Source: Microscillaceae bacterium (GTDB taxonomy: Bacteria > Bacteroidota > Bacteroidia > Cytophagales > Microscillaceae). From it: DNA of 62,580 nt. The notes under the pieces are model-generated. The model searched no databases and was not told where the DNA came from. It was given only the letters and a program-made list of their open reading frames with translations. The stretch is from positions 1-62,580 of the forward strand of contig JAABSX010000019.1 in the NCBI GenBank assembly GCA_011390205.1, written 5' to 3'. Shown here piece by piece: positions 1-62,580 of the stretch. Within the stretch, counting starts at the first letter, position 1; every line of letters begins with the position of its first letter. The translations under genes and the position numbers were made by a program.

Positions 1-823
1 GCATCCAATACTTGACGGGTGCTTTGCCTGTGGATGCTTTGGCTTGGGCTATCTCACACTCATGGTGCGGAAACATCAAGTCCATTCCACCGCCATGGAT
101 ATCAAAAGTATCACCCAAGTACTTGGTACTCATCACAGTACACTCCAAGTGCCAGCCTGGGAAGCCTTCACTCCAAGGGCTATTCCAGCGCATCATGTGG
201 TCTTTGGAGGCTTTTTTCCAGAGGGCAAAATCGGCATTGTTTTTCTTTTCGTGTTGCCCGTCAAGCTCACGGGTATTTTCTAATAAATCTTCTAAGATAC
301 GTCCTGAAAGTTCGCCATAGTTTTCGGTTTCACTGTATTTTTTGACATCAAAATACACAGAACCTTCTGATTCATAGGCAAAGCCTGCATCCATAATCTG
401 CTGCACGAGTTCCATTTGCTCCAAGATATGACCTGTGGCTGTAGGCGAAATATTGGGTCTTTGGACATTGAGGGCATCCATGAGCTGGAGGTAAATATTG
501 GTATAGCGGTTTACGACCTCCATGGGCTCTACTTTATCTAGTTTGGCCTGTTTTGAAATACGGTCTTCCTCATTGTCTCTGAGGTGTCCTACATCGGTGA
601 TATTGCGGACATAGCGTACTTTGTAGCCCAGATAAGTTAGGTATCTCTTCACTACATCAAAGAAAATAGCAGGGCGAGCATTGCCGATGTGGGGATTGTT
701 ATAGACCGTAGGGCCGCAGACATACATCCCGACATTGGGTGCGTGCAAGGGTTCGAAGTCTTCTTTTTGCCCAGAGAGGGTATTGTATAATTTGAGTTGG
801 GGGATAAAGCCTTGTTTGCTCAC
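1..823 (-). CDS. cysS: cysteinyl-tRNA synthetase, N-terminal part (cut by window edge)
   Basis: This enzyme charges tRNA-Cys with cysteine in the cytoplasm. About 274 of the family's roughly 490 residues are present. The translation opens [15 protein letters not shown] and carries the [16 protein letters not shown] segment, which holds the first zinc cysteine and the HIGH-type motif. Later come WHLECTVMS and [17 protein letters not shown], with further zinc ligands and the class I Rossmann fold. The KMSKS half lies beyond position 1. No ATG fits, so I chose the GTG at 823, which gives the family's usual N-terminus. A TAnnTTTG-type -7 element lies about 40 bases upstream. The identification is secure; only the start codon is inferred. 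Confidence 0.96.
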
Positions 824-861
824 AGATATTTTTGGTTAATTTATCAATGCTATTCAATCGG

Positions 862-869
862 CAAAAGTA
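862..869 (-). promoter_or_regulatory. candidate -7 promoter element of cysS
   Basis: The minus strand reads TACTTTTG, an exact match to the Bacteroidota -7 consensus TAnnTTTG, 39 bases before the GTG of cysS. I do not see a clear TTG -33 element at the usual 17-23 base spacing, so this is a partial promoter match. Confidence 0.4.
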
Positions 870-935
870 TAAATATTTTTGGGCTTTTAGGGCTTAAAGA
901 AAAGTTAAAACGCTCAAATGGTAATTTAAAATGGA

Positions 936-983
936 TAAAAAAGCCTTCGTGTTATCTGCGGTTGCATTTAGACGAAGGCTTTC
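936..983 (-). terminator. intrinsic terminator after the first acyl-CoA dehydrogenase
   Basis: AAAGCCTTCGT at 941-951 pairs with ACGAAGGCTTT at 973-983. On the minus strand the stem is followed by a T-run. It lies directly after the stop of the minus-strand dehydrogenase at 991. Confidence 0.7.
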
Positions 984-990
984 TGATTTT

Positions 991-2193
991 TTAGGCTTTT
1001 TCTAATTCACTGGGTTTTTCGTGCCCGATGGCACTTTTGTAGTTTACTGAGTCTATTACCATTTTGGCGATGATTTCACGCATGACCTCTGATGAGCCAC
1101 CACCAATCGTGCCTACACGGCTATCACGGAACATTCGAGCAATTTTGTAATCTTCTATAAAGCCGTACCCTCCAAACATTTGCAAGCACTTGTACATGAT
1201 CTGGTCTGAAAGCTCAGAAGCCATGAGTTTGGCCATAGAAGCCTCTTTGACAGCATATTTGCCATCATTGTGCATTCGGCAGACGTGATAGACGAAGTAT
1301 TTAGTCGCTTCTATTTCAGTCGCCATATCTGCGATTCGGTGTCGGAGGGCTTGAAATTTATTGATTTTTCGCCCAAAAGCCTCTCTTTCAGACATATATT
1401 GGAGTGTATATCCTAGGGCAAATTCGCAGGCACCTATCGCACCTGTAGCCCCGATGAGCCGCTCTAGCTGTAGCCCTCCCATGAGGTAATAAAATCCTTT
1501 ACCTTCTTCGCCAATCAGATTTTCGGCAGGTACTTTTACATTGTCAAAAAACAACTCGGCAGTATCCGAAGCGTGCCAGCCTAGTTTGTCGAGCTTATTG
1601 GCAGAGACCCCCTCGGCATTGCGGTCTATCACCAAAAGGCTAAAGCCTGCTGTGCCAGCCTCAGGTTTGGTTTTGACTACTGTAACCAGAAAATCTCCAT
1701 AAACCCCATTGGTGATGAATATTTTAGAGCCATTGACGATGTAGTGCTCTCCTTCACGCTTGGCAGTCGTGCGGATGCTTGCCACGTCTGAACCTGCATT
1801 AGGTTCGGTGATGGCGATGGAGGCAATCCATTCCCCTGCGATGGCTTTGGTCAGGTATTTTTGTTTTAAAAATTCACTCCCTACATTGGCTACATAGGTA
1901 ATGGCCATGTATTGGTGGGCTGTGGGGATGATAGAAAACCCACCCGAAAAACAGCGAGCAAGCTCTTCTTGAAATACTACAGAATACCAAAAGTCGGCAT
2001 TCATTCCTCCATATTCTTCGGGCAGGTTAATGCCCAAATAACCCATTTCTCCAAATTTCTTCCAGATTTCTTTGGGTACTTGTTGGTTCTTTTCCCATTC
2101 GTCTATGTGAGGGATGCATTCTTTTTCTAAAAACTGACGCAAGCCTTGTCTGAATAGCTCATGTTCTTCGGTAAAATAATAAGAATCTTTCAT
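991..2193 (-). CDS. acyl-CoA dehydrogenase
   Basis: This FAD flavoenzyme introduces the alpha-beta double bond into acyl-CoA during fatty-acid or branched-chain acyl breakdown. The 400 residues match the family length and show the N-terminal helical domain, the middle beta domain (AITEPNAGSD near 130) and the C-terminal helical domain (SEREAFGRKI near 270, then QMFGGYGFIEDY). The motif GGLQLERL near residue 244 holds the glutamate that serves as catalytic base in isovaleryl- and long-chain-type enzymes. The usual MCAD-type C-terminal glutamate position is glycine (GGGSSEVMREI), in keeping with that class. A close paralogue lies 190 bp upstream on the same strand. The exact substrate cannot be read from the sequence. 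Confidence 0.93.
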   Translation of the reverse strand: MKDSYYFTEEHELFRQGLRQFLEKECIPHIDEWEKNQQVPKEIWKKFGEMGYLGINLPEEYGGMNADFWYSVVFQEELARCFSGGFSIIPTAHQYMAITYVANVGSEFLKQKYLTKAIAGEWIASIAITEPNAGSDVASIRTTAKREGEHYIVNGSKIFITNGVYGDFLVTVVKTKPEAGTAGFSLLVIDRNAEGVSANKLDKLGWHASDTAELFFDNVKVPAENLIGEEGKGFYYLMGGLQLERLIGATGAIGACEFALGYTLQYMSEREAFGRKINKFQALRHRIADMATEIEATKYFVYHVCRMHNDGKYAVKEASMAKLMASELSDQIMYKCLQMFGGYGFIEDYKIARMFRDSRVGTIGGGSSEVMREIIAKMVIDSVNYKSAIGHEKPSELEKA

Positions 2194-2260
2194 TTTCCTG
2201 ATAATTTTTTAAGTGTATTTTAATTAAATGATGCTTCGTTTTATTGGATTGTCTAGCACT

Positions 2261-2284
2261 GGTTCAAGCGTCTTTGCTTGAACC
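2261..2284. repeat. 9-bp perfect hairpin between the two dehydrogenase genes
   Basis: GGTTCAAGC and GCTTGAACC are exact inverted copies around a six-base loop. No T-run follows on either strand, so it is not a standard intrinsic terminator. It lies in the leader of the downstream dehydrogenase gene and might be a processing or regulatory hairpin. Confidence 0.4.
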
Positions 2285-2383
2285 TCAAGACAAAAGAAAC
2301 ACGAAATCAAGCATTCTTGAGGGGGGAGATTATCTGAAAGTTTTTGTGATAAGCCTAAAACAACCTAAAGTCTATTTTAGGGC

Positions 2384-3547
2384 TCAAACTTTCTGATACT
2401 TCACCTCATCTATTACCATTTTAGCGATGATTTCACGCATAATCTCCGAAGAGCCTCCACCGATAGTGCCTATGCGGCTATCTCTAAACATTCTGGCGAT
2501 TTTATAATCTTCGATGAATCCATATCCCCCAAAAAACTGAAGGCATTTATAAATTGCTTGGTCGGCGAGTTCTGTGCTGAGAAGCTTTGCCATAGAAGCC
2601 TCTTTGACTACAGGTTTGCCATCTTGGTGCATTTTTGCGAGGTGATAGTTAAAATATTTGGCTCGGTATATCTCTGCAGACATATCCGCTATCCGATGCC
2701 TCAGTGCTTGAAATTGATTGATTCTTTTGCCAAAAGCCTGACGCTCAGACATATACTGCAGGGCGTGCTCCAACGCAAACTCTGCTGCACTTGCTCCGCC
2801 AATCGCCATCATGAGCCGCTCTAGCTGGAATCTCCCCATGATGTAATAAAAGCCATGGCCTTCTTTGCCGATGAGGTGCTCGGCAGGTACACGTACATCT
2901 ACGAAGGAAATTTCTCCTGTATCCGAAGCATGCCAGCCCAGTTTATTGAGTTTCGTGGCCGATACTCCAGGCGTATCTCGGTCTATCACGATGAGGCTCA
3001 TGCCTCCTGCTCCTGCTTCAGGATTGGTTTTGACGGCTGCCACGATGTAATCACTCAGTACGCCATTGGTGATAAAAGTTTTAGAACCATTGATGACATA
3101 ATGTTCTCCTTCTCGCTTGGCTACAGTGCGGATATTTGCCACATCTGAGCCTGCATTGGGCTCGCTAATAGCCAAAGCACCTATCCACTCTCCTGAGATG
3201 CTTTTTGGTAAATATTTATCTTTGAGATAGTTACTGCCCGATGCCAAGATATGTGCCCCAGCCATATAAGGCGTGATGCCCACAGCAGCCCCGAACCCAC
3301 CACTGTTTACTCGGAGGGTTTCTTCTTGGAATACCACTGTATAAAAAAAATCAACATTGCTTCCTCCATATTTCTCAGGGTGATTCAAGCCTAAATAACC
3401 CATTTCGCCCATTTTTTTCCAGATATACTTTGGGATTTCGCCTGCTTTCTCCCATTCATCTATGTTTGGGATGACTTCTTTGGCATAAAACTGACGCAGC
3501 CCCTGCCTGAACAGTTCGTGCTCTTCACTAAAATAATACTCATTCAT
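2384..3547 (-). CDS. acyl-CoA dehydrogenase (paralogue of the neighbouring gene)
   Basis: This is a second FAD-dependent acyl-CoA dehydrogenase of 387 residues. It has the same landmarks as its neighbour: ALAISEPNAGSD, GRFQLERL with the probable catalytic glutamate, MSERQAFGKRI, FFGGYGFIEDY and GGGSSEIMREIIAKMV. The N-terminus (FSEEHELFRQGLRQF) and the last 150 residues are almost the same in the two proteins, while the middle differs more. This points to tandem duplication followed by divergence. The ATG at 3547 is preferred over another ATG 4 bases downstream in a different frame because it opens the conserved N-terminus. The pair could be cotranscribed despite the 190-bp gap. Confidence 0.93.
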   Translation of the reverse strand: MNEYYFSEEHELFRQGLRQFYAKEVIPNIDEWEKAGEIPKYIWKKMGEMGYLGLNHPEKYGGSNVDFFYTVVFQEETLRVNSGGFGAAVGITPYMAGAHILASGSNYLKDKYLPKSISGEWIGALAISEPNAGSDVANIRTVAKREGEHYVINGSKTFITNGVLSDYIVAAVKTNPEAGAGGMSLIVIDRDTPGVSATKLNKLGWHASDTGEISFVDVRVPAEHLIGKEGHGFYYIMGRFQLERLMMAIGGASAAEFALEHALQYMSERQAFGKRINQFQALRHRIADMSAEIYRAKYFNYHLAKMHQDGKPVVKEASMAKLLSTELADQAIYKCLQFFGGYGFIEDYKIARMFRDSRIGTIGGGSSEIMREIIAKMVIDEVKYQKV

Positions 3548-3779
3548 ACTTTCTAATTTTCTTCTAAAATCAGGAAAATATTTTAATTTTCAAATTTTCC
3601 TTGACAAAAAGTTTAATTATTTATGAAAATAATACAATAAGCTTGCTCATCGGAAGTGCTGCCAAGCTGTAAGGTAAAATCTTTGGCTTGTGCTGCCCAA
3701 AAATATATAGCACCTTGTGCTAACACTTAAATATTTGTGTACATTTTACCAAAAGCCATTAACTTTGGGCTTAAAATTA

Positions 3780-3787
3780 TACTTTTG
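3780..3787 (+). promoter_or_regulatory. candidate -7 element for lipA-lipB
   Basis: TACTTTTG matches the Bacteroidota TAnnTTTG consensus 55 bases before the lipA ATG. The nearest upstream TTTG is only about 12 bases away, too close for a normal -33, so the promoter is tentative. Confidence 0.35.
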
Positions 3788-3842
3788 CTTTTTTTGAAAA
3801 TAGGTTTATTTACCAAAAAATTACAATAGAAATCTGAAAAAT

Positions 3843-4712
3843 ATGATTCAAGAAGAAACCACACGCCAAAACAAACGCATCAAGCCTGATTGGCTCAAAA
3901 TACAACTGCCTACGGGCAAAGAATACAGAGAAGTAAAAAGCATCATCAAAGAGCATAAGCTACACACCATCTGTGAGAGTGGCAAATGCCCCAATGTAGG
4001 CGAGTGCTGGAGTGCTGGCACGGCCACTTTTATGATTTTGGGAGATATCTGCACCCGTGCTTGCAGGTTTTGTGCTGTAAAAACGGGCAAACCTGAAGCC
4101 ATTGACTGGGAAGAGCCTATGAATGTAGCCCGCTCCATCCAGCTCATGAAGCTCAAGCATGCCGTCATTACTTCTGTAGATAGAGATGACCTGCCTGACG
4201 GAGGGGCTTCTGTCTGGGCTGCCACCATCCGAGCCGTCAAAGAGCTAAACCCTGATACTACCATCGAGGTGCTTATCCCTGATTTTAAAGGAAAGGCAGC
4301 GCATATCTTAGAAGTCATCCAACAAAAACCCGATGTTATCTCTCACAACATGGAAACAGTCAGAAGGCTCACCAGACAAGTTCGCCGCAATTCTGACTAT
4401 GACCGAAGCCTCTCTGTACTCAAAATCATCGCTGAAAATGGCATCAGAGCCAAGTCAGGTCTGATGCTTGGCATAGGGGAGACCGAAGAGGAAATACTAG
4501 AAACCATGGATGACCTCCGCCAAGTAAACTGCCAAGTGCTGACCATCGGGCAGTATCTGCAGCCTACCAAAGCCCACCTCGAGGTGCAAGATTTTGTAAA
4601 ACCTGAAATATTTAAAAAATATGAGGAAATAGGGCTTGCCAAAGGGTTTCGTTTTGTAGAAAGTGGTGCACTGGTCAGAAGCTCTTACCATGCCGAAAAA
4701 CACGTACACTAA
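3843..4712 (+). CDS. lipA: lipoyl synthase
   Basis: LipA is a radical-SAM enzyme that inserts two sulfur atoms into octanoyl groups on lipoyl carrier domains in the cytoplasm. The 289 residues show the auxiliary-cluster cysteines (C44, C49, C55 in CESGKCPNVGEC) and the radical-SAM triad CTRACRFC (C70, C74, C77). The C-terminal RSSYHAE near 279-285 supplies the serine ligand of the auxiliary cluster. lipB follows 20 bp later on the same strand, so the pair makes lipoate from octanoyl-ACP. All key residues are present. Confidence 0.97.
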   Translation: MIQEETTRQNKRIKPDWLKIQLPTGKEYREVKSIIKEHKLHTICESGKCPNVGECWSAGTATFMILGDICTRACRFCAVKTGKPEAIDWEEPMNVARSIQLMKLKHAVITSVDRDDLPDGGASVWAATIRAVKELNPDTTIEVLIPDFKGKAAHILEVIQQKPDVISHNMETVRRLTRQVRRNSDYDRSLSVLKIIAENGIRAKSGLMLGIGETEEEILETMDDLRQVNCQVLTIGQYLQPTKAHLEVQDFVKPEIFKKYEEIGLAKGFRFVESGALVRSSYHAEKHVH

Positions 4713-4732
4713 TTGACTGCTAGGAGATTTTT

Positions 4733-5398
4733 ATGACTGACTCACTGTGCGTTTATCCGCTCAAAACTATTGAATACAAAGAGGCTTGGCAGCGGCAAGC
4801 CTCTTTGTTTGAAGCCATGCTTTCACAAAAAATACAAGGAAAACAAGCTTCTCTGGGGCATCTTTTGTTTTGTGAGCATCCGCCTGTGTTTACCCTCGGC
4901 AAAAATGGCAAAAAAGAAAACCTGCTGGTTTCCGAAGATTTGCTTGGTAAGGAAGGCATACAACTCTTCCAGACCGATAGGGGAGGGGATATCACTTACC
5001 ACGGATATGGGCAGCTCGTGCTTTATCCTATTTTGGATTTAGACCATCTCAAGATAGGGCTGCGTGAATATGTATATCTGCTCGAGGAGGTCATCATTCG
5101 TAGTTTGGCAGAAATGGACATGCTTGCCCAGCGGATAAAAGGTGCTTCGGGGATATGGATAGGTGAGCAAAAAAAAATCTGTGCCATCGGCATCAGAGCG
5201 AGCAAAGGCATCACGATGCACGGACTTGCCCTCAATGTGAATACCTATCTTGCTCATTTTGCGTATATTACAGCCTGTGGGCTAGAGGGCAAACAGACCA
5301 CTTCTATCCAAAAAGAAAAAGCCCAAGCATATTCACTCAGTGAAATCAGTGAATGGGTACTTAGGCATTTTTTGGAAGTATTTGGGCTAGATACTTAG
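4733..5398 (+). CDS. lipB: octanoyl-[acyl carrier protein]:protein octanoyltransferase
   Basis: LipB moves the octanoyl group from acyl carrier protein to lipoyl domains, the step before LipA. The 221 residues contain the family motifs ITYHGYGQL, the catalytic-lysine motif KKICAIGIR, TMHGLALN and the active cysteine in ITACGLEG. The start is preceded by TAGGAG about 9 bases upstream, an unusually good Shine-Dalgarno site for this window. The gene lies 20 bp after lipA. Its stop codon overlaps by four bases with the stop of lon on the other strand, so the two transcripts converge. Confidence 0.96.
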   Translation: MTDSLCVYPLKTIEYKEAWQRQASLFEAMLSQKIQGKQASLGHLLFCEHPPVFTLGKNGKKENLLVSEDLLGKEGIQLFQTDRGGDITYHGYGQLVLYPILDLDHLKIGLREYVYLLEEVIIRSLAEMDMLAQRIKGASGIWIGEQKKICAIGIRASKGITMHGLALNVNTYLAHFAYITACGLEGKQTTSIQKEKAQAYSLSEISEWVLRHFLEVFGLDT

Positions 5399-7878
5399 AT
5401 TACCTGTGCGGTGAGCATAGGCAAGCCAAGCCTTGAATCTGTATTGGCATCTTTGGCGAGGGCAATCTCTAGCACCTCGTGGGCATATTCTACATAGTGA
5501 ATCTTCAAATCCTTGACATAAGATGCTTTGATTTCGCTGATGTCTTTGTGATTTTTGTTGCAAAGGATAATCTCTTCTATGCCTGCTCTTTTGGCTGCCA
5601 ATATTTTTTCTTTGATGCCTCCTACGGGCAGCACACGCCCCCTGAGGGTGATTTCTCCTGTCATGGCGAGTCGGTCTCTGACCTTGCGTTGTGTGAAGAT
5701 GGAAGCCAGTGAGGTCAGCATCGCAATGCCTGCCGAAGGGCCATCTTTGGGCACTGCCCCTGAGGGCACATGCACGTGTAAGTCATAATCATTGAATACC
5801 CTTTCATCTAGCTGTAGCTCTGGTGCTATAGATTTTAGGTAAGAAAAAGCCGTAGAAGCCGATTCTTTCATCACCTCACCTAGATGCCCTGAGAGTGTCA
5901 TTTTGCCTTTTCCTCGGCTGAGGCTTGATTCTATGAATAAAATTTCTCCTCCCACAGGAGTCCAAGCCAGCCCTATCACGATGCCAGGGATTTCTATGCT
6001 TTGGTATTGCTCTGTGTCAAATTTTTCGGGGCCGAGCAGTTCTGTAACGAGTGCAGGCGTAATGGTGCTTTGGTATTCTTCTTCCAATGCTATTGACTTG
6101 GCTATTTTTCGGGCTACAGAGCCTATTTCTCTTTTGAGATTTCTTACTCCAGATTCGCGGGTATAGTCTTCTATAATCTTTGCCACGGCTTTGGCATCAA
6201 ATCGGATGTCTTTGGTTTTGAGTCCGTGGTCTTTGCGTTGCTCAGGAATGAGGTGCTTTTTGGCGATTTCTATTTTTTCTTCTATAGTATATCCATTGAT
6301 TTCTATGATTTCCATACGGTCACGGAGGGCGGGGTGTATGGTGTCCAGAGAGTTGGCAGTGGCTATAAAGAGTACATTGGACAAGTCATAAGAGACTTCC
6401 AGGTAATTATCCATAAAATTATGGTTTTGCTCGGGGTCAAGCACTTCTAAAAGTGCAGAAGCAGGGTCTCCACGCATATTAGAAGATACTTTGTCTATTT
6501 CATCCAAGATAAATACAGGATTAGAAGACTGTACTTTTTTGATATTTTGGATAATCTTGCCTGGCATTGCCCCCACATAAGTTCTGCGGTGTCCTCTGAT
6601 TTCTGCCTCATCGTGCAAGCCTCCGAGCGCAATTCGGGCATATTCTCTGTTAAGAGATTTGGCGATGGATTTTCCTAAGGAAGTTTTACCCACGCCTGGG
6701 GGGCCATAGAGGCATAAAATAGGGCTTTTCATGTCTTTTTTGAGCTTTAGTACTGCCAAGTATTCTAAGATACGCTCTTTCACTTTTTCTAGTCCGTGGT
6801 GGTCTTTGTCTAAGATTTTACGAGCTTTGTTGAGGTCTAGAGAGTCTGTGGTAAACTCCCCCCATGGCAAGTCTATGAGTAGCTCTAGGTAGTTCATCGC
6901 CACGGGATATTCTGCTGCGGCGGGGTTCATTCGTCTTACTTTTTCTAGTTCTTTAAAGAAATAATTACTTACCTCGGTGTTCCACTTTTTTTTGAGGGCA
7001 CGGTTTCGGAAGTTGTCCATTTCTTGCTCACTAGATTCATAGCCTAGCTCATCTTGCAATACTTTGATTTGCTGTCTGAGGTAATAATCTCTCTGCTGTT
7101 GGTCTATATCTGAGTGTACCTTGTTTTGTATTTCGTGTTTGAGCTCTAGCAGTTGAATATCTTTGTGCATATATTCTAGCAGTAGGGTAGCCCTGACGAG
7201 TCCGTCTTGGGTCTCGAGTATTTTTTGCTTGTCTGCCACTTCGGCATTGATATTAGATGCCAAGAAGTGCGTCAAGAACGAAGTATTGCTGATGTTATCC
7301 AATGCAATTTGTGCTTCTTGTGGAATCTCAGGGTTGAGCTGCAAGATACGGGTAGCGGCTTCTTTGAGTGAGGCTACGAGGGCTTTAGTCTCCTTTTTTT
7401 GGGCAGGAGGAAAATTCTCAACCAATGGTTTGATATCAGCCGTAATAAAGGGCTCTTCACTTGTAAACTCCTCTACTTCAAATCTCATCTTACCCTGTAT
7501 GATGATGGTGGTGTTTCCATCGGGTAGTATGAGCATTTTCAGAATTCTGGCTAGAGTGCCTATTTTGTATAAATCTTCTGCGGCAGGTTCTTCTAAGTTT
7601 CCGTTTTCTTGAGCGAGTACACCTATGATTCTATCACCTTTGTAGGCTTTTTTGACAAGGCGAATAGATTTTTTTCGGCTTACAGTGATAGGGATGACTA
7701 CTCCAGGGAATAGCACCGTATTTTTTACGGGTAGTATGGGTAATTTCTTTGTGTTTACAGAGAAATCTTTGGAGGGGTCTTCGTCAGGATTAATCAAAGG
7801 TATCATTTCTATGCTGCCATCTTCTTTTGAATCAGAAAATATGGCAGTGTTAAAATATGCATGAATTCTATTTTTCAT
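5395..7878 (-). CDS. lon: ATP-dependent Lon protease
   Basis: Lon degrades misfolded and selected regulatory proteins in the cytoplasm. The 827 residues show an N-terminal LON substrate domain ([19 protein letters not shown], near 45), a coiled-coil linker ([15 protein letters not shown]), the AAA+ module with Walker [14 protein letters not shown], Walker [10 protein letters not shown], and the C-terminal peptidase with the serine in [10 protein letters not shown] and the lysine in [14 protein letters not shown]. All catalytic parts are present. The first 40 residues, with an acidic stretch, form an extension before the LON domain. The gene converges on lipB with overlapping stop codons, and no hairpin lies between them. 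Confidence 0.97.
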
Positions 7879-7971
7879 AAGTTAGGGAGGGATGTTTCCG
7901 TCAATTTGGCACAAATTTAGTAAATTAATGAACTTAATATATTCTAATCAAGGATTTTATCTACGTATCAT

Positions 7972-7979
7972 TACTTTTG
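7972..7979 (+). promoter_or_regulatory. candidate -7 element upstream of a 31-codon ORF and the OmpA gene
   Basis: TACTTTTG matches TAnnTTTG. It lies 9 bases before the ATG of a 31-codon open frame and about 190 bases before the OmpA-family gene. No good -33 is seen. Confidence 0.3.
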
Positions 7980-7987
7980 CAAGTGCT

Positions 7988-8083
7988 ATGCCAAGATACC
8001 GCATTCAATTTTCACAAAAAAAAATCTCCAAAAAGAAGGTCGGTCGTATCTTTGATTATTTATCTTCCAAAAAAAATACTTGA
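7988..8083 (+). CDS. possible 31-residue basic peptide
   Basis: An ATG-to-TGA frame encodes a lysine- and arginine-rich peptide starting MPRYRIQFSQKKISKKK. It has no membrane segment or signal peptide. A TACTTTTG element ends 8 bases before the ATG, which would make the message nearly leaderless. A 9-bp inverted repeat (AAGGAATTT at 8085-8093 with AAATTCCTT at 8108-8116) follows the stop. In AT-rich spacer DNA such basic frames also arise by chance, so this is only a candidate. Otherwise the 294-bp spacer serves as the divergent promoter region of lon and the OmpA gene. Confidence 0.22.
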   Translation: MPRYRIQFSQKKISKKKVGRIFDYLSSKKNT

Positions 8084-8172
8084 CAAGGAATTTGCTTAAA
8101 AGAAATTAAATTCCTTTACTGACTGCATTTTTTAAGAAGAGCAGCGTTTATTTTTTGTAAAAACACTAATTC

Positions 8173-10272
8173 ATGAAAAACTACCTCCGACTTATCTGTG
8201 TGTATTTTATATTATTGGCAGGTCTTTGCTGTGAAGCATATGGGCAGCAGCCCTCCCCCCCTGAGGTAAGCTATCTCAATACCTTTGGGCGAGAAGATGG
8301 CAGAATACTCTATTTCCCTTATATCAATCAATACCTTTACTACAAAGATGACGACAAACTTAAAGAAATAGACCGCCTTGCCGCAAAAGAAGATTATGAA
8401 GCAGTTTACAACAATTTGTATGAGTATGTGATGCGATTTGGCTCTCAAAATTTTTACAAAGATAATTACATGATATGGAGGCTTGGAAAGCTTGCCGAAG
8501 AGCTCAAATACCTCAACAAAGCCCGCATGCTTTACCAGCTTGTTCTTAAACATCACCGACACGGTGATGACAAAAAGTACAGACTCTATTATGACTCGCT
8601 TACTCGCAACGACAAAGATTATTTTTTGCCCGTAGAGTATTACTATACCATGAGCAATGCAGGTTTTAATATCGACACACTTCAAATCCCTGAGAGTGTC
8701 TATACGGCTTTGGGAGATTCTGTAAACTCCCAACCATACAATGACTACGGCCCCTCATTGAGTGGCAATGACCTCATTTTGCTATTTACCAGCCAAAGGC
8801 AGCAGCGGCTCAATGGTATGAGATATACCCAAGATGAAGGGCTTTTTTATGCACGTAAAGCAGACAGTACCTTTATCAGGCAGACCCTGCAAGGCTCTAT
8901 CATTGATACTCTCCCTTGGACACAAGCAAAGCCCTTTGTGGGGCTAAACACCAGCAATTACAATGAAGGATCTCCGTGCATTAGCAAAGATGAAAAGACC
9001 ATTTTTTTTTCAAGGTGTGATAGCCCTGATGGTTTTGGTAACTGTGATTTGTATGTCTCACGCCGAAAACCTGATGGCACTTGGACTAAAGGCACCAACC
9101 TCGGCATCAATGTCAATTCTGTAGCTTGGGACTCTCAGCCTGCCCTCTCACATACAGAAGACACGTTGTTTTTTGCTTCTGACCGAATGGGGGGACTAGG
9201 GGCATCGGATATTTATTTTACATACAAATACAGAGACAAGCAGGGCTTTGATTACAAACTGGTAGAATATGAAAACGGATACATAGACACACTCTGGAAC
9301 TGGGCACCTGCCCAAAACATAGGCCCTATCATCAACACACGTCGCAATGAAGTGAGCCCTTTTTACCATCCTAAATACAATGTGCTTTACTTTAGCTCAG
9401 ATGGGCAGTTGATTAATTTTGGGGGATTTGATATTTATAAATCTTACCGTGATGGGCTTACATGGGGAGAACCCAAAAATACAGGACCTATCATCAATTA
9501 CAAAACAGATGAGTATTATTTTACCATTGATTCTAAAGCCCAAAACCTCTACTATGCCAAGGCAATCCCTACTAAAGTATTTGATATGAACAAGCGAGAT
9601 TCTGTCATTGTCAATGTCTTGAACTTGCACACAGCAGCACTGCCCATGGAAGCACAGCCTCAGGCTACCGAAAGGCTCGAAGTAGCGATTACGGATTCTA
9701 TCACAGGAGACCCCTCTAAAGGCTTCATCGCTATCATAGATTTGGACGAGGGGGTCGAAGTCGCTCCCAGATATATCAGAGACAATGGCACAGCAAGGTT
9801 TGACCTTATCCGTGACCGTAACTACTTGATTATCATCACAGGAGATGATTTTCTGAGGATAGAAGAGGAGTTTTTATTTAAGGGAGATACCACCGTGCAG
9901 GTGCACCCTATTAAGTTTGACAAATGGGTTTTTGATGCCATTGAATTTGATGAAGCCAGTGCGAAAATCACCGATAAAATGAAGCCTGACCTCAATAAAC
10001 TGGTAGATTATTTCTTGGCAGACCACCCTAATTTAGGGCTGAGAATCACAGGGCATACCGATAATCAGGGAAGCGATGCAAGCAATCTTCAGCTCTCTCA
10101 AGAGCGTGCTGATGCCATCAGAGAGTATATTTTAGACAGGGGGATGTTTGATGGAGGTAGGGTGATTTCTATAGGCAAGGGCAGCCAAGAGCCCATCATC
10201 CCGAATGCTCAAACCAAAGAAGAAATGCGTAAAAATAGAAGGGTAGAATTTGAGATTTTTAAATTGTATTAG
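8173..10272 (+). CDS. OmpA-family protein with PD40 propeller (PorE-like layout)
   Basis: This is an exported envelope protein of 699 residues. It starts with a signal peptide ending near AYG-QQ. A helical TPR-like region follows (about 55-140), then a beta-propeller with PD40/WD40-like repeats (about 190-480, for example SPCISKDEKTIFFSRC and DTLFFASDRMGGLGASDIY). Next is a small beta-sandwich like the carboxypeptidase regulatory fold (about 505-575). The C-terminal OmpA domain (about 585-699) has the peptidoglycan-binding signature ITGHTDNQGSDASNLQLS followed by ERADAIREYI. This order matches PorE, a type IX secretion component that ties the machine to peptidoglycan, but many Bacteroidota have several proteins of this layout. 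Anchoring to the cell wall is well supported; a role in type IX secretion is inference. Confidence 0.85.
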   Translation: MKNYLRLICVYFILLAGLCCEAYGQQPSPPEVSYLNTFGREDGRILYFPYINQYLYYKDDDKLKEIDRLAAKEDYEAVYNNLYEYVMRFGSQNFYKDNYMIWRLGKLAEELKYLNKARMLYQLVLKHHRHGDDKKYRLYYDSLTRNDKDYFLPVEYYYTMSNAGFNIDTLQIPESVYTALGDSVNSQPYNDYGPSLSGNDLILLFTSQRQQRLNGMRYTQDEGLFYARKADSTFIRQTLQGSIIDTLPWTQAKPFVGLNTSNYNEGSPCISKDEKTIFFSRCDSPDGFGNCDLYVSRRKPDGTWTKGTNLGINVNSVAWDSQPALSHTEDTLFFASDRMGGLGASDIYFTYKYRDKQGFDYKLVEYENGYIDTLWNWAPAQNIGPIINTRRNEVSPFYHPKYNVLYFSSDGQLINFGGFDIYKSYRDGLTWGEPKNTGPIINYKTDEYYFTIDSKAQNLYYAKAIPTKVFDMNKRDSVIVNVLNLHTAALPMEAQPQATERLEVAITDSITGDPSKGFIAIIDLDEGVEVAPRYIRDNGTARFDLIRDRNYLIIITGDDFLRIEEEFLFKGDTTVQVHPIKFDKWVFDAIEFDEASAKITDKMKPDLNKLVDYFLADHPNLGLRITGHTDNQGSDASNLQLSQERADAIREYILDRGMFDGGRVISIGKGSQEPIIPNAQTKEEMRKNRRVEFEIFKLY

Positions 10273-10285
10273 CCCGAGAGTGGTT

Positions 10286-10843
10286 TTAGGGTTTGTTGGG
10301 GTTTTTTGTCCATTCACGCCTGAGCATAGCATACTGATACTCACTGCCCCACTTTCCTTTGAAAAATATATTTTCAATGAAGTATCCTTCTTGCCTGAAT
10401 CCTAAGCTCTCAAGCAGGAGGACGGAGGCTGTATTTTCAGCATCTACGATTTCTTCTACTCTGTGGATTTCTTTTTGAGAAAACAAGAAATCCAATATCC
10501 CGATGATGGCTTCTTTGGCGAACCCTTGCCTTTGAGATAAGTGGCTGACAGTGATTCCAATAGAAGCCACCCTCGTATCTTGATGCAGTTTAATGGCACA
10601 ATCTCCTACTATTTGCTGCTTCTGTACGTTTTCAAGGCCATACTGTACCCACTCTTCTGGCTCACCAAAATGTTTATCTTTTTGTGAATCTATGAATGCA
10701 GCAGCTTGCTCAAGGCTCATCACCTCAAAGCCCTGATATTTTGTAACCTCAGGATTAGAACGATAGACAAAAAAATCTTGTAAATCAGTCATTCGTAGAT
10801 TTCTGATTTTTAGATTTTGGGTCTGGATATTCAAAGTTTCCAT
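10286..10843 (-). CDS. GNAT-family N-acetyltransferase (RimJ/RimL type)
   Basis: This 185-residue protein has the RimJ/RimL arrangement: beta-strand LKIRNLRMTDLQDFF at the N-terminus, the acetyl-CoA loop in SQRQGFAKEAI near 105, and the C-terminal NTASVLLLESLGFRQEGYF motif. It should acetylate an amino group of a protein, antibiotic or small molecule; the acceptor is not readable. It converges on the OmpA gene and lies 27 bp after the STAS-like gene on the same strand, so the two may share a transcript. Confidence 0.88.
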   Translation of the reverse strand: METLNIQTQNLKIRNLRMTDLQDFFVYRSNPEVTKYQGFEVMSLEQAAAFIDSQKDKHFGEPEEWVQYGLENVQKQQIVGDCAIKLHQDTRVASIGITVSHLSQRQGFAKEAIIGILDFLFSQKEIHRVEEIVDAENTASVLLLESLGFRQEGYFIENIFFKGKWGSEYQYAMLRREWTKNPNKP

Positions 10844-10870
10844 ATTTGATGCCTTACAGATTGTTTTATT

Positions 10871-11275
10871 TTAGACAGAGGGCATCATTTCTAGATTATT
10901 TTGTAGCCATTCTATTCCATCTTGGCAATCTGGAAATACTTTGACTTTAAAATTTGCACCTTTTTCACGCATATAGTGCAGCATTTTGGGAAGTTCATGC
11001 CTGTTATTTTGTCTTTTGGACACAATGATGGCGATTCTGATTTGTTTTGAAGATACATTGTGCACTTCCTCTAAAAATTCTTCTTTTAGCCAGACATTGC
11101 CCTCAAAATCAAGTGCTTTGTGCCTTCTGGCATCTATCAGGATGGCGTGTGTGTCACTATTTTGAATCAGTTTGATGGTATCTCTCCATATTTTTTTGGA
11201 GTCATCATAAAACATAATGCCTGTGAGCTTCACAGTAATTAAGTTTAAGTCGGAGGAATGGATTATTTCTTGCAT
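10871..11275 (-). CDS. STAS/SpoIIAA-like domain protein
   Basis: This 134-residue soluble protein lacks a signal peptide. Alternating strands and helices, with the segment THAILIDARRHKALDFEGN and a final FPDCQDGIEWLQNN helix, resemble the SpoIIAA-like/STAS fold found in many Bacteroidota proteins. I see no clear phosphorylatable serine in a D-S motif, so an anti-sigma antagonist role is not shown. It probably shares a transcript with the acetyltransferase 27 bp downstream. The fold assignment is by pattern only. Confidence 0.5.
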   Translation of the reverse strand: MQEIIHSSDLNLITVKLTGIMFYDDSKKIWRDTIKLIQNSDTHAILIDARRHKALDFEGNVWLKEEFLEEVHNVSSKQIRIAIIVSKRQNNRHELPKMLHYMREKGANFKVKVFPDCQDGIEWLQNNLEMMPSV

Positions 11276-11403
11276 AATTTTAATATTTATTTGTACTTTT
11301 TATTACTCTAAATTCTTAATATTGGTTGCAATTATGTTTCCAAAAAATAAAATTCGGGTAATTTTAGGGTCGATTCTACTTGGGAGACCAAACCCTACAC
11401 ATC

Positions 11404-13860
11404 TTAAAACTTCCCTTGCAATGTTACATAAAATCCTCTTCCGTCTGAGGGAATAATGCCCGGACCAGGGTAAGACTCCGCCCTGCGTGTAAAATATTTT
11501 TCATCTAAGAGATTATTGATGCTCCCTTCTAAAGTCAAAAATTTCCAGCGATAACTTACCGACAAATCCACCACTTGATAAGCGAAAATCAAACCCTCAA
11601 TAGCAGAGGCAGTACGGCGAGCATTAGAAGCATCAGAAAAATGCTCTCCTGTGTGGGCAAGTTGTAAAGTACTGCTGAATTGCCTGTATTTTAAGGTATT
11701 ACCTATCTTTAAGGTCAAGGGCGGCACCATTTCCACTTGATTATCTTTGATAGAAGTATCATCTGTATTAATGTAGCGGGCATCAATCAAGGCAAGATTG
11801 GCAAAGATAGACCATTTCCAATCTTCGTTTTTGATTTTGAAAAGCCTCAGTAAATTGACTTCTGCGAAGGATTCTATACCGATATTGCGTGCATCTGACA
11901 CATTGGTACGATAACGAAAATCATTGAATAAAACCGTATCAGTTTGCAATATTTGCCCTATTTTGCCTTCATAAGCCAAGTAAAACAGGGTAAATTCGTA
12001 AGTAAAAAAATCTTCTACACTTCCCCGCACACCCAAATCAGCCGTAAATCCTTTTTCATCTTGAATGTTGGGATTGATGCGAATATTTGGATTATTGATG
12101 CGTAAATCTGTAAAGTTAATGGCTCTATAATTTTGAGAAACATTGCCGTAAAGCTCTATTTTATCATGCAGTTGATAGCTTGCCCCCAAGCCAAGCAATA
12201 CAAAACTTCTTTTTCTATCCAATTTTTCATCAGTTCTATTTTCTACGATGATATTTCCTGCCCCGTCTGTAACGTATCGCTTGTAGTAGCCTTCAGAAAA
12301 AGTTTGGATATTCTCGAAGCGAATACCAGGCGTGAGGCTGAATTTGGGATTGATTTGAAAAATATTTTCAGCAAAAAGGGAGTAGTTTTGATTGGGAAAG
12401 CGATAATCCGAATCTTCCAAATCATCAGGATTGAGGTAATTAAAATTAGCATCTGAGCCGTCCGTACCAAAGCCTTGCTTAGCAGTAGTAGTGCCATTGT
12501 AAATCCTTGAGCCAATCAGAAAGGTATGGTTTTGCTTACCGATTTTGTATCGGTGCAAAAGGCGGATTTCATTGCCAAAGTTTTTAAATTCGCCATCTAT
12601 CAAAGTACGATTTTTGCCCTCGTCTGCCTCGATTGTTTTGTCCAAAATTCCAACAGACTGACGACGGGCAATTAAGCCGAAGTTTCGGACATTTAATTGG
12701 GTTTGGTGATTGAATTTGTAAGTGAAATTCAATGCCAATAAATTCCAATCTACCCGAAACCAATTTCTTTCTCGGAAAGGTTGGCGAGGATTGTCTTGGA
12801 ACAATCTATCTGTTAGCCCTCCTGGTTGCTTTGTCAGATAATTCATTTTGGTGATATCCAGATTGACCGAAAGTTTCTCTGAAAAATCGTAAGTCAAAGA
12901 CGTAAAAGCATTGTGGTAATCAAATTCGGAATTAGGACGATAGCCATTACCTGTGCGGTAAATGTAGTAAGTATAATAATTCAATTTGCCTACCTGCCCA
13001 CCCAAGCTATTGAATGTCCCCAAAAAGCCCCAGCTGCCCACTGATTGTCGTGAAGTCAATTCAATTTTTTTATCTCTTGGCCCTTGTTTAAATCTAAAAT
13101 TGAGCATTCCTCCAAACTGAGTTCCGTATTGAAGGGAAGCCGCCCCACGGATAATCTCTATGCGTTCTAAGGCTTCTACAGGCGGCGTGTAATATGCTTC
13201 AGGATACCCCAAGGCATCTGCCGAAATATCGTAGCCGTTTTGGCGAGTATTAAAATTAGAAGTACGGTCAGGACTTAGCCCACGCCCACCGATACCCAAC
13301 TGCAAGCCTACTTGGTCGCTTTCCCAGATGTTTAAGCCAGTAATGCGGGCATATACTTGTCGTGGATTGTTGGTGGCAAGATTGGCATTAATATCCTGTA
13401 AAACAATGACTTCTGTTTTTTTTCCTTCATAAATTCCAAAATTATCTACAGAATTTAAGCGAGTAATGCCAAATGTTTTTTCTCTTTCGGCTTGGATGGT
13501 GATGATTTCTAATTCGTTAGAAAAATCTTCTAAAATTAAATTGACTGAATAATTTGCTGTATTTAAAGTGATTTCTTTTTGTAAGGTTTTTTTATCATAG
13601 CTAAAAGCTATCAAGGTGTAATCACCCAAAGGTATATTTTTCAGTGTAAAATTGCCTTTTGTATCTGTTTCTGCTTGGAATCTGGTGTTTTTTAAGCCTA
13701 CATAGGCAAATTCTATGTTTTGATTGTCTATGTTTTGTATGTTTCCTGTGATTGTGCAAGTTTTATCCTGTGCCAATGCTCCCAAGTAGGGGCAAAAAAC
13801 GATTATCCAAAAACAAATCATCTTTTGTATAAAATACCTTATTTTAATCTTCATCTTCAT
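11404..13860 (-). CDS. TonB-dependent outer-membrane receptor, probably for a ferric chelate
   Basis: This 818-residue outer-membrane receptor should take up a metal chelate with energy from TonB. After a signal peptide ending near ALA-QD comes a CarboxypepD_reg-like domain (about 33-115), then the plug with QVYARITGLNIWESDQ and GIGGRGLSPDRTSNFN, and RIEIIRGAASLQYGTQFGG, then a 22-strand-type barrel ending in GRGFYVTLQGKF with the terminal phenylalanine needed for barrel insertion. The plug resembles FecA-type receptors. The ATG overlaps the end of the HTTM gene by 17 bases, so translation is probably coupled. Together with the imelysin-like and DUF4856 genes this points to iron or another metal; the exact ligand is not known. 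Confidence 0.9.
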   Translation of the reverse strand: MKMKIKIRYFIQKMICFWIIVFCPYLGALAQDKTCTITGNIQNIDNQNIEFAYVGLKNTRFQAETDTKGNFTLKNIPLGDYTLIAFSYDKKTLQKEITLNTANYSVNLILEDFSNELEIITIQAEREKTFGITRLNSVDNFGIYEGKKTEVIVLQDINANLATNNPRQVYARITGLNIWESDQVGLQLGIGGRGLSPDRTSNFNTRQNGYDISADALGYPEAYYTPPVEALERIEIIRGAASLQYGTQFGGMLNFRFKQGPRDKKIELTSRQSVGSWGFLGTFNSLGGQVGKLNYYTYYIYRTGNGYRPNSEFDYHNAFTSLTYDFSEKLSVNLDITKMNYLTKQPGGLTDRLFQDNPRQPFRERNWFRVDWNLLALNFTYKFNHQTQLNVRNFGLIARRQSVGILDKTIEADEGKNRTLIDGEFKNFGNEIRLLHRYKIGKQNHTFLIGSRIYNGTTTAKQGFGTDGSDANFNYLNPDDLEDSDYRFPNQNYSLFAENIFQINPKFSLTPGIRFENIQTFSEGYYKRYVTDGAGNIIVENRTDEKLDRKRSFVLLGLGASYQLHDKIELYGNVSQNYRAINFTDLRINNPNIRINPNIQDEKGFTADLGVRGSVEDFFTYEFTLFYLAYEGKIGQILQTDTVLFNDFRYRTNVSDARNIGIESFAEVNLLRLFKIKNEDWKWSIFANLALIDARYINTDDTSIKDNQVEMVPPLTLKIGNTLKYRQFSSTLQLAHTGEHFSDASNARRTASAIEGLIFAYQVVDLSVSYRWKFLTLEGSINNLLDEKYFTRRAESYPGPGIIPSDGRGFYVTLQGKF

Positions 13861-15283
13861 ATCTCAAAATCCAGTCTTTGGGTGTAAAAGTATCTGTTTC
13901 TTTCATCAAATCTATCTGCGGGTCTATGAGCAGCTTGCTAGGTCTGCCATTCAGGGTTACATAAATCTCAGCACGCACTTCGGGTTGATAAACGCCCTTT
14001 GTTTCATAATGCTTTCCTAAAAAATGTGCAAATTGTAAAATCATATCGGGCTGCATTGCCATTTGTTTTTCTTGGTGTGGATTGAGAAATTCTGAGTTAT
14101 CTACCACTCCTTCTCTGCCTGTTTTGGTGTCTTTTATATAAAAAGTAGCCGTGCCTGCTTTTTCCATGAGCATCACCCTCCACGAATGGCGGTAGCCTTC
14201 TTCTGTCCAGAATAAATTTCCTTCATACAACAAATACCGCCATGGGAATAAGACCTGAAAAGCAAAAAAGCAAATGAGAAGCAGCCCCCCAGCCCCCAAA
14301 GGGAGGGTTGGGGTAGGGTCTGCTCCCCCTTCGGGGGTCGGGGGGCTGCTAGGAATCAAAAAAATGACTGTAGCCCCAATCATCACCCATGGAAAAATAC
14401 CAATCTGGAAGAGCAAGCCCGTGAGGCTATGAAAAACAATGACTGTAAAATAAGCAAACCACTTGGTAGGTCGCCAAGCTAAGAAAAATACAATCGTGCA
14501 GTCATACAGCATCCCAAACCAAGAGAATACATAAGGTGTGATTTGCCAAGTAAAGATTTCCCCAATCAAGGGCATAGTGTCATGGGCGGGCAGCCATATT
14601 TTGAGGGGCAAGGCAAGGATGAGCCAGTCATAAGTGATTTTTGCCAAACCTGCATACACATACACAATCGCTATTTGAAATTTGAATATCAGAATCGCCC
14701 AGTGAGGAATGAGCAGTCCTTTCACCCACAGCCCCCTAAGCCCAGCCCCCCAGCCCCCAAAGGGGGAGTCAGACTCCACCCCAACCCTTCCCTCAGGGGA
14801 GGGGGCTGGGGGGCTTGGGTTTGGCACTAAACACAGCAGAAAACAAACCAAACTGACAAAATAATAATGATTGAGGTAGTAGGTCAGGTCAATCAGCTCG
14901 GTGTAGGTGAAGGCCAAAAAGAGTAACACGGCAGAGATTTTATACAGAAATCCTCTAGCAAACATCACCCCTAGAGCAGCCACAATCATCAGATAATGAA
15001 CCACATAAAGCCAAAAAACGGGCAAGGGCTTTACCCATGAAAAGCCCCAGTATTTAAAATGAAACAAGGGCTGGACATAGTGATCTTCTATCCAGCCCAA
15101 TGTCATAAAACGAACAGTACCAAAAATCATCAATGCCCCAAAGATAATCTTGAAGACAATCAGCGGCGTAGCACTCACAGGTTTTTGCAAATCATCCAGA
15201 AGTGAATTTTTATCGTGAAAATACTGGAATAGGCTACTTTGCTTGCTTGTTTTTTGGTGTGCCGTTTTTTCTTTAATCGCCAT
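13844..15283 (-). CDS. HTTM-domain integral membrane protein with two repeat-derived inserts
   Basis: HTTM proteins have a horizontally transferred transmembrane domain related to vitamin K-dependent gamma-carboxylase. This 479-residue protein has many membrane segments (for example VFWLYVVHYLMIVAALGVMF and AVLLFLAFTYTELIDLTYYL) and a soluble C-terminal tail of about 120 residues. Two Pro/Gly-rich inserts, at about residues 155-181 and 312-335, come from GC-rich palindromic repeats and keep the frame open. The ATG at 15283 is chosen over a TTG at 15307; it overlaps the end of the imelysin-like gene by 11 bases. The TonB receptor start overlaps its own stop. Its job in metal uptake is unknown. 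Confidence 0.85.
   Translation of the reverse strand: MAIKEKTAHQKTSKQSSLFQYFHDKNSLLDDLQKPVSATPLIVFKIIFGALMIFGTVRFMTLGWIEDHYVQPLFHFKYWGFSWVKPLPVFWLYVVHYLMIVAALGVMFARGFLYKISAVLLFLAFTYTELIDLTYYLNHYYFVSLVCFLLCLVPNPSPPAPSPEGRVGVESDSPFGGWGAGLRGLWVKGLLIPHWAILIFKFQIAIVYVYAGLAKITYDWLILALPLKIWLPAHDTMPLIGEIFTWQITPYVFSWFGMLYDCTIVFFLAWRPTKWFAYFTVIVFHSLTGLLFQIGIFPWVMIGATVIFLIPSSPPTPEGGADPTPTLPLGAGGLLLICFFAFQVLFPWRYLLYEGNLFWTEEGYRHSWRVMLMEKAGTATFYIKDTKTGREGVVDNSEFLNPHQEKQMAMQPDMILQFAHFLGKHYETKGVYQPEVRAEIYVTLNGRPSKLLIDPQIDLMKETDTFTPKDWILRYEDED
14280..14350 (+). repeat. GC-rich palindromic repeat, copy A, inside the HTTM gene
   Basis: A 71-bp element with perfect 11-bp ends AGCAGCCCCCC and GGGGGGCTGCT. Its core (GGGAGGGTTGGGGTAGGGTC) matches the reverse complement of copy B, so the two copies point in opposite directions. 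Translated in the gene frame it gives SSPPTPEGGADPTPTLPLG. Such short palindromes that invade genes in frame resemble REP- or MITE-type elements. Confidence 0.8.
14741..14819 (-). repeat. GC-rich palindromic repeat, copy B, inside the HTTM gene
   Basis: A 79-bp element bounded by CCCAGCCCCCCAGCCCCC and its near-complement at the other end. It shares the core and flanking C-tracts with copy A in opposite orientation. In the gene frame it is read as NPSPPAPSPEGRVGVESD and so on, placed between two membrane segments of the HTTM protein. Confidence 0.8.
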
Positions 15284-16379
15284 CTCCGCTGCTAAAAGTA
15301 ATCGCAATGCCTAGAATAGAAGACATATCACTTTTAAAAAATCTAGTGTGTTTTTGTAATTCTGTGTGTAGATTATCCAAGGCAGTAAAATTACTACTGA
15401 TTTGAGCAGAGAATCTTGGTGTATTCGGAATATTATCTAGGGTATTTTGTATGACTGTGAGCTGAGCCTCTGTGCTGCTAATCAAGGCATTTCCGCCTTC
15501 TACATTTTCTAAATAATCTCTAAAACCTATGCCATCTGTACCTCCTTTGGCCTTGCCGTACCAGATATTTTGTATAGCAATGAATTGATTTTCAATCATT
15601 TGGAGAGATTTTCCTGAGTAATACGCCTCTACCAGCTGTGGCTCGGTCTGGGTCTGTCCTGGGCGTTTGCCAAGGGGCAAGCCTACTTTAAAGTTTTTGA
15701 GTGCTTCGAAGCTACGCACAAATTCATTGTAAAGCTGTGAAGTGCTGCTGCCTACATCTGTGCCGTCATTGTTGATAAATTCAGTGGTATAGGTATTGTT
15801 CCAAGTGCTTACTACAGCGTCAGTCCTGGTTTTGATATTGCTGATGGCATTTGCTAAAAAGTCTTTCCTATTTTGGGAAGCAAAGGCAGTAAGGATGCTG
15901 GTATTGTCATTTTCTAGGTCAAAAATGAGGTATTCTACTGCCAAAAAGCCACGGGCATCACGGTTAAAGTCATTGAAATTTGCATTGTTGTTGCTGATAG
16001 CATCTTCTATTTTGCTGCCAGATATGGGGAATGTACCGATTTCTTCGATGAGTCCTTTTCTGATTCCTTCTTCACCTGCGGGGCCAAAATTATACGCATT
16101 TGCAAATTGCCAAGACACATAAGCATTTTCCCAAGCAAGCTGCAAGGCAGTCAGATTCTGTACATTGACAGTCTGGGTAAAATTGTCAGAGGCAGCTTTG
16201 AGGGCATTTACTTGGCTTTGCAAGTCCCCAAAAGCAGGTTTGATGAGGTTTTGGGCAAAGTTTTGGAGCATTGCCTGACGGTCAAAACTGTTGCTGGGCT
16301 CGCCTCCTGAGTTGCTACAGGCGGTAGAGAGTCCGAGTAAAATCAATAAGATGTACGGTATCTGGATTATCTTTTTCAT
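15273..16379 (-). CDS. imelysin-like (peptidase M75 family) lipoprotein
   Basis: This 368-residue lipoprotein has a lipobox in GLSTAC near residue 21. The helical body matches imelysin-type proteins, which occur with iron-uptake genes and bind ligand in the periplasm or on the outer membrane (QLAWENAYVSWQFANAYNFG; RGFLAVEYLIFD). In canonical imelysins the latter motif is GxHxxE; here it reads GFLAVE, so the histidine is leucine while the glutamate is kept. That argues against a classical metal-peptidase site. The HTTM gene starts inside its last codons. A palindrome related to the one before the DUF4856 gene lies 42 bases upstream of its ATG. Confidence 0.85.
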   Translation of the reverse strand: MKKIIQIPYILLILLGLSTACSNSGGEPSNSFDRQAMLQNFAQNLIKPAFGDLQSQVNALKAASDNFTQTVNVQNLTALQLAWENAYVSWQFANAYNFGPAGEEGIRKGLIEEIGTFPISGSKIEDAISNNNANFNDFNRDARGFLAVEYLIFDLENDNTSILTAFASQNRKDFLANAISNIKTRTDAVVSTWNNTYTTEFINNDGTDVGSSTSQLYNEFVRSFEALKNFKVGLPLGKRPGQTQTEPQLVEAYYSGKSLQMIENQFIAIQNIWYGKAKGGTDGIGFRDYLENVEGGNALISSTEAQLTVIQNTLDNIPNTPRFSAQISSNFTALDNLHTELQKHTRFFKSDMSSILGIAITFSSGDGD

Positions 16380-16420
16380 AAGATGTGAATCTTTTTGGTG
16401 TAAAATTAATAAGAATTATT

Positions 16421-16445
16421 TTAAATTAGAATTAGTCTAAATAAA
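16421..16445. promoter_or_regulatory. palindromic operator candidate before the imelysin-HTTM-TonB unit
   Basis: A 25-bp imperfect palindrome with core TTAGAATTAGTCTAA; nine of twelve base pairs are symmetrical. Read in the same direction it agrees with the reverse complement of the operator at 17781-17805 at 19 of 25 positions. It lies 42 bases before the imelysin-like gene. A metal-responsive repressor of the Fur or DtxR type is the likely reader, which is inference. Confidence 0.55.
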
Positions 16446-16493
16446 TTTTGTATAAATTTCACGCTGTAGTTTGTTTTGGGGCAGAGGCATTGA

Positions 16494-16545
16494 GAAAGGA
16501 AGGCTTCCCTTGTGCGAAGATACTTGGGAGAGAAGCCTTTCCTTC
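16494..16545. other. strong hairpin between DUF4856 and imelysin-like genes
   Basis: GAAAGGAAGGCTTC at 16494-16507 pairs with GAAGCCTTTCCTTC further on (12 of 14 pairs), with additional CCC/GGG pairing inside. No clean T-run follows on the minus strand. It may stop or attenuate transcription after the DUF4856 gene or protect its 3' end. Confidence 0.5.
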
Positions 16546-16575
16546 TGAGTGTTTTATTGGGTTTTGCGCTTGGGG

Positions 16576-17700
16576 CTATCTATTTTGTACATTTACCCAG
16601 TTATTTTTAAAATCTTCTATTTCTTGGGTAGAAAATCCATAAATGTCTTTGAGTTTATCAATAACTTGAGTGAGTTTGGGCAATTCATTGACGGCATCCG
16701 TTACGAATTTATAAGAAGTAGGCGTGGCATCGTAGGGAGCATTTAGAAGCGTAAGCACTTCATCTATTTGTGTATCTGTTATTTTTTTGTGTGCCTGCGG
16801 GATGGTTCTCCAGCCATGTGTGAAGCCTACACACTCTGCATAGGCATGCAGTGCTGCCGATTTTTGTGCATCAGTGGGGGAGGTGGCACTAAGTGTAGCG
16901 ATGACTGTATGGCAATAATTGATGACAGTGGCGGCATTTACTTTTTCCCAGATGAGTTTGATTTCGCTGATTGCCTCATCTCTCTCTTGGTTAAAAGCAT
17001 TTCCAGCTTTGAGGGCAGCTTGAAGCTTGATGAATTGGGTTTTGATTTGTGAATAAAGCCCATTGCCATCATTTTTATCACGTCTTGCGGCATAGTTGGC
17101 CATAGCCCTGTCACGTATATCTGCATTGACATTGCTTGAGCCTGAGTTGGCAAAGCCAGGCTTAGCCCCGAAGATGGCCAAAAGCTGGTCTGCAGTGGCC
17201 TCCGTGAGAGTCCCCGAAATCAAAGCAATGGCATGGTTGTAGAGGGTTGCTCCAAACTGTCCTTTTTCTATGAGTTGCTCATACTCTAAGCCATTCTCAT
17301 CAAAAAGATACGCACCATATACGCCTCCCTCACCTGTAGGAGTGCCAGGAGTATAAGTGCCTCCACTTGATTTGGCAAGCTCATCAAACCAACCATTTTC
17401 GCCCTCAAGCCTTCCTTTATAATAGGCAGTAGCGATGCCTGAGAGTGCAGGATTCCCCGCCGTAAAAAGATTGTCAAGGGCTGTTTTGCTTACTACAGCA
17501 CCTGTTCTGCCTTTCTGTGCCTCTGTGGTGAGTGCAGCCAAGGCACTTACTACTGCCTGCTCAGTGCTTGCATTGCTTGCAAAGGTACTGGCATCATATG
17601 CCGTAGGGATGCTCAAACGAGGGTTCGTGTCATTGTCATTGCAAGAAATCAATGACAGCAAGAATACACATGCGAAACTAAAAAAGAGTTGCTTTTTCAT
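16576..17700 (-). CDS. DUF4856 family lipoprotein
   Basis: This 374-residue protein has a lipoprotein signal ending SLISC near residue 20. The rest is helical and alanine-rich and matches the DUF4856 pattern: YDASTFASNASTEQ, an N-terminal DNLF segment, YNHAIALISG, and the C-terminal ECVGFTHGWRTIPQAHKKIT. DUF4856 proteins occur with imelysins and TonB receptors in Bacteroidota and are thought to act in metal uptake, but no biochemical role is established. It has its own promoter flanked by two palindromes and is followed by a hairpin before the imelysin-like gene. Confidence 0.8.
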   Translation of the reverse strand: MKKQLFFSFACVFLLSLISCNDNDTNPRLSIPTAYDASTFASNASTEQAVVSALAALTTEAQKGRTGAVVSKTALDNLFTAGNPALSGIATAYYKGRLEGENGWFDELAKSSGGTYTPGTPTGEGGVYGAYLFDENGLEYEQLIEKGQFGATLYNHAIALISGTLTEATADQLLAIFGAKPGFANSGSSNVNADIRDRAMANYAARRDKNDGNGLYSQIKTQFIKLQAALKAGNAFNQERDEAISEIKLIWEKVNAATVINYCHTVIATLSATSPTDAQKSAALHAYAECVGFTHGWRTIPQAHKKITDTQIDEVLTLLNAPYDATPTSYKFVTDAVNELPKLTQVIDKLKDIYGFSTQEIEDFKNNWVNVQNR

Positions 17701-17719
17701 ATGAATAAAGTATGTTAAG

Positions 17720-17744
17720 TTTATTTAGAATTAATAAAAATAAT
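17720..17744. promoter_or_regulatory. second, weaker operator-like palindrome at the DUF4856 start site
   Basis: The left half TTTATTTAGAAT is almost the same as in the operator at 17781, while the right half is degenerate (eight of twelve pairs symmetrical). It covers the predicted transcription start, where a bound repressor would block transcription. Confidence 0.4.
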
Positions 17745-17748
17745 CATA

Positions 17749-17779
17749 CAAAGGTAGGTGGCATTTTTTAAAATACAAA
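17749..17779 (-). promoter_or_regulatory. Bacteroidota-type promoter of the DUF4856 gene
   Basis: On the minus strand TTTG (17779-17776) is followed after 19 bases by TACCTTTG (17756-17749). Both elements and the spacing match the TTTG-N19-TAnnTTTG promoters of this phylum. The predicted start lies about 43 bases before the ATG. Confidence 0.65.
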
Positions 17780-17780
17780 G

Positions 17781-17805
17781 CTTATTTAGAATAATTTTAA
17801 ATAAG
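17781..17805. promoter_or_regulatory. 25-bp near-perfect palindromic operator candidate
   Basis: The site begins CTTATTTAGA and ends TAAATAAG; eleven of twelve base pairs around the central A are symmetrical. It abuts the -33 element of the DUF4856 promoter. The TTTAGAATAAT-type core is reminiscent of AT-rich Fur/PerR boxes, but the reader is unknown. Confidence 0.65.
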
Positions 17806-17820
17806 GTTGTATTACATCAT

Positions 17821-17915
17821 ACAGGCAACGGGGGCGTCGCCTATGTGAATACACAGGAGCGGTGAGGCCTGACTACGGGTGAAGACACAGGCAACGGGGT
17901 GTTGGGCTTGTGCAA
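17821..17915 (+). repeat. three-copy degenerate GC-rich tandem repeat
   Basis: Units start with ACAGG at 17821, 17853 and 17887, giving spacings of 32 and 34 bases. Copies 1 and 3 share ACAGGCAACGGGG, and copies 1 and 2 share a GTGAA-N-ACACAGG junction. The block is far richer in G and C than its surroundings and lies between the DUF4856 promoter and the next gene. Confidence 0.55.
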
Positions 17916-17924
17916 AGAACCTGT

Positions 17925-18464
17925 TTAGGAAAGGTGGAGGCGTTTAAGAACTTTGCGAATTTTCACTTCTTCTATGGCATCTTGCCCGAGGTTGTTATAA
18001 ATCACACCGTGCATCATATCTTTGATTTTTTGCTTGATAGAAAGTTGGGGGCTTTCGCTGCGGCTTAGTTGCTCATCTAATTGGATTAGATTGTGAAGTG
18101 TCTGAATCAGAGGTTCTTCGAGTGCTTCCATGTGCAAGCAAAGGTATTTGAGTTCTGAATAAATCACTTTTCTAAATTGTTCATTGGTGAGTACATTCTT
18201 GGGCTGTGGCAGTGCATCAAATGATTTAGGCAGCACATCTCTATCAAAATAAGAAGCCACATCTATAAGTATGCTAATCTCGGCAAGGTCTAAAGTGCCA
18301 TCACTTGCAATCGCAATGGTGATAGGGCTAATCATAATGAAAGCAAATAGCTGCGAATTAGAAAAGAAAACTTCTCTATCTTCTAGGTATTCACTCAAAG
18401 TAAGGCGACTTTCAGCAAAAAAATCTCCCAATAAAATCCGTTCTTTTTCGACAGTCAAATCCAT
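17925..18464 (-). CDS. hypothetical helical cytoplasmic protein, perhaps TerB-like
   Basis: I do not recognise this 179-residue protein with certainty. It lacks a signal peptide. The segment ITIAIASDGTLDLAEISILIDV resembles the helix-acidic-helix pattern of TerB/DUF533-type domains (AxADGxID.AE), which are found in stress and tellurite-resistance proteins. The rest is helical. It stands alone between the DUF4856 promoter region and the divergent LRR gene. The TerB comparison is a weak pattern match. Confidence 0.55.
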   Translation of the reverse strand: MDLTVEKERILLGDFFAESRLTLSEYLEDREVFFSNSQLFAFIMISPITIAIASDGTLDLAEISILIDVASYFDRDVLPKSFDALPQPKNVLTNEQFRKVIYSELKYLCLHMEALEEPLIQTLHNLIQLDEQLSRSESPQLSIKQKIKDMMHGVIYNNLGQDAIEEVKIRKVLKRLHLS

Positions 18465-18664
18465 AATGTGTATTTATGAGCATATATTATGCGTTTTACA
18501 TGACAAAAGCTACGCCAATATTATAGTTTTGTGCTCAGATGTGATACATTTGAGTTTTTTAGTATTCAGTAAGCTTACATGACCTAGTTTTTTTATAATT
18601 TTAAAGAAAATATCTCTTATCTATCAAAACTACGTTAAAAGTAGCAAATTAAAACAAAAATACA

Positions 18665-20107
18665 ATGATGAAGAATTATATGCAGCTATTCGGACTATGG
18701 ACAATCCTTCTAGCTTATATGCCCCTCCAAGCCCAAAGTAGTAAAGAGATAGAAGAAGCACCTTTTTATCTCTCTATGGAGCAGGCACTAAAAGAACCCG
18801 AAAAAGTATATAAACTAGATCTCACCTGGCAATATATGTTAGATGTGCCAGCGGGAATGGAAAAATTTATAAATCTACGTGAGCTTAATCTTGGTTGGAA
18901 CAAACTCAGCGTGCTACCCAAAGAACTGATGCAGCTAGGTAATCTCAAAAAACTAGCCCTCAACAACAACGCAAGATTGAATCTCAAAAAAGTACTCAAG
19001 CAACTTACAGAAATCACAGGGCTACAAGAACTCAGCATAGGCTGGGAAGAAATGGACGCAATCCCCCATGAAGTCATCGGGCTGCAAAGCCTAGAATCTC
19101 TCCAAATTATTTGTGATTCTACCCTCAATACTGACCAAATGTTTTTAGAGCTCGGAAACCTACCAAGGCTACAAAAACTGACATTGCTACGCAATAATTT
19201 TAGAAGCATCGGAGAGAATATTCGCTATTTAGAAAATCTTACTGAACTCAATCTCAGTGGAAATCTACTCAAAGAACTGCCTTCTCGGATTAACCGACTC
19301 AAAAAAATACGTGTGCTTAACCTACAAGCCAACGGATTCCAAGACATCCCTGCCAACATCACAGGCATGAAAGACCTGACAGAACTTAATATCTCTACTA
19401 ACCAACTGACATCACTCAACTCAAGAATCAGTGCCTTTGAAAATCTACGCGTGCTAAACCTAAGCGAAAACAGTATCAGAGAGGTCTCTAATAAATTAAG
19501 TAACCTCAGCAGTTTGCGTACACTGAATCTCTCCAGAAATGATATACAAGAAGTGCCCAGTAACTTGGGTGACTTAGACAAACTCGAGGAACTAGACCTT
19601 AGTTACAACTCACTCACAGACCTGCCTCAAAGCATTGCCAACATTAAATCACTCCGCACACTGAATCTTGGTGGCAATCTTAATGTTAATTTTCTGAAAT
19701 ACTTCAAGAGTGTTACGGGTGAGCAGTATTTTATCAGGCTTCTTGAGCTAGACCTCACTGGAAACAAACTGGATTCTCTCCCGCTTGCCATCAGCCAAAT
19801 GCGTAATCTACAAAAGCTGCACCTCTCCAACAATATCCTGATGTTTGTGGCAGATGACTTTGCAAAACTCTCAAAACTTACCGAACTTGACATAGCAGGA
19901 AACGAACTGAGGGCAATCCCGAAGGGCATCATGAATATGCCCGGCTTAGAAAGACTCGTGCTAGATTTTAATAAAATTAGCCAAATTCCAGAGGAAATAA
20001 AACAAATGACTCACCTCAAAGAAATCTCGCTCAGGTATAACCCCTTGTCAGAAAATGAAGTCAATAAACTTAGGGAACTCTTGCCCAATGTAAAAGTCAT
20101 CAGGTAA
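18665..20107 (+). CDS. exported leucine-rich repeat protein
   Basis: The 480 residues begin with a signal peptide (cleavage near PLQA-QS), followed by about 17 repeats of roughly 23 residues with the pattern LxxLxLxxNxLxxLPxxI, for example NLTELNLSGNLLKELPSRI and KLEELDLSYNSLTDLPQSI. No C-terminal sorting domain, kinase or other catalytic domain follows, so it is likely a periplasmic or surface recognition protein. It has a long AT-rich leader and ends at a strong bidirectional terminator. Confidence 0.88.
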   Translation: MMKNYMQLFGLWTILLAYMPLQAQSSKEIEEAPFYLSMEQALKEPEKVYKLDLTWQYMLDVPAGMEKFINLRELNLGWNKLSVLPKELMQLGNLKKLALNNNARLNLKKVLKQLTEITGLQELSIGWEEMDAIPHEVIGLQSLESLQIICDSTLNTDQMFLELGNLPRLQKLTLLRNNFRSIGENIRYLENLTELNLSGNLLKELPSRINRLKKIRVLNLQANGFQDIPANITGMKDLTELNISTNQLTSLNSRISAFENLRVLNLSENSIREVSNKLSNLSSLRTLNLSRNDIQEVPSNLGDLDKLEELDLSYNSLTDLPQSIANIKSLRTLNLGGNLNVNFLKYFKSVTGEQYFIRLLELDLTGNKLDSLPLAISQMRNLQKLHLSNNILMFVADDFAKLSKLTELDIAGNELRAIPKGIMNMPGLERLVLDFNKISQIPEEIKQMTHLKEISLRYNPLSENEVNKLRELLPNVKVIR

Positions 20108-20114
20108 AACATAG

Positions 20115-20164
20115 AAAAAGGCTTCGCTTGGGTGCATCTCACCAAAAGCGAAGCCTTTTTTTTT
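20115..20164. terminator. bidirectional intrinsic terminator between converging genes
   Basis: AAAAAGGCTTCGCTT at 20115-20129 pairs perfectly with AAGCGAAGCCTTTTT at 20146-20160; a GGTG/CACC pair extends it into the loop. T-runs follow on both strands. It serves the LRR gene and the minus-strand gene ending at 20203. Confidence 0.85.
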
Positions 20165-20202
20165 AATGATTCAAAACATCTTTTGCCTTTTAACCACAGT
20201 AT

Positions 20203-21429
20203 CTAATCTGACTTGGTGCAGACAAAGATACTGCTCTTGTCAGTCCACCAATGGTAGCCAAAAGTAAAATCAATGGGTGGAATCTCTGAAGCTTTTTCAG
20301 CAAAAACCTGGGCAAGGTCAGGCTGATATCCGTAGTTAAAATCTCTGATGGGTCGGGCATATTTGCCGTAAAGCTTCACAGACCAGCCTGCTTTCTTAAA
20401 AAACTGGTAAGGCACACCCGTATCATCCTGCACACAGCCTTCTGTATGATGAAGTATTAGTTCACGAATATTGGTAAAAGGGGCAGTATGTAGCAAGTAA
20501 GAAGCAGACTTGATGAGGGAAATCTTATCTTTAAATTTTACAATGAAATCTTTTAGTTCTGGCTTGCTTTGCATTGGTGTATTAGACAAATCTGTGGAAA
20601 AGTAATACAAATACTGAGGCTGTTTTTTTTGTGGGTGAATGAATGTAATACGTACTGCGGTCAGCAAAGACTGGCTAGGCACAGGGCTAAACTTCTCTAA
20701 AATCACTTCTCCTTTTTTGCTGAGATACACCCGCTCAATGTCTAAAATCTGGTGTTGTGTGCGTGCCAAAAACACACTTAATACTGGCAAAACGCCTTTG
20801 ACACGGCTCCTGAATGCCTGCCCCATGCGTGAAGTAATAAAATAATTTCGGTTAAAAATCTCCGAAAGCCCTTGCCTGACATCCTGCAAATAGCCTGTCA
20901 ATGCTTGCCCTTTTAGCTGCGAGAGTGAAGGCAATTCACCAATGGGCTCGAGCCCAAAGAGTAAATAATTCTGACAATTTGGAAAAATCTCGTGGGCATT
21001 TAAGAAATCGGGTCCACTAAATGGATAAAAAAGATTGTGAGAAGCCTCATTAAAAACAGTCAACTCCTTGTTTCTCCAAGCACGAATTTTGCTCAGTCGC
21101 TTGCTCTCTAGGCTTTGCCAGCCCTTGTCAAATTCAGTCTGATGCAGACGAATCGCTGCTGCATTGCCGAGATACCCCTGCAGAGAATCTTCTAAAGGCA
21201 AGCCCGCCAAGAGTGTTGCCAATCCATTGTATTCAGCATGGACTTTATAAGAGGTAGGTTTTGTTTCTTTTCTTGTGGCACTTTGTCCTTTTTTTTCTTC
21301 TGTAAATGTAGGAATCTCCGTACTGCTTGCTTTAATCTGCTCACTGGGTTTTTGCATTGCTTGTGGCAGCAATACCAAACTTATCACCACTAAAGCACCT
21401 AAAAAAGCCCACCAAAATTGATTTTTCAT
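20203..21429 (-). CDS. hypothetical membrane-anchored periplasmic protein
   Basis: I do not recognise this 408-residue protein. It has one N-terminal membrane segment (FWWAFLGALVVISLVLLP), a charged low-complexity linker to about residue 60, and a large extracytoplasmic part with no motif I know. Two cysteines near 340-350 and one near the C-terminus could form disulfides. It is a single gene, convergent with the LRR gene and divergent from the PLP decarboxylase. Confidence 0.6.
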   Translation of the reverse strand: MKNQFWWAFLGALVVISLVLLPQAMQKPSEQIKASSTEIPTFTEEKKGQSATRKETKPTSYKVHAEYNGLATLLAGLPLEDSLQGYLGNAAAIRLHQTEFDKGWQSLESKRLSKIRAWRNKELTVFNEASHNLFYPFSGPDFLNAHEIFPNCQNYLLFGLEPIGELPSLSQLKGQALTGYLQDVRQGLSEIFNRNYFITSRMGQAFRSRVKGVLPVLSVFLARTQHQILDIERVYLSKKGEVILEKFSPVPSQSLLTAVRITFIHPQKKQPQYLYYFSTDLSNTPMQSKPELKDFIVKFKDKISLIKSASYLLHTAPFTNIRELILHHTEGCVQDDTGVPYQFFKKAGWSVKLYGKYARPIRDFNYGYQPDLAQVFAEKASEIPPIDFTFGYHWWTDKSSIFVCTKSD

Positions 21430-21618
21430 ACGTCTATTTTTTTATTGATTTGTTAAATTGTGTTTTCTATCTCACTCAAGATAAGCAATTTACATAAAAT
21501 CTTATCAAATTTGTAATTCAAATCTTGGTTTGTCAAGAAATGAAGACAAACTCTAAGGATTAAACAAGTGTTAAGATGTGAGTTTCTACTTAAGATTAGT
21601 GTATATGATTTTCTCTAC

Positions 21619-21641
21619 AATGTGCCAATGATTGGCACATT
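21619..21641. promoter_or_regulatory. perfect 23-bp palindrome before the PLP decarboxylase
   Basis: AATGTGCCAAT, a central G and ATTGGCACATT are exact inverted copies. The centre lies 39 bases before the ATG at 21669. It could be an operator for a dimeric regulator or a hairpin in the leader. The TGTGCCA/TGGCACA half-sites are loosely similar in form to CRP-family sites. Confidence 0.6.
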
Positions 21642-21668
21642 CATCCATCACCAAAAATAAATACAGCC

Positions 21669-23147
21669 ATGAAAATAGCTACGTCCTCAGGGCTACTTGC
21701 TCAAGCCTTTGATGCTGAAACTTTTCGCAAGCAAGGGCATCAGCTTGTGGATAGCCTTGCTCATTATTTTGCACAGGTCAAAGAGGGGCAAGACATACCT
21801 CCTTTTACGCATTACTCTCCTGACGAACTTGCAGCCTACTGGCAGCAAAAGCTCTCTGAAGGCCCTCAAGAAAATATTGAAGCTCTCATAGAAGAAGTCA
21901 TACAGCAAAATATTCATACACCACATCCAAAATATATGGGGCATCAGGTAGCTGCCCCTTTGCCTATCAATGCATTGGCTGATTTTTTAGGCTCTGCCCT
22001 TAATTCAGGCTTGGGAGTCTACGAAATGGGTAGCCCCATCGTAGCGATGGAAAACGTAGTGATTCAAAACACTGCCAAAATCTTAGGCTATGATGCCCAA
22101 GCAGATGGTGTACTTACCTCAGGCGGCACACTCGGAAATCTGACGGCTTTGCTCACGGCAAGGCACATTCAACTTCCTGATGATGTCTGGAAAAATGGAT
22201 TAAATCCCACTATTCAGCCCGCCATTATGGTTTCGGAGGCAGCACATTATTGCATAGATAGAGCCGTCAGGGTGATGGGCTGGGGCGATGCGGGCATTAT
22301 CAAAGTGCCTGCGGATGACAATTATAAACTGAGGCATGATTTGCTCCCCCAATATTATGCTGAAGCACAGGCAGCAGGCAAGACCGTCATTGCAGTGGTG
22401 GGCAATGCTTGCAGCACCTCTACAGGGTCTTATGATGACCTCCATGCCATTGCTGATTTTTGTGAGCTGCATCACCTCTGGATGCACGTGGACGGGGCAC
22501 ATGGGGCTTCGGTGGCTTTCTCTGAAAAATACCGCTCTCTGATAAAAGGCATAGAAAGAGCCGACTCTGTGGTGCTTGATTTTCATAAAATGCTCCTTAC
22601 CTCTGCCCTCAGTACTGCCTTGATTTATAAAAGAGGCTCAGACGCCTACCGTACATTTGCGCAGCAAGCAAGCTACCTTTGGGCAGATGACCAAGAGCCA
22701 GAATGGCATAACTTGGGCAAACGCACTTTTGAGTGTACTAAAACGGCGATGTCCTTGCGTATTTTTATGATATGGCGTGTGTATGGAGCTTCTATTTTTG
22801 AAGAATACGTAACTACCACCTATGATTTGGGGCAGAGATTGGGGGAGATGCTCACAGAAAGCAATGATTTTGAATTGCCATTACTTCCTCAAAGTAACAT
22901 TGTTTGCTTTAGATATGTGCCTGATGCCTCACTGGACTTTACACAACTCAACCAGATCAACCGACAAATAAGACAAGACATCATCACGGAGGGAGCGTTT
23001 TACATCGTACAGACGCAGCTTGCTGAGACATTGTATTTGCGTGTTACTTTGATGAGCCCTTTCACTACGGAGCAGCATTTACAGGCATTGCTTGATAAAA
23101 TCAGAGAAGTAGGGCAAAAATTGTGGGCAAAAGGCCACACATCTTAA
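21669..23147 (+). CDS. PLP-dependent group II amino-acid decarboxylase
   Basis: This 492-residue cytoplasmic enzyme belongs to the aromatic-amino-acid/glutamate/2,4-diaminobutyrate decarboxylase family. It shows HPKYMGHQVAAPLPINAL near 90, the TSGGTLGNLTAL phosphate-binding loop near 150, HVDGAHGAS with the PLP aspartate near 275, and the PLP lysine in DFHKMLLTSA near 305, where most relatives have DPHK. The substrate cannot be read from the sequence; product amines such as diaminopropane or an aromatic amine are possible. It stands alone and has a perfect palindrome in its upstream region. It converges on the next gene with only four bases between the stops. Confidence 0.9.
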   Translation: MKIATSSGLLAQAFDAETFRKQGHQLVDSLAHYFAQVKEGQDIPPFTHYSPDELAAYWQQKLSEGPQENIEALIEEVIQQNIHTPHPKYMGHQVAAPLPINALADFLGSALNSGLGVYEMGSPIVAMENVVIQNTAKILGYDAQADGVLTSGGTLGNLTALLTARHIQLPDDVWKNGLNPTIQPAIMVSEAAHYCIDRAVRVMGWGDAGIIKVPADDNYKLRHDLLPQYYAEAQAAGKTVIAVVGNACSTSTGSYDDLHAIADFCELHHLWMHVDGAHGASVAFSEKYRSLIKGIERADSVVLDFHKMLLTSALSTALIYKRGSDAYRTFAQQASYLWADDQEPEWHNLGKRTFECTKTAMSLRIFMIWRVYGASIFEEYVTTTYDLGQRLGEMLTESNDFELPLLPQSNIVCFRYVPDASLDFTQLNQINRQIRQDIITEGAFYIVQTQLAETLYLRVTLMSPFTTEQHLQALLDKIREVGQKLWAKGHTS

Positions 23148-23151
23148 GGGT

Positions 23152-24720
23152 TTATTCGGGGCTGTAGTAGTTGGGGTCAAAGCGAATTTTGGTTTGGAAT
23201 ATCACTTCTTTGAGCACTTCTAGCATGGCTAGAAGTGAGTTTTCCATTTCTTCTTTGAGCAAAATAAGGGATTGCCCTCCTGTTTTTTTGATGCCTGTGC
23301 GTGCAAAGGTGATGTAAGCTTCGTTGAGCTGTAGGTTTTCATTTCTAAGAAGATTTCTAGCGATTTCTTTCGCCATCGTTTTGCCTTTGATACTTTTTTG
23401 AGTAAGTGCACCATTGGCATACATCAAGAAACAGTTGTCTTTTGCTTTTTCGATGATTTGGGGCTGGTCTAGTGCATATCCTTTTAAGAAGTCATCTTTG
23501 ATTTGAGGGCTTTTGGTGAGATATACCAGACTGTCTTTAGACATCACATAGATTTCTCCAAAAAAGTGATAGTAGCCCTCGTGCTCGCTCAGCATTCTGG
23601 TATCTAGCATTACTTTTACAAGCTCACCGAATGCCTGCTTATCCCTGATTCCGAAGCCAAGCACAAAATCTGTATTAGGGTTGTGTACTTGTTCTTTTTT
23701 CTCGTCTTTGTGATTGCTGTCTTGTATTTTTTCTTTAAGTGCGAAAAGCACATCTCCTCTGAGCATTTTTTGAAAATGACTAAGGGTCAGTGTAGTAGAA
23801 GTCGCTAGATTGTTGGCTTTCTCTAACCAATTAAAATCTATCAGAGCCCGCGCAAGGTAGTCAGGGTCTGCCGAAAAGCTCACAAGTGCATCAGGCTTTT
23901 GGATGGGCAGCTCAGACAAGAGATGTGTATGAATACTCTTTGAGAACATTTTTTCATAGCCTTGTTGGAGGGCATTGTTGGCGAAAAATGCAGTTTCGCT
24001 GCTGATGATACCCTCATCAAAGTTGGCTTTGAGGTGCATGTAGCTGCTGTCTAGTGAAGTACCTCTAGTGAAGTGCCTTAGCAGCGGAGAGTGCTTGAGT
24101 TCGTTGCCATTAATCCAAAGAGCCACATCATTGTCGTTGCGGAGTGCCTGCCTAAAATTATCATTGCTCATAATGAGTGATTTATTCTTAGGGACATCTG
24201 CTATTTTTTGCAAATGTGCCACAAGGTAAGATTCATTGGCTGCTTGGGGTGCATTGATGAGCAACAGCACATTGCTAGACCAAGCCAACAGGCTTTTGTT
24301 TTTGACAAGGTAATTAAATTGGCGGTAAGTCTGTAGCTCCAAATCAGGGTTGAGGGTGGTGATGAAGTGCTGTAGGCTTTTTTTATTGAAGATACTAAGT
24401 GAAAAGGCAACATAGTTTTGTGCTTCTTTGGTCATATCTCCAAAAATATAGGCTTTTCCGCTCGATAAAAAACTGGTCTTGGGGGTGCTGTCTGCCTCCA
24501 CATCTATTGAGAACTCTTCTCTCATGATGTCTTTCCAGTTAGGGACTTGGTAAGTAGCTCGGAGTATATTGGCTCTGGATGCAAAGAAAACGTCTTGTGG
24601 TATCACGAGTGAAGAGTTTCTTATCTTCATACAGCTACAAAAAGAGAGTGTAATGAGGATAAAAAAACTTACTTTGAGTAGGAGAATATAAACGGAATGC
24701 CAAGTGTATTTTGCACTCAT
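23152..24720 (-). CDS. DUF4836-like lipoprotein
   Basis: This 522-residue protein starts with a long hydrophobic signal ending FCSC, a likely lipobox. The body has features of DUF4836 lipoproteins of Bacteroidota: an initial IPQDVFFASRANI strand (usually IPKD), DIMREEFSID, and a middle motif DNDVALWINGNEL. These proteins have a duplicated domain of unknown function and lie on the outer membrane. It is transcribed alone; a 352-bp spacer separates it from nfeD upstream. Confidence 0.6.
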   Translation of the reverse strand: MSAKYTWHSVYILLLKVSFFILITLSFCSCMKIRNSSLVIPQDVFFASRANILRATYQVPNWKDIMREEFSIDVEADSTPKTSFLSSGKAYIFGDMTKEAQNYVAFSLSIFNKKSLQHFITTLNPDLELQTYRQFNYLVKNKSLLAWSSNVLLLINAPQAANESYLVAHLQKIADVPKNKSLIMSNDNFRQALRNDNDVALWINGNELKHSPLLRHFTRGTSLDSSYMHLKANFDEGIISSETAFFANNALQQGYEKMFSKSIHTHLLSELPIQKPDALVSFSADPDYLARALIDFNWLEKANNLATSTTLTLSHFQKMLRGDVLFALKEKIQDSNHKDEKKEQVHNPNTDFVLGFGIRDKQAFGELVKVMLDTRMLSEHEGYYHFFGEIYVMSKDSLVYLTKSPQIKDDFLKGYALDQPQIIEKAKDNCFLMYANGALTQKSIKGKTMAKEIARNLLRNENLQLNEAYITFARTGIKKTGGQSLILLKEEMENSLLAMLEVLKEVIFQTKIRFDPNYYSPE

Positions 24721-25072
24721 TGTTTTAATAGTAGAAAATGACGATTACACAAAATTACGAAAATTATTAGATTAAAAAGTAAGATGAGATATTTTTTAGA
24801 CAGACTTACTTTTTTTGTAGGCAATGGTATGTTAAAGTATTGCAAGCGTAGTTTTTGCACAAAGAACACCCTGCACGAGGCATCCGAGGCAAAAGTAAAT
24901 CTAGTAAAATATGCTCGTTTGGCAGCTGTTTTTCTCAAACAATATTACAACAAGGCACTCACTTCGTATTTTTCTAAAGTGTGCATTGTTTGTGGTGATT
25001 TGATAGATTTTTTTGAGTAGTATGCTTACGCTTTGTGTATGTTTTTCAATCTCTTTTCCAAAGCGTATTTTT
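24721..25072. other. gene-free spacer of 352 bp
   Basis: It contains only overlapping open frames on both strands without coding character. A minus-strand TACTTTTG at 24890-24897 could be the -7 element for the lipoprotein gene, about 170 bases before its ATG. I see nothing else. Confidence 0.4.
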
Positions 25073-26446
25073 TTAGTAAATATCTTCGTGGTATTCTTTG
25101 ACCCGCAAAGAAGTACCTTCAAAGCTAATAACGACAACCTTCACACCTTGGTCTATAAAATCACCCAATGAGTAGGCATCATATAAATTATCATCAATCT
25201 CAATTTTTCCACTGGGGCGGAGGACAGTGTGCGTGTTGGCAATTCGCCCCACCAAATCAGCCGTATAAGAGCTAGAATGGTATCCTTCTTCTCTTTGCTG
25301 TGAGCCTTGCAGCGAGATACTTTTAAAGCGTTCACTGCTCAATATTTTGGGGAGGGCAAAGATAATAAAGACAATCCCTCCAAATAGACCGATGGCAATG
25401 CTTGTGAATGCACCATAAATCTCTGCTTGAGGCACAAGTGTAAAATCAAAAAAATCATTGCTGAGCATCATCAAGACAAGCGCACTAAAGGTAATAATCA
25501 AGCCCAAAATACCTGGCAAACCAAAACCCGGCACTAGCACCCCTTCTATAATCAAGAGCAAAATACCTACTGCAAAGAAAGCTATCTCCCAGTGTTCTGC
25601 CAATCCGTTGAGGTAATAAGGCATAAAATATAAAATACCAGCCACAAAAGAGGCAAGGATAGGGAAGCCCACACCAGGGGTCTGTAACTCAAAATAAATC
25701 CCCCCAATGATGATTAATAACAAAATACCGCTCAGATAAGGATTCAAGAAAACGCTCACGAGCTTTTCTATGTTGCTAAGTTCGTAAGTGCTGATTTGGT
25801 AATCTTTGACATTGTTACGATCCAGAATATCTGCAATAGACTTCACTTTTGCCTCACAGTAGCCATGCTTGATTGCTTCATCCGTAGAAAAAGTAATGAC
25901 TTGCCCAGCCTCTGTTACACCAGGGATTTCTATGCGTTCGTCCACCATGGCCTCTGCTATTTTGGGGTCTCTATTTTTGGCTGAGGCGGTAGCCCTCATT
26001 TTGCCACGCATATAAGATTGATACTTATCAGGAGCGGCTTCACCCTGCCCCATCACTACTGTAGCTGCACCTATACTTGCGCCATCTGCCATATAAATAC
26101 TATCACAAGCGATTGAAATCCAAGCACCTGCGGAGGCTGCATTGTTGTTTACAAATACCCAGACTGGTTTTTTGTAAGCCAAGATTTTGGAGGTGATGTC
26201 GTCTGCATTGTCTACACGCCCTCCATAAGTATTCATATCTATGATGACAATGTCAGCATTTTGTGCTTTGGCTTCCTCAAAAGCAAGGTCTATGTATCGG
26301 CTGCTGCGGGGGTCTATTTCTGCCCTGATTTTCATCACCATGACTTGTGTTTTGCTTGATTGTGCTTTGATTGCAGAGCGAATAAGAGGTAAAAAAGCAA
26401 AACCGAGCAGCAAAGCAGCCACATAAACTTTATGTATAATCTTCAT
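25073..26446 (-). CDS. nfeD: NfeD-family membrane serine protease (ClpP class)
   Basis: Long-form NfeD proteins are membrane proteases with a Ser-Lys dyad that act in membrane quality control, often with a stomatin partner. The 457 residues contain a signal or first membrane segment, a ClpP-like domain (about 35-230) with the serine in NNNAASAGAW and the lysine in SAKNRDPKIAEAM, then four or five membrane helices (about 240-370), and a C-terminal OB-fold NfeD domain (about 395-457; GRIANTHTVLRPSGKIEID). No stomatin gene is adjacent, which is unusual. All catalytic residues appear intact. Confidence 0.9.
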   Translation of the reverse strand: MKIIHKVYVAALLLGFAFLPLIRSAIKAQSSKTQVMVMKIRAEIDPRSSRYIDLAFEEAKAQNADIVIIDMNTYGGRVDNADDITSKILAYKKPVWVFVNNNAASAGAWISIACDSIYMADGASIGAATVVMGQGEAAPDKYQSYMRGKMRATASAKNRDPKIAEAMVDERIEIPGVTEAGQVITFSTDEAIKHGYCEAKVKSIADILDRNNVKDYQISTYELSNIEKLVSVFLNPYLSGILLLIIIGGIYFELQTPGVGFPILASFVAGILYFMPYYLNGLAEHWEIAFFAVGILLLIIEGVLVPGFGLPGILGLIITFSALVLMMLSNDFFDFTLVPQAEIYGAFTSIAIGLFGGIVFIIFALPKILSSERFKSISLQGSQQREEGYHSSSYTADLVGRIANTHTVLRPSGKIEIDDNLYDAYSLGDFIDQGVKVVVISFEGTSLRVKEYHEDIY

Positions 26447-26742
26447 GATATTCTATTTAGTTTAAAATCAATTCTTATTTATATTTGTAGGGAAAGTATC
26501 TACACTCAGTGAGTTTAGCTTGCCCGTTAATATAAAGCACTGACAGACAATGAGTTATAAAAACTCAAGATTGCTTGTTATTGTTTCTTACGTAATTTTA
26601 CATTTTTTGGGTATTTTTTGGAGAACGCCTGTAACAAAGTAAGGCAATGCAAGTACTCTATATATCAAGGCAACACCTTGTAGTAAATGTAAAGTATATT
26701 TGGTGAATATCACTAAATTATGTAAAAAATCTAAAAATTAAA

Positions 26743-27528
26743 ATGACACATCAGGGTTCTTTTGAGTTTGAGGGCATCATCTGGAAAATACACATAGATG
26801 CCCATACTGACCATGTGGCTCTGGAGCTGCGAGATGCCCAAGAGTGGAATACAAGTTTTGCATGGGCTGACCTCAAAAACAATACCCTCCACTGGAAAAA
26901 CTTTTCTCTGGATGAAAACTGGTGGCTGGCAATGGTAGGTGTGCACAATCAAATGATTCTTTTGCATAAGTTTCCCAAGGCTGAAAGACCCGAACCCTCA
27001 GGAATATTGGCACTCAATGCACAAAATAAATCTGTACAGTGGCATTTGCCAAACCACCAAATACAAGATTGGCAAGGTGAGCAGCTCATAGCACTGCACA
27101 AACAAGCCAATCAGGAAGTAGTGTATCAATCCATCGATTTATATTCAGGCAAAATAAATTACCTGAATGACCAATATACAAGGCCTGAGCATCAAGAATC
27201 AACTGAATTTAGATATCCTCAACAATACCAGCAGGGGACAGCCTATTTTGATACCGTAGCAGATTTCTTAGCCGACATACTAAAACACAAAATACTACAA
27301 ACTGTTGATTACTTGGAGTTTAAAAACTTTATTATTATCAATTATTTTTTTCAGGAAAATAAAAATATCCAAAATAATTTGCTAATTTTAGATAGCAATG
27401 TACGAATATTGCTTCACGAAGAGTTAATTGCCCAAAGTCAGGGCATTGGTTTGGATTCCTTTTTTATGTATAAAGACTACTTATTATTTATCAAAAATAA
27501 ATCTCAGTTGGAAATATTTCAACTCTAA
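26743..27528 (+). CDS. DUF4905 family protein
   Basis: This 261-residue protein has no signal peptide. Its strand-rich sequence, with IWKIHIDAHTDHVALELRD, the DENWWLAMVGVHNQMILL segment and the repeated LALNAQNKSVQWHLPNHQI pattern, matches DUF4905, a Cytophagales and relatives family with propeller-like repeats and no known function. The LysM gene starts 18 bp after its stop, so the two are probably cotranscribed. This suggests a link with the cell wall, which is inference. Confidence 0.65.
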   Translation: MTHQGSFEFEGIIWKIHIDAHTDHVALELRDAQEWNTSFAWADLKNNTLHWKNFSLDENWWLAMVGVHNQMILLHKFPKAERPEPSGILALNAQNKSVQWHLPNHQIQDWQGEQLIALHKQANQEVVYQSIDLYSGKINYLNDQYTRPEHQESTEFRYPQQYQQGTAYFDTVADFLADILKHKILQTVDYLEFKNFIIINYFFQENKNIQNNLLILDSNVRILLHEELIAQSQGIGLDSFFMYKDYLLFIKNKSQLEIFQL

Positions 27529-27546
27529 AATTTTAAATATAAAACT

Positions 27547-29793
27547 ATGAAACAACACATCATCCCATTTTTATTGCTGGCAATAACACTGGCAGCCTCA
27601 CAAGGGCAGGCCCAAAAACTAAGGATAGAAACACAGGAAAGCCAAAAATTTATCATCCATAAGGTACAAGCAAAAGAAACATTGTGGGGAATCACACACA
27701 CCTATGATGTGAGCCAAGAAGAACTTGTAAAATACAACCAAGACATAGACAAAGGATTAAAAACAGGTACAGAAATCAGAATTCCTTATACAGAACCTGA
27801 TAACCCCAAACTACAAACCCAAAATACCACTCTAGAAGCTACCAATATATCTATCAAACACACTGTAGCCAAAGGAGAATGGCTCACCAAAATCGCCAAG
27901 GAATATGAAGTGTCTGTTGATGAATTAAAAAAATGGAATGCCTTAGATGGTGAAAAAATCACACCTGGACAAGAACTTATCGTAGGCATAGGCAAAAGTA
28001 AATCTCCTGATAAAAACCATGTAAGCCAGGGTGAATTGGCAAGTAAGACAGACAAAAAGAAAGATACAAAAGGCGAGGTACTCAAAACACAATCCCCTGA
28101 CAATCTGCAGATACACGTAGTACAGCCTAAAGAAACACTTGCAGCCCTCAAGAGAGCTTACAATGTGAGTGTGGCAGATATTAAAGAATGGAATGCACTC
28201 GATAATGACATCATCAATGTAGGGCAAAAATTGAAAATTTATAGTGATACCAAACCCCAAGTAGCTGTTACTAGCCAAGAAACAGGCTTCGAGTGGCTCA
28301 AAGATACACCCGCAGCAAATACACAGACAAATAACCCTACTACTACCACTACAGTGGCTGCTACCAATACGACCCCAGCAAGCACAGCCGCCAGTAACTT
28401 AGACCCTTTTGCTGCACTCAATGATGCAGAGCCTACTGCTATAGGTACAACCCAGCAAAGCCCTAGTCGAGGAGATGTGAACCCACAAATCTATACACAA
28501 ACTCTTATAGCTCCTTTGCAGATACCTGTAACAGACGGAATGACCATCTACAAGCTTCAAAACCAATACAATGTACGTAAGACAGAAATCCGATATTGGA
28601 ACGATATGCCTCCTACTAGTAATGCACTTTCAGTAGGAAAAATGCTTAAAATCTATCCGCCTAAGCAGATATTTCACAAAGTAATGGCAGGCGAAACACT
28701 TGCTTCTATAGCCCAAAAATATGATGTCAATGTAAGACAAATGGAAATCTGGAATGATTTCCAGCAGAATCAGGGAGAACAGAAAAAACAAGTGGGGCAA
28801 AACCTTGTCGTTTTTCAGCGAACAGGTCCTAAACCCACACCTGAGTTTGAAACAGCAGCCAGAGAGGAGGTAGCTACTACCAATGTAGTGCAGCAGCAGC
28901 AGCCCGCCTATCAGCAACAACCCGCCTATCAACAGCAACCTGTGCAGCAGCAACAGCCTAGCTTTACACTGCATACCGTAGCACAAGGCGAGTATTTATT
29001 TGATATTGCACAGAAATATGACAATGTACAGGTGAGAGATATTAAAGAGTGGAATAGCCTACCAGCAGTAGGTAACCCCGTAGCGGGTACACAGCTACGC
29101 ATTTATAAAGTAGCAAGTAGCCAGCAAAGCAGCAACACCCAAAATACAGCGCAATCTTATAACCAAAATAACGGACAGGATATGAGAGGGAGCTCAAATA
29201 CAAATACAAACAGTAATTTATATGCGAACCCTTATGATACTGGTTATAATGCTGGAAATAATCAGTCTGGTAGCACAAGCACGGGCGGTTACAACAGTGG
29301 TACGACCACGGGCGGTTACAACAGTGGTACGACCACAGGCGGTTACAACAGTGGTACGACCACGGGCGGTTACAACAGTGGTACGACCACAGGCGGTTAC
29401 AACAGTGGCGCAAGCACAGGAAATCCTTTTGGAGACTCAGGGTATCAGAGCAATACAGACAAATACCTAAATAACAACAACTCCAATTTAAACACCACCG
29501 AAAGTGCAGCAGAGGGAGTCAATGTAACAGAAGAAGGATACGCCGATGTTTCAAGCATCCCTAGTGGAAAACCTTTTGTAGCTTTGCACAGAACACTGCC
29601 TGTAGGCACCATGGTAATCATGAAAAATCTAATGACTGGTGCAAGTGTAGTCGTGGAGGTAGTAGCGAGTATGAACCCTAGCAGCGCCAAAGCTGGAGTG
29701 GTTATAGAAGTTACCAATGCCGTTTTCTCAAGGCTAGGAGCAGTGTCAGGAAAGTTGCTAAATGTAGAATTGAGTTACAACATCAAAAAATAA
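27547..29793 (+). CDS. multi-LysM protein with C-terminal DPBB (RlpA-like) domain
   Basis: This 748-residue exported protein begins with a signal peptide ending GQA-QK. It carries five good LysM domains (about 35-82, 98-145, 195-240, 375-425 and 475-525) and a weaker sixth (about 330-370), all of which bind peptidoglycan. Gln-rich (about 438-470) and Thr/Ser-rich linkers separate them. A run of five GGYNSGTTT repeats follows (about 580-624). The C-terminal 80 residues (KPFVALHRTLPVGTMVIMKN) form an RlpA-like double-psi beta-barrel. The aspartate-histidine site of lytic RlpA is not obvious, so it may bind rather than cut glycan. It lies 18 bp after the DUF4905 gene and ends at a terminator. 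Confidence 0.9.
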   Translation: MKQHIIPFLLLAITLAASQGQAQKLRIETQESQKFIIHKVQAKETLWGITHTYDVSQEELVKYNQDIDKGLKTGTEIRIPYTEPDNPKLQTQNTTLEATNISIKHTVAKGEWLTKIAKEYEVSVDELKKWNALDGEKITPGQELIVGIGKSKSPDKNHVSQGELASKTDKKKDTKGEVLKTQSPDNLQIHVVQPKETLAALKRAYNVSVADIKEWNALDNDIINVGQKLKIYSDTKPQVAVTSQETGFEWLKDTPAANTQTNNPTTTTTVAATNTTPASTAASNLDPFAALNDAEPTAIGTTQQSPSRGDVNPQIYTQTLIAPLQIPVTDGMTIYKLQNQYNVRKTEIRYWNDMPPTSNALSVGKMLKIYPPKQIFHKVMAGETLASIAQKYDVNVRQMEIWNDFQQNQGEQKKQVGQNLVVFQRTGPKPTPEFETAAREEVATTNVVQQQQPAYQQQPAYQQQPVQQQQPSFTLHTVAQGEYLFDIAQKYDNVQVRDIKEWNSLPAVGNPVAGTQLRIYKVASSQQSSNTQNTAQSYNQNNGQDMRGSSNTNTNSNLYANPYDTGYNAGNNQSGSTSTGGYNSGTTTGGYNSGTTTGGYNSGTTTGGYNSGTTTGGYNSGASTGNPFGDSGYQSNTDKYLNNNNSNLNTTESAAEGVNVTEEGYADVSSIPSGKPFVALHRTLPVGTMVIMKNLMTGASVVVEVVASMNPSSAKAGVVIEVTNAVFSRLGAVSGKLLNVELSYNIKK
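29284..29418 (+). repeat. 27-bp minisatellite encoding GGYNSGTTT
   Basis: Five almost identical tandem copies of a 27-bp unit (GGCGGTTACAACAGTGGTAC and seven more bases). The last copy has diverged at its 3' end (GGCGCAAGCACA). The unit is a multiple of three, so gain or loss keeps the frame; it forms a flexible linker of the LysM protein. Confidence 0.9.
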
Positions 29794-29802
29794 ATACAAA
29801 TA

Positions 29803-29850
29803 AGCCCTTATTTTACCTCTCAATCAAGTAGGTAAAATGAGGGCTTTTTA
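29803..29850 (+). terminator. intrinsic terminator between the two LysM genes
   Basis: AGCCCTTATTTTACCT at 29803-29818 pairs with AGGTAAAATGAGGGCT at 29830-29845 over 16 pairs with one G-U, followed by a TTTTT run. It separates the large LysM gene from the small one 24 bp further on. Confidence 0.85.
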
Positions 29851-29873
29851 TAAGACACAAAGCATTTTAAAAT

Positions 29874-30371
29874 ATGAAATTTCAGTACATCAAAGTTATG
29901 TTTCTTATTATTCTACTATCTTTTATGGGTTCTGCGGATGCTGCTGCCCAAAAGATGATGGACAGAGGTCTCGGAGAGGTAATTATGGATGGACGAGTTA
30001 CAGGCAAAAACTTAATATTGCACCGAGAGCTGCCTGTAGGTACTGTGGTGAAAATTAGAAATCCAGCAAATGGACGCACTACCACAGCCAAGGTAGTCAG
30101 CAAATTACCTGATACGGGTGCCAATGAAAGAATCATTGTCAAAATCTCCCAATCTACTTACAATGACTTAAACGCCAGTGGAAAACGCTTCGCCGTAGAG
30201 CTTTACCCTGCCCCAAAATCATCTAGTATCAAACACGAAGTAGTGGCAGGGGAGACACTCTACAGCATCTCCAAACAATACAAAGTAAGTGTAGAGGAGG
30301 TCAAAAAATGGAATGAGCTAGAGAATGATGTGCTGAGCCTCGGGCAAACACTAAAAATAGTGAAGAAGTAG
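29874..30371 (+). CDS. small exported DPBB-LysM protein
   Basis: The 165 residues comprise a signal peptide (cleavage near ADAAA-QK), an RlpA-like double-psi beta-barrel (about 30-120; LILHRELPVGTVVKIRNPAN) and one C-terminal LysM domain (about 122-165; HEVVAGETLYSISKQYKVS). The barrel resembles the C-terminal barrel of the upstream protein (LHRTLPVGTMVIMKN), but here the LysM comes last, so the domain order is reversed. It should bind the cell wall. A strong terminator precedes the gene, so its own promoter must lie in the 24-base gap or within the terminator region, or readthrough must occur. Confidence 0.88.
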   Translation: MKFQYIKVMFLIILLSFMGSADAAAQKMMDRGLGEVIMDGRVTGKNLILHRELPVGTVVKIRNPANGRTTTAKVVSKLPDTGANERIIVKISQSTYNDLNASGKRFAVELYPAPKSSSIKHEVVAGETLYSISKQYKVSVEEVKKWNELENDVLSLGQTLKIVKK

Positions 30372-30415
30372 GTTTTAGATATGAATGACAAGTCAATAAA
30401 ATAAGTACACATCAC

Positions 30416-31216
30416 TTGAAAATATCCAATCCGCTTCCTTCCTGTTTTTCAGACCTCAAAGCTTTTTTAGAAGCAGCCTATCAGCAGTACAATCAGCCCG
30501 ATTTTATTCAAGATGACCCTATCTCTATTCCACATCGATTCACCCAAAAACAAGACATAGAAATTATGGGCTTTTGGGCCGCAGTGCTTGCTTGGGGAAA
30601 TCGCCGCACGATTATCAACAAATGCCAAGAGTTGATAGAATGCATGGACAATGCCCCCTATGATTTTATATGCCACCATCAAGCATCCGACCTCAAGCGT
30701 TTTTTAGGCTTCAAGCACAGAACTTTCAACGCTACAGATACCTTGTATTTTTTGCACTTTTTTAGACAACATTACCAAAAGTTTGACAGCCTAGAAGATG
30801 CTTTTTGCCTAAGCTTTCAGGCAGAAAAAGAGACAAGCACGGAGAAAGCCCTTGTTCATTTTCATGATTATTTTTTTAGTCTCGAAGAATACCCCGAGCG
30901 CACGAGGAAGCACATCGCTACGCCTGCCCGAAACTCTGCCTGCAAGCGGCTTAATATGTTTTTAAGGTGGATGGTGCGAAAAGATGCACAAAAAGTGGAT
31001 TTTGGAATCTGGCATAACATAAAGCCTGCCCAGTTAATATGCCCATGTGATGTACACGTGGAGCGGGTTGCAAGGATTTTGGGGCTTGTAGCACGCAAGC
31101 AAACTGACTGGAAGATGGCTCTAGAGCTGACTCAAAATCTTAGAAAGTTTGACAAAGAAGATCCCGTAAAATATGATTTCGCACTCTTTGGGCTAGGTGT
31201 AGTGGGTGAGCTGTAA
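30416..31216 (+). CDS. TIGR02757 family protein
   Basis: This conserved Bacteroidota protein of 266 residues is of unknown function. Recognisable segments include DDPISIPHRFTQKQDIEI near 38, GFWAAVLAWGNRRTIINKC, the central ACKRLNMFLRWMVRKD and the C-terminal LICPCDVHVERVARILGL, which hints at a DNA-glycosylase-like helical fold. The start is probably the TTG at 30416, because no in-frame ATG occurs upstream before a stop. It follows the small LysM gene by 44 bp. Confidence 0.8.
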   Translation: MKISNPLPSCFSDLKAFLEAAYQQYNQPDFIQDDPISIPHRFTQKQDIEIMGFWAAVLAWGNRRTIINKCQELIECMDNAPYDFICHHQASDLKRFLGFKHRTFNATDTLYFLHFFRQHYQKFDSLEDAFCLSFQAEKETSTEKALVHFHDYFFSLEEYPERTRKHIATPARNSACKRLNMFLRWMVRKDAQKVDFGIWHNIKPAQLICPCDVHVERVARILGLVARKQTDWKMALELTQNLRKFDKEDPVKYDFALFGLGVVGEL

Positions 31217-31247
31217 ACGAGTGGTGCAGAAGTACACTGACCAAGTG

Positions 31248-31520
31248 CTAAGTAATCTCCGCAGAAATCCCCCTATCACAGATGGCATCACGCATGGGTT
31301 TTAGTTTAGAAAAAGAACCCTCTTTTACAGAGCATTTTCCTTTGTAGTGAATAATCCAAGTGCATTGTTCTGCCTGCTCAGGGGTATGCTCGCACACATC
31401 TATCAGGGCTTTGATGACGTGGTCAAAAGTATTGACATCGTCATTATACACGATGAGTTGTCGCTCTTCTACTGAAACTACCTCTTCATCTTCTAGAATG
31501 AGTTCTTCAATCTGTGTCAT
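31248..31520 (-). CDS. clpS: ATP-dependent Clp protease adaptor ClpS
   Basis: ClpS delivers N-degron substrates to ClpAP or ClpCP. The 90 residues contain the family signature YNDDVNTFDHVIKALIDVC, EQAEQCTWIIHYKGKCSVKEG and the final ISAEI. The acidic N-terminal extension is typical. A TAATTTTG -7 element lies 28 bases before its ATG. The gene is separate from clp protease genes in this window. Confidence 0.94.
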   Translation of the reverse strand: MTQIEELILEDEEVVSVEERQLIVYNDDVNTFDHVIKALIDVCEHTPEQAEQCTWIIHYKGKCSVKEGSFSKLKPMRDAICDRGISAEIT

Positions 31521-31547
31521 ACTTAGAGTAAAAATTTAATGTTTTAG

Positions 31548-31555
31548 CAAAATTA
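31548..31555 (-). promoter_or_regulatory. candidate -7 element of clpS
   Basis: TAATTTTG on the minus strand matches TAnnTTTG, 28 bases before the ATG. A -33 TTG is not clear. Confidence 0.4.
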
Positions 31556-31665
31556 CAAAAAAATGTACAGTTTTGTGCTTAAATTCATTTAGAATAAAAC
31601 AGCAATGACATAATTTGGTTTGCAAAAGCAGCCTAAATTATGCCAAAGGTTTAAAAATAAGTTAT

Positions 31666-33144
31666 ATGGAAAATGGATTAGGGGCAGGATTAATCACTCT
31701 GGTAATAGCAGTTTATTTTTTATTGCTTTTGGGGATTGCACAGCTTACCAGCAGAGGGGCGGATACTGAGAGTTTTTTTGTGGGCAACCGCCAGTCACCT
31801 TGGTATGTCGTAGCCTTCGGGATGATAGGGGCATCTCTTTCAGGGGTTACTTTTATCTCAGTGCCTGGGGCTGTGCTCACCAATCAGTTTGCATACTTCC
31901 AGTTAGTGTTGGGCTATTTATTGGGTTATCTGGTGATAGGTTTGGTGTTGTTGCCCTTGTATTACCGTCTGCAGCTCACTTCTATTTATGGCTATCTTTC
32001 TCAGCGTTTTGGGTTTTGGTCTTACAAATCTGGAGCATTCTTTTTTATCCTTTCTCGTATGGTAGGTGCGTCTTCTCGGGTATTCTTGACAGCATCAGCC
32101 CTACAGCTAGGCTTTAGAGAGGCAGGGATTCCTTTTTGGCTGACCACAGTATTGAGTATTTTGCTCATTTGGGTATATACCAGGCAAGGAGGCATCAAGA
32201 CCATTGTCTGGACAGACACCCTTCAGACCGCTTTTATGATAGGGGCTGCAGTAGTGAGTGTTTATTTGATTAAGGATGAGCTAAACTGGTCTTTTACGCA
32301 GATGCTCACCCAAATATCTAGCAGTGAATATGCCAAAACGTGGTTTTGGGATGCAAAGGATGCCAAGTACTTCTTCAAGCAGTTTTTTTCGGGGGCTTTT
32401 ATAGCCATCGTGATGACAGGGCTAGACCAAGACATGATGCAAAAAAACCTAAGCTGCCGCAACCTAGGAGATGCACAGAAAAACATGTTTTGGTTTAGCA
32501 TTGTGCTTGTTTTTGTCAATCTTATTTTCTTATCATTGGGGGCGTTGTTGTATTTTTATGCAGCACACAAGGGCATAGAATTACCTGCAAAGACAGACCA
32601 GTTGTATCCCTTTTTGGCATTTAAGCATTTTAGTTTGTTTGCAGGGATTATTTTCTTGTTAGGGATTGTGGCAGCTACATACTCTAGTGCAGATTCTTCA
32701 CTGACAGCCTTGACAACTTCCTTTTGTGTAGATTTTTTAGAGATAGACAATCAAAAAGGAGGTACACAGACAAGCACTGTGAAACTAGTACACATTGGTT
32801 TTTCTGTTTTAATGGTTTTGGTAGTGTTGGCATTTAAGCAAATCAGTGATGCTTATCCAGAGAGCAATGTATTAGAGATTATATTTACTGCAGCGGGCTA
32901 CACTTATGGGCCACTGCTCGGCTTGTTTAGTTTTGGTTTGTTCACTACTTGGCAAGTACGAGATAAGTGGGTACCTTTGATTTGTGTTGTTGCTTTGGTA
33001 GCTTCTTACACATTAAATATTTATTCGGAAGAATGGCTATGGGGTTATAAGTTTGGTTTCGAGATTTTAATGCTCAATGGTTTCATTACTTTTATCGGAT
33101 TGCTATGCATTACTATTCCCAAAGAGAAAACAGGTGTTGTGTAA
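31666..33144 (+). CDS. sodium:solute symporter (SSS family)
   Basis: This 492-residue inner-membrane transporter couples Na+ entry to solute uptake. It has about 13 membrane helices, the early SFFVGNRQSPWYVVAFGMIG segment and the SSS signature region TYSSADSSLTALTTSF near 350. The ATG at 31666 gives a normal N-terminus (MENGLGAGLITLVIAVYF); a TTG 51 bases earlier would add residues that do not fit the family. The substrate is unknown. It begins a same-strand cluster with a small lipoprotein, a second symporter and a YhhN protein. Confidence 0.92.
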   Translation: MENGLGAGLITLVIAVYFLLLLGIAQLTSRGADTESFFVGNRQSPWYVVAFGMIGASLSGVTFISVPGAVLTNQFAYFQLVLGYLLGYLVIGLVLLPLYYRLQLTSIYGYLSQRFGFWSYKSGAFFFILSRMVGASSRVFLTASALQLGFREAGIPFWLTTVLSILLIWVYTRQGGIKTIVWTDTLQTAFMIGAAVVSVYLIKDELNWSFTQMLTQISSSEYAKTWFWDAKDAKYFFKQFFSGAFIAIVMTGLDQDMMQKNLSCRNLGDAQKNMFWFSIVLVFVNLIFLSLGALLYFYAAHKGIELPAKTDQLYPFLAFKHFSLFAGIIFLLGIVAATYSSADSSLTALTTSFCVDFLEIDNQKGGTQTSTVKLVHIGFSVLMVLVVLAFKQISDAYPESNVLEIIFTAAGYTYGPLLGLFSFGLFTTWQVRDKWVPLICVVALVASYTLNIYSEEWLWGYKFGFEILMLNGFITFIGLLCITIPKEKTGVV

Positions 33145-33193
33145 GTAAATACTAACCATTAGTGCATTGCAAAGAAAATAATATAAACTAAAT

Positions 33194-33583
33194 ATGTTCA
33201 AGTACTTAATATTGTTCTGTCTTTGTGTTGTTTTTTTTTCTGTGTCTTGTAAATCACGCAGTCAAGGGCAGTCTTCTCAGGCTTTGCCCGCTGTTGCTGC
33301 CATCAAATCTGATGAACTGATAGGGACATGGTATTCCAATGAATGGGACTTGTACCATACAATCTATGTACAGGATAGCACACATTTGGTGATAGAGAAT
33401 CACATAGACACTTTGTTTTTTTATGATTATGCCTTGCGCAGAGATACCTTATTTATCTATAAAAAATACGGTCAGCTTGTTTCTTACCATCCTATTTTAA
33501 GATTGACCAAAGATTCACTTATTTTTGATGGTTTTTTGGATAAACCAGCCATACAGCGTTACAGCCGCACAAAAAAAGAGTGA
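33194..33583 (+). CDS. small hypothetical lipoprotein
   Basis: This 129-residue lipoprotein has a lipobox FFSVSC near residue 19. The mature part has a short Ser/Gln-rich linker, then a strand-rich domain (ELIGTWYSNEWDLYHTIYV) of the type of small lipocalin-like beta-barrels, GxWxS-E-W. I do not recognise a family. It sits between two sodium symporters, 49 bp after the first, and is probably cotranscribed. Confidence 0.7.
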   Translation: MFKYLILFCLCVVFFSVSCKSRSQGQSSQALPAVAAIKSDELIGTWYSNEWDLYHTIYVQDSTHLVIENHIDTLFFYDYALRRDTLFIYKKYGQLVSYHPILRLTKDSLIFDGFLDKPAIQRYSRTKKE

Positions 33584-33675
33584 TGGCGCTCACTTTATGT
33601 GTTTAATAAGGATGATTGAGTGGATATGTATGGTTAAGTTTTCATTTTTCAGGATTAATTTACAAAAAAAAGCCC

Positions 33676-35430
33676 ATGTATTTATCAGTTTTAGATATCA
33701 TAATTGTGGTAGTTTTCATTCTTATTTTTATAGGGGTGGGGCTGTATTTTACCAAGCAAGCAGGCAAAGATACAGCACAATTTTTTTTAGGAGGGCGTAA
33801 TCTCCCTTGGTGGGTAGCTGGCACATCTATGGTAGCTACTACCTTTGCGGCAGATACTCCGTTGCTCATCACAGAGATAGTAGCAAACAATGGCATTAGT
33901 GGCAACTGGATTTGGTGGAATGGGCTGATAGGAGGGATGCTGACCACCTTTTTCTTTGCAAAGCTTTGGCGAAAGGCAGATATTATGACTGATGTGGAGC
34001 TGACAGAGTTGAGATATACTGGCGAGGGTGCGAGGTTTTTGAGGGGCTTTAAGGCGATATACTTGGGGGTGCTGCTCAATGCTGTGATTATGGCATGGGT
34101 CAATCTAGCTTTGGGTGCTTTGCTGATAGGTTTTTTTGACATTCCTAAGGCTGATTTATGGATGTATTATTTGCTTGCGATGGGGCTAGTGGCTTTGTAT
34201 AGTGGCTTATCGGGGCTGATGGGTGTAGCGGCTACGGATGTAGTTCAGTTTGTGGTGGCGATGTTTGGGACTATTATTTTGGCTTTTTTGGTCATTAATT
34301 CTCCTGAAATCGGGGGGATTTCGGGCTTGCAGGCAAAGCTACCTTCGGAGAGTTTTGATTTTTTGCCTAGATTTAATTTTTTTGGAGAGACAGTAACACA
34401 AGGGGCTGAAGTGCTGGTGATTAGTGCAGCTACATTTTTATCCTACGTAGGTTTTCAGTGGTGGGCAAGTTGGTATCCTGGGGCAGAGCCTGGCGGTGGG
34501 GGGTATATTGCACAGAGAATGATGAGCACTCGAGACGAAAAATCAGCCCTCAAGGCCACGCTTTGGTTTCAGGTGATGCATTATGCAGTGCGTCCCTTGC
34601 CTTGGATATTGGTAGCATTGGCGGCGGTTCATCTTTATCCAGATTTGCCTGAGAGTGATAAAAAGCTGGGCTATGTGATGGCAATGCGTGATTTTCTTCC
34701 AGATGGTTTGCGGGGGCTTTTGCTTTCGGCATTTTTGGCAGCGTATATGAGTACGATTTCTACCCAGCTCAACTGGGGCAGCAGTTATTTAATCAATGAT
34801 TTTTACCAACGTTTTGTGCAGCCTCATGCATCTCAAAAACAACTTGTGCTTGCTTCAAGGTTTTCTACTTTTTTGCTGATGGCAGTGGCACTTCTTGTTA
34901 CACTACAGATGGAGACCTTAGAAGGTGCGTTTAAATTTATGATACAGGCAGGGGCTGGGCTAGGGGCGGTGCTTATTCTTCGTTGGTATTGGTGGCGTAT
35001 CAATGCCTGGAGTGAGATTTCGGCTACGCTTGCTCCTTTTGTGGCCTATTCGGGGCTTTGGTATTTTACAGAATGGGAAGACACCTCAAGATTTTTCTTT
35101 ACGGTGGGCTTTACTACGGTAGTGTGGCTGTTGGTTACTTTTCTGACAAAGCCCACACATATGAAGCAGCTCAGGAAGTTTTATCTACAGGTAGAGCCTC
35201 AGGGAGCTTGGGCACCTGTGGTAAAATCATTGGGAATAGAGCCGCCTGTTTCTACACTTCCTTTTCTTTTGGGGGCATGTTTTTCTGCCATTGTGATGGC
35301 ATTTTCTATTTTGTTTTTTGTGGGCAAATTGATTTTTGCGGCTTATTTTTGGGCAGGTATCTGTCTTCTATTCTTTTTGCTTAGTCTGTGGAGTTTGCAG
35401 TATTTCTCTAAAAAAGCAGATTTATTTTAA
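33676..35430 (+). CDS. sodium:solute symporter (SSS family), longer type
   Basis: The second symporter has 584 residues with about 14 membrane helices. It shows the family's ALLIGFFDIPKADLWMYYLL helix and the Gly-rich loop ASWYPGAEPGGGGYIAQRMM followed by STRDEKSALKATLWF, typical of a Bacteroidota subgroup annotated as Na+:solute symporters. The ATG at 33676 is preferred over a TTG 60 bases upstream because it begins with the first membrane helix. The substrate is unknown. The YhhN gene follows after about 20 bp. Confidence 0.92.
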   Translation: MYLSVLDIIIVVVFILIFIGVGLYFTKQAGKDTAQFFLGGRNLPWWVAGTSMVATTFAADTPLLITEIVANNGISGNWIWWNGLIGGMLTTFFFAKLWRKADIMTDVELTELRYTGEGARFLRGFKAIYLGVLLNAVIMAWVNLALGALLIGFFDIPKADLWMYYLLAMGLVALYSGLSGLMGVAATDVVQFVVAMFGTIILAFLVINSPEIGGISGLQAKLPSESFDFLPRFNFFGETVTQGAEVLVISAATFLSYVGFQWWASWYPGAEPGGGGYIAQRMMSTRDEKSALKATLWFQVMHYAVRPLPWILVALAAVHLYPDLPESDKKLGYVMAMRDFLPDGLRGLLLSAFLAAYMSTISTQLNWGSSYLINDFYQRFVQPHASQKQLVLASRFSTFLLMAVALLVTLQMETLEGAFKFMIQAGAGLGAVLILRWYWWRINAWSEISATLAPFVAYSGLWYFTEWEDTSRFFFTVGFTTVVWLLVTFLTKPTHMKQLRKFYLQVEPQGAWAPVVKSLGIEPPVSTLPFLLGACFSAIVMAFSILFFVGKLIFAAYFWAGICLLFFLLSLWSLQYFSKKADLF

Positions 35431-35451
35431 AAAATATTCAATAAAAGATTG

Positions 35452-36174
35452 ATGAATAAAACCTTTGCGTATTTAAGTCTTGTGTTATTTGTAGTGGCTT
35501 CACTGGCAAATCTCTCTGGGCATTTGCTGGGCTATGCAGCTTTGTATGACTTGAGTAAGGTGTTTTTGATGCCTTTGCTGGCGGCTTATTTTTTCTTAAA
35601 AGTACCTCGTCAAAATGCTAACATAGTGTTTTTAGTGGCACTTTCCCTGTTTTTTTGTTGGGTAGGAGATATACTTTTGATATATACAGGGCGTGGGGAA
35701 TTGTTTTTTATGTTAGGGCTTTTGAGTTTTTTGCTAGGGCATGTGTTTTATATCCTTGTCTATAGAAAGGCAGTGTGGCACAAACAAAAGACGGCTATTT
35801 TGCACTATAAGCCTCACTGGATTACACCATTCTTGGTTTATTCCTTGGCACTTTATAATCTATTGTGGCCTCAGTTAGGAGAGATGCAGCTTCCTGTATT
35901 GATTTATACCCTTGTGCTGATGTTGATGGGTATATTTACACTCAACCGTTATGATTTGACCTCTCTTGTAAGTTTTAGGCTTGTGCTGTTGGGGGCTTGT
36001 TTGTTTATTATTTCAGATTCTATGATTGCACTAAACAAGTTTGGCTATGCTTTTGCGCATGCGGGCTTTTGGGTGATGTGTAGCTATATCCTTGCACAAT
36101 ACAGCATTGTACAAGGCCTGCTATTTCATTTTGAGGAAAAAGAATCAGATCAGCCTAAATTTTTTAAGAATTGA
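35452..36174 (+). CDS. YhhN-family protein (lysoplasmalogenase-like)
   Basis: YhhN/TMEM86 proteins are eight-helix membrane hydrolases; TMEM86B cleaves the vinyl-ether bond of lysoplasmalogens. The 240 residues contain eight hydrophobic segments and the signature region SLFFCWVGDILLIYTGRG with GLLSFLLGHVFYILVY, whose aspartate and histidine are thought to be functional. The ATG at 35452 follows a TTG by one codon. It lies about 20 bp after the symporter gene. Activity is inferred from the family. Confidence 0.82.
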   Translation: MNKTFAYLSLVLFVVASLANLSGHLLGYAALYDLSKVFLMPLLAAYFFLKVPRQNANIVFLVALSLFFCWVGDILLIYTGRGELFFMLGLLSFLLGHVFYILVYRKAVWHKQKTAILHYKPHWITPFLVYSLALYNLLWPQLGEMQLPVLIYTLVLMLMGIFTLNRYDLTSLVSFRLVLLGACLFIISDSMIALNKFGYAFAHAGFWVMCSYILAQYSIVQGLLFHFEEKESDQPKFFKN

Positions 36175-36193
36175 GAATTTTCTTAGGATAGTT

Positions 36194-38275
36194 TTAAGAG
36201 ATTCTAACACCTAACACGAGCATATCATCCATTTGTGCGTGTTCACCAGTCCATTCACTGATGGTTTGTGCCAAGATTTGTTTTTGTTTGTTCATGTCTT
36301 CTTGATGAATTTGTGTAAGTAAGTCTTTGAACCGTCTTTTCATAAATTTACCTTTTTCTCCGAATTGGTCTTGATATCCGTCAGAAAACAAATAAAAAGT
36401 AAGAGGAAGCTGGGTTTTCTCTAAGGAGATGCTATATTTTTTAAATCCATGCTCACGTTCTAAGACATTGAATCCTCCAATCATTGCCTTGCTGCCTCTG
36501 ATTTCATTAAATTTCCCATTGATAAAATAATAGAGGGGGTTTTCAGCTCCTGCAAATTCTAGTTGAGGAGTACCCAATAAATCTTCATAGCCTTCTGGAA
36601 ACTTGTCAAAAGTACAAATAGTAATGTCCATACCATCGTGGTTGCCTGTTTCTTCTTGCCTTAGTACGATTCTGATAAGGCGGCGTAGTTCACTCAGGAT
36701 TTTGTCAGGTTCTGTGATATTTCGTCCTAGCACTATTTCATTGAGTAAGTCATTGCCTATGAGGCTCATAAAAGCACCAGGGATTCCGTGCCCTGTGCAG
36801 TCTGCTACGGCTACGATAGTTTTGTATTTTTTTTCTGTAACCCAGTAAAAATCACCTGAGACAATGTCTTTGGGTTGAAATAACACAAAATGCTCGGGCA
36901 GTGTATTTTCCAGAATTTTGGCAGAGGGCAGCATGGCTTGTTGTATGCGTTGTGCGTAATTGATGCTAGAGGTAAGGTCTTTATTTTTACGCTCGATGAT
37001 TTTTGTTTTTCTTGAGATTTCTTTGTTGGCTTTTTTAAGATTTTCGGCGATGCCTAGTATTTCCTCTTTTTGTTCTTCGGTTTGTCTAGTTATTTTTTTG
37101 TTGTGTCTGTAGTTACGGTAGAGTAGCCCCATAAAGACAATAATCAGGACAAGTGCAGTAATAGATACGTACAGCAGGCGTGTCTTCAGCTTATTTTCTT
37201 TTTGCTGAATTTTTTGGATTCTCTGATAGTTTTCTATCTCGATGGTTTGTTTTTCTGATTCATATCCCGCACGGAGGTTATTGATACTATTGTTTGCTTC
37301 TTCTGCGAAGAGGTCATCTTTGTAGAGCAGGACTTGTTTTTGAAGTTCGAAGGCATCCTTGATTCTTCCTTGTTTTTCTAAGATTTCGGAGAGCAGCAGG
37401 CTGGCTTCTAGGGTTATTTTTTTGGAGTTAAATTCTAGGGCAAGGTCTAGCCCTTTTTGGGCATATGTTTCCGCCTCTTCTAGTTGGCCGAGCTGTTGAT
37501 ATATTCTTGCGATGGTAGTATTGCTTTGTGCTATGCCACTTTTATCATTTTCAGGATAGAATTTGAGTGCTTTCTGGATGTATTCTTTTGCCTTGCCAGT
37601 CTGTTGTAGTTTTAGGTAGATATTTCCTATGCTTCCATAGACTACGGCAAGCCCTCTTTTATCTTGAAGTTCTTTTCTTATTTCGGCACACAATAAGAAA
37701 TGCTTTAGGGCTTGTCTGAGGTTATTTTGTGATTCAAAGTTTTCAGCAAGGCGCAGGTAGCAGTAAGCGATTCCTTTTTTATCCTTTATTTTTTTGAAGA
37801 GAGCAAGTGCTTTTTTGATGTATTCTTCTGAGCTGCTGTGGTTTAGCTGGTAAGTATAGACCTCTCCCATATTATTAAAGGCATAGGCTACTTGGGTGGT
37901 ATCTTTGAGCTTTTCTGAGATTTTGAGGCTTTCGAAGAACAGGTCTATGGCTTTGTTGTAATTTCCTAGTTTACGATAGGTAACCCCCTTCATATTCAGT
38001 GCTTCGGCAAGCCCTTTATCATCATTATTGATTCTTGCTAGGTGTGTAGATTCATCAAAATATTGCAGTGATAACCTCAGGTTGCTATTGCGGTATTCCC
38101 AGCCTATTTGATTAAGAATAGATACTTTTTCTTCGGGTGCAGATATGTTTAGGTTTTGCTTCAGCTTTTGTAGTTTTTCACTTTCATTCGTATTGGGTTC
38201 TTGTGAATAGGAGTGAACAGGAAAAAGCATAGCAGTGCAGCACAAGGCAAGCATCAGATGATATTTAATAGACAT
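36194..38275 (-). CDS. TPR / coiled-coil / SpoIIE-type PP2C phosphatase
   Basis: This 693-residue signalling protein begins with a signal peptide (cleavage near SYS-QE). Its periplasmic part has about seven tetratricopeptide repeats (about 55-330, for example VAYAFNNMGEVYTYQLNHSS). A membrane helix (about 367-388) is followed by a coiled coil, and the cytoplasmic SpoIIE domain (about 445-693) has the metal-binding motifs FQPKDIVSGDFYW and VADCTGHGIPGAFMSLIGND and the C-terminal FSDGYQDQFG. It should dephosphorylate an anti-sigma antagonist or similar serine-phosphorylated protein in response to an envelope signal. A second gene of the same layout lies 0.5 kb upstream. The substrate is unknown. 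Confidence 0.9.
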   Translation of the reverse strand: MSIKYHLMLALCCTAMLFPVHSYSQEPNTNESEKLQKLKQNLNISAPEEKVSILNQIGWEYRNSNLRLSLQYFDESTHLARINNDDKGLAEALNMKGVTYRKLGNYNKAIDLFFESLKISEKLKDTTQVAYAFNNMGEVYTYQLNHSSSEEYIKKALALFKKIKDKKGIAYCYLRLAENFESQNNLRQALKHFLLCAEIRKELQDKRGLAVVYGSIGNIYLKLQQTGKAKEYIQKALKFYPENDKSGIAQSNTTIARIYQQLGQLEEAETYAQKGLDLALEFNSKKITLEASLLLSEILEKQGRIKDAFELQKQVLLYKDDLFAEEANNSINNLRAGYESEKQTIEIENYQRIQKIQQKENKLKTRLLYVSITALVLIIVFMGLLYRNYRHNKKITRQTEEQKEEILGIAENLKKANKEISRKTKIIERKNKDLTSSINYAQRIQQAMLPSAKILENTLPEHFVLFQPKDIVSGDFYWVTEKKYKTIVAVADCTGHGIPGAFMSLIGNDLLNEIVLGRNITEPDKILSELRRLIRIVLRQEETGNHDGMDITICTFDKFPEGYEDLLGTPQLEFAGAENPLYYFINGKFNEIRGSKAMIGGFNVLEREHGFKKYSISLEKTQLPLTFYLFSDGYQDQFGEKGKFMKRRFKDLLTQIHQEDMNKQKQILAQTISEWTGEHAQMDDMLVLGVRIS

Positions 38276-38368
38276 TTGTATTTAATAGTTTTAGCAAACT
38301 GTAAGCAAAAATCGTAATAAAAGATGCAAAAATTGTACTTAATAGTATGTTTTTTTGTCGGGGCTAAT

Positions 38369-38731
38369 TTAAGTAGTGATTTTTATAAAAGTATCTAATA
38401 TCGTATTGATGATGGCCAGACAAAGACTAAATGCCAATGCCCAAATGCCCATAAAGAACCAATCTCCGAAGATACGAAAGCCTGGCACAGCCTGTGAGAT
38501 AAGCAGCACGATGACTATGTTGAGAATCAAAGGAAAAAGTCCTAAGGTTAGTAGTGTGAGCGGAAATGTAAATATTTTGAGAATGGGCTTGATAAATGTA
38601 TTTACAAAAGCGAATAACAGCCCTACTATGAGTCCATCAGAGATACTTGTGAAAGTAATTCCTACTAAGAGATATTCAGTAATAAAAACTGCTACGATAA
38701 AGATGAGAATACGGAGAAATATTTTTTGCAT
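38369..38731 (-). CDS. phage-holin-4-like four-helix membrane protein
   Basis: This 120-residue protein belongs to the YvlD-type holin superfamily: four membrane helices, GLLFAFVNTFIKPILKI in the middle and a final ALAFSLCLAIINTILD. Such proteins are chromosomal housekeeping membrane proteins rather than phage genes. The ATG at 38731 is preferred over an upstream in-frame TTG, as MQKIFLRILIF starts the first helix. It has its own TTG-N22-TATATTTG promoter. It lies between the two phosphatase genes on the same strand. Confidence 0.85.
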   Translation of the reverse strand: MQKIFLRILIFIVAVFITEYLLVGITFTSISDGLIVGLLFAFVNTFIKPILKIFTFPLTLLTLGLFPLILNIVIVLLISQAVPGFRIFGDWFFMGIWALAFSLCLAIINTILDTFIKITT

Positions 38732-38752
38732 GATGTCTTTTTTTGTGGAGCA

Positions 38753-38785
38753 CAAATATAAGAATTTTCTTCTAAGAACAGACAA
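38753..38785 (-). promoter_or_regulatory. promoter candidate for the holin-like gene
   Basis: On the minus strand TTG (38785-38783) and TATATTTG (38760-38753) are 22 bases apart, within the range of Bacteroidota promoters. The ATG is 21 bases downstream. The -33 part overlaps the start of the region before the phosphatase stop at 38789. Confidence 0.45.
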
Positions 38786-38788
38786 GCA

Positions 38789-41605
38789 CTACATCTTAAG
38801 TCCTATAAAAGTAATGTCATCTCTCTGCAATGTGCCAGCGTGGTGTTGGTCTAAGGCTTTGGTTAAGATTTCTTTTTGTGTATTTAGGGGCAATGTAGCA
38901 TTTTCTGACAGTAACTCTTTGATGCGTCTAGTACCGAATTTCTTGCGTTTTGGATTAGGGGCATCTTCTAACCCGTCAGTAGTCATATAGACACAGTCTC
39001 CTTTGTGTAAAGTTACTCTTTGCGTAGTAAAGCTAAGGATTTTCTCATTTTGTGAGCCTCCTATGGCTTTTCTATCTCCTTTGAGTTCTTTTAATTCTTG
39101 ATTTCTGAAATAATACACAGAGCTTTTGGCACCACTAAACTCCAGCGTGATACTTTGGTCAGCCCAGTGCTCGAACACACATATACTCAAATCCATGCCA
39201 TCTATATTGCTGGTTTCTCTTTGCTTAAGTGCTTTTACTACACTGCTGTGTAGGTTTTCTAAGATGTGGTGTGGTTCGGTTATTTTTTGTTCATTGACGA
39301 TTTGATTGAGCAAAGAGCTGCCAATGAGTGACATAAATGCTCCGGGCACGCCGTGTCCCGTACAATCTACACAAGCCACAAATACTTTAGTGCCTAGGCG
39401 TGTAAACCAAAAGAAATCACCTGATACTACATCTTTTGGCTGGTAGATGATAAAATGCTCTGCAAACACTTTTTTGAGTTCTAGTTTATTGGGCAGGATA
39501 GCTTGCTGGATTTTTTCGGCATATTTCACGGATTGCATAAAAGCATTGTTGCGTTCTTCTATTTTTTGGTAAGCAAACTGCAGGGCCTCTTTTTGGCTTT
39601 CTATCTCTTCTTTATTGGCTTCTAACTCCTCCATATTTTGTCGGAGTTCTTCTTCACTGGCTTGTAGCTCTTCGTTTTTATCTTTAATTTCTCGCTCACT
39701 GTTTTTGAGTCTGGTATTGGCTTTTTGGAGGATTTGCTCGCTAGACTGTAGCCTTTTATTGAATAATTCTAGTTCTTGTGTTTGTTGGGCAAGTTTTCTA
39801 TTTTTTCTTCGGTTTTGTACTGCTGTAAACCCTATGAGTGCCGTAATAATGAGCATAAAGACTAAGAACAGACCTACTGCGATGAGTGTATTTTTTTGCC
39901 TTGTTTCAGCTTCTTTTGCTTGCAAGTCTTTTAGTTCTTGGCTTTTGCTTAGGAGTTCGTTGGTTTTTTTTTCTTTTTCGTTTTGGGCGGTTTTTTGTTT
40001 GAGTGCAAGGTCTTGTATTCTTCTGTTGGCTTCTAACTGTTGAATATTTCTTTTTTGTTTTTCGCTTTGTGCTTGTTCACGAGAGATTTGGAGAAGCTGC
40101 TCTACACGGTCTTTCTCTAGCTGTTGGTTTCGGAGCGCAGCAGCTTGGAGCTCTTGGTTTCTTTTTAAGAGAGCAAGTTCATTTTCTTTAAGTCTTAGGT
40201 CTTGTTCTTGTTTTTGGCGCTCTAGTTCTGACTGTTTAAGTGCAAGGGCTTGTCTTTCTTTTTCGGCAAGTAAGACTTTGATTTCGCCTTCGGTTTTTTC
40301 TATATTGATTTGATTTTGGAGCAGAAACTGTTCTTGCTGTCTTTCTTTTTCTTTGAGTCTTTGATTACTTTCTTGAAATTTCTCATAGTATTGTCGGGAG
40401 GCTTGGAAATTACTGGTTTTTCGGTTAATCTCGGAGAGCAGCCAGTAAGATGTTTTAAGGATTTCGTCATCCTTGAGTTTTTGTCCTATTTCTATGGCTT
40501 GGTTGATTTGTTTGGTAGCATTTTCACTTTTTCCGCTGAGGTAGTCATTGGCACCTAAGAAGTTATAGACCTTTGCAAGTCCTTTTTCATTGTTTTGGGA
40601 GAGGTATATTTCTTGAGCCTCTAAGAATTTTTTTCGGGCATTTGTATATTCTTGGAGGTTGCTATAAGTTACACCTAAGTTAATAGCATAGAGGGCGTCT
40701 TTTTGTCTGAGTTCCTTGTTTCGGTTAGCTACATCAAATTTACTGTTGAGCTCTAATGCTTGTCTCATATATTTTATGGCATTTTTCTCATCTCCTAGTT
40801 CACGGTAGATATACCCTAAGTTATTAAGAGAGCTGGCAAGGCTAACCCCATCACTAAGGATTCTATTTAATTGAATTATTTTTTGATTATAGGCCAGTGC
40901 CTCTTGTAATTTTCCTGCATTTAGGCTTGTCTGTGATAGTTTTTCGAGCACTCGGTTTTGTTTTTCTGCTTGTTTATCTTGAATATGAATCTTTAAGGCT
41001 TTTTCATAATTTTCAATAGATGCCTCATACTGCAGGTTTTGTGCCTGTACGTAGGCAAGGTTTTCCAAGAGATTACTTTTGATAGTAGAGGAGGTGGGGG
41101 CTTTCTCCTCGATGGCCAATGCTTGTTGGTAGTTATCAGCTGCTTTTTCATAAATATTTTGGGCAGAATACAAATTGCCCATACTAAGATATACATCTCT
41201 CAAAATTTCTGTATCATTGATTTTTTCGGCAATGGTGAGTGTTTCTAAATATTGATTGAGGGCTATGTTGTATTTTTTTTGTTGCTGTGATACCTTCGCT
41301 ATCCAGTAAATAGAGCGTGCCTCGGCAGTATTATCTTGAGCCAATCTAGCCATTTTAAGTCCTTCTTGTGCATTTTTCTCTGCGGCAATGTAGTTTTTTT
41401 GTTCAAAATAAACCTGTGCAAGACGAGGCAGGATTTCTAATTTTTGTGCTGGGCTGTTGGCTTGTCTGAGTGCCTGCTCCAGATTCTCTGCAGAGTCTTG
41501 AGCAAAAACCAATGTGCTGAAAAGTAGAGAGAACAACAGCAGCAGACAGAATCTGTGTGTGTATCGGTGTTGTGAGCGAAAGATATGTTTAATCGTACTA
41601 TTCAT
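38789..41605 (-). CDS. large TPR / coiled-coil / SpoIIE-type PP2C phosphatase
   Basis: The 938 residues show a signal peptide (cleavage near LVFA-QD), about ten TPRs (about 35-400), a long Gln/Glu/Lys-rich coiled coil (about 400-570), a membrane helix (about 573-597; TLIAVGLFLVFMLIITALIG), another coiled coil and the cytoplasmic SpoIIE domain (about 690-938; QPKDVVSGDFFWFTRLG, VDCTGHGVPGAFMSLIGSSL). The expected metal-binding aspartates are present. The ATG at 41605 is used; a TTG precedes it. The stop of a TonB-dependent receptor lies 3 bp upstream, so the two proteins are probably made together. It is likely a sensor phosphatase for envelope status; the target is unknown. Confidence 0.9.
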   Translation of the reverse strand: MNSTIKHIFRSQHRYTHRFCLLLLFSLLFSTLVFAQDSAENLEQALRQANSPAQKLEILPRLAQVYFEQKNYIAAEKNAQEGLKMARLAQDNTAEARSIYWIAKVSQQQKKYNIALNQYLETLTIAEKINDTEILRDVYLSMGNLYSAQNIYEKAADNYQQALAIEEKAPTSSTIKSNLLENLAYVQAQNLQYEASIENYEKALKIHIQDKQAEKQNRVLEKLSQTSLNAGKLQEALAYNQKIIQLNRILSDGVSLASSLNNLGYIYRELGDEKNAIKYMRQALELNSKFDVANRNKELRQKDALYAINLGVTYSNLQEYTNARKKFLEAQEIYLSQNNEKGLAKVYNFLGANDYLSGKSENATKQINQAIEIGQKLKDDEILKTSYWLLSEINRKTSNFQASRQYYEKFQESNQRLKEKERQQEQFLLQNQINIEKTEGEIKVLLAEKERQALALKQSELERQKQEQDLRLKENELALLKRNQELQAAALRNQQLEKDRVEQLLQISREQAQSEKQKRNIQQLEANRRIQDLALKQKTAQNEKEKKTNELLSKSQELKDLQAKEAETRQKNTLIAVGLFLVFMLIITALIGFTAVQNRRKNRKLAQQTQELELFNKRLQSSEQILQKANTRLKNSEREIKDKNEELQASEEELRQNMEELEANKEEIESQKEALQFAYQKIEERNNAFMQSVKYAEKIQQAILPNKLELKKVFAEHFIIYQPKDVVSGDFFWFTRLGTKVFVACVDCTGHGVPGAFMSLIGSSLLNQIVNEQKITEPHHILENLHSSVVKALKQRETSNIDGMDLSICVFEHWADQSITLEFSGAKSSVYYFRNQELKELKGDRKAIGGSQNEKILSFTTQRVTLHKGDCVYMTTDGLEDAPNPKRKKFGTRRIKELLSENATLPLNTQKEILTKALDQHHAGTLQRDDITFIGLKM

Positions 41606-41608
41606 CAA

Positions 41609-43894
41609 TTATAGTTCAAAATTCATCCCTAATAATAAAAAACTTCCCACCCTGTCTGTAAAGTAGTATTCACGGCTGTCTTGTCCTAAAATATTCCTGA
41701 TATTGAGAAATAACCTAAGCTGTTGCACTGGTAAGTAGGTCAATTTTGAATTAAGAAGTATCTTGGCTTTTACATCAAAAGGTGTAATCTCCCTTTGAAG
41801 GATGGCATCTGAGATGTGTGTGATTTCTTGTGAGGTAAAAGCATAGGCATTCAGCGAAAAATGAAAGCGAGAAGAAACTTTCAAAAAGCCCTGAAAACCT
41901 CCATAAAAGCGAGGCGTAGCTCTGTAGTCAGTTATGTCAGACTGAATGTCAATATTTCTTGTGCCACTAGGGTCACTTTCAGGGGCAAGGCTGTAGGGTG
42001 AAAAGTCTTGTATGTTTGTCTGTTGCCAAGTACCAAAAAATGAAATTTTACCATTTTCAAAAGTATATTCAGTAGAAACTGTAAGCCCTATCTGTGAAGA
42101 AGTCATATCAATATTTTTGCGGTCAAATTCAGAAGAAAAGATAAGGGGATTGCCCTGTATCAGTCTATTTGACTGGACTATCTTGTTAAAATCTTCGGAC
42201 TGTATGTAGAAAAACTCTGCTTCTGCTTGCCAAGATTTTGCCAGCTTCACACGGTAGGCTGCCTCTAGAGTTTTGGCTTTGAGTAGTGTAAGAGTGGCAT
42301 TTCCATTGATACTTACTTGTGCAAATAAACTTGGGTTAGCTGTGGCAATAAACTGACTTTGGTAGTCTGCTAATATATTGACAAAGAAAGGACTCTGGTT
42401 AGATTTTGCATAAGATACCCTGAAAAAGTGGTCGGCATGGGGCATGTAATTAACTGCTGCAATGTAAGAGCTGTACCAATCATCGGGCACGTTGTATTTA
42501 TCTATTCTGATAGAGCCCACCAATCTCAGCTTGCCAATGCTCCAGTCTGATTGTATGGAGGCTGACATGTCTTCTAGTTTTTGACGGGCATTCAGTAGCC
42601 CTGTGCCAGATTCAGTGCTTGCCAGACCAAAATAAGGAGTATCATCATAGACGGATTTTTGGTAACTGAGCGAGGGGCGGAGCAAAAATTTATTGGATTT
42701 TGACCTAAAGTTATACTCTAATAATACATCTAAATTATTAAAATCATAATGGCTACCAAGTGTATTGATGCCAGGCTCTTGCTCCCCATTTTGATAAGCT
42801 ACTTGTAATTTAGCATTGCCAAAATAGTTTTTAACATCTACATACCAAGATTTAGAAAGCATCGTGGAGAGAGGTGTGTAAATATTCTCAGCAAAGGGAC
42901 GCAAAGATTGTGAGTTCTGAAGCCCAACAGCAAGTTCAGTTTTTAGATTTTTGAGTGGAATAAATGTACCAAATAGATTCATTCCTAATCTTCGCTGAGA
43001 AATATTCAAGTCTGGATAAGCAGCATTGAAGGCATTGGCGCCCAATGTCTCACCTGTCTGATAATTGATAAACTCATCAGGATTCGTAGTAAATTTTTGT
43101 AAGGCAAGAGAGTACATTTCGTCTTGAGTGCGGTCTAGCTGTTGATAATTGGCAGATGCCCATATTTTTGCCCTGTCATTGATGTTCATTCCAAAAGAGC
43201 CACGAGTAATTACCGAGTTACGAGAGCCATATTGTAGCTCAGTCTGGCTAAAAGCCCCTTCTTTTTCGGGTTTTTGGGTGATGATATTGATGACACCCGC
43301 CACGGAGTTAGGACCATACAGTGCTGCCACTCCTCCTCTGATAAGCTCAATACGTGCAATATCGTGCAGGTCTATAGGCAAGGTGTCCCAGAAAGTCCCA
43401 CCTGAAAAATAATTAAAAACAGGGCGGTTGTCTATCAACACAAGCATGTTGCTGTTGTCTTGTAGCACAAAATCAGTGGAGGGAGGGAGGTTATTTAGCC
43501 CTCTGATATTGATGTCATAGTTTCCGCTTGAGGTCTCTCTCACAAGCACTCCAGGCAGGAGTCGGAGTGCTTCGGGGATGTTGAGGCAGCCCGAAGCTTT
43601 GATGTCTTTTTGGGTAATGACAGAAGCACCCACGGGTACCTCGAATATGTTTTCAGACTTTCCTGTGATAGAGCCTACAGCATTGTCTGTAAAGAGTTGT
43701 TCTTTTTTTTCTACAAAAATATCTTCTGCTTCTAATGAGAAAATATTTCCAAATTGGGTAGAGTCTTTTGTGCTTTGTGCCAATATAAAATGGCTGCTTC
43801 CACACAGTAAGACGATGCCTAAGGTCAGATTTAGCCGAGAGAAAGGTCTGGAGTAAAAGTGTTTTGTGTGAGTTGCCTTATTTTTTATATTCAT
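41609..43894 (-). CDS. TonB-dependent outer-membrane receptor (no CarboxypepD_reg domain)
   Basis: This 761-residue receptor has a signal peptide (cleavage near LA-QS), a short N-terminal extension, a plug with IPEALRLLPGVLVRETSSG and RIELIRGGVAALYGPNSVAG (about 100-200), and a barrel ending in SFLLLGMNFEL. The terminal residue is leucine, not the more common phenylalanine. The layout is that of colicin I/vitamin B12-type receptors, but the ligand is unknown. The SpoIIE-type phosphatase follows after 3 bp, an unusual partner. Confidence 0.9.
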   Translation of the reverse strand: MNIKNKATHTKHFYSRPFSRLNLTLGIVLLCGSSHFILAQSTKDSTQFGNIFSLEAEDIFVEKKEQLFTDNAVGSITGKSENIFEVPVGASVITQKDIKASGCLNIPEALRLLPGVLVRETSSGNYDINIRGLNNLPPSTDFVLQDNSNMLVLIDNRPVFNYFSGGTFWDTLPIDLHDIARIELIRGGVAALYGPNSVAGVINIITQKPEKEGAFSQTELQYGSRNSVITRGSFGMNINDRAKIWASANYQQLDRTQDEMYSLALQKFTTNPDEFINYQTGETLGANAFNAAYPDLNISQRRLGMNLFGTFIPLKNLKTELAVGLQNSQSLRPFAENIYTPLSTMLSKSWYVDVKNYFGNAKLQVAYQNGEQEPGINTLGSHYDFNNLDVLLEYNFRSKSNKFLLRPSLSYQKSVYDDTPYFGLASTESGTGLLNARQKLEDMSASIQSDWSIGKLRLVGSIRIDKYNVPDDWYSSYIAAVNYMPHADHFFRVSYAKSNQSPFFVNILADYQSQFIATANPSLFAQVSINGNATLTLLKAKTLEAAYRVKLAKSWQAEAEFFYIQSEDFNKIVQSNRLIQGNPLIFSSEFDRKNIDMTSSQIGLTVSTEYTFENGKISFFGTWQQTNIQDFSPYSLAPESDPSGTRNIDIQSDITDYRATPRFYGGFQGFLKVSSRFHFSLNAYAFTSQEITHISDAILQREITPFDVKAKILLNSKLTYLPVQQLRLFLNIRNILGQDSREYYFTDRVGSFLLLGMNFEL

Positions 43895-44148
43895 CTTTGA
43901 TGACTCTCTTTTTCTTTCTTTTTGATTAGATGTTTAGCATCACAAGCTATCAACTAAAATATCTATGCGAAGCCTGTGCCAAGTATTTTATTTTTCATAG
44001 AAAAGTAATAAAAGTAAACAGAAAACTCATAAAAACCTAAGCACACCACCAAATCACCAAATTAGCATATTTACTTTGTAAAAGAGACAGAGACAAATCT
44101 CTAAAAATCAAGTAAGACATTTATCCTTGACATTCCTTTGTTTTTGTG

Positions 44149-45237
44149 TTATTCTTCTTCTTCAGCTATTTCTTTACTGTTTTTGTAAGCAAAAAACAAG
44201 GCTACGAATCCTATCAAGATAGCAGGGATACTCAGAAGTTGTCCTTGATTGAATGCTCTGCCATCTTCCCAGCTTACCTGATTTTCTTTTAAAAATTCTA
44301 TCAAAAATCTCGAGGTAAAGATTAGAATCATAAACAAGCCAAAGAGAAGCCCCTCAGGGGTTTTCCTTCTGTATTTAAAGTAAATCCCGAAGAGCAACAC
44401 AAATACAAAAAATGCAAAAACAGACTCATACAGCTGTGAAGGATGCCTCGGGATGGCATACACCTGTGTATTGATGATGATGTTTTTGCGGTTCTGGCTT
44501 AGTTCATAGATAGGGCTTGCTGTCCATTGTTTGTAATGTTTACTAACTTCGCCTGCTTGAAGGCTACGAAGCCAATTATTTGCCATAAAATTACGCAAAT
44601 TTGCTTCATCTATTTTTTTATCAAAGTGTAAGGTAAGCTCCAGAGGGATATATGTGATGCCAGCTACCGTGGTATCAGGTTTACTACTTCTTGTTTTTTG
44701 GCTGTGTGTAAAGTGAAGCCCTTCATAGCTTTTGAGGGTTTCATCTAGACTATATGTAAATACGAAGGCTGTGCTGCCATTATAGGGCTTACCGATGATT
44801 TCGGAGTTCATTAAGTTTCCCATTCTGATAAAAGCACCTGCCAATGCCACTACTACCACAATTCTATCTACCACCCACAGAAAACGCTGTCCTCTGCGTT
44901 TGCGGGCATATAAATACATCGCCAACAAAATACCGACTGCTGCACCATGGCTTGCCAAGCCCCCCTCCCATATTTTTAGAATCTCAATCGGGTTGCTGAG
45001 GTAGTAATCAGGCTGATAAAACAGGCAATGCCCCAAGCGAGCACCTAAGATAGTGGCCACTACCATGTATATCATGAGCTTTTCGAGGTCTTTTTCAGGC
45101 TTATTTTCTACTTTAAACATCCAGCCGACGATGTATTGCCCCACAAAAAAGCTGAGGGCAAAAAACAAACCGTACCAGCGCACAGGCAAAGCACTGAATA
45201 TTTCGGGTCTTGCATTCCAAATAATGTAACTTAGCAT
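44149..45237 (-). CDS. lgt: prolipoprotein diacylglyceryl transferase
   Basis: Lgt attaches diacylglycerol to the lipobox cysteine of prolipoproteins in the inner membrane, so it is needed for the many lipoproteins of this window. The 362 residues show FSALPVRWYGLFFALSFF, LASHGAAVGI with the essential histidine, FIRMGNLMNSEIIGKP with the signature arginine and asparagine, and PRHPSQLYES. A stretch of about 85 residues (about 180-265) between these motifs is an insertion usual in Bacteroidota Lgt. I chose the ATG at 45237; a longer frame to 45507 overlaps the methyltransferase gene and lacks family similarity. Confidence 0.94.
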   Translation of the reverse strand: MLSYIIWNARPEIFSALPVRWYGLFFALSFFVGQYIVGWMFKVENKPEKDLEKLMIYMVVATILGARLGHCLFYQPDYYLSNPIEILKIWEGGLASHGAAVGILLAMYLYARKRRGQRFLWVVDRIVVVVALAGAFIRMGNLMNSEIIGKPYNGSTAFVFTYSLDETLKSYEGLHFTHSQKTRSSKPDTTVAGITYIPLELTLHFDKKIDEANLRNFMANNWLRSLQAGEVSKHYKQWTASPIYELSQNRKNIIINTQVYAIPRHPSQLYESVFAFFVFVLLFGIYFKYRRKTPEGLLFGLFMILIFTSRFLIEFLKENQVSWEDGRAFNQGQLLSIPAILIGFVALFFAYKNSKEIAEEEE

Positions 45238-45328
45238 TTGTATTTTGTTGTTAAGACGCAAATATAAGAAGCAATCCGAAAAACAAGCAAAGCTTTTGGA
45301 TTTTAAGACCAAATTCAATGGCAAAACA

Positions 45329-46408
45329 TCATTTTGGACTGTCTTTGATAGTAAGGTAGTGTAAATACTCATTGACCGAATCTGCCTTGTGGCTTCTGTT
45401 TTCGTCTTTGTCTGCCTTAAACCTTGCATAAGTTTGCTCAAAAACACCGTATTCTCCTCTTTGGCACATGATTTTTTTGATTTCTTCAGGTTTGAGAAGT
45501 CCTTCATTATTATAGCTCAAAAACACAAACTTTGCCTTTGTGTGCTGTATGAGGTGTTCAAATGCAGCAACGACGGCTTTTTTTTGGGCAAATTTAGAGA
45601 TTTGCTGGCTGTAATCTCTTAGCCCTGTTTTGCCTTTGAGTATGGGGGCATCGTACTTGGCGATGGTTTCTAAGAGATGATAATTGGGGGCATATTGCCT
45701 GTGATTGTAAGGGGGGTCAAGGTAAAGTACCTCTCCTTGTACTTTCTGGATAATATCTTCTATATTTTGATTAAAAACCTGCTGTTTTTGCTGGCTATAT
45801 TCAAAGTAAGCGGGCTTCATCTCAAAGGTTTTTTGAGCAGATTTTTTGAGGTGCTTGAGAAATGCTCCATATACTGAGGCTGTATTGGCTACTTTGTCTA
45901 TGCCCTCTAGCAGTGAAGCAAGCAAGAAATAATACTCAGATGCTTTGATTAGCTTGTTTTCTTTCCAAGTTGCTATTTTTTGGCGGATGGCATCCACTTT
46001 TTTACCATTTTCATCGGAGAAATATTGGCGTTGGTAGTCTTGATTTGCAGTGCCTCCCGAGCAATAATTTTGGTAAATAAAGCCCTCTTTGCCTTCTATT
46101 TGATTGAGGTAATGGCAGACATACCCTGCCCGTTGGGCCTTCTCCATAGATTGGAGCTCGGAGATTTCTGAAAATAAGCCCTCAAAATGCAGCACTTGGC
46201 TGTTTTCTATGTAGTTTTTATTGAGCACATAGCTGTAATACTGCAAATCATTGGCAATAATGGCATGCCCTTTTTGCTTAAAATGCTGCCCTACAGCCCC
46301 CGTGCCTGCGAATAAATCCATCAGCACAAAAGTATCATTTTGTGTGATTTCATAGATACATTTATCCAGAAAGGGAAGTAGTTTTTTTTTTGAGCCAATG
46401 TAATTCAT
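45329..46408 (-). CDS. solitary D12-class adenine-specific DNA methyltransferase
   Basis: This 359-residue enzyme should transfer a methyl group from S-adenosylmethionine to N6 of adenine. It has the MNYIGSKKKLL start typical of D12-class enzymes, the SAM-binding LMDLFAGTGAVG (about 30-41) and the catalytic LDPPYNHRQYAPNYH near 245. The ATG at 46408 fits these motifs; an in-frame start at 46477 does not. The neighbours are lgt and a rhodanese gene, and no restriction endonuclease is visible, so it is either an orphan regulator-type methylase or the remains of a restriction system. The recognition site is unknown. Confidence 0.9.
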   Translation of the reverse strand: MNYIGSKKKLLPFLDKCIYEITQNDTFVLMDLFAGTGAVGQHFKQKGHAIIANDLQYYSYVLNKNYIENSQVLHFEGLFSEISELQSMEKAQRAGYVCHYLNQIEGKEGFIYQNYCSGGTANQDYQRQYFSDENGKKVDAIRQKIATWKENKLIKASEYYFLLASLLEGIDKVANTASVYGAFLKHLKKSAQKTFEMKPAYFEYSQQKQQVFNQNIEDIIQKVQGEVLYLDPPYNHRQYAPNYHLLETIAKYDAPILKGKTGLRDYSQQISKFAQKKAVVAAFEHLIQHTKAKFVFLSYNNEGLLKPEEIKKIMCQRGEYGVFEQTYARFKADKDENRSHKADSVNEYLHYLTIKDSPK

Positions 46409-46632
46409 CGTGATAACTCCAAGGTTTTTGGTGATTTTTATTGTTTTTTCTCTGATTTTACCAGATACAAGTTGCAAACATCCTAAACTTTCATAGAATA
46501 TGAAAAAGATATAAGGCTTTATTTTTAGATGCCAGCGTAAGAAAAAATAAAAACTGAAATGAAATCATATTTAGAATTGTTTACGAAGTGAAATTATTAT
46601 TAAGTCACCTTATCTCACAAAATAAAAAACGA

Positions 46633-47136
46633 ATGAAAAGAATATTATGGACTTTATTGCTACTTGTTTTTGGCTCATCTTGCAATGCACAACAGCGCGT
46701 CAATAGCAATGCCTACAACACCATGCTTAGTACTTTACTCTCGCACACTGTTCCCGAAATTACCGTAGATAGTCTCCAAAAAATCAAAGAAAAAGTACTG
46801 CTTTTAGATGCTAGAGAACAAGCAGAATATAAAGTCAGCCATATCCAACATGCAAAATATGTCGGCTATGATTATTTTGACCCTGAGTCTGTAGCCAATC
46901 TTGATAAAAATGCCAAGATAGTAGTCTATTGCTCGGTAGGCTACCGAAGTGAAAAAATCTCCGAAAAATTACTCAAAATGGGCTTCAAGAATGTATCTAA
47001 CCTTTACGGAGGTATTTTTGAATGGAAAAACCAAAGCCATTCGGTAGTAAATGCACAAGGACTGACCTCTAAAGTGCATGCCTACAGCCCTGCTTGGGGG
47101 GTATGGCTCAGAAAAGGTGAAAAAGTGTATAAATAA
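46633..47136 (+). CDS. rhodanese-like lipoprotein
   Basis: The 167 residues have a lipobox (FGSSC near residue 15) and one rhodanese domain (about 55-145) with DAREQAEYKVSHIQHAKYVG and the active-site loop VYCSVGYRS, whose cysteine is intact. Such proteins may move sulfane sulfur or sense redox state in the periplasm. The ATG at 46633 is used because it gives a normal signal; an upstream in-frame start at 46588 adds a charged tail. It is divergent from the methyltransferase gene. Confidence 0.88.
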   Translation: MKRILWTLLLLVFGSSCNAQQRVNSNAYNTMLSTLLSHTVPEITVDSLQKIKEKVLLLDAREQAEYKVSHIQHAKYVGYDYFDPESVANLDKNAKIVVYCSVGYRSEKISEKLLKMGFKNVSNLYGGIFEWKNQSHSVVNAQGLTSKVHAYSPAWGVWLRKGEKVYK

Positions 47137-47152
47137 TTGAGAATTTATTCCC

Positions 47153-47174
47153 CGTTTTGTGTCTTCACAAAACG
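47153..47174 (+). terminator. hairpin after the rhodanese gene
   Basis: CGTTTTGTG and CACAAAACG form a perfect 9-bp stem around TCTT. It lies 16 bp after the rhodanese stop, and no strong T-run follows, so the terminator role is tentative. The bases after the stop (ATTGAGAATT) and near 47211 (AACTCTCAAT) also form a longer imperfect repeat. Confidence 0.45.
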
Positions 47175-47237
47175 AAAAGCTATTCCTTACTTTTAACTGA
47201 GTAAATTTTCAACTCTCAATTTCCCATTGATTAATTT

Positions 47238-47762
47238 TTATTTAATATCATAATAAGCTGAGAAGCCACGAAAAACAGAGCCTTTCCCTCGTTCAAAAAA
47301 ATAAATCGGGATGTTTTGGTACTGATGCACAGCCTCATTTTTTTGGCTTTTGGCGTATCTTAGCCGCAAGTTTTCATAAGATACTGCCTCGTGTGGCTCT
47401 GCTAGATAGAGTGTACTTTGGGCAGGCAGATAAAAACGAATTTTGTTTTCTTGTATGACTTCTGCCTCGAGGCGGTTTGATAATTTTTTGTAGGTATTGC
47501 GTTTAATTTTTAAAATCTGTGTTTCATAAGAAAGCAGCAAAGTACTTTGGTGAGCGAGGCCTAAGTGATTAGAGGTGTCAGTTGCAAGATGGGCAAACTT
47601 TGCACCAGACAAAAGCTCCATTTCTATGACCAATTTTGAGTTACTTTGATTGCGTAGATAAAGCCAGACAGGGGCTTGGCAGCTCGTCAGAAAACTAAAA
47701 ATGATGCCCCCCCAAAATAGACGACATATCGTAAGCTGCTTATCTGAAAGACAATCTAGCAT
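47238..47762 (-). CDS. hypothetical lipoprotein
   Basis: This 174-residue protein has a lipoprotein signal ending FLTSC near residue 28. The mature part is strand-rich, with WLYLRNQSNSKLVIEMEL at its start and IRFYLPAQSTLYLAEPHE further on, suggestive of a small beta-sandwich. I do not recognise the family. It converges on the rhodanese gene and is divergent from the small protein at 47929. Confidence 0.6.
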   Translation of the reverse strand: MLDCLSDKQLTICRLFWGGIIFSFLTSCQAPVWLYLRNQSNSKLVIEMELLSGAKFAHLATDTSNHLGLAHQSTLLLSYETQILKIKRNTYKKLSNRLEAEVIQENKIRFYLPAQSTLYLAEPHEAVSYENLRLRYAKSQKNEAVHQYQNIPIYFFERGKGSVFRGFSAYYDIK

Positions 47763-47837
47763 AGAAGTAAAATTTCATCTTTGTAATCGTTATGGAAGAG
47801 ATTAATTTTAAAATTTGTCATTTTTTTATTCAAAATT

Positions 47838-47863
47838 AGAACAAAACTGCGTAATTTTGTTCT
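47838..47863 (+). promoter_or_regulatory. inverted repeat covering a -7 promoter element
   Basis: AGAACAAAA (47838-47846) and TTTTGTTCT (47855-47863) are perfect inverted copies. The right arm overlaps TAATTTTG (47852-47859), an exact TAnnTTTG match, 70 bases before the small gene at 47929. A regulator bound here would cover the promoter. Confidence 0.4.
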
Positions 47864-47928
47864 TAATAGTATAACAGAAAGTTATTTAGAAGATGTTTTT
47901 TTCAACAGTACACAAATAGTCAAAAAAT

Positions 47929-48237
47929 ATGAGAAAGAGATTCGGTCTTATTTTAGGCTTGGCAGCAGTAGCAGGCGGAGCATATATCTGGTACAAAAAC
48001 CGCAAGCCAGAGTTTAATATTTTAGAGTTTAACAACGGTGACAAAACTGTAAAATGGCAGTATGGCACGATTACCAACATCGCTAGAGCAGGGCAAAATG
48101 ATACTTACAGCAGCAGCCCCAACTCTGATTTTTTTGTGAATGTAGGTTCTATCGAGAATGAGGGTGAGATTATCGGGATTCGCTTCAATTTCTTAGGCAA
48201 AGATGACAGAGAGCCTAAATTCATTTATTTTAACTAA
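47929..48237 (+). CDS. small hypothetical membrane-anchored protein
   Basis: This 102-residue protein has one N-terminal hydrophobic segment (LILGLAAVAGGAYIW) followed by a strand-rich domain ending FNFLGKDDREPKFIYFN. I do not recognise a family. It starts with ATG 65 bases after a promoter-like inverted repeat. It is convergent with the ion-channel gene. Confidence 0.6.
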   Translation: MRKRFGLILGLAAVAGGAYIWYKNRKPEFNILEFNNGDKTVKWQYGTITNIARAGQNDTYSSSPNSDFFVNVGSIENEGEIIGIRFNFLGKDDREPKFIYFN

Positions 48238-48324
48238 TCATACGAAGCCTACCAAAGAGATTTATGAAGAGTCTTTGTTCTAGTTTTAGAGCAAGGGCTT
48301 TTTTGTTATAAAACCGAGAGCAGC

Positions 48325-49236
48325 CTAGCCCCAAAGCCTTCCGCCACAATATTTACAATAATTGGCATCTCCATCATGCCCAGGCATGCCACAGTCGAGG
48401 CAGGACTTGGTGGTGGAAACCGTCTTTTTTTCTTCCTTCCTATAGATTTCAGCTCCTACAATACTTGTAAATACTACAATCGTACTAAAGCCTAGTATCA
48501 TCAGAAGAGAAGCAAAAAACTGCCCCAAGGCTGTCTTGGGTGCTACATCTCCATAGCCCACAGTAGTAATGGTTACAATCGCCCAATAAACACTCTTAGA
48601 AATACTTCTAAAGCCATTCTCGGGCCCTTCAATCACATACATCAAAGACCCCAAAATAGTAACCGAGATTAAGACACCCGCAATGAATATAGAGATTTTG
48701 CGGCGGCTGTTTATCAAGGCTTGCTGAAGCACTTGTACCTCTCGGGCATATTTAGAATATTCTATCACACCAAACATTCTGACTAGCCTAAAAAGGCGAA
48801 TCAAACGAATAACTGCCAAATAATTAACCCCCAAAGGATTGACAAGGCCAATATAGACAGGGAATACAGAAATAAAATCTATCACACCGATAGGGCTGTA
48901 GATGTATTTGGTAGGCTTGGGGCTGGCGATTACTCTAGCAAAATACTCAATCGTGAAGACAATCGTAACAATCCACTCTATCACTCTGAACTGCTCAAGG
49001 TAAGCCTCCCACTCTGGCTCAGTCTGCAAAATGACCGAAGCACAGCTAAATAAAATCAATGATAAAAGACTTATTGAGAAGACCCTCGAGCGATAGATAA
49101 TCTTGTATAGCTCAAAACGCCATCCACCACGCTCTACAAAGCGACGATACCGTGTAAAGTCACTCATGACAACTTTCGTGGATTTTTGCTTTGATTTGTG
49201 TTTGGCTGACTTTTCCAAGGTGATACTTCTGTTCAT
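48325..49236 (-). CDS. voltage-gated-type potassium channel with C-terminal zinc ribbon
   Basis: The 303 residues have six membrane segments. S4 (about 140-165) carries regularly spaced arginines (VIRLIRLFRLVRMFG), and the pore holds the potassium filter TTVGYGDV near 225. After S6 a short cytoplasmic tail ends in a zinc ribbon with two CxxC pairs (CLDCGMPGHDGDANYCKYCG, about 280-299). The voltage sensor and filter imply a K+-selective channel. The zinc ribbon is not part of typical bacterial Kv channels and may sense zinc or redox state or bind a partner. Confidence 0.9.
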   Translation of the reverse strand: MNRSITLEKSAKHKSKQKSTKVVMSDFTRYRRFVERGGWRFELYKIIYRSRVFSISLLSLILFSCASVILQTEPEWEAYLEQFRVIEWIVTIVFTIEYFARVIASPKPTKYIYSPIGVIDFISVFPVYIGLVNPLGVNYLAVIRLIRLFRLVRMFGVIEYSKYAREVQVLQQALINSRRKISIFIAGVLISVTILGSLMYVIEGPENGFRSISKSVYWAIVTITTVGYGDVAPKTALGQFFASLLMILGFSTIVVFTSIVGAEIYRKEEKKTVSTTKSCLDCGMPGHDGDANYCKYCGGRLWG

Positions 49237-49738
49237 GTTTTAAATTTTGGCAGCATTCTAAGATTAAGAGTAGATAACAATATTCTTACCATTTCTTAAT
49301 ATCTGATAAAATGAGCTAGATCTATTATTTTATCTCTTTTTGGGAGTGCCTATCCAATGATTCTCCCCTATTACAGTGCTCAATGCTCGGTTTTTTGCCT
49401 TCTTTAAGAATATTTAGTAATCGTTAATTTTTATCTAAAAGGATATTTATCTTAAACTTTTGAAAAATAACTACGTGTGTAATATAACTTGTTTATATCA
49501 CCAAATAAGCCTAACTACCAAGAGTAAAGTTAGTAAAATAACCGACACTTTGATAAAAAAATAAAAACTAAAGCAACCTCCACAGACATAATGCTGTCTT
49601 TTGGATGAATGCATGACGATAGAAAGCATTGTTTGACTTTAAGATAACCATAAGCAATAAGAAAATTAAGTAGTAACTCAATATTAACTTACATTATATT
49701 TACCTATACCATATAACATTCATTAAAAATCAATTGCC
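49237..49738. other. 502-bp AT-rich spacer between divergent genes
   Basis: No open frame with coding character or tRNA is visible. It should hold the promoters of the ion-channel gene and of the small gene at 49739. I see no clear TAnnTTTG element with a matching -33. Confidence 0.4.
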
Positions 49739-49969
49739 ATGACATTATTCACGCTTAACCTCAAAACTAAAAATAAGAAAACCAATGTGTATTGGGTCAT
49801 CCAAGAAGCTGAAAGACCTAGCGAAAAAATACTCGTAAAATATTTTGATGATAAAAATCAAGTACTTTTTCAGGAGTGCATCACAGGCATATTAAACGGA
49901 GTCATAGATGATGCCATTGTCCAGAAATTAAACCAAACCAAGAAAAAGCTCATCAGAAGCATCGCCTGA
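49739..49969 (+). CDS. small hypothetical protein, 76 residues
   Basis: This is a lysine-rich soluble protein without a signal peptide: MTLFTLNLKTKNKKTNVYW, then EKILVKYFDDKNQVLFQE and a C-terminal helix. It might be a short strand-strand-helix domain. I do not recognise a family. It is alone between the divergent channel gene and the convergent NUDIX gene. Confidence 0.5.
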   Translation: MTLFTLNLKTKNKKTNVYWVIQEAERPSEKILVKYFDDKNQVLFQECITGILNGVIDDAIVQKLNQTKKKLIRSIA

Positions 49970-50066
49970 TGCACGAATACACACAGCACAAAAAGATGTG
50001 ATGCCATCTCAAATAAGTGATGTTAAATCTATGACAGGTAAATCTCTTGGAGAGTTATCTGTTTTT

Positions 50067-50609
50067 TTAGCATAAATGATTTCTTTCCAAAAAATCCAGC
50101 ATCAAAAATCCAGCATCCACACTGCTAAAATTATTCTCGGCAGGATTTCTTAACAGTGCTCTCAATCCAGAGATACTTACTTTAAAAACCTTGATAAATT
50201 CGGTTTCATCTAGAGATTGTGGCTTCACCAAGCTACACCCTAGTGCCAAGTAACAGTGCTTTAGCTGATTACTGTAGGCAGTAGGGATGGATTTGAGCAA
50301 GTGAATCTCTTGGGCATAGTAGCCTGTTTCTTCTAATAACTCACGTTTGGCAGCCTCCTCAGGTGCTTCGCCTAGGTCTATGCGTCCTTCAGGAAAACTG
50401 ACAATCATCCGCTCAGGCCCTGGGCGGTATTGCTCTACCAGAATTACTTCTCCATCTTCTGTAAGTGCCGCTACTGTGGCAAAAGAAGGCACACTGATGA
50501 TGTCAAAAGCCCATTCTTGCTGATTGGGTAGGCGGAACATCTTACGGATGATGTTGCGATAGCCTTGATAAACAGTCTCTTCGGATATTTTTTCCCAGTC
50601 TTGATTCAT
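50067..50609 (-). CDS. NUDIX hydrolase (ADP-ribose pyrophosphatase-like)
   Basis: NUDIX enzymes cut nucleoside diphosphates linked to another group. The 180 residues contain the NUDIX box GRIDLGEAPEEAAKRELLEE ending TG (about 90-113), with all acidic and glycine positions kept, and the upstream VILVEQYRPGPERMIVSFPE of the ADP-ribose pyrophosphatase group. The ATG at 50609 is preferred over an upstream in-frame start at 50645. It is a single gene, divergent from the SnoaL-like gene. Confidence 0.92.
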   Translation of the reverse strand: MNQDWEKISEETVYQGYRNIIRKMFRLPNQQEWAFDIISVPSFATVAALTEDGEVILVEQYRPGPERMIVSFPEGRIDLGEAPEEAAKRELLEETGYYAQEIHLLKSIPTAYSNQLKHCYLALGCSLVKPQSLDETEFIKVFKVSISGLRALLRNPAENNFSSVDAGFLMLDFLERNHLC

Positions 50610-50836
50610 GCTTTTTGCTGTAATTTCTTTGCTAAGATACCACAAAGTAATTCAATTAATTTTAGCTTCTTTGTGTTTTAGAGATAGATTTGCAGAATAT
50701 TATACATTAAATAACTTGCTAGAGTGCCTGTGTGCATTGATTTTTGGGGGTAAATAATTGATTTTCAGATTTTTACAAACTTGTTGTCTATCACATAAAA
50801 AAAGCACTCGTTTTGGCATATTCTAAAAAAAATAAC

Positions 50837-51205
50837 ATGATGAATCTAAAAGAAAAAGTAAATGCACTCAACGCTTTGATGCTCAAAGGTAAAATAGATG
50901 AAGCTTTTGAGCAGTTTTATCACACTGATGTGGTGCGCCAAGAAAATTATGAAGAGCCGAGAGTAGGCAAGACATTCAACTGGGAATATGAAAAAGCAGC
51001 CATCGCCAAGGTGGACGAGTGGCACAAAATAGAAGTAAGAGACATCGCCACCAATGATGAAGACCAAGTATCTATGGTCGTGCAATTTATAGAGGTAAGT
51101 GTAGGAGGGAAGCGCTTCAAAAGAGAAGAGGTGGCTGTCCAGAAATGGAAAGACGGACTCATTATTCATGAGAAATTTTACTACTCCATAGAGCCTGTAA
51201 AGTAA
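50837..51205 (+). CDS. SnoaL/NTF2-like small protein
   Basis: The 122 residues have the helix-helix-strand layout of the SnoaL-like/NTF2-like superfamily: LKEKVNALNALMLKGKIDEAFEQF, then YEEPRVGKTFNWEYEKAAI, then strands to FYYSIEPVK. These proteins are small binding or isomerase-like domains; the ligand is unknown. The ATG at 50837, which is followed directly by another, is favoured over an upstream in-frame TTG at 50813. It is convergent with the HMG-CoA lyase gene. Confidence 0.8.
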   Translation: MMNLKEKVNALNALMLKGKIDEAFEQFYHTDVVRQENYEEPRVGKTFNWEYEKAAIAKVDEWHKIEVRDIATNDEDQVSMVVQFIEVSVGGKRFKREEVAVQKWKDGLIIHEKFYYSIEPVK

Positions 51206-51217
51206 TTTTTAGTTTAT

Positions 51218-51260
51218 AAAAAATGCAAGGATGATGTCTGATATACAGATACATCATCCT
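51218..51260 (-). terminator. intrinsic terminator after HMG-CoA lyase
   Basis: AGGATGATGT (51228-51237) and ACATCATCCT (51251-51260) form a perfect 10-bp stem; on the minus strand a T-rich stretch follows (51218-51224). It ends the transcript of the gene that stops at 51282. Confidence 0.7.
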
Positions 51261-51281
51261 CGCCTTGTACTTGCGGATGCT

Positions 51282-52136
51282 CTAGGCGTATCTTCCAAAC
51301 ACCTCTTGAGCCATCCGAAAACCATTGTTAAATTCAGTTTCCTTGATGTTTAGTGCAAGGTCCTTGGTCTTCAAAAAGTGATAAATACTTTCCATGGGCA
51401 TATTGCCAGTGAGCTCATCTTTAGCCATAGGGCAGCCCCCAAAACCTAAAAATGCAGCATCAAACCTGCGGCAACCCACTTCGTAAGCTGCCGTAAGTTT
51501 TTCATCTACTGTCTGAGGAGTAGAGTGTAGATGTGCCCCAAACTCTACCTCAGGAAAGGCAGGAATCAGGGTGTGAAACAAGAATTGGATATTTTCTGGA
51601 TTAGAAACGCCAATGGTATCTGCCAAAGAAATAATCTTCACATCTAAATCCACCAGTTTTTGGGCAAAATCAAGCACTATCTCACGGCTATAATCATCTC
51701 CATAAGGATTCCCGAATCCCATAGAAATATAGGTAACAAGCGTTTTATGATGTTTTTGGCAAAGCGACTGCATCTCTTCTATGAGTTGCATAGATTCAGA
51801 AATGCGCTTATTGGTATTGCGAAGCTGGAATGTCTCTGAGATGGATAGAGGGTAGCCCAGATAGCTGATTTCTTCAAACTGACAGGCATCTTCTGCCCCT
51901 CTCTGATTGGCCACAATAGCCAATAGTTTGGTAGCTGTCTGGCTCAGGTCTAGCTGTGAAAGCACTTCTGCAGTATCTTTCATTTGTGGAATGGCTTTGG
52001 GGGATACAAAACTTCCAAAATCTAAGGTATCAAAGCCCACACTCAAAAGTTGATTGAGGTATTTGGCTTTGAGTTCGGTAGGTATAAATTCGTGAATCCC
52101 TTGCATGGCATCACGAGGACATTCTATGAGTTTCAT
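51282..52136 (-). CDS. hydroxymethylglutaryl-CoA lyase
   Basis: This TIM-barrel enzyme cleaves HMG-CoA to acetoacetate and acetyl-CoA, the last step of leucine breakdown. The 284 residues show the N-terminal metal-region motif ECPRDAMQGIHEFIPT (other family members mostly have EVGPRDGLQ), GAHLHSTPQTVDEKL with the metal histidines, and the active cysteine in GFGGCPMAKDELTGNMP. It is a single gene with terminators on both sides. Acetyl-CoA and acetoacetate chemistry would link it to the acyl-CoA dehydrogenases elsewhere in the window. Confidence 0.92.
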   Translation of the reverse strand: MKLIECPRDAMQGIHEFIPTELKAKYLNQLLSVGFDTLDFGSFVSPKAIPQMKDTAEVLSQLDLSQTATKLLAIVANQRGAEDACQFEEISYLGYPLSISETFQLRNTNKRISESMQLIEEMQSLCQKHHKTLVTYISMGFGNPYGDDYSREIVLDFAQKLVDLDVKIISLADTIGVSNPENIQFLFHTLIPAFPEVEFGAHLHSTPQTVDEKLTAAYEVGCRRFDAAFLGFGGCPMAKDELTGNMPMESIYHFLKTKDLALNIKETEFNNGFRMAQEVFGRYA

Positions 52137-52187
52137 CGTATGTTACTTTATCTTTTGGGTAAAAAATACATTATTCTTTAAAGGTAT

Positions 52188-52226
52188 AAAAAAAAAGCTA
52201 CACAAATTTTGTGCAGCCTTTTTTTA
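52188..52226. terminator. bidirectional terminator between HMG-CoA lyase promoter and TonB receptor
   Basis: An A-run, then GCTACACAAA pairing imperfectly (one bulge, one mismatch) with TTTGTGCAGCC, then a T-run. T-runs occur on both strands. It lies 42 bp after the stop of the minus-strand TonB receptor. Confidence 0.6.
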
Positions 52227-52267
52227 CTCAGTCTGTTTGATAGACATGAGGTATGAAGTTACAAGAA

Positions 52268-54997
52268 TTAAAGCTGAATGCTCACTCTTGCAAAATAAAA
52301 TGCACCATTGAAGCCAAATTGTGTGGCTTGGCGAGAGTATCTAAAGCGACCGAAGCTATTGTTGGTAGAGTGTGTATGCTCATCTGGATAGACATCAAAG
52401 ATGTTATTAGCACCCACCTGTAGGCTTAGGTTTTTGAATAACTGATAAGACAAAGAAAAATCTGTTACCCATTTGGCAGAGAAAGTCTGGTCTAGTGTTT
52501 CTAACTCACCCGTAAATGTATTAAGTACGGGGGCAGCACTGTTACCACGGGTAGTAATTTCGCCAAAACGCACACTACGTACCATAGCACCAAATTTACC
52601 TACTTTATAGTTTAAAGTGACGTTTAATTTGCTTTGTGGGTTACCTGTTTCTACCACTGCAGTATTGGTTCTGTCAAAATAAGTAGATTCTCTACCTGCC
52701 AAAAGTGAAGAAGCTACATTGATTTTATCTACGGTAGTTTCATTAAGGTTGGCAGCTACCGAAGCATCTAGTTTGCCTTCTCCTACATTCCAAGTATAAG
52801 TAGCGATGATGTCTAAACCTCTGGTGGTCGTATTGATGGCATTGGTGAAGAACTGAGCACGGTTAGCACCTACTTCTGTAAGGAGGTCATAGATTTCTCT
52901 GTCATTTGTGCCAGGAGCTGCACTGGCATTTCCTTGAAATTGCCCTGTCAATACGACACGGTCATCTACTTTGATGATGTAGCCATCTACAGAGAAGGTC
53001 ATAGCCTTGGTAGGCTGTGCCGTAAAACCGATGCTGTAATTGATAGAAGTTTCTTGTTTAAGCTTAGGAATACCCAAGACACCTGCTACACGGCTATTGT
53101 TGCTAAATGTACCTACTTCAAAAGGAACTCCATTCACAAAAATAGTACTTACCGTGTTAAAGAAGGATTGGTGCAGAGAGGGAGCACGGAAACCTGTGCT
53201 GATAGCACCACGGATGGCATAATCATCTGTAAGGTTGTAGCGAGTCGCAAATTTTCCTGTAACTGTATTTCCGAAATCACTGTAATTTTCATAACGACCA
53301 GCAAGGGCTACCATCCATTTTTCGGTTACGTTGAGCTCTACGTCTAAGTAGCCAGCCAAGTTTGTACGAAATCTGTTGAGTTCGTTGCGGGGCTGAAATC
53401 CTGGAAATACTTGTGCACCCCCTACTTTACCAATACCTACACCATCGTAATCTGTGTAAGAAGCCTCTTCACCTGCAATGATTTGATAATTATCCACTCT
53501 AAACTCAGAGCCAGCAGCGATGTTAATTCCTTTTAAGAAATCAGCAAAGAAACGGCTTACACTTAAGCTGGTTACGTTTTGAGAGAATGAAAATCCGCCT
53601 GAATCAAAGCTAGTAGCTGATGCCACGCCCAGAGAAGCATTTAATGAGTTTTCTACCCTAAATCCAAAACTATTCTTACCGTAATTGTTGCTAAAATCTA
53701 CATCCCAGTTTTTAATTTTTCCACGGATACCCATCCCTAGTGAGCGGTCTAGCACAGAGGTATGAATCTCAGGTAAGAAGCCATTGGGGTAAATCTCATA
53801 GACTACTTGGTTTACTTGTGATGGTTGGCGATAAAAACCAGCCGCTTCACCATTGCGATAATTGAGGCCACCAAAAGCATAAAACTCTGTGTTTTCATCT
53901 ATAGGAATTGCCATATTAAACATAGCAGAAGCATTGGCAACTTGTGAGTTACCTACACGCATATTAAAATCACTGCGAGTCAAGTTACGAGCAGCCAAGA
54001 GAGCCTCATCTGTAGCGGCACCTTCAGGGTTAAGGTCAGGGTCTGCCAGGTAAGTAGCCCCATAGACTGTGCCTGTCCATTCATTCATTCTGTTGGTGAA
54101 TCCTCTAAAAGTATAATCCCCTGTAAGATTTAAGTAACCTCCTTTTTTGCCAAGAGCAAAGCCGTAATTGGCATTGAATTGGTTCAGAGCACCGTCTCCT
54201 TCTTTGTGGACACCCGTCATATAATTGGCTGAGAACTGATTGACATCTTTGCGAAGCACGATATTAATCACACCTGCGATGGCATCAGAGCCATATTGTG
54301 CGGCTGCTCCATCTCTGAGTACTTCTATTCTCTCGATAGAGGCAGCAGGGATGGTATTGAGGTCAGTACCTACATTGCCACGTCCTACAGTTCCATTGGT
54401 ATTGACCAATGCCGTATTATGGCGGCGTTTGCCATTGATAAGCACCAGCACTTGGTCAGGGCCTAAGCCTCTGAGTGAGGCGGGGTCTATGTGGTCGGTT
54501 CCGTCTGAGATGGTCTGTCGGTTAGATTGGAATGAAGGCGCCACGAAGGTCATCATTTGGTTCAAATCTACCTGAGGCACTACAGCGATCAGGTCTCTTA
54601 CGGCCAGTACATCTACGGGTACGGGTGAGTCAAGTACGCTTCTGGAAGCATTGCGAGAGCCTACCACCGTGATTTCATCTAGGCTTGAGCTGGAGGCATT
54701 AAGCGTAACATTTATATTTTGAGTGCCTCCATTGAGTGTTACATCTTGTGTAACTGTCTCGTAGCCGATGTAGCTAAATGCAAGTTTTACCTTGCTGCCA
54801 GATACGGTGAGAGAAAATTTCCCATCTACATCTGTGGTTGCCCCTGTCGTAGTTCCTACTACGATGACCGAAGCACCGATAAGTTCATCACCCGTATTTG
54901 CATCTTTGATGCTGCCTGTGAGTGTGGTTGTTTGGGCAAGTGTGAAGCCAGTAGCCACTAGCCAGCACATTACTAATAAGTAAAATCTTCTGTTCAT
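52268..54997 (-). CDS. TonB-dependent outer-membrane receptor with CarboxypepD_reg domain
   Basis: This 909-residue receptor starts with a signal peptide (cleavage near TLA-QT). A CarboxypepD_reg-like domain (about 22-105; LTGSIKDANTGDELIGASVI) is followed by the plug (about 115-250; SVLDSPVPVDVLAVRDL, ASLRGLGPDQVLVLINGKRR, IPAASIERIEVLRDGAAAQYG) and the barrel, which ends in YFARVSIQL. The plug type resembles receptors that carry organic substrates such as oligosaccharides, peptides or catechols, but no SusD partner is adjacent. It is transcribed alone. The ligand is unknown. Confidence 0.92.
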   Translation of the reverse strand: MNRRFYLLVMCWLVATGFTLAQTTTLTGSIKDANTGDELIGASVIVVGTTTGATTDVDGKFSLTVSGSKVKLAFSYIGYETVTQDVTLNGGTQNINVTLNASSSSLDEITVVGSRNASRSVLDSPVPVDVLAVRDLIAVVPQVDLNQMMTFVAPSFQSNRQTISDGTDHIDPASLRGLGPDQVLVLINGKRRHNTALVNTNGTVGRGNVGTDLNTIPAASIERIEVLRDGAAAQYGSDAIAGVINIVLRKDVNQFSANYMTGVHKEGDGALNQFNANYGFALGKKGGYLNLTGDYTFRGFTNRMNEWTGTVYGATYLADPDLNPEGAATDEALLAARNLTRSDFNMRVGNSQVANASAMFNMAIPIDENTEFYAFGGLNYRNGEAAGFYRQPSQVNQVVYEIYPNGFLPEIHTSVLDRSLGMGIRGKIKNWDVDFSNNYGKNSFGFRVENSLNASLGVASATSFDSGGFSFSQNVTSLSVSRFFADFLKGINIAAGSEFRVDNYQIIAGEEASYTDYDGVGIGKVGGAQVFPGFQPRNELNRFRTNLAGYLDVELNVTEKWMVALAGRYENYSDFGNTVTGKFATRYNLTDDYAIRGAISTGFRAPSLHQSFFNTVSTIFVNGVPFEVGTFSNNSRVAGVLGIPKLKQETSINYSIGFTAQPTKAMTFSVDGYIIKVDDRVVLTGQFQGNASAAPGTNDREIYDLLTEVGANRAQFFTNAINTTTRGLDIIATYTWNVGEGKLDASVAANLNETTVDKINVASSLLAGRESTYFDRTNTAVVETGNPQSKLNVTLNYKVGKFGAMVRSVRFGEITTRGNSAAPVLNTFTGELETLDQTFSAKWVTDFSLSYQLFKNLSLQVGANNIFDVYPDEHTHSTNNSFGRFRYSRQATQFGFNGAFYFARVSIQL

Positions 54998-55169
54998 AAA
55001 AAATACAGTTGTTAAAATTAATTGTGAGTAGCTTTAAAGTTACTGCTTTTTATCTTGAAACCTAATTTATTTTGTAATAAATCTGTTTTATCACGGCTAA
55101 ACTGTTGTTTATTGAAGATTTTTAATGTTTTCTATGAATAAAAGGAAGCGTGAGGGCAGCAGTGGGAGG

Positions 55170-55211
55170 GAGTCGCTTTCTTGGTATAAGTGTGAAAGCG
55201 ACTCTTTTTTT
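55170..55211 (+). terminator. plus-strand terminator between two minus-strand genes
   Basis: GAGTCGCTTTC (55170-55180) and GAAAGCGACTC (55194-55204) form a perfect 11-bp stem followed by seven T. The T-run is on the plus strand only, while the flanking TonB receptor and hydroxylase are both read from the minus strand. Confidence 0.7.
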
Positions 55212-55255
55212 GGACAGTATTTTAAGAAAAGCAGCTATTAATCGGCTTGTTTGTT

Positions 55256-56125
55256 CTATTTTTTAAATCCGTAGAAGAGCTGTCCCCAGAAGGTTTTCGG
55301 AAATTTTTCTACATCTTCAAAACCCAGCTCTATTTCTCCACTAGATTCGGGGATGTAGTGCATACCGAAGAGGTAATCCCAGAGGCTGAGACTGATTCCG
55401 AAGTTTACGCCATTGGGGTATTCTTCGGGGAGGTGCTTGGCATGGTGGTAGAGGTGCATTACGGGGCTGTTGAGGAGATAGTGCAGTGGCCCCCAAGTGA
55501 TCTTAATGTTGGCATGGTTTAAATGCCCGATGGTGATGGCAAAAAAATGCACAGCAAACGCCATAGAAGGTTCAAAGCCACCCAAGAGCATGACACCCAG
55601 TGTTTTGAGTGGTTTGTAGAAGATGTTTTCCATCCAGTGATAGCGTAAATGTGCTGCAAAGCCCATTTCTTCCACAGAATGATGTACTTTGTGGAATTGC
55701 CACAAAAAATCGAACCTGTGCAGTAAGACGTGCGTAAACCACTGTACAAAATCCAATACAATAAAAAACAAAAGGAGCTGCCCCCAAAGTGGCAGTGATT
55801 GTAGGTTTACCAGGGCAAGGCTGTTGGTCTTGAGCCCAGCATCTAGCATGGCTTTGTCAATGATTGCATATATCCCTGCAATCATCACAGAAAACACGAA
55901 AAAATTGAAAAACATGTAGAAGCCATCTAGCCAAAAATCTTTTCGGAAGATTGCCTGCTCTTTACGCCACGGAAAGGTAATCTCTAAGGCCCACACTGTC
56001 AAGGAGATAAGAATTAGGCCCCAGAAATAATTTTGATACCAAGGCTCAGCAAAGATAATGAGCCGCCACGTCCACATAAGCGTATTCCAAAAAGAATCTA
56101 TGAAGGTCTGAAAATAAATCATCAT
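55256..56125 (-). CDS. fatty acid hydroxylase / sterol desaturase family protein
   Basis: These membrane di-iron enzymes hydroxylate lipid chains. The 289 residues have several membrane helices and the histidine clusters THVLLHRFDFLWQFHKVHHS, AAHLRYHWMEN, LNHANI and MHLYHHAK that bind the two irons. The ATG at 56125 follows a TTG-started extension that adds no similarity; a second ATG lies one codon further on. The substrate lipid is unknown. It lies between a lone terminator and the divergent HAD gene. Confidence 0.9.
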   Translation of the reverse strand: MMIYFQTFIDSFWNTLMWTWRLIIFAEPWYQNYFWGLILISLTVWALEITFPWRKEQAIFRKDFWLDGFYMFFNFFVFSVMIAGIYAIIDKAMLDAGLKTNSLALVNLQSLPLWGQLLLFFIVLDFVQWFTHVLLHRFDFLWQFHKVHHSVEEMGFAAHLRYHWMENIFYKPLKTLGVMLLGGFEPSMAFAVHFFAITIGHLNHANIKITWGPLHYLLNSPVMHLYHHAKHLPEEYPNGVNFGISLSLWDYLFGMHYIPESSGEIELGFEDVEKFPKTFWGQLFYGFKK

Positions 56126-56225
56126 ATTTAGATTTGTTGATATGTAATCATAACAAAATGTGTGTATCAAAATGTTCTAGTAGTCCTGTTTTTTTGTTTT
56201 GAGAGTTTTTGGTCATATTTGTCAT

Positions 56226-56774
56226 ATGAATCAAAACAAATGCATATTTCTAGACCGTGACGGAGTGATTAATCAAGACCATATAGATTATACATACCGC
56301 ATAGAAGATTTTAAAATTTTAGATGGAGTGCTAGAGGCACTTCATTTACTAAAGCAAAATGGCTACAAACTCGTGATTATCACCAATCAATCAGGCATTG
56401 CAAAGGGTATTTATGGGCACGAGGATGTGCTTCGTTGTTTTGCTTATCTGCAAGAGGCTTGTGGGGGGTTGATAGATGGGCACTATTATGCAGCTTATCA
56501 TCCTGACCACGACAGTGCCTCACTCACACGCAAGCCTGACTCACTGATGCTGGAGAAGGCAAAAGCAAAATTTGAGATAGACATAGCCCAATCTTGGTTG
56601 GTAGGAGATAGTTATAGAGATTTGGTAGCTGCTCAAAGGCTGAGGCTTCGCACGGTGTACTTGCCCTATGCCTCTGCCAAGTACAAGCAAGGAGACGTAA
56701 TCAAAACAGGTTATGCGGATTTTGTGGCGCATAACCTGTTGAATGCTGTGCAGCAGATTATCCTAAAATACTAG
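56226..56774 (+). CDS. HAD-IIIA phosphatase, GmhB/HisB-N-like, without the zinc cysteines
   Basis: The 182 residues contain the HAD motifs FLDRDGVIN (nucleophile and acid-base aspartates), ITNQSGIAKG, RKP and VGDSYRDLVAA. GmhB removes the 7-phosphate of heptose bisphosphate for cell-surface glycans. The zinc loop of GmhB (CxH...CxCRKP) reads YAAYHPDHDSASLTRKP here, so only the histidine remains and zinc binding is unlikely. The ATG at 56226 is preferred. Its stop overlaps the stop of a small lipoprotein gene on the other strand by four bases. Confidence 0.85.
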   Translation: MNQNKCIFLDRDGVINQDHIDYTYRIEDFKILDGVLEALHLLKQNGYKLVIITNQSGIAKGIYGHEDVLRCFAYLQEACGGLIDGHYYAAYHPDHDSASLTRKPDSLMLEKAKAKFEIDIAQSWLVGDSYRDLVAAQRLRLRTVYLPYASAKYKQGDVIKTGYADFVAHNLLNAVQQIILKY

Positions 56775-56941
56775 CTGCGTGTTTGTGTTGTTTTTTCTTT
56801 TTCTTGTGGGGTATTTCTGACCTTTTGGTCTTTTGAGTCTTCCTCAGTGTTTTGCAGGTAAGTGGGGCAAGTGTATCGCTTGGCACAAGAAGAGAACCCA
56901 ATCAGGGCAAGCAAACAGAGGGTGATGATAACTTTCTTCAT
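56771..56941 (-). CDS. 56-residue lipoprotein
   Basis: This short gene encodes a typical lipoprotein signal, MKKVIITLCLLALIGFSSC, with the lipobox FSSC. The mature peptide begins AKRYTCPTYLQNTEEDSKDQ and is hydrophilic. Small Bacteroidota lipoproteins with a CPTY motif like this are common but have no known function. The lipid cysteine and a second cysteine are intact. The stop overlaps that of the HAD gene by four bases, so the genes converge. Confidence 0.72.
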   Translation of the reverse strand: MKKVIITLCLLALIGFSSCAKRYTCPTYLQNTEEDSKDQKVRNTPQEKEKTTQTRS

Positions 56942-57064
56942 AATCAAAATATCGTTTAAACGCTTTATTATTTATTATATTTAGGAATAACGCTGCTATT
57001 TTTACATTACATACGTAGTGAGCAAAAAAAGTGCTAAAAAAAAGAAGGAATCTACTCAGAAAAC

Positions 57065-58453
57065 TTACATATAGCCCAATATTTTGAGCATACTATCACT
57101 AGATTGGGCTTCTGAGAATAATTTACTCTTTATATTTCCTTTCTCATCACGGTCTATAATCACGTGAGGGGGAGCAGGGATGAGGCAATGCTGTATGCCA
57201 CCGTAGCCTCCTAGAGATTCTTGGTAAGCACCTGTATGAAAAAAGCCAATGTATTGTTTTTCTCCCTTCTCTATGATGGGCAAAAACACTTCAGAGCTAT
57301 GCATTTCGGAGTTGTAATAATCCATAGAATCACAGGTAAGTCCCCCCAAGTTTACTTTGTGGTGCGGGCTGTCCCAGTTATTAATGGCGAGCATAATGTA
57401 TTTTTGATTCATCCCCCATACATCGGGCAGATGCGTGATGAATGAGCCATCTATCATATACCAAAGCTCTTTGTCATTTTGGAGTTTTTGGTCTATGACT
57501 GAGTAGATAGTCGCTCCACTCTCACCTACGGTATAGCTTCCGAACTCCGTATAAATGTTGGGCTCTTCCACGTGATTTTTCTTACAAATCCATAAGATAT
57601 ACTCAATGATTTGGTTGGCCATGTATTCATAATCAAAATCAAACTGTAAAGAAGTACGGATAGGAAATCCTCCGCCTATGTCTATACTGTCTAGCTCGGG
57701 GCATACCTTTTTGAGTTCACAATATTTATACATAAATCTACTCAACTCGCTCCAGTAGTAGGCACTGTCTTTTACGCCTGTATTGATGAAAAAATGCAGC
57801 ATTTTGAGCGTAAACTTAGGATTGGGGGCGATGGCTTCTTGGTAGAGTTTATCTACATCAGAATAGCGTATGCCTAGCCTAGAGGTATAAAACTCAAAGT
57901 TAGGCTCTTCGTCAGAGGCTACCCTGATACCGATGTTGATATTTTCTACGGGTAAATCTTGGTAGGCTTTGATTTCATCAAGATTATCAAGGATAGGAAT
58001 GCTGTTAAAACCTTCGGTGATGAGCTCACAGAGCCCGTCTGTGTAGGCGGGCCTTTTAAATCCATTAGAGATGATGAAGGTTTTTTTGTCTATTTTTTTG
58101 TTTTGGTACAGTGATTTAACAATGGCTATGTCAAAAGCAGAAGATGTTTCTATGTGGACATCGTTTTTGAGTGCCTCCTCAAGCACAAATCTAAAATGAG
58201 AAGATTTGGTACAGTAGCAGTAAGTGTAGCTTCCTTTGTAGTTATTCTTCTCTATAGCTTGGTTAAATAGTTTTTTTGAGAACTGAATGTGTTCGCTTAT
58301 TTTTGGGAGGTAAGTAATTTTGAGGGGAGTCCCATACTGTTTTATAATTTCGGTGAGCTTTACACCATTAAAAATGAGTTCGTTATTTTCAACTTTAAAA
58401 TCACGGGTCGGAAAGTCAAAGGTTTGCTCAATCAGTTCTATGTAGTTTTTCAT
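57065..58453 (-). CDS. speA: arginine decarboxylase, short Bacteroidota type
   Basis: This fold-III PLP enzyme makes agmatine from arginine for polyamine synthesis. The 462 residues show the PLP lysine in YCYCTKSSHF (K83), GGGFPIRTS with the phosphate-binding glycines near 255, YTEFGSYTVGESG, DGSFITHLPD, the active-site cysteine in TCDSMDYY and the C-terminal HTGAYQESLGGYGG. This is shorter than the 630-residue proteobacterial SpeA and typical for this phylum. No agmatinase is adjacent. The ATG at 58453 follows a TTG codon. Confidence 0.85.
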   Translation of the reverse strand: MKNYIELIEQTFDFPTRDFKVENNELIFNGVKLTEIIKQYGTPLKITYLPKISEHIQFSKKLFNQAIEKNNYKGSYTYCYCTKSSHFRFVLEEALKNDVHIETSSAFDIAIVKSLYQNKKIDKKTFIISNGFKRPAYTDGLCELITEGFNSIPILDNLDEIKAYQDLPVENINIGIRVASDEEPNFEFYTSRLGIRYSDVDKLYQEAIAPNPKFTLKMLHFFINTGVKDSAYYWSELSRFMYKYCELKKVCPELDSIDIGGGFPIRTSLQFDFDYEYMANQIIEYILWICKKNHVEEPNIYTEFGSYTVGESGATIYSVIDQKLQNDKELWYMIDGSFITHLPDVWGMNQKYIMLAINNWDSPHHKVNLGGLTCDSMDYYNSEMHSSEVFLPIIEKGEKQYIGFFHTGAYQESLGGYGGIQHCLIPAPPHVIIDRDEKGNIKSKLFSEAQSSDSMLKILGYM

Positions 58454-58623
58454 CAATTGTTATGTCATAAAAATAAGGTAAGATTATTTCATTAAAGGTG
58501 CAAAGTAATGTGTTAAGACTTAATAATCAAAAAAAATATTTCTCTTTGATAGATTTTATAATCCGATTTTTATGAATGGTGATTTGACAACTCACAGTGT
58601 CATATTGCAGTATCAGTTTCACT

Positions 58624-58720
58624 TTGTCATGCCGTAGGCATCTGCTGTACTGCATAGCTTTTTTACATAGTATTTATCTACTGCCTTTAGACACGTCTTC
58701 AGATACCTACGGCATGACAA
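58624..58720. repeat. 97-bp inverted-repeat element in the 341-bp spacer
   Basis: Arms of about 21 bp (TTGTCATGCCGTAGGCATCT and its near-complement starting at 58700) with one mismatch enclose a spacer of 55 bases. The TGTCATGCCGTAGG ends resemble those of small non-coding palindromic elements. It may be a MITE- or REP-like unit. Confidence 0.65.
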
Positions 58721-58758
58721 TACAAAAGACTCAAGCTATTTACCCTTCAAGCTTTATT

Positions 58759-58782
58759 CTCCTTTTGGGGCTAGGGGGCTTC
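58759..58782 (+). repeat. partial copy of the GC-rich palindromic repeat
   Basis: The segment with TTTTGGGGCTAGGGGGCTT matches the end of the repeats inside the HTTM gene (CTTTGGGGGCTGGGGGGCTG in copy B). Only one arm is seen, 16 bases before the decayed lipoprotein gene. Confidence 0.45.
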
Positions 58783-58797
58783 TAAACCTCAATTATA

Positions 58798-59324
58798 ATG
58801 CGTTTTAAACCGATTTTATTATTCTGTACTTTGCCTCTGATGCTATTACTTAGCACTTGCAAAGACGAAGACGTACTGCCCGCTGCCACTCAAAGTGGAC
58901 GCAATACCTTTGGCTACAAAGTCAATGGAAAAGTATGGCTGCCTAATGGTGAGGACAATCTTTTTGCCTATTTAGAGGGGATTGACAGACTTTTCTTTAT
59001 TAGCGCTTCTGCTCGCACTTGTGAAATTTGCCTGACATCCTACATGAATGTTCAGATTCCTGATTTATCAAGTATGAGTACTTATCAAATAGATGGTTCG
59101 AAAGATAATACAGGAGTCTTTTTTTTACCAATAGCTGTTATTATAGAGCTTATGTGAATGTAGAAAATGATGTGGTAGTTGATGAAAGCATCACTATCAC
59201 CAAGTATGACATTCAAAATCTAATCATTGCAGGCACTTTTTAGGCTACACTAGCAGTTCCTGACTCTTTGGATTGTGATACTGTTCGGATTACCGAAGGT
59301 CGCTTTGATTATAAAGTAAGATAA
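58798..59324 (+). pseudogene. decayed lipoprotein gene (DUF6252-like)
   Basis: The first 120 codons encode a lipoprotein (lipobox LLSTC near residue 20) with the pattern NTFGYKVNGKVWLPNG, typical of a common Bacteroidota lipoprotein family. At a run of eight T (59119-59126) the frame breaks. Adding one T joins it to a second frame that reads SCYYRAYVNVENDVVVDESI and ends AVPDSLDCDTVRITEGRFDYK at 59324, the family's usual C-terminus. A second defect, TAG after IAGTF, lies in that frame. Both lesions make a working product unlikely. Confidence 0.75.
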
Positions 59325-59429
59325 CTTTTAACCTCTAATGTGAGTCAACTTGAGAAGGTCTTTATTTTTCAAACTGATTCTAGGCTATGCGTTAGCCATC
59401 TGTGCAGACAAATATGAGTGCAAAGATTC

Positions 59430-62400
59430 TCAAAAATAATTATTAAGATATTCAGCATACTCTTTACAGAGATTTTTCACCTGCTTGATGGTCTGCCCGA
59501 TAGCCTGCTCATTTGGCTCACTTTCTTCAAGAATTTTCCTACCTGTTTTGATTTCTCGCTCCAAATCATCTAAGCCTAACAGCCCGATGGTGGCACGGAT
59601 ATTATGATGGATTTTACGGAGTTTTTCAAAATCTTGATTTAGTATAGCGAAGGCATATTCATCAGGAAAATCTGCAAATACCCTGATAGCCAGTTGGTTG
59701 TACTTACGGATAAAAGCCTTGTTGCCCCCTGAGATGTCAATTACTTTTTGATAGTTAATTTTATGCTCACTCTGTGTGTGTGCGGGTTTGGCTTTGTGAG
59801 TTTTTTGTATGCTTGCACTGGGTTTTTGTTTTAGCTGTGACACGATGGCATCAAAAAGCTCTTGGGGTTTGAAGGGCTTGCTGACGTATCCGTTCATGCC
59901 TGCTGCTTCTATTTCTGCTTTGACCTCGTGTATGGTGGAGGCAGTAAGTGCCAGAATAGGGATATTTTTGAAATCACCGTCTAGGTTTCGGATTCTTTCA
60001 GTGGCTTGGTATCCATTCATGACGGGCATCTCTAGATCCATCAGGATGAGGTCATAATCATTCTTTTGGAGCAAGTCAATGGCAATTTCGCCGTTGTGGG
60101 CAAAGTCAGTTTCTGCATTCCATTTTTTGAGAAATTGGCTGACCACCATTTGGTTCATTTCATTGTCTTCTACTGTCAGAATCTTGGCATTTTTAAGATT
60201 AACATCATCACTACTAAGTGCTTCATAATCAGAGTCTTGGAGTGTGTATAGATTGCGTCTGTCTCCTTTTTTGAATTTTAGGTTAAAGAAAAACTTAGAG
60301 CCTACGCCTTTTTCACTCTCCACGAATATTTCACCTCCTTGGAGTTCTATAAGTCTTTTGGTAATGGCAAGCCCAAGCCCTGTGCCGCCGAATTTGCGGG
60401 TGGTGTCTTTGCTTGCTTGGGTAAATTTCTGGAAGATATGTTGTATTTTATTGAAATCGATGCCTATCCCTGTATCTTTGACCGCAAAATTAATCTCGAA
60501 ATAATCTTTGTCTAGTCTTTCGGCACTGACTTCTATTTTGATGTAGCCTGAGGAAGTAAACTTAATGGCATTGTCTAATAGATTGGTGAGTATCTGTGAG
60601 ATTCTGACGGGGTCACCTATGATAATCTCAGGCACTTGATTTTTGTATTCTACAAGGATATTGATTTGTTTATTGGCTGCTTTGTAGCTGAGGGTTTGTT
60701 TGATAGAGTTGATGAGTTCTTTAAGGTCAAAATCAATCTGCTCAAAGGTAGTTTTGCCAGCTTCTATTTTATTATAATCCAGAATATCATTGATAAGCAC
60801 GAGGAGATTTTCAGCAGAAAATTTTAGGATATTCAGGTTTTTGATTTGCTCAGGCTTTGGTTCTTCTTGCAGCAAGAAATGAGTCATTGCAATGACTGAG
60901 TTCATCGGCGTTCTGATTTCGTGGCTCATAGCAGACAAAAACCCTGCTTGGTTTTCTGCATTAAGTTCTGCATTTCTTTTTGCTTTTTTGAGGGCTTTTT
61001 CAGTTTTTTTGAGTTCAGAAATATCTCTGGTGAAGCAAATAAGTGTTTCATCAGATACCTGCGCAATGTCAATCAAGACAGGGGTTCTTTTTTGATTGAT
61101 TTTGACAAGTGAAAGTTCTAAACTTGTGCTGTCATAAGATTTTTGTTCGGTAAGTGTTTTCCAGTTGAGCAGGTTTCTGCCGTTTCTAAAGAAATCAGTG
61201 AATTGTTTTCCCTGTATTTGGTAAGTGGGCAAGATTCCAAGTTGTTTTTGTACACTTGTATTGATGTATTCTATGGTGCCTTGCTTGTCTAAAATCCAGA
61301 TACCTTCAGGGGCATTTTGTATATAGCTTTTGAGTTTGTGCTCATTGGCTTGCAATATTTTTTCGGTGATTTTTGTAGAGCTAATATCAAGCACAATGAT
61401 GACAAGGTGCTTGTCTGTAATCTCAGTGGCCTCTACAGGTACAATCTGAGCGAGGTAGTATTTTTGTTTGTACTCAAACTCGATGATTTTCTTTTCACCA
61501 GACAGTGCACTGTTGAGGTCATCTGCCAAGCTTGTGCTTTTATGCCAAGGGAAGAGCTGCTCAAAAGATTGTTTGGCAGCTTGTGCGGGTTTGGTATCTA
61601 ACAAAAACAAGACAGGCCCTACGGCATATTGGCAGATAAGCTGTGTATCAAAAATAAAAACGCCTCCATTAGGGATATTTTTAGCAAAATCAAGGTATTT
61701 TCTTTGTTGTGTGCCTATAATGCTATTTTTGCTGGTGTCTTGTGGGTTTCCCTCTTGCACTTTTCCCACGAAACCTATCAACTCTTTGGAGCTGCCATGG
61801 ATGGGTGTTTGGGTAGTTTTGATTTCTTTTTGATAAGCCGCTGTTTTGATTTCTTGAAGATAAACCACAGCCTTAGAGATGTCTATGTAATCACTGGCAG
61901 AGGTTCTGGAGAGATTCTTAATCTCTATGTGGGTCAGTTCAGATTCTCTTTTGCCCAATAAATACTCAGCATTTACATCCAGCATTTGAGCAAATCGGGG
62001 GCTTACATATTCAAATCTTCCTTGAATATCTTTAATCCAGACGGCATCATGGATTTGCTGGAAGAGTGCATGGCTGATATTTTTTTGCTGTTGGGAGCGC
62101 TGCTCTAGGTATTTCTGTTTGCTGATATCGTGGCAGCCGAGTGCTACAAACAGGATATTTCCAAACTCATCACTGACAGGGGAGAGGCTAATCTCTTGCC
62201 ATAGCCCTCCCTGCTGCTGAGGCAGCTCTAGCAAAATCTCACGGCTGATAAACTCCCCTTGCAAAGCTCGCTCAAAGTCTAAAAAGAATCTTGGAACATC
62301 TTCGGGATATACAAAATCTTTATAGTTTAGCCCTATTTTAGGGCTCTGACTAAAAGCTTGGGTAAGAAGTGATTCTGCTGTTTTGTTGAAGGCTTGTATC

Positions 62401-62580
62401 CTTGATTGAGCATCTAAAAGTACAAGAGGGTAAGAAAGTCCCTTAAATAAGGCTTCAAATTTTTGCTGGGTGTGTAGTAGGTTTTCTTTGAGTTTCTTCT
62501 CATCATCTATGATTTTACCTACTATCTGAATGCTTTGTAGTTCTTTGTATTTATCTAATATAGGTGTGTAATGCCATCTT
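59430..62580 (-). CDS. hybrid sensor histidine kinase (PAS-HisKA-HATPase-REC-HPt), 5' end outside window
   Basis: The visible 1050 residues contain at least three PAS domains (the first runs into the right edge: FKGLSYPLVLLDAQSRIQAF), then HisKA with the phospho-histidine in MSHEIRTPMNS, HATPase_c (NLLDNAIKFTSSG; FGGTGLGLAITKRLIELQGG), a receiver domain with the aspartate in YDLILMDLEMPVMNGYQA and a final HPt domain with the histidine in RKIHHNIRATIGLLG. The phosphorelay is complete in one chain. The true start lies beyond 62580. No response regulator with a DNA-binding domain is adjacent, so the output is not seen. Confidence 0.94.
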   Translation of the reverse strand, partial: RWHYTPILDKYKELQSIQIVGKIIDDEKKLKENLLHTQQKFEALFKGLSYPLVLLDAQSRIQAFNKTAESLLTQAFSQSPKIGLNYKDFVYPEDVPRFFLDFERALQGEFISREILLELPQQQGGLWQEISLSPVSDEFGNILFVALGCHDISKQKYLEQRSQQQKNISHALFQQIHDAVWIKDIQGRFEYVSPRFAQMLDVNAEYLLGKRESELTHIEIKNLSRTSASDYIDISKAVVYLQEIKTAAYQKEIKTTQTPIHGSSKELIGFVGKVQEGNPQDTSKNSIIGTQQRKYLDFAKNIPNGGVFIFDTQLICQYAVGPVLFLLDTKPAQAAKQSFEQLFPWHKSTSLADDLNSALSGEKKIIEFEYKQKYYLAQIVPVEATEITDKHLVIIVLDISSTKITEKILQANEHKLKSYIQNAPEGIWILDKQGTIEYINTSVQKQLGILPTYQIQGKQFTDFFRNGRNLLNWKTLTEQKSYDSTSLELSLVKINQKRTPVLIDIAQVSDETLICFTRDISELKKTEKALKKAKRNAELNAENQAGFLSAMSHEIRTPMNSVIAMTHFLLQEEPKPEQIKNLNILKFSAENLLVLINDILDYNKIEAGKTTFEQIDFDLKELINSIKQTLSYKAANKQINILVEYKNQVPEIIIGDPVRISQILTNLLDNAIKFTSSGYIKIEVSAERLDKDYFEINFAVKDTGIGIDFNKIQHIFQKFTQASKDTTRKFGGTGLGLAITKRLIELQGGEIFVESEKGVGSKFFFNLKFKKGDRRNLYTLQDSDYEALSSDDVNLKNAKILTVEDNEMNQMVVSQFLKKWNAETDFAHNGEIAIDLLQKNDYDLILMDLEMPVMNGYQATERIRNLDGDFKNIPILALTASTIHEVKAEIEAAGMNGYVSKPFKPQELFDAIVSQLKQKPSASIQKTHKAKPAHTQSEHKINYQKVIDISGGNKAFIRKYNQLAIRVFADFPDEYAFAILNQDFEKLRKIHHNIRATIGLLGLDDLEREIKTGRKILEESEPNEQAIGQTIKQVKNLCKEYAEYLNNYF

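Follow-up and report, generated by a model that had tools for sequence, protein, structure and literature searches.

Protein-coding palindromes are reportedly a peculiarity of Rickettsia, and Vsr-like homing endonucleases are represented by I-Bth0305I, which is located in an intron. As far as the articles are drawn on here, palindromes read in frame are already known in Rickettsia and in other MITEs. The Rickettsia palindromic elements (RPE), of ~105–150 bp, are translated within a wide range of conserved protein genes that are unrelated to one another, and the cited sections name no mover for them (PMC10969869, PMC2229807). The short inverted-repeat elements ERIC/RU-1, YPAL/RU-2 and Correia include open frames fused to genes, and one MITE fusion forms part of a signal peptide (PMC2229807, sections on these elements). 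REP, BIME and REPIN sequences are small hairpins that form inverted doublets, reach high copy number and in some cases lie inside ORFs (PMC3733652, in the part cited).

Here we analyse a window of 62,580 nucleotides, the whole of one contig in a 124-contig assembly of a Microscillaceae bacterium (genome G000), in which two such palindromes, A and B, are translated within a single gene. By description, and within the cited sections, they resemble the RPE in lying in frame in unrelated conserved genes and in belonging to a multi-copy family. They differ in phylum, in being GC-rich and built of three hairpins, in the slightly smaller size of the complete element, and in the existence of a nuclease-bearing in-frame long form in Bacteroidota, none being named for the RPE in the sections cited (PMC10969869, PMC2229807). 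The in-frame reading recalls the enterobacterial, Yersinia and Neisseria MITEs as far as these are covered in the sections drawn on; ERIC/RU-1, YPAL/RU-2 and Correia nevertheless appear to be other sequences, and in one relative, G007, several copies of the present element occupy likely signal peptides ahead of the cleavage region. The hairpins, inverted doublets, high copy number and partial location in ORFs are shared with REP, BIME and REPIN as portrayed in the cited part of PMC3733652, but the unit lacks the GTAG/CGTC tag of most REPs on both strands and none lies beside the intact RAYT of G000. A and B are probably non-autonomous copies of a Bacteroidota in-frame, hairpin-ended element whose long form carries a homing-like DUF559 nuclease.

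Two opposite palindromes are translated within an HTTM gene

The reading frame of a 487-codon ORF (Table 1), which starts at TTG and has an in-frame ATG at 15283, is continuous across both palindromes. These match each other at 81% on opposite strands, bearing out the earlier note's view of two opposite copies in one membrane-protein gene, and each has a GC content of 73% against 40% for the window. Profile searches assign the product to PF05090 (E = 7.6e-61) and PF22777 (E = 1.6e-58), and human VKGC structures match it in three aligned blocks, the breaks between which are loops A and B. In the protein model (pLDDT 82) the segments encoded by A (SSPPTPEGGADPTPTLPLGAGGLL on the gene strand) and B (NPSPPAPSPEGRVGVESDSPFGGWGAGLRGL) are of low confidence, mostly coil and positioned between helices. 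The earlier note described Pro/Gly-rich segments added between membrane helices; in the orthologue alignment they replace part of variable loops and do not simply lengthen them.

Table 1. Positions of the host gene, the two elements and the palindrome units in the window.
Feature	Position	Strand	Basis
Host gene, HTTM domain and VKGC-lumenal-like domain, 487 aa	13844..15307	-	ORF, profile matches, structure matches, model
Element A, 71 bp, in frame, taken as an internally deleted copy of the 92–96-bp element	14280..14350	+	alignment, folding
Left unit of A (AGCCCCCCAGCCCCCAAAGGGA, 1 mismatch)	14283..14304	+	unit scan
Inverted right unit of A (AGCCCCCCGACCCCCGAAGGGG, 2 mismatches)	14326..14347	-	unit scan
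Element B plus short flanks, read in frame and oriented against A; a hairpin apparently gone through a 22-bp deletion	14735..14823 (about)	-	alignment, folding
Intact unit of B (AGCCCCCCAGCCCCCAAAGGGG, exact)	14744..14765	+	unit scan
Third window unit: solitary, degenerate, intergenic	58759..58780	-	unit scan

For comparison with relatives, the products of sixteen orthologous genes were aligned and the genes themselves scanned for the unit. None of the 16 contains it, even allowing 5 mismatches, and their loops vary in length and sequence, the A and B segments substituting for part of them. Among relatives, the most evident stretch of Pro residues is APPPP at site B in G005, and plain CCACCTCCACCT-type DNA encodes it. 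Relatives do not supply the picture of matching Pro-rich loops made from unrelated DNA that would speak against insertion. We infer that the inserts are neutral for the HTTM protein; A and B would have been kept because the loops tolerate them. The corresponding loop A of G007 carries a pair of in-frame palindromes, one resembling the middle hairpin of the element, which lends partial support to the suggestion of a hot spot. The G009 orthologue (L045) has a frame change inside loop A, where it has no palindrome, and this is either real or an assembly error.

A complete short copy measures 92–96 bp and comprises a left C-rich unit, a middle hairpin and an inverted right unit, the hairpin of the C-rich unit being AGCCCCC-YAR-CCCCC-RAA-GGGGG. 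Two complete G000 copies served as references, L093:3632-3727 (96 bp) and L096:2078-2169 (92 bp, within an RND-pump gene). B aligns best in the minus orientation (99.4 on L093 and 90.0 on L096, against 64.5 and 67.7 in plus). A aligns in plus on L096 (85.2 against 44.0), with near-equal scores on L093 (71.3 plus, 72.9 minus). Relative to L093 and in the chosen orientations, A is short by 28+3 bp and B by 22+2 bp. Judging from these alignments, we take A and B to be opposite, separately shortened copies of one palindromic element. The length of 71 bp given earlier for A is correct; B, put at 79 bp, is nearer 85–90 bp with its ends, and carries an extra half unit at ~14729–14743. Folding gives z-scores of -2.67 for A and -4.64 for B, and the core hairpin pattern is matched at 11 places in the window, where 100 shuffles gave 2.1 on average and 7 at most.

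With terminal inverted repeats and no gene of their own, the short copies have the make-up of MITEs. The unit is stop-free in four of its six frames, and in all six with CCA in place of CTA; since most frames are open, an insertion whose length suits the frame is read as a linker rich in Pro and Gly. Close to the solitary unit at 58759, a second palindrome family occupies window positions 58624–58720 (TTGTCATGCCGTAGGCATCTG with an inverted partner 55 bp on), and the TTGTCATGCCGTAGGCATCTG motif also adjoins units in L073.

The palindrome is multi-copy and frequently read in frame

Scanning with the unit AGCCCCCNAGCCCCCNAAGGGG (up to 3 mismatches) gave 71 matches in G000 against 6 for a reversed control. 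Across 37 genomes of the same order, G000 included, matches are concentrated in five (G007, 424; G002, 117; G033, 89; G004, 78; G000, 71), the other 32 having 0–6 each. In a scan of named genomes the unit was found in at least 118 stretches, at least 111 of them from Bacteroidota, at least 3 unplaced and at least 4 from other phyla, several of these non-Bacteroidota stretches being metagenome bins that may be misbinned. The family is present in sequenced strains such as Marivirga aurantiaca, Flavobacterium cucumis and F. frigidimaris. Viral contigs, scanned for units and frames, contributed 27 stretches with the unit.

Copies were counted as spanned in frame where an ORF has at least 130 aa outside the copy. 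By this measure 14 of 53 clusters in G000 are spanned, 21 of 50 in a G007 sample, 11 of 46 in viral contigs and, among the matches listed, 67 of 148 in the named loci, a set that probably overlaps G007 through some contigs. The G007 sample comprises 30 exact-match loci and 20 further stretches out of the 424 matches, its exact-match part being tilted towards the CCA variant. Besides the HTTM gene, in-frame copies in G000 lie in genes for the RND pump, a Type ISP enzyme (two copies), an Eco57I-type enzyme, an MmeI-type N-terminal domain, an FGE-sulfatase protein and HypD, the last copy forming a C-terminal tail past the end of the solved homologue. The G000 AlaRS, which has a degenerate unit in frame, is counted as doubtful because it is merely 2 residues longer there than its relatives. 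The AlaRS of G004 (L193) has an in-frame hairpin, CCCCTCTCAACAGGAGAGGGG (SPLSTGEG), at a place where additional residues occur in G000 too, and that of G002 (L206) has an in-frame insert of ~85 aa absent from the other aligned family members, within which no DUF559 or unit was noticed.

Genes are under-represented among the sites occupied: open frames extend for 60 or more codons to either side of 47 of 137 copies, compared with 645 of 1170 random stretches. Copies at such depth are mostly read through (7:3, 8:4 and 47:14 in three sets, the copies not read through including tight operon gaps and missing decayed genes), where length alone would be expected to keep the frame in ~1 in 3. The element is retained in frame in unrelated conserved protein genes. 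The earlier description of a palindrome that tolerates translation is borne out for this multi-copy family, and calling this uncommon was too strong, in-frame copies being frequent in the family.

Some copies near a start codon (for example HypF in L076 and PurK in L089) may sit in the 5' leader. Within the first 60 aa of ORFs, the G007 sample has 11 copies against 3.2 expected, 7 of them preceded by a hydrophobic stretch, and several G007 copies follow the hydrophobic core of a likely signal peptide and precede its cleavage region. In these the unit-encoded peptide may largely be cleaved off, given its closeness to the cleavage region. A signal-peptide hot spot is not a general feature, being strong in the G007 sample alone and absent elsewhere (G000, 3 against 2.3 expected; named loci, 9 against 7.7; viral contigs, 0 against 2.5). 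The likely signal peptides with a unit near the cleavage region are in G007 loci L150, L154, L155, L160, L162, L168, L186 and L187, one example reading LLYLWIF[SPFGGWGAF]AQTT.

A long form encloses a Vsr-like nuclease in frame

In a longer version of the element, ~115 codons of a DUF559 nuclease (Vsr-like, PD-(D/E)XK) are enclosed by inverted hairpin arms and lie in frame with the host gene. Such inserts occur in MetH of Marivirga aurantiaca, Flavobacterium frigidimaris, F. cucumis, Lutibacter and others, in ValRS of a Prevotellaceae bin and in LeuRS of Aequorivita todarodis. Among the 118 listed unit loci, all 10 distinct DUF559 matches are within ORFs of 751–1456 aa, and a unit lies within 45 bp on both sides in 8 and on one side in 2. 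These loci were chosen by the unit, so that some unit nearby is expected by construction, but the tight bracketing is not. A unit-independent search of the 37 genomes with PF04480 yielded 26 loci in 18 genomes, several of them within LeuRS, Eco57I-type, DNA methylase and Type ISP genes. With the unit loci included, the DUF559 hosts are MetH, LeuRS, ValRS, Type ISP and Eco57I-type enzymes and a DNA methylase. At 15 of the 25 loci with enough flank, two of which (L358 and L360) are near-identical, inverted hairpin arms score above the best of 40 block shuffles; at the other 10 no such arms were found.

The inserts stand out against solved homologues, with 141 residues against 15 in MetH and 167 against 6 in LeuRS; the MetH host L242 scores 1951 against an NCBIfam cut-off of 1497, an indirect hint that such host proteins may stay functional. 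The nuclease was modelled at a pLDDT of 87.6, and its fold matches include NGO0050 (3hrl; Z 15.1), I-Bth0305I (Z 11.5) and Vsr (Z 10.2). Across 24 sequences the core residues D52, E63, D65 and H69 do not vary. A homing-type fold with a conserved core is thus a property of the long form and not of A and B. The likeness to I-Bth0305I extends from the catalytic fold to the use of recurrent sites in conserved genes. The differences are the palindromic arms and the splicing context: no intein family was among the listed matches (E up to 1e-5) in the host proteins examined, and no intron family was detected in the 10 sources scanned. The Bacteroidota nuclease insert stays in frame and is presumably kept in the host protein. 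We found no description of a nuclease-bearing in-frame element in the open-licence literature searched, which is weak as evidence of absence.

At several conserved sites, long and nuclease-less forms occupy the same position. The Type ISP enzyme has the nuclease ahead of (I)FHYVYGVLHNPAYR in G019 and hairpins only in G000 and L251; in the MetH linker, the nuclease is present in L242, L278, L311 and L315 and hairpins only in L243 and at one place of L257; at LeuRS site 2, the nuclease is present in L359 and L376 and hairpins only in L354. ValRS has the nuclease before ATxRPETIMGD in L261 and lacks it there in L246, a host identified by sequence only. Recurrent insertion at the same conserved site is the behaviour expected of homing. 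Part of the sharing in MetH may be old inheritance and not repeated homing, because the 8 MetH nucleases form one tree group with moderate support (90/81). One Flavobacterium MetH (L307:1-3225, minus strand) carries two DUF559 inserts, in the linker and in the activation domain. In phage records, one DUF559 query matched 3 of 50,697, at less than 60% identity.

Proposed relation of A and B to the nuclease-bearing form

The probable placement of A and B among the nuclease-less copies of this element suggests a route by which they came to lie in the HTTM gene. The nuclease would cut an empty host site in the manner of a homing endonuclease, and repair would then copy the element into the cut site. 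Nuclease-less copies would arise by deletion or be moved in trans, and selection would retain those that sit in tolerant loops without breaking the frame. We infer on these grounds that A and B may descend from a nuclease-bearing lineage. More tentatively, the family may constitute a splicing-free class of mobile element, in which the arms and the Vsr-like nuclease are translated as an extra domain and remnants such as A and B persist as linkers.

If so, the element may hide by being translated, spreading through Bacteroidota inside conserved enzymes, and recurring Pro/Gly-rich inserts in Bacteroidota proteins (SPLTPEGG, PPSGAGGL, SPFGGWGA) would be explained as translated mobile DNA. Translated palindromes are common here in a second phylum, with a candidate mover attached, and the presence of both in named Flavobacterium and Marivirga strains makes the way in which selfish palindromes enter proteins directly testable.

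A rather unlikely alternative is that the palindromes are independent selfish elements, with DUF559 captured between copies or homing into palindrome sites, which would leave A and B unconnected to the nuclease. Two unit-rich genomes, G000 and G007, the latter with the most copies of all, give no PF04480 match, and of 57 convergent unit pairs in the listed named loci 49 span 62–237 bp and are nuclease-less, 4 having the nuclease size of 420–437 bp. Set against this, the arms are alike within a locus (37 of 38 bases in L354) and belong to different families at different loci, and the hairpin that brackets the LeuRS nuclease of G004 is a family amplified there alone, with 103 copies in G004 and none in the other 36 genomes. 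Less favourable to a link with the nuclease, the G033 arm has 12 copies in G033 but 16 in G004, and the bracketing hairpin of G005 and G001 occurs almost nowhere outside the host gene. The number of nucleases was also considered as an explanation of copy number and rejected: unit-rich G000 and G007 are without a DUF559 match, and G005, G019 and G032, with two or three DUF559 loci each, have 0–1 unit matches, so copy number does not track the nuclease. On the preferred reading, in which A and B derive from the nuclease-bearing element, the absence of a PF04480 match in G000 and G007 would mean that their mover was lost, has diverged or is something else.

A RAYT (REP-associated tyrosine transposase), the mover that the earlier note had proposed looking for, is an improbable agent here, and so is membership of the units in the REP/REPIN type. 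The pairs of hairpins in opposite orientation do look like REP doublets, a RAYT is encoded in G000 (NF047646, scoring 86.8 bits where the cut-off is 80), Y1_Tnp occurs in 27 of the 37 genomes, and a broken Y1_Tnp remnant on contig C11 has one unit 1.8 kb away. The intact G000 gene is, however, flanked by other repeats, with no unit in its 7-kb locus, and units were found in 1 of 20 further Y1_Tnp regions (in G004: two, at least 1.7 kb from the genes). The tag common to most REPs, as given in the cited part of PMC3733652, is absent as noted above. Linkage of the unit to RAYT was rejected on the strength of these flanks, the single proximity to the remnant notwithstanding. The G000 RAYT is flanked by REPs of its own (AAGTCTGAGCGAAGCG... 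and CCAGTCTTCAGACTGG), and downstream of it (L078:4020-4640, on contig C47) ~240 bp are repeated nearly exactly ~370 bp further on.

The notion of old Pro-rich protein loops with palindrome-like DNA by chance, which could draw on the variability of these loops among orthologues, is refuted by the intergenic copies, the DNA itself matching dozens of genome copies that lie mostly outside genes and the orthologous genes being free of the unit. An assembly or binning artefact of the draft genome is just as hard to credit: repeats do break assemblies, and the window is one whole contig of 124, but the copies lie mid-contig, differ in sequence and have family members in the sequenced Marivirga and Flavobacterium strains.

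Two further repeats were observed in the window. A tandem duplication at 1052–3538 has a spacing of 1357 bp and a block identity of 72–78%, and several copies of a 27-bp tandem repeat lie at 29243–29420, in a likely coding region.
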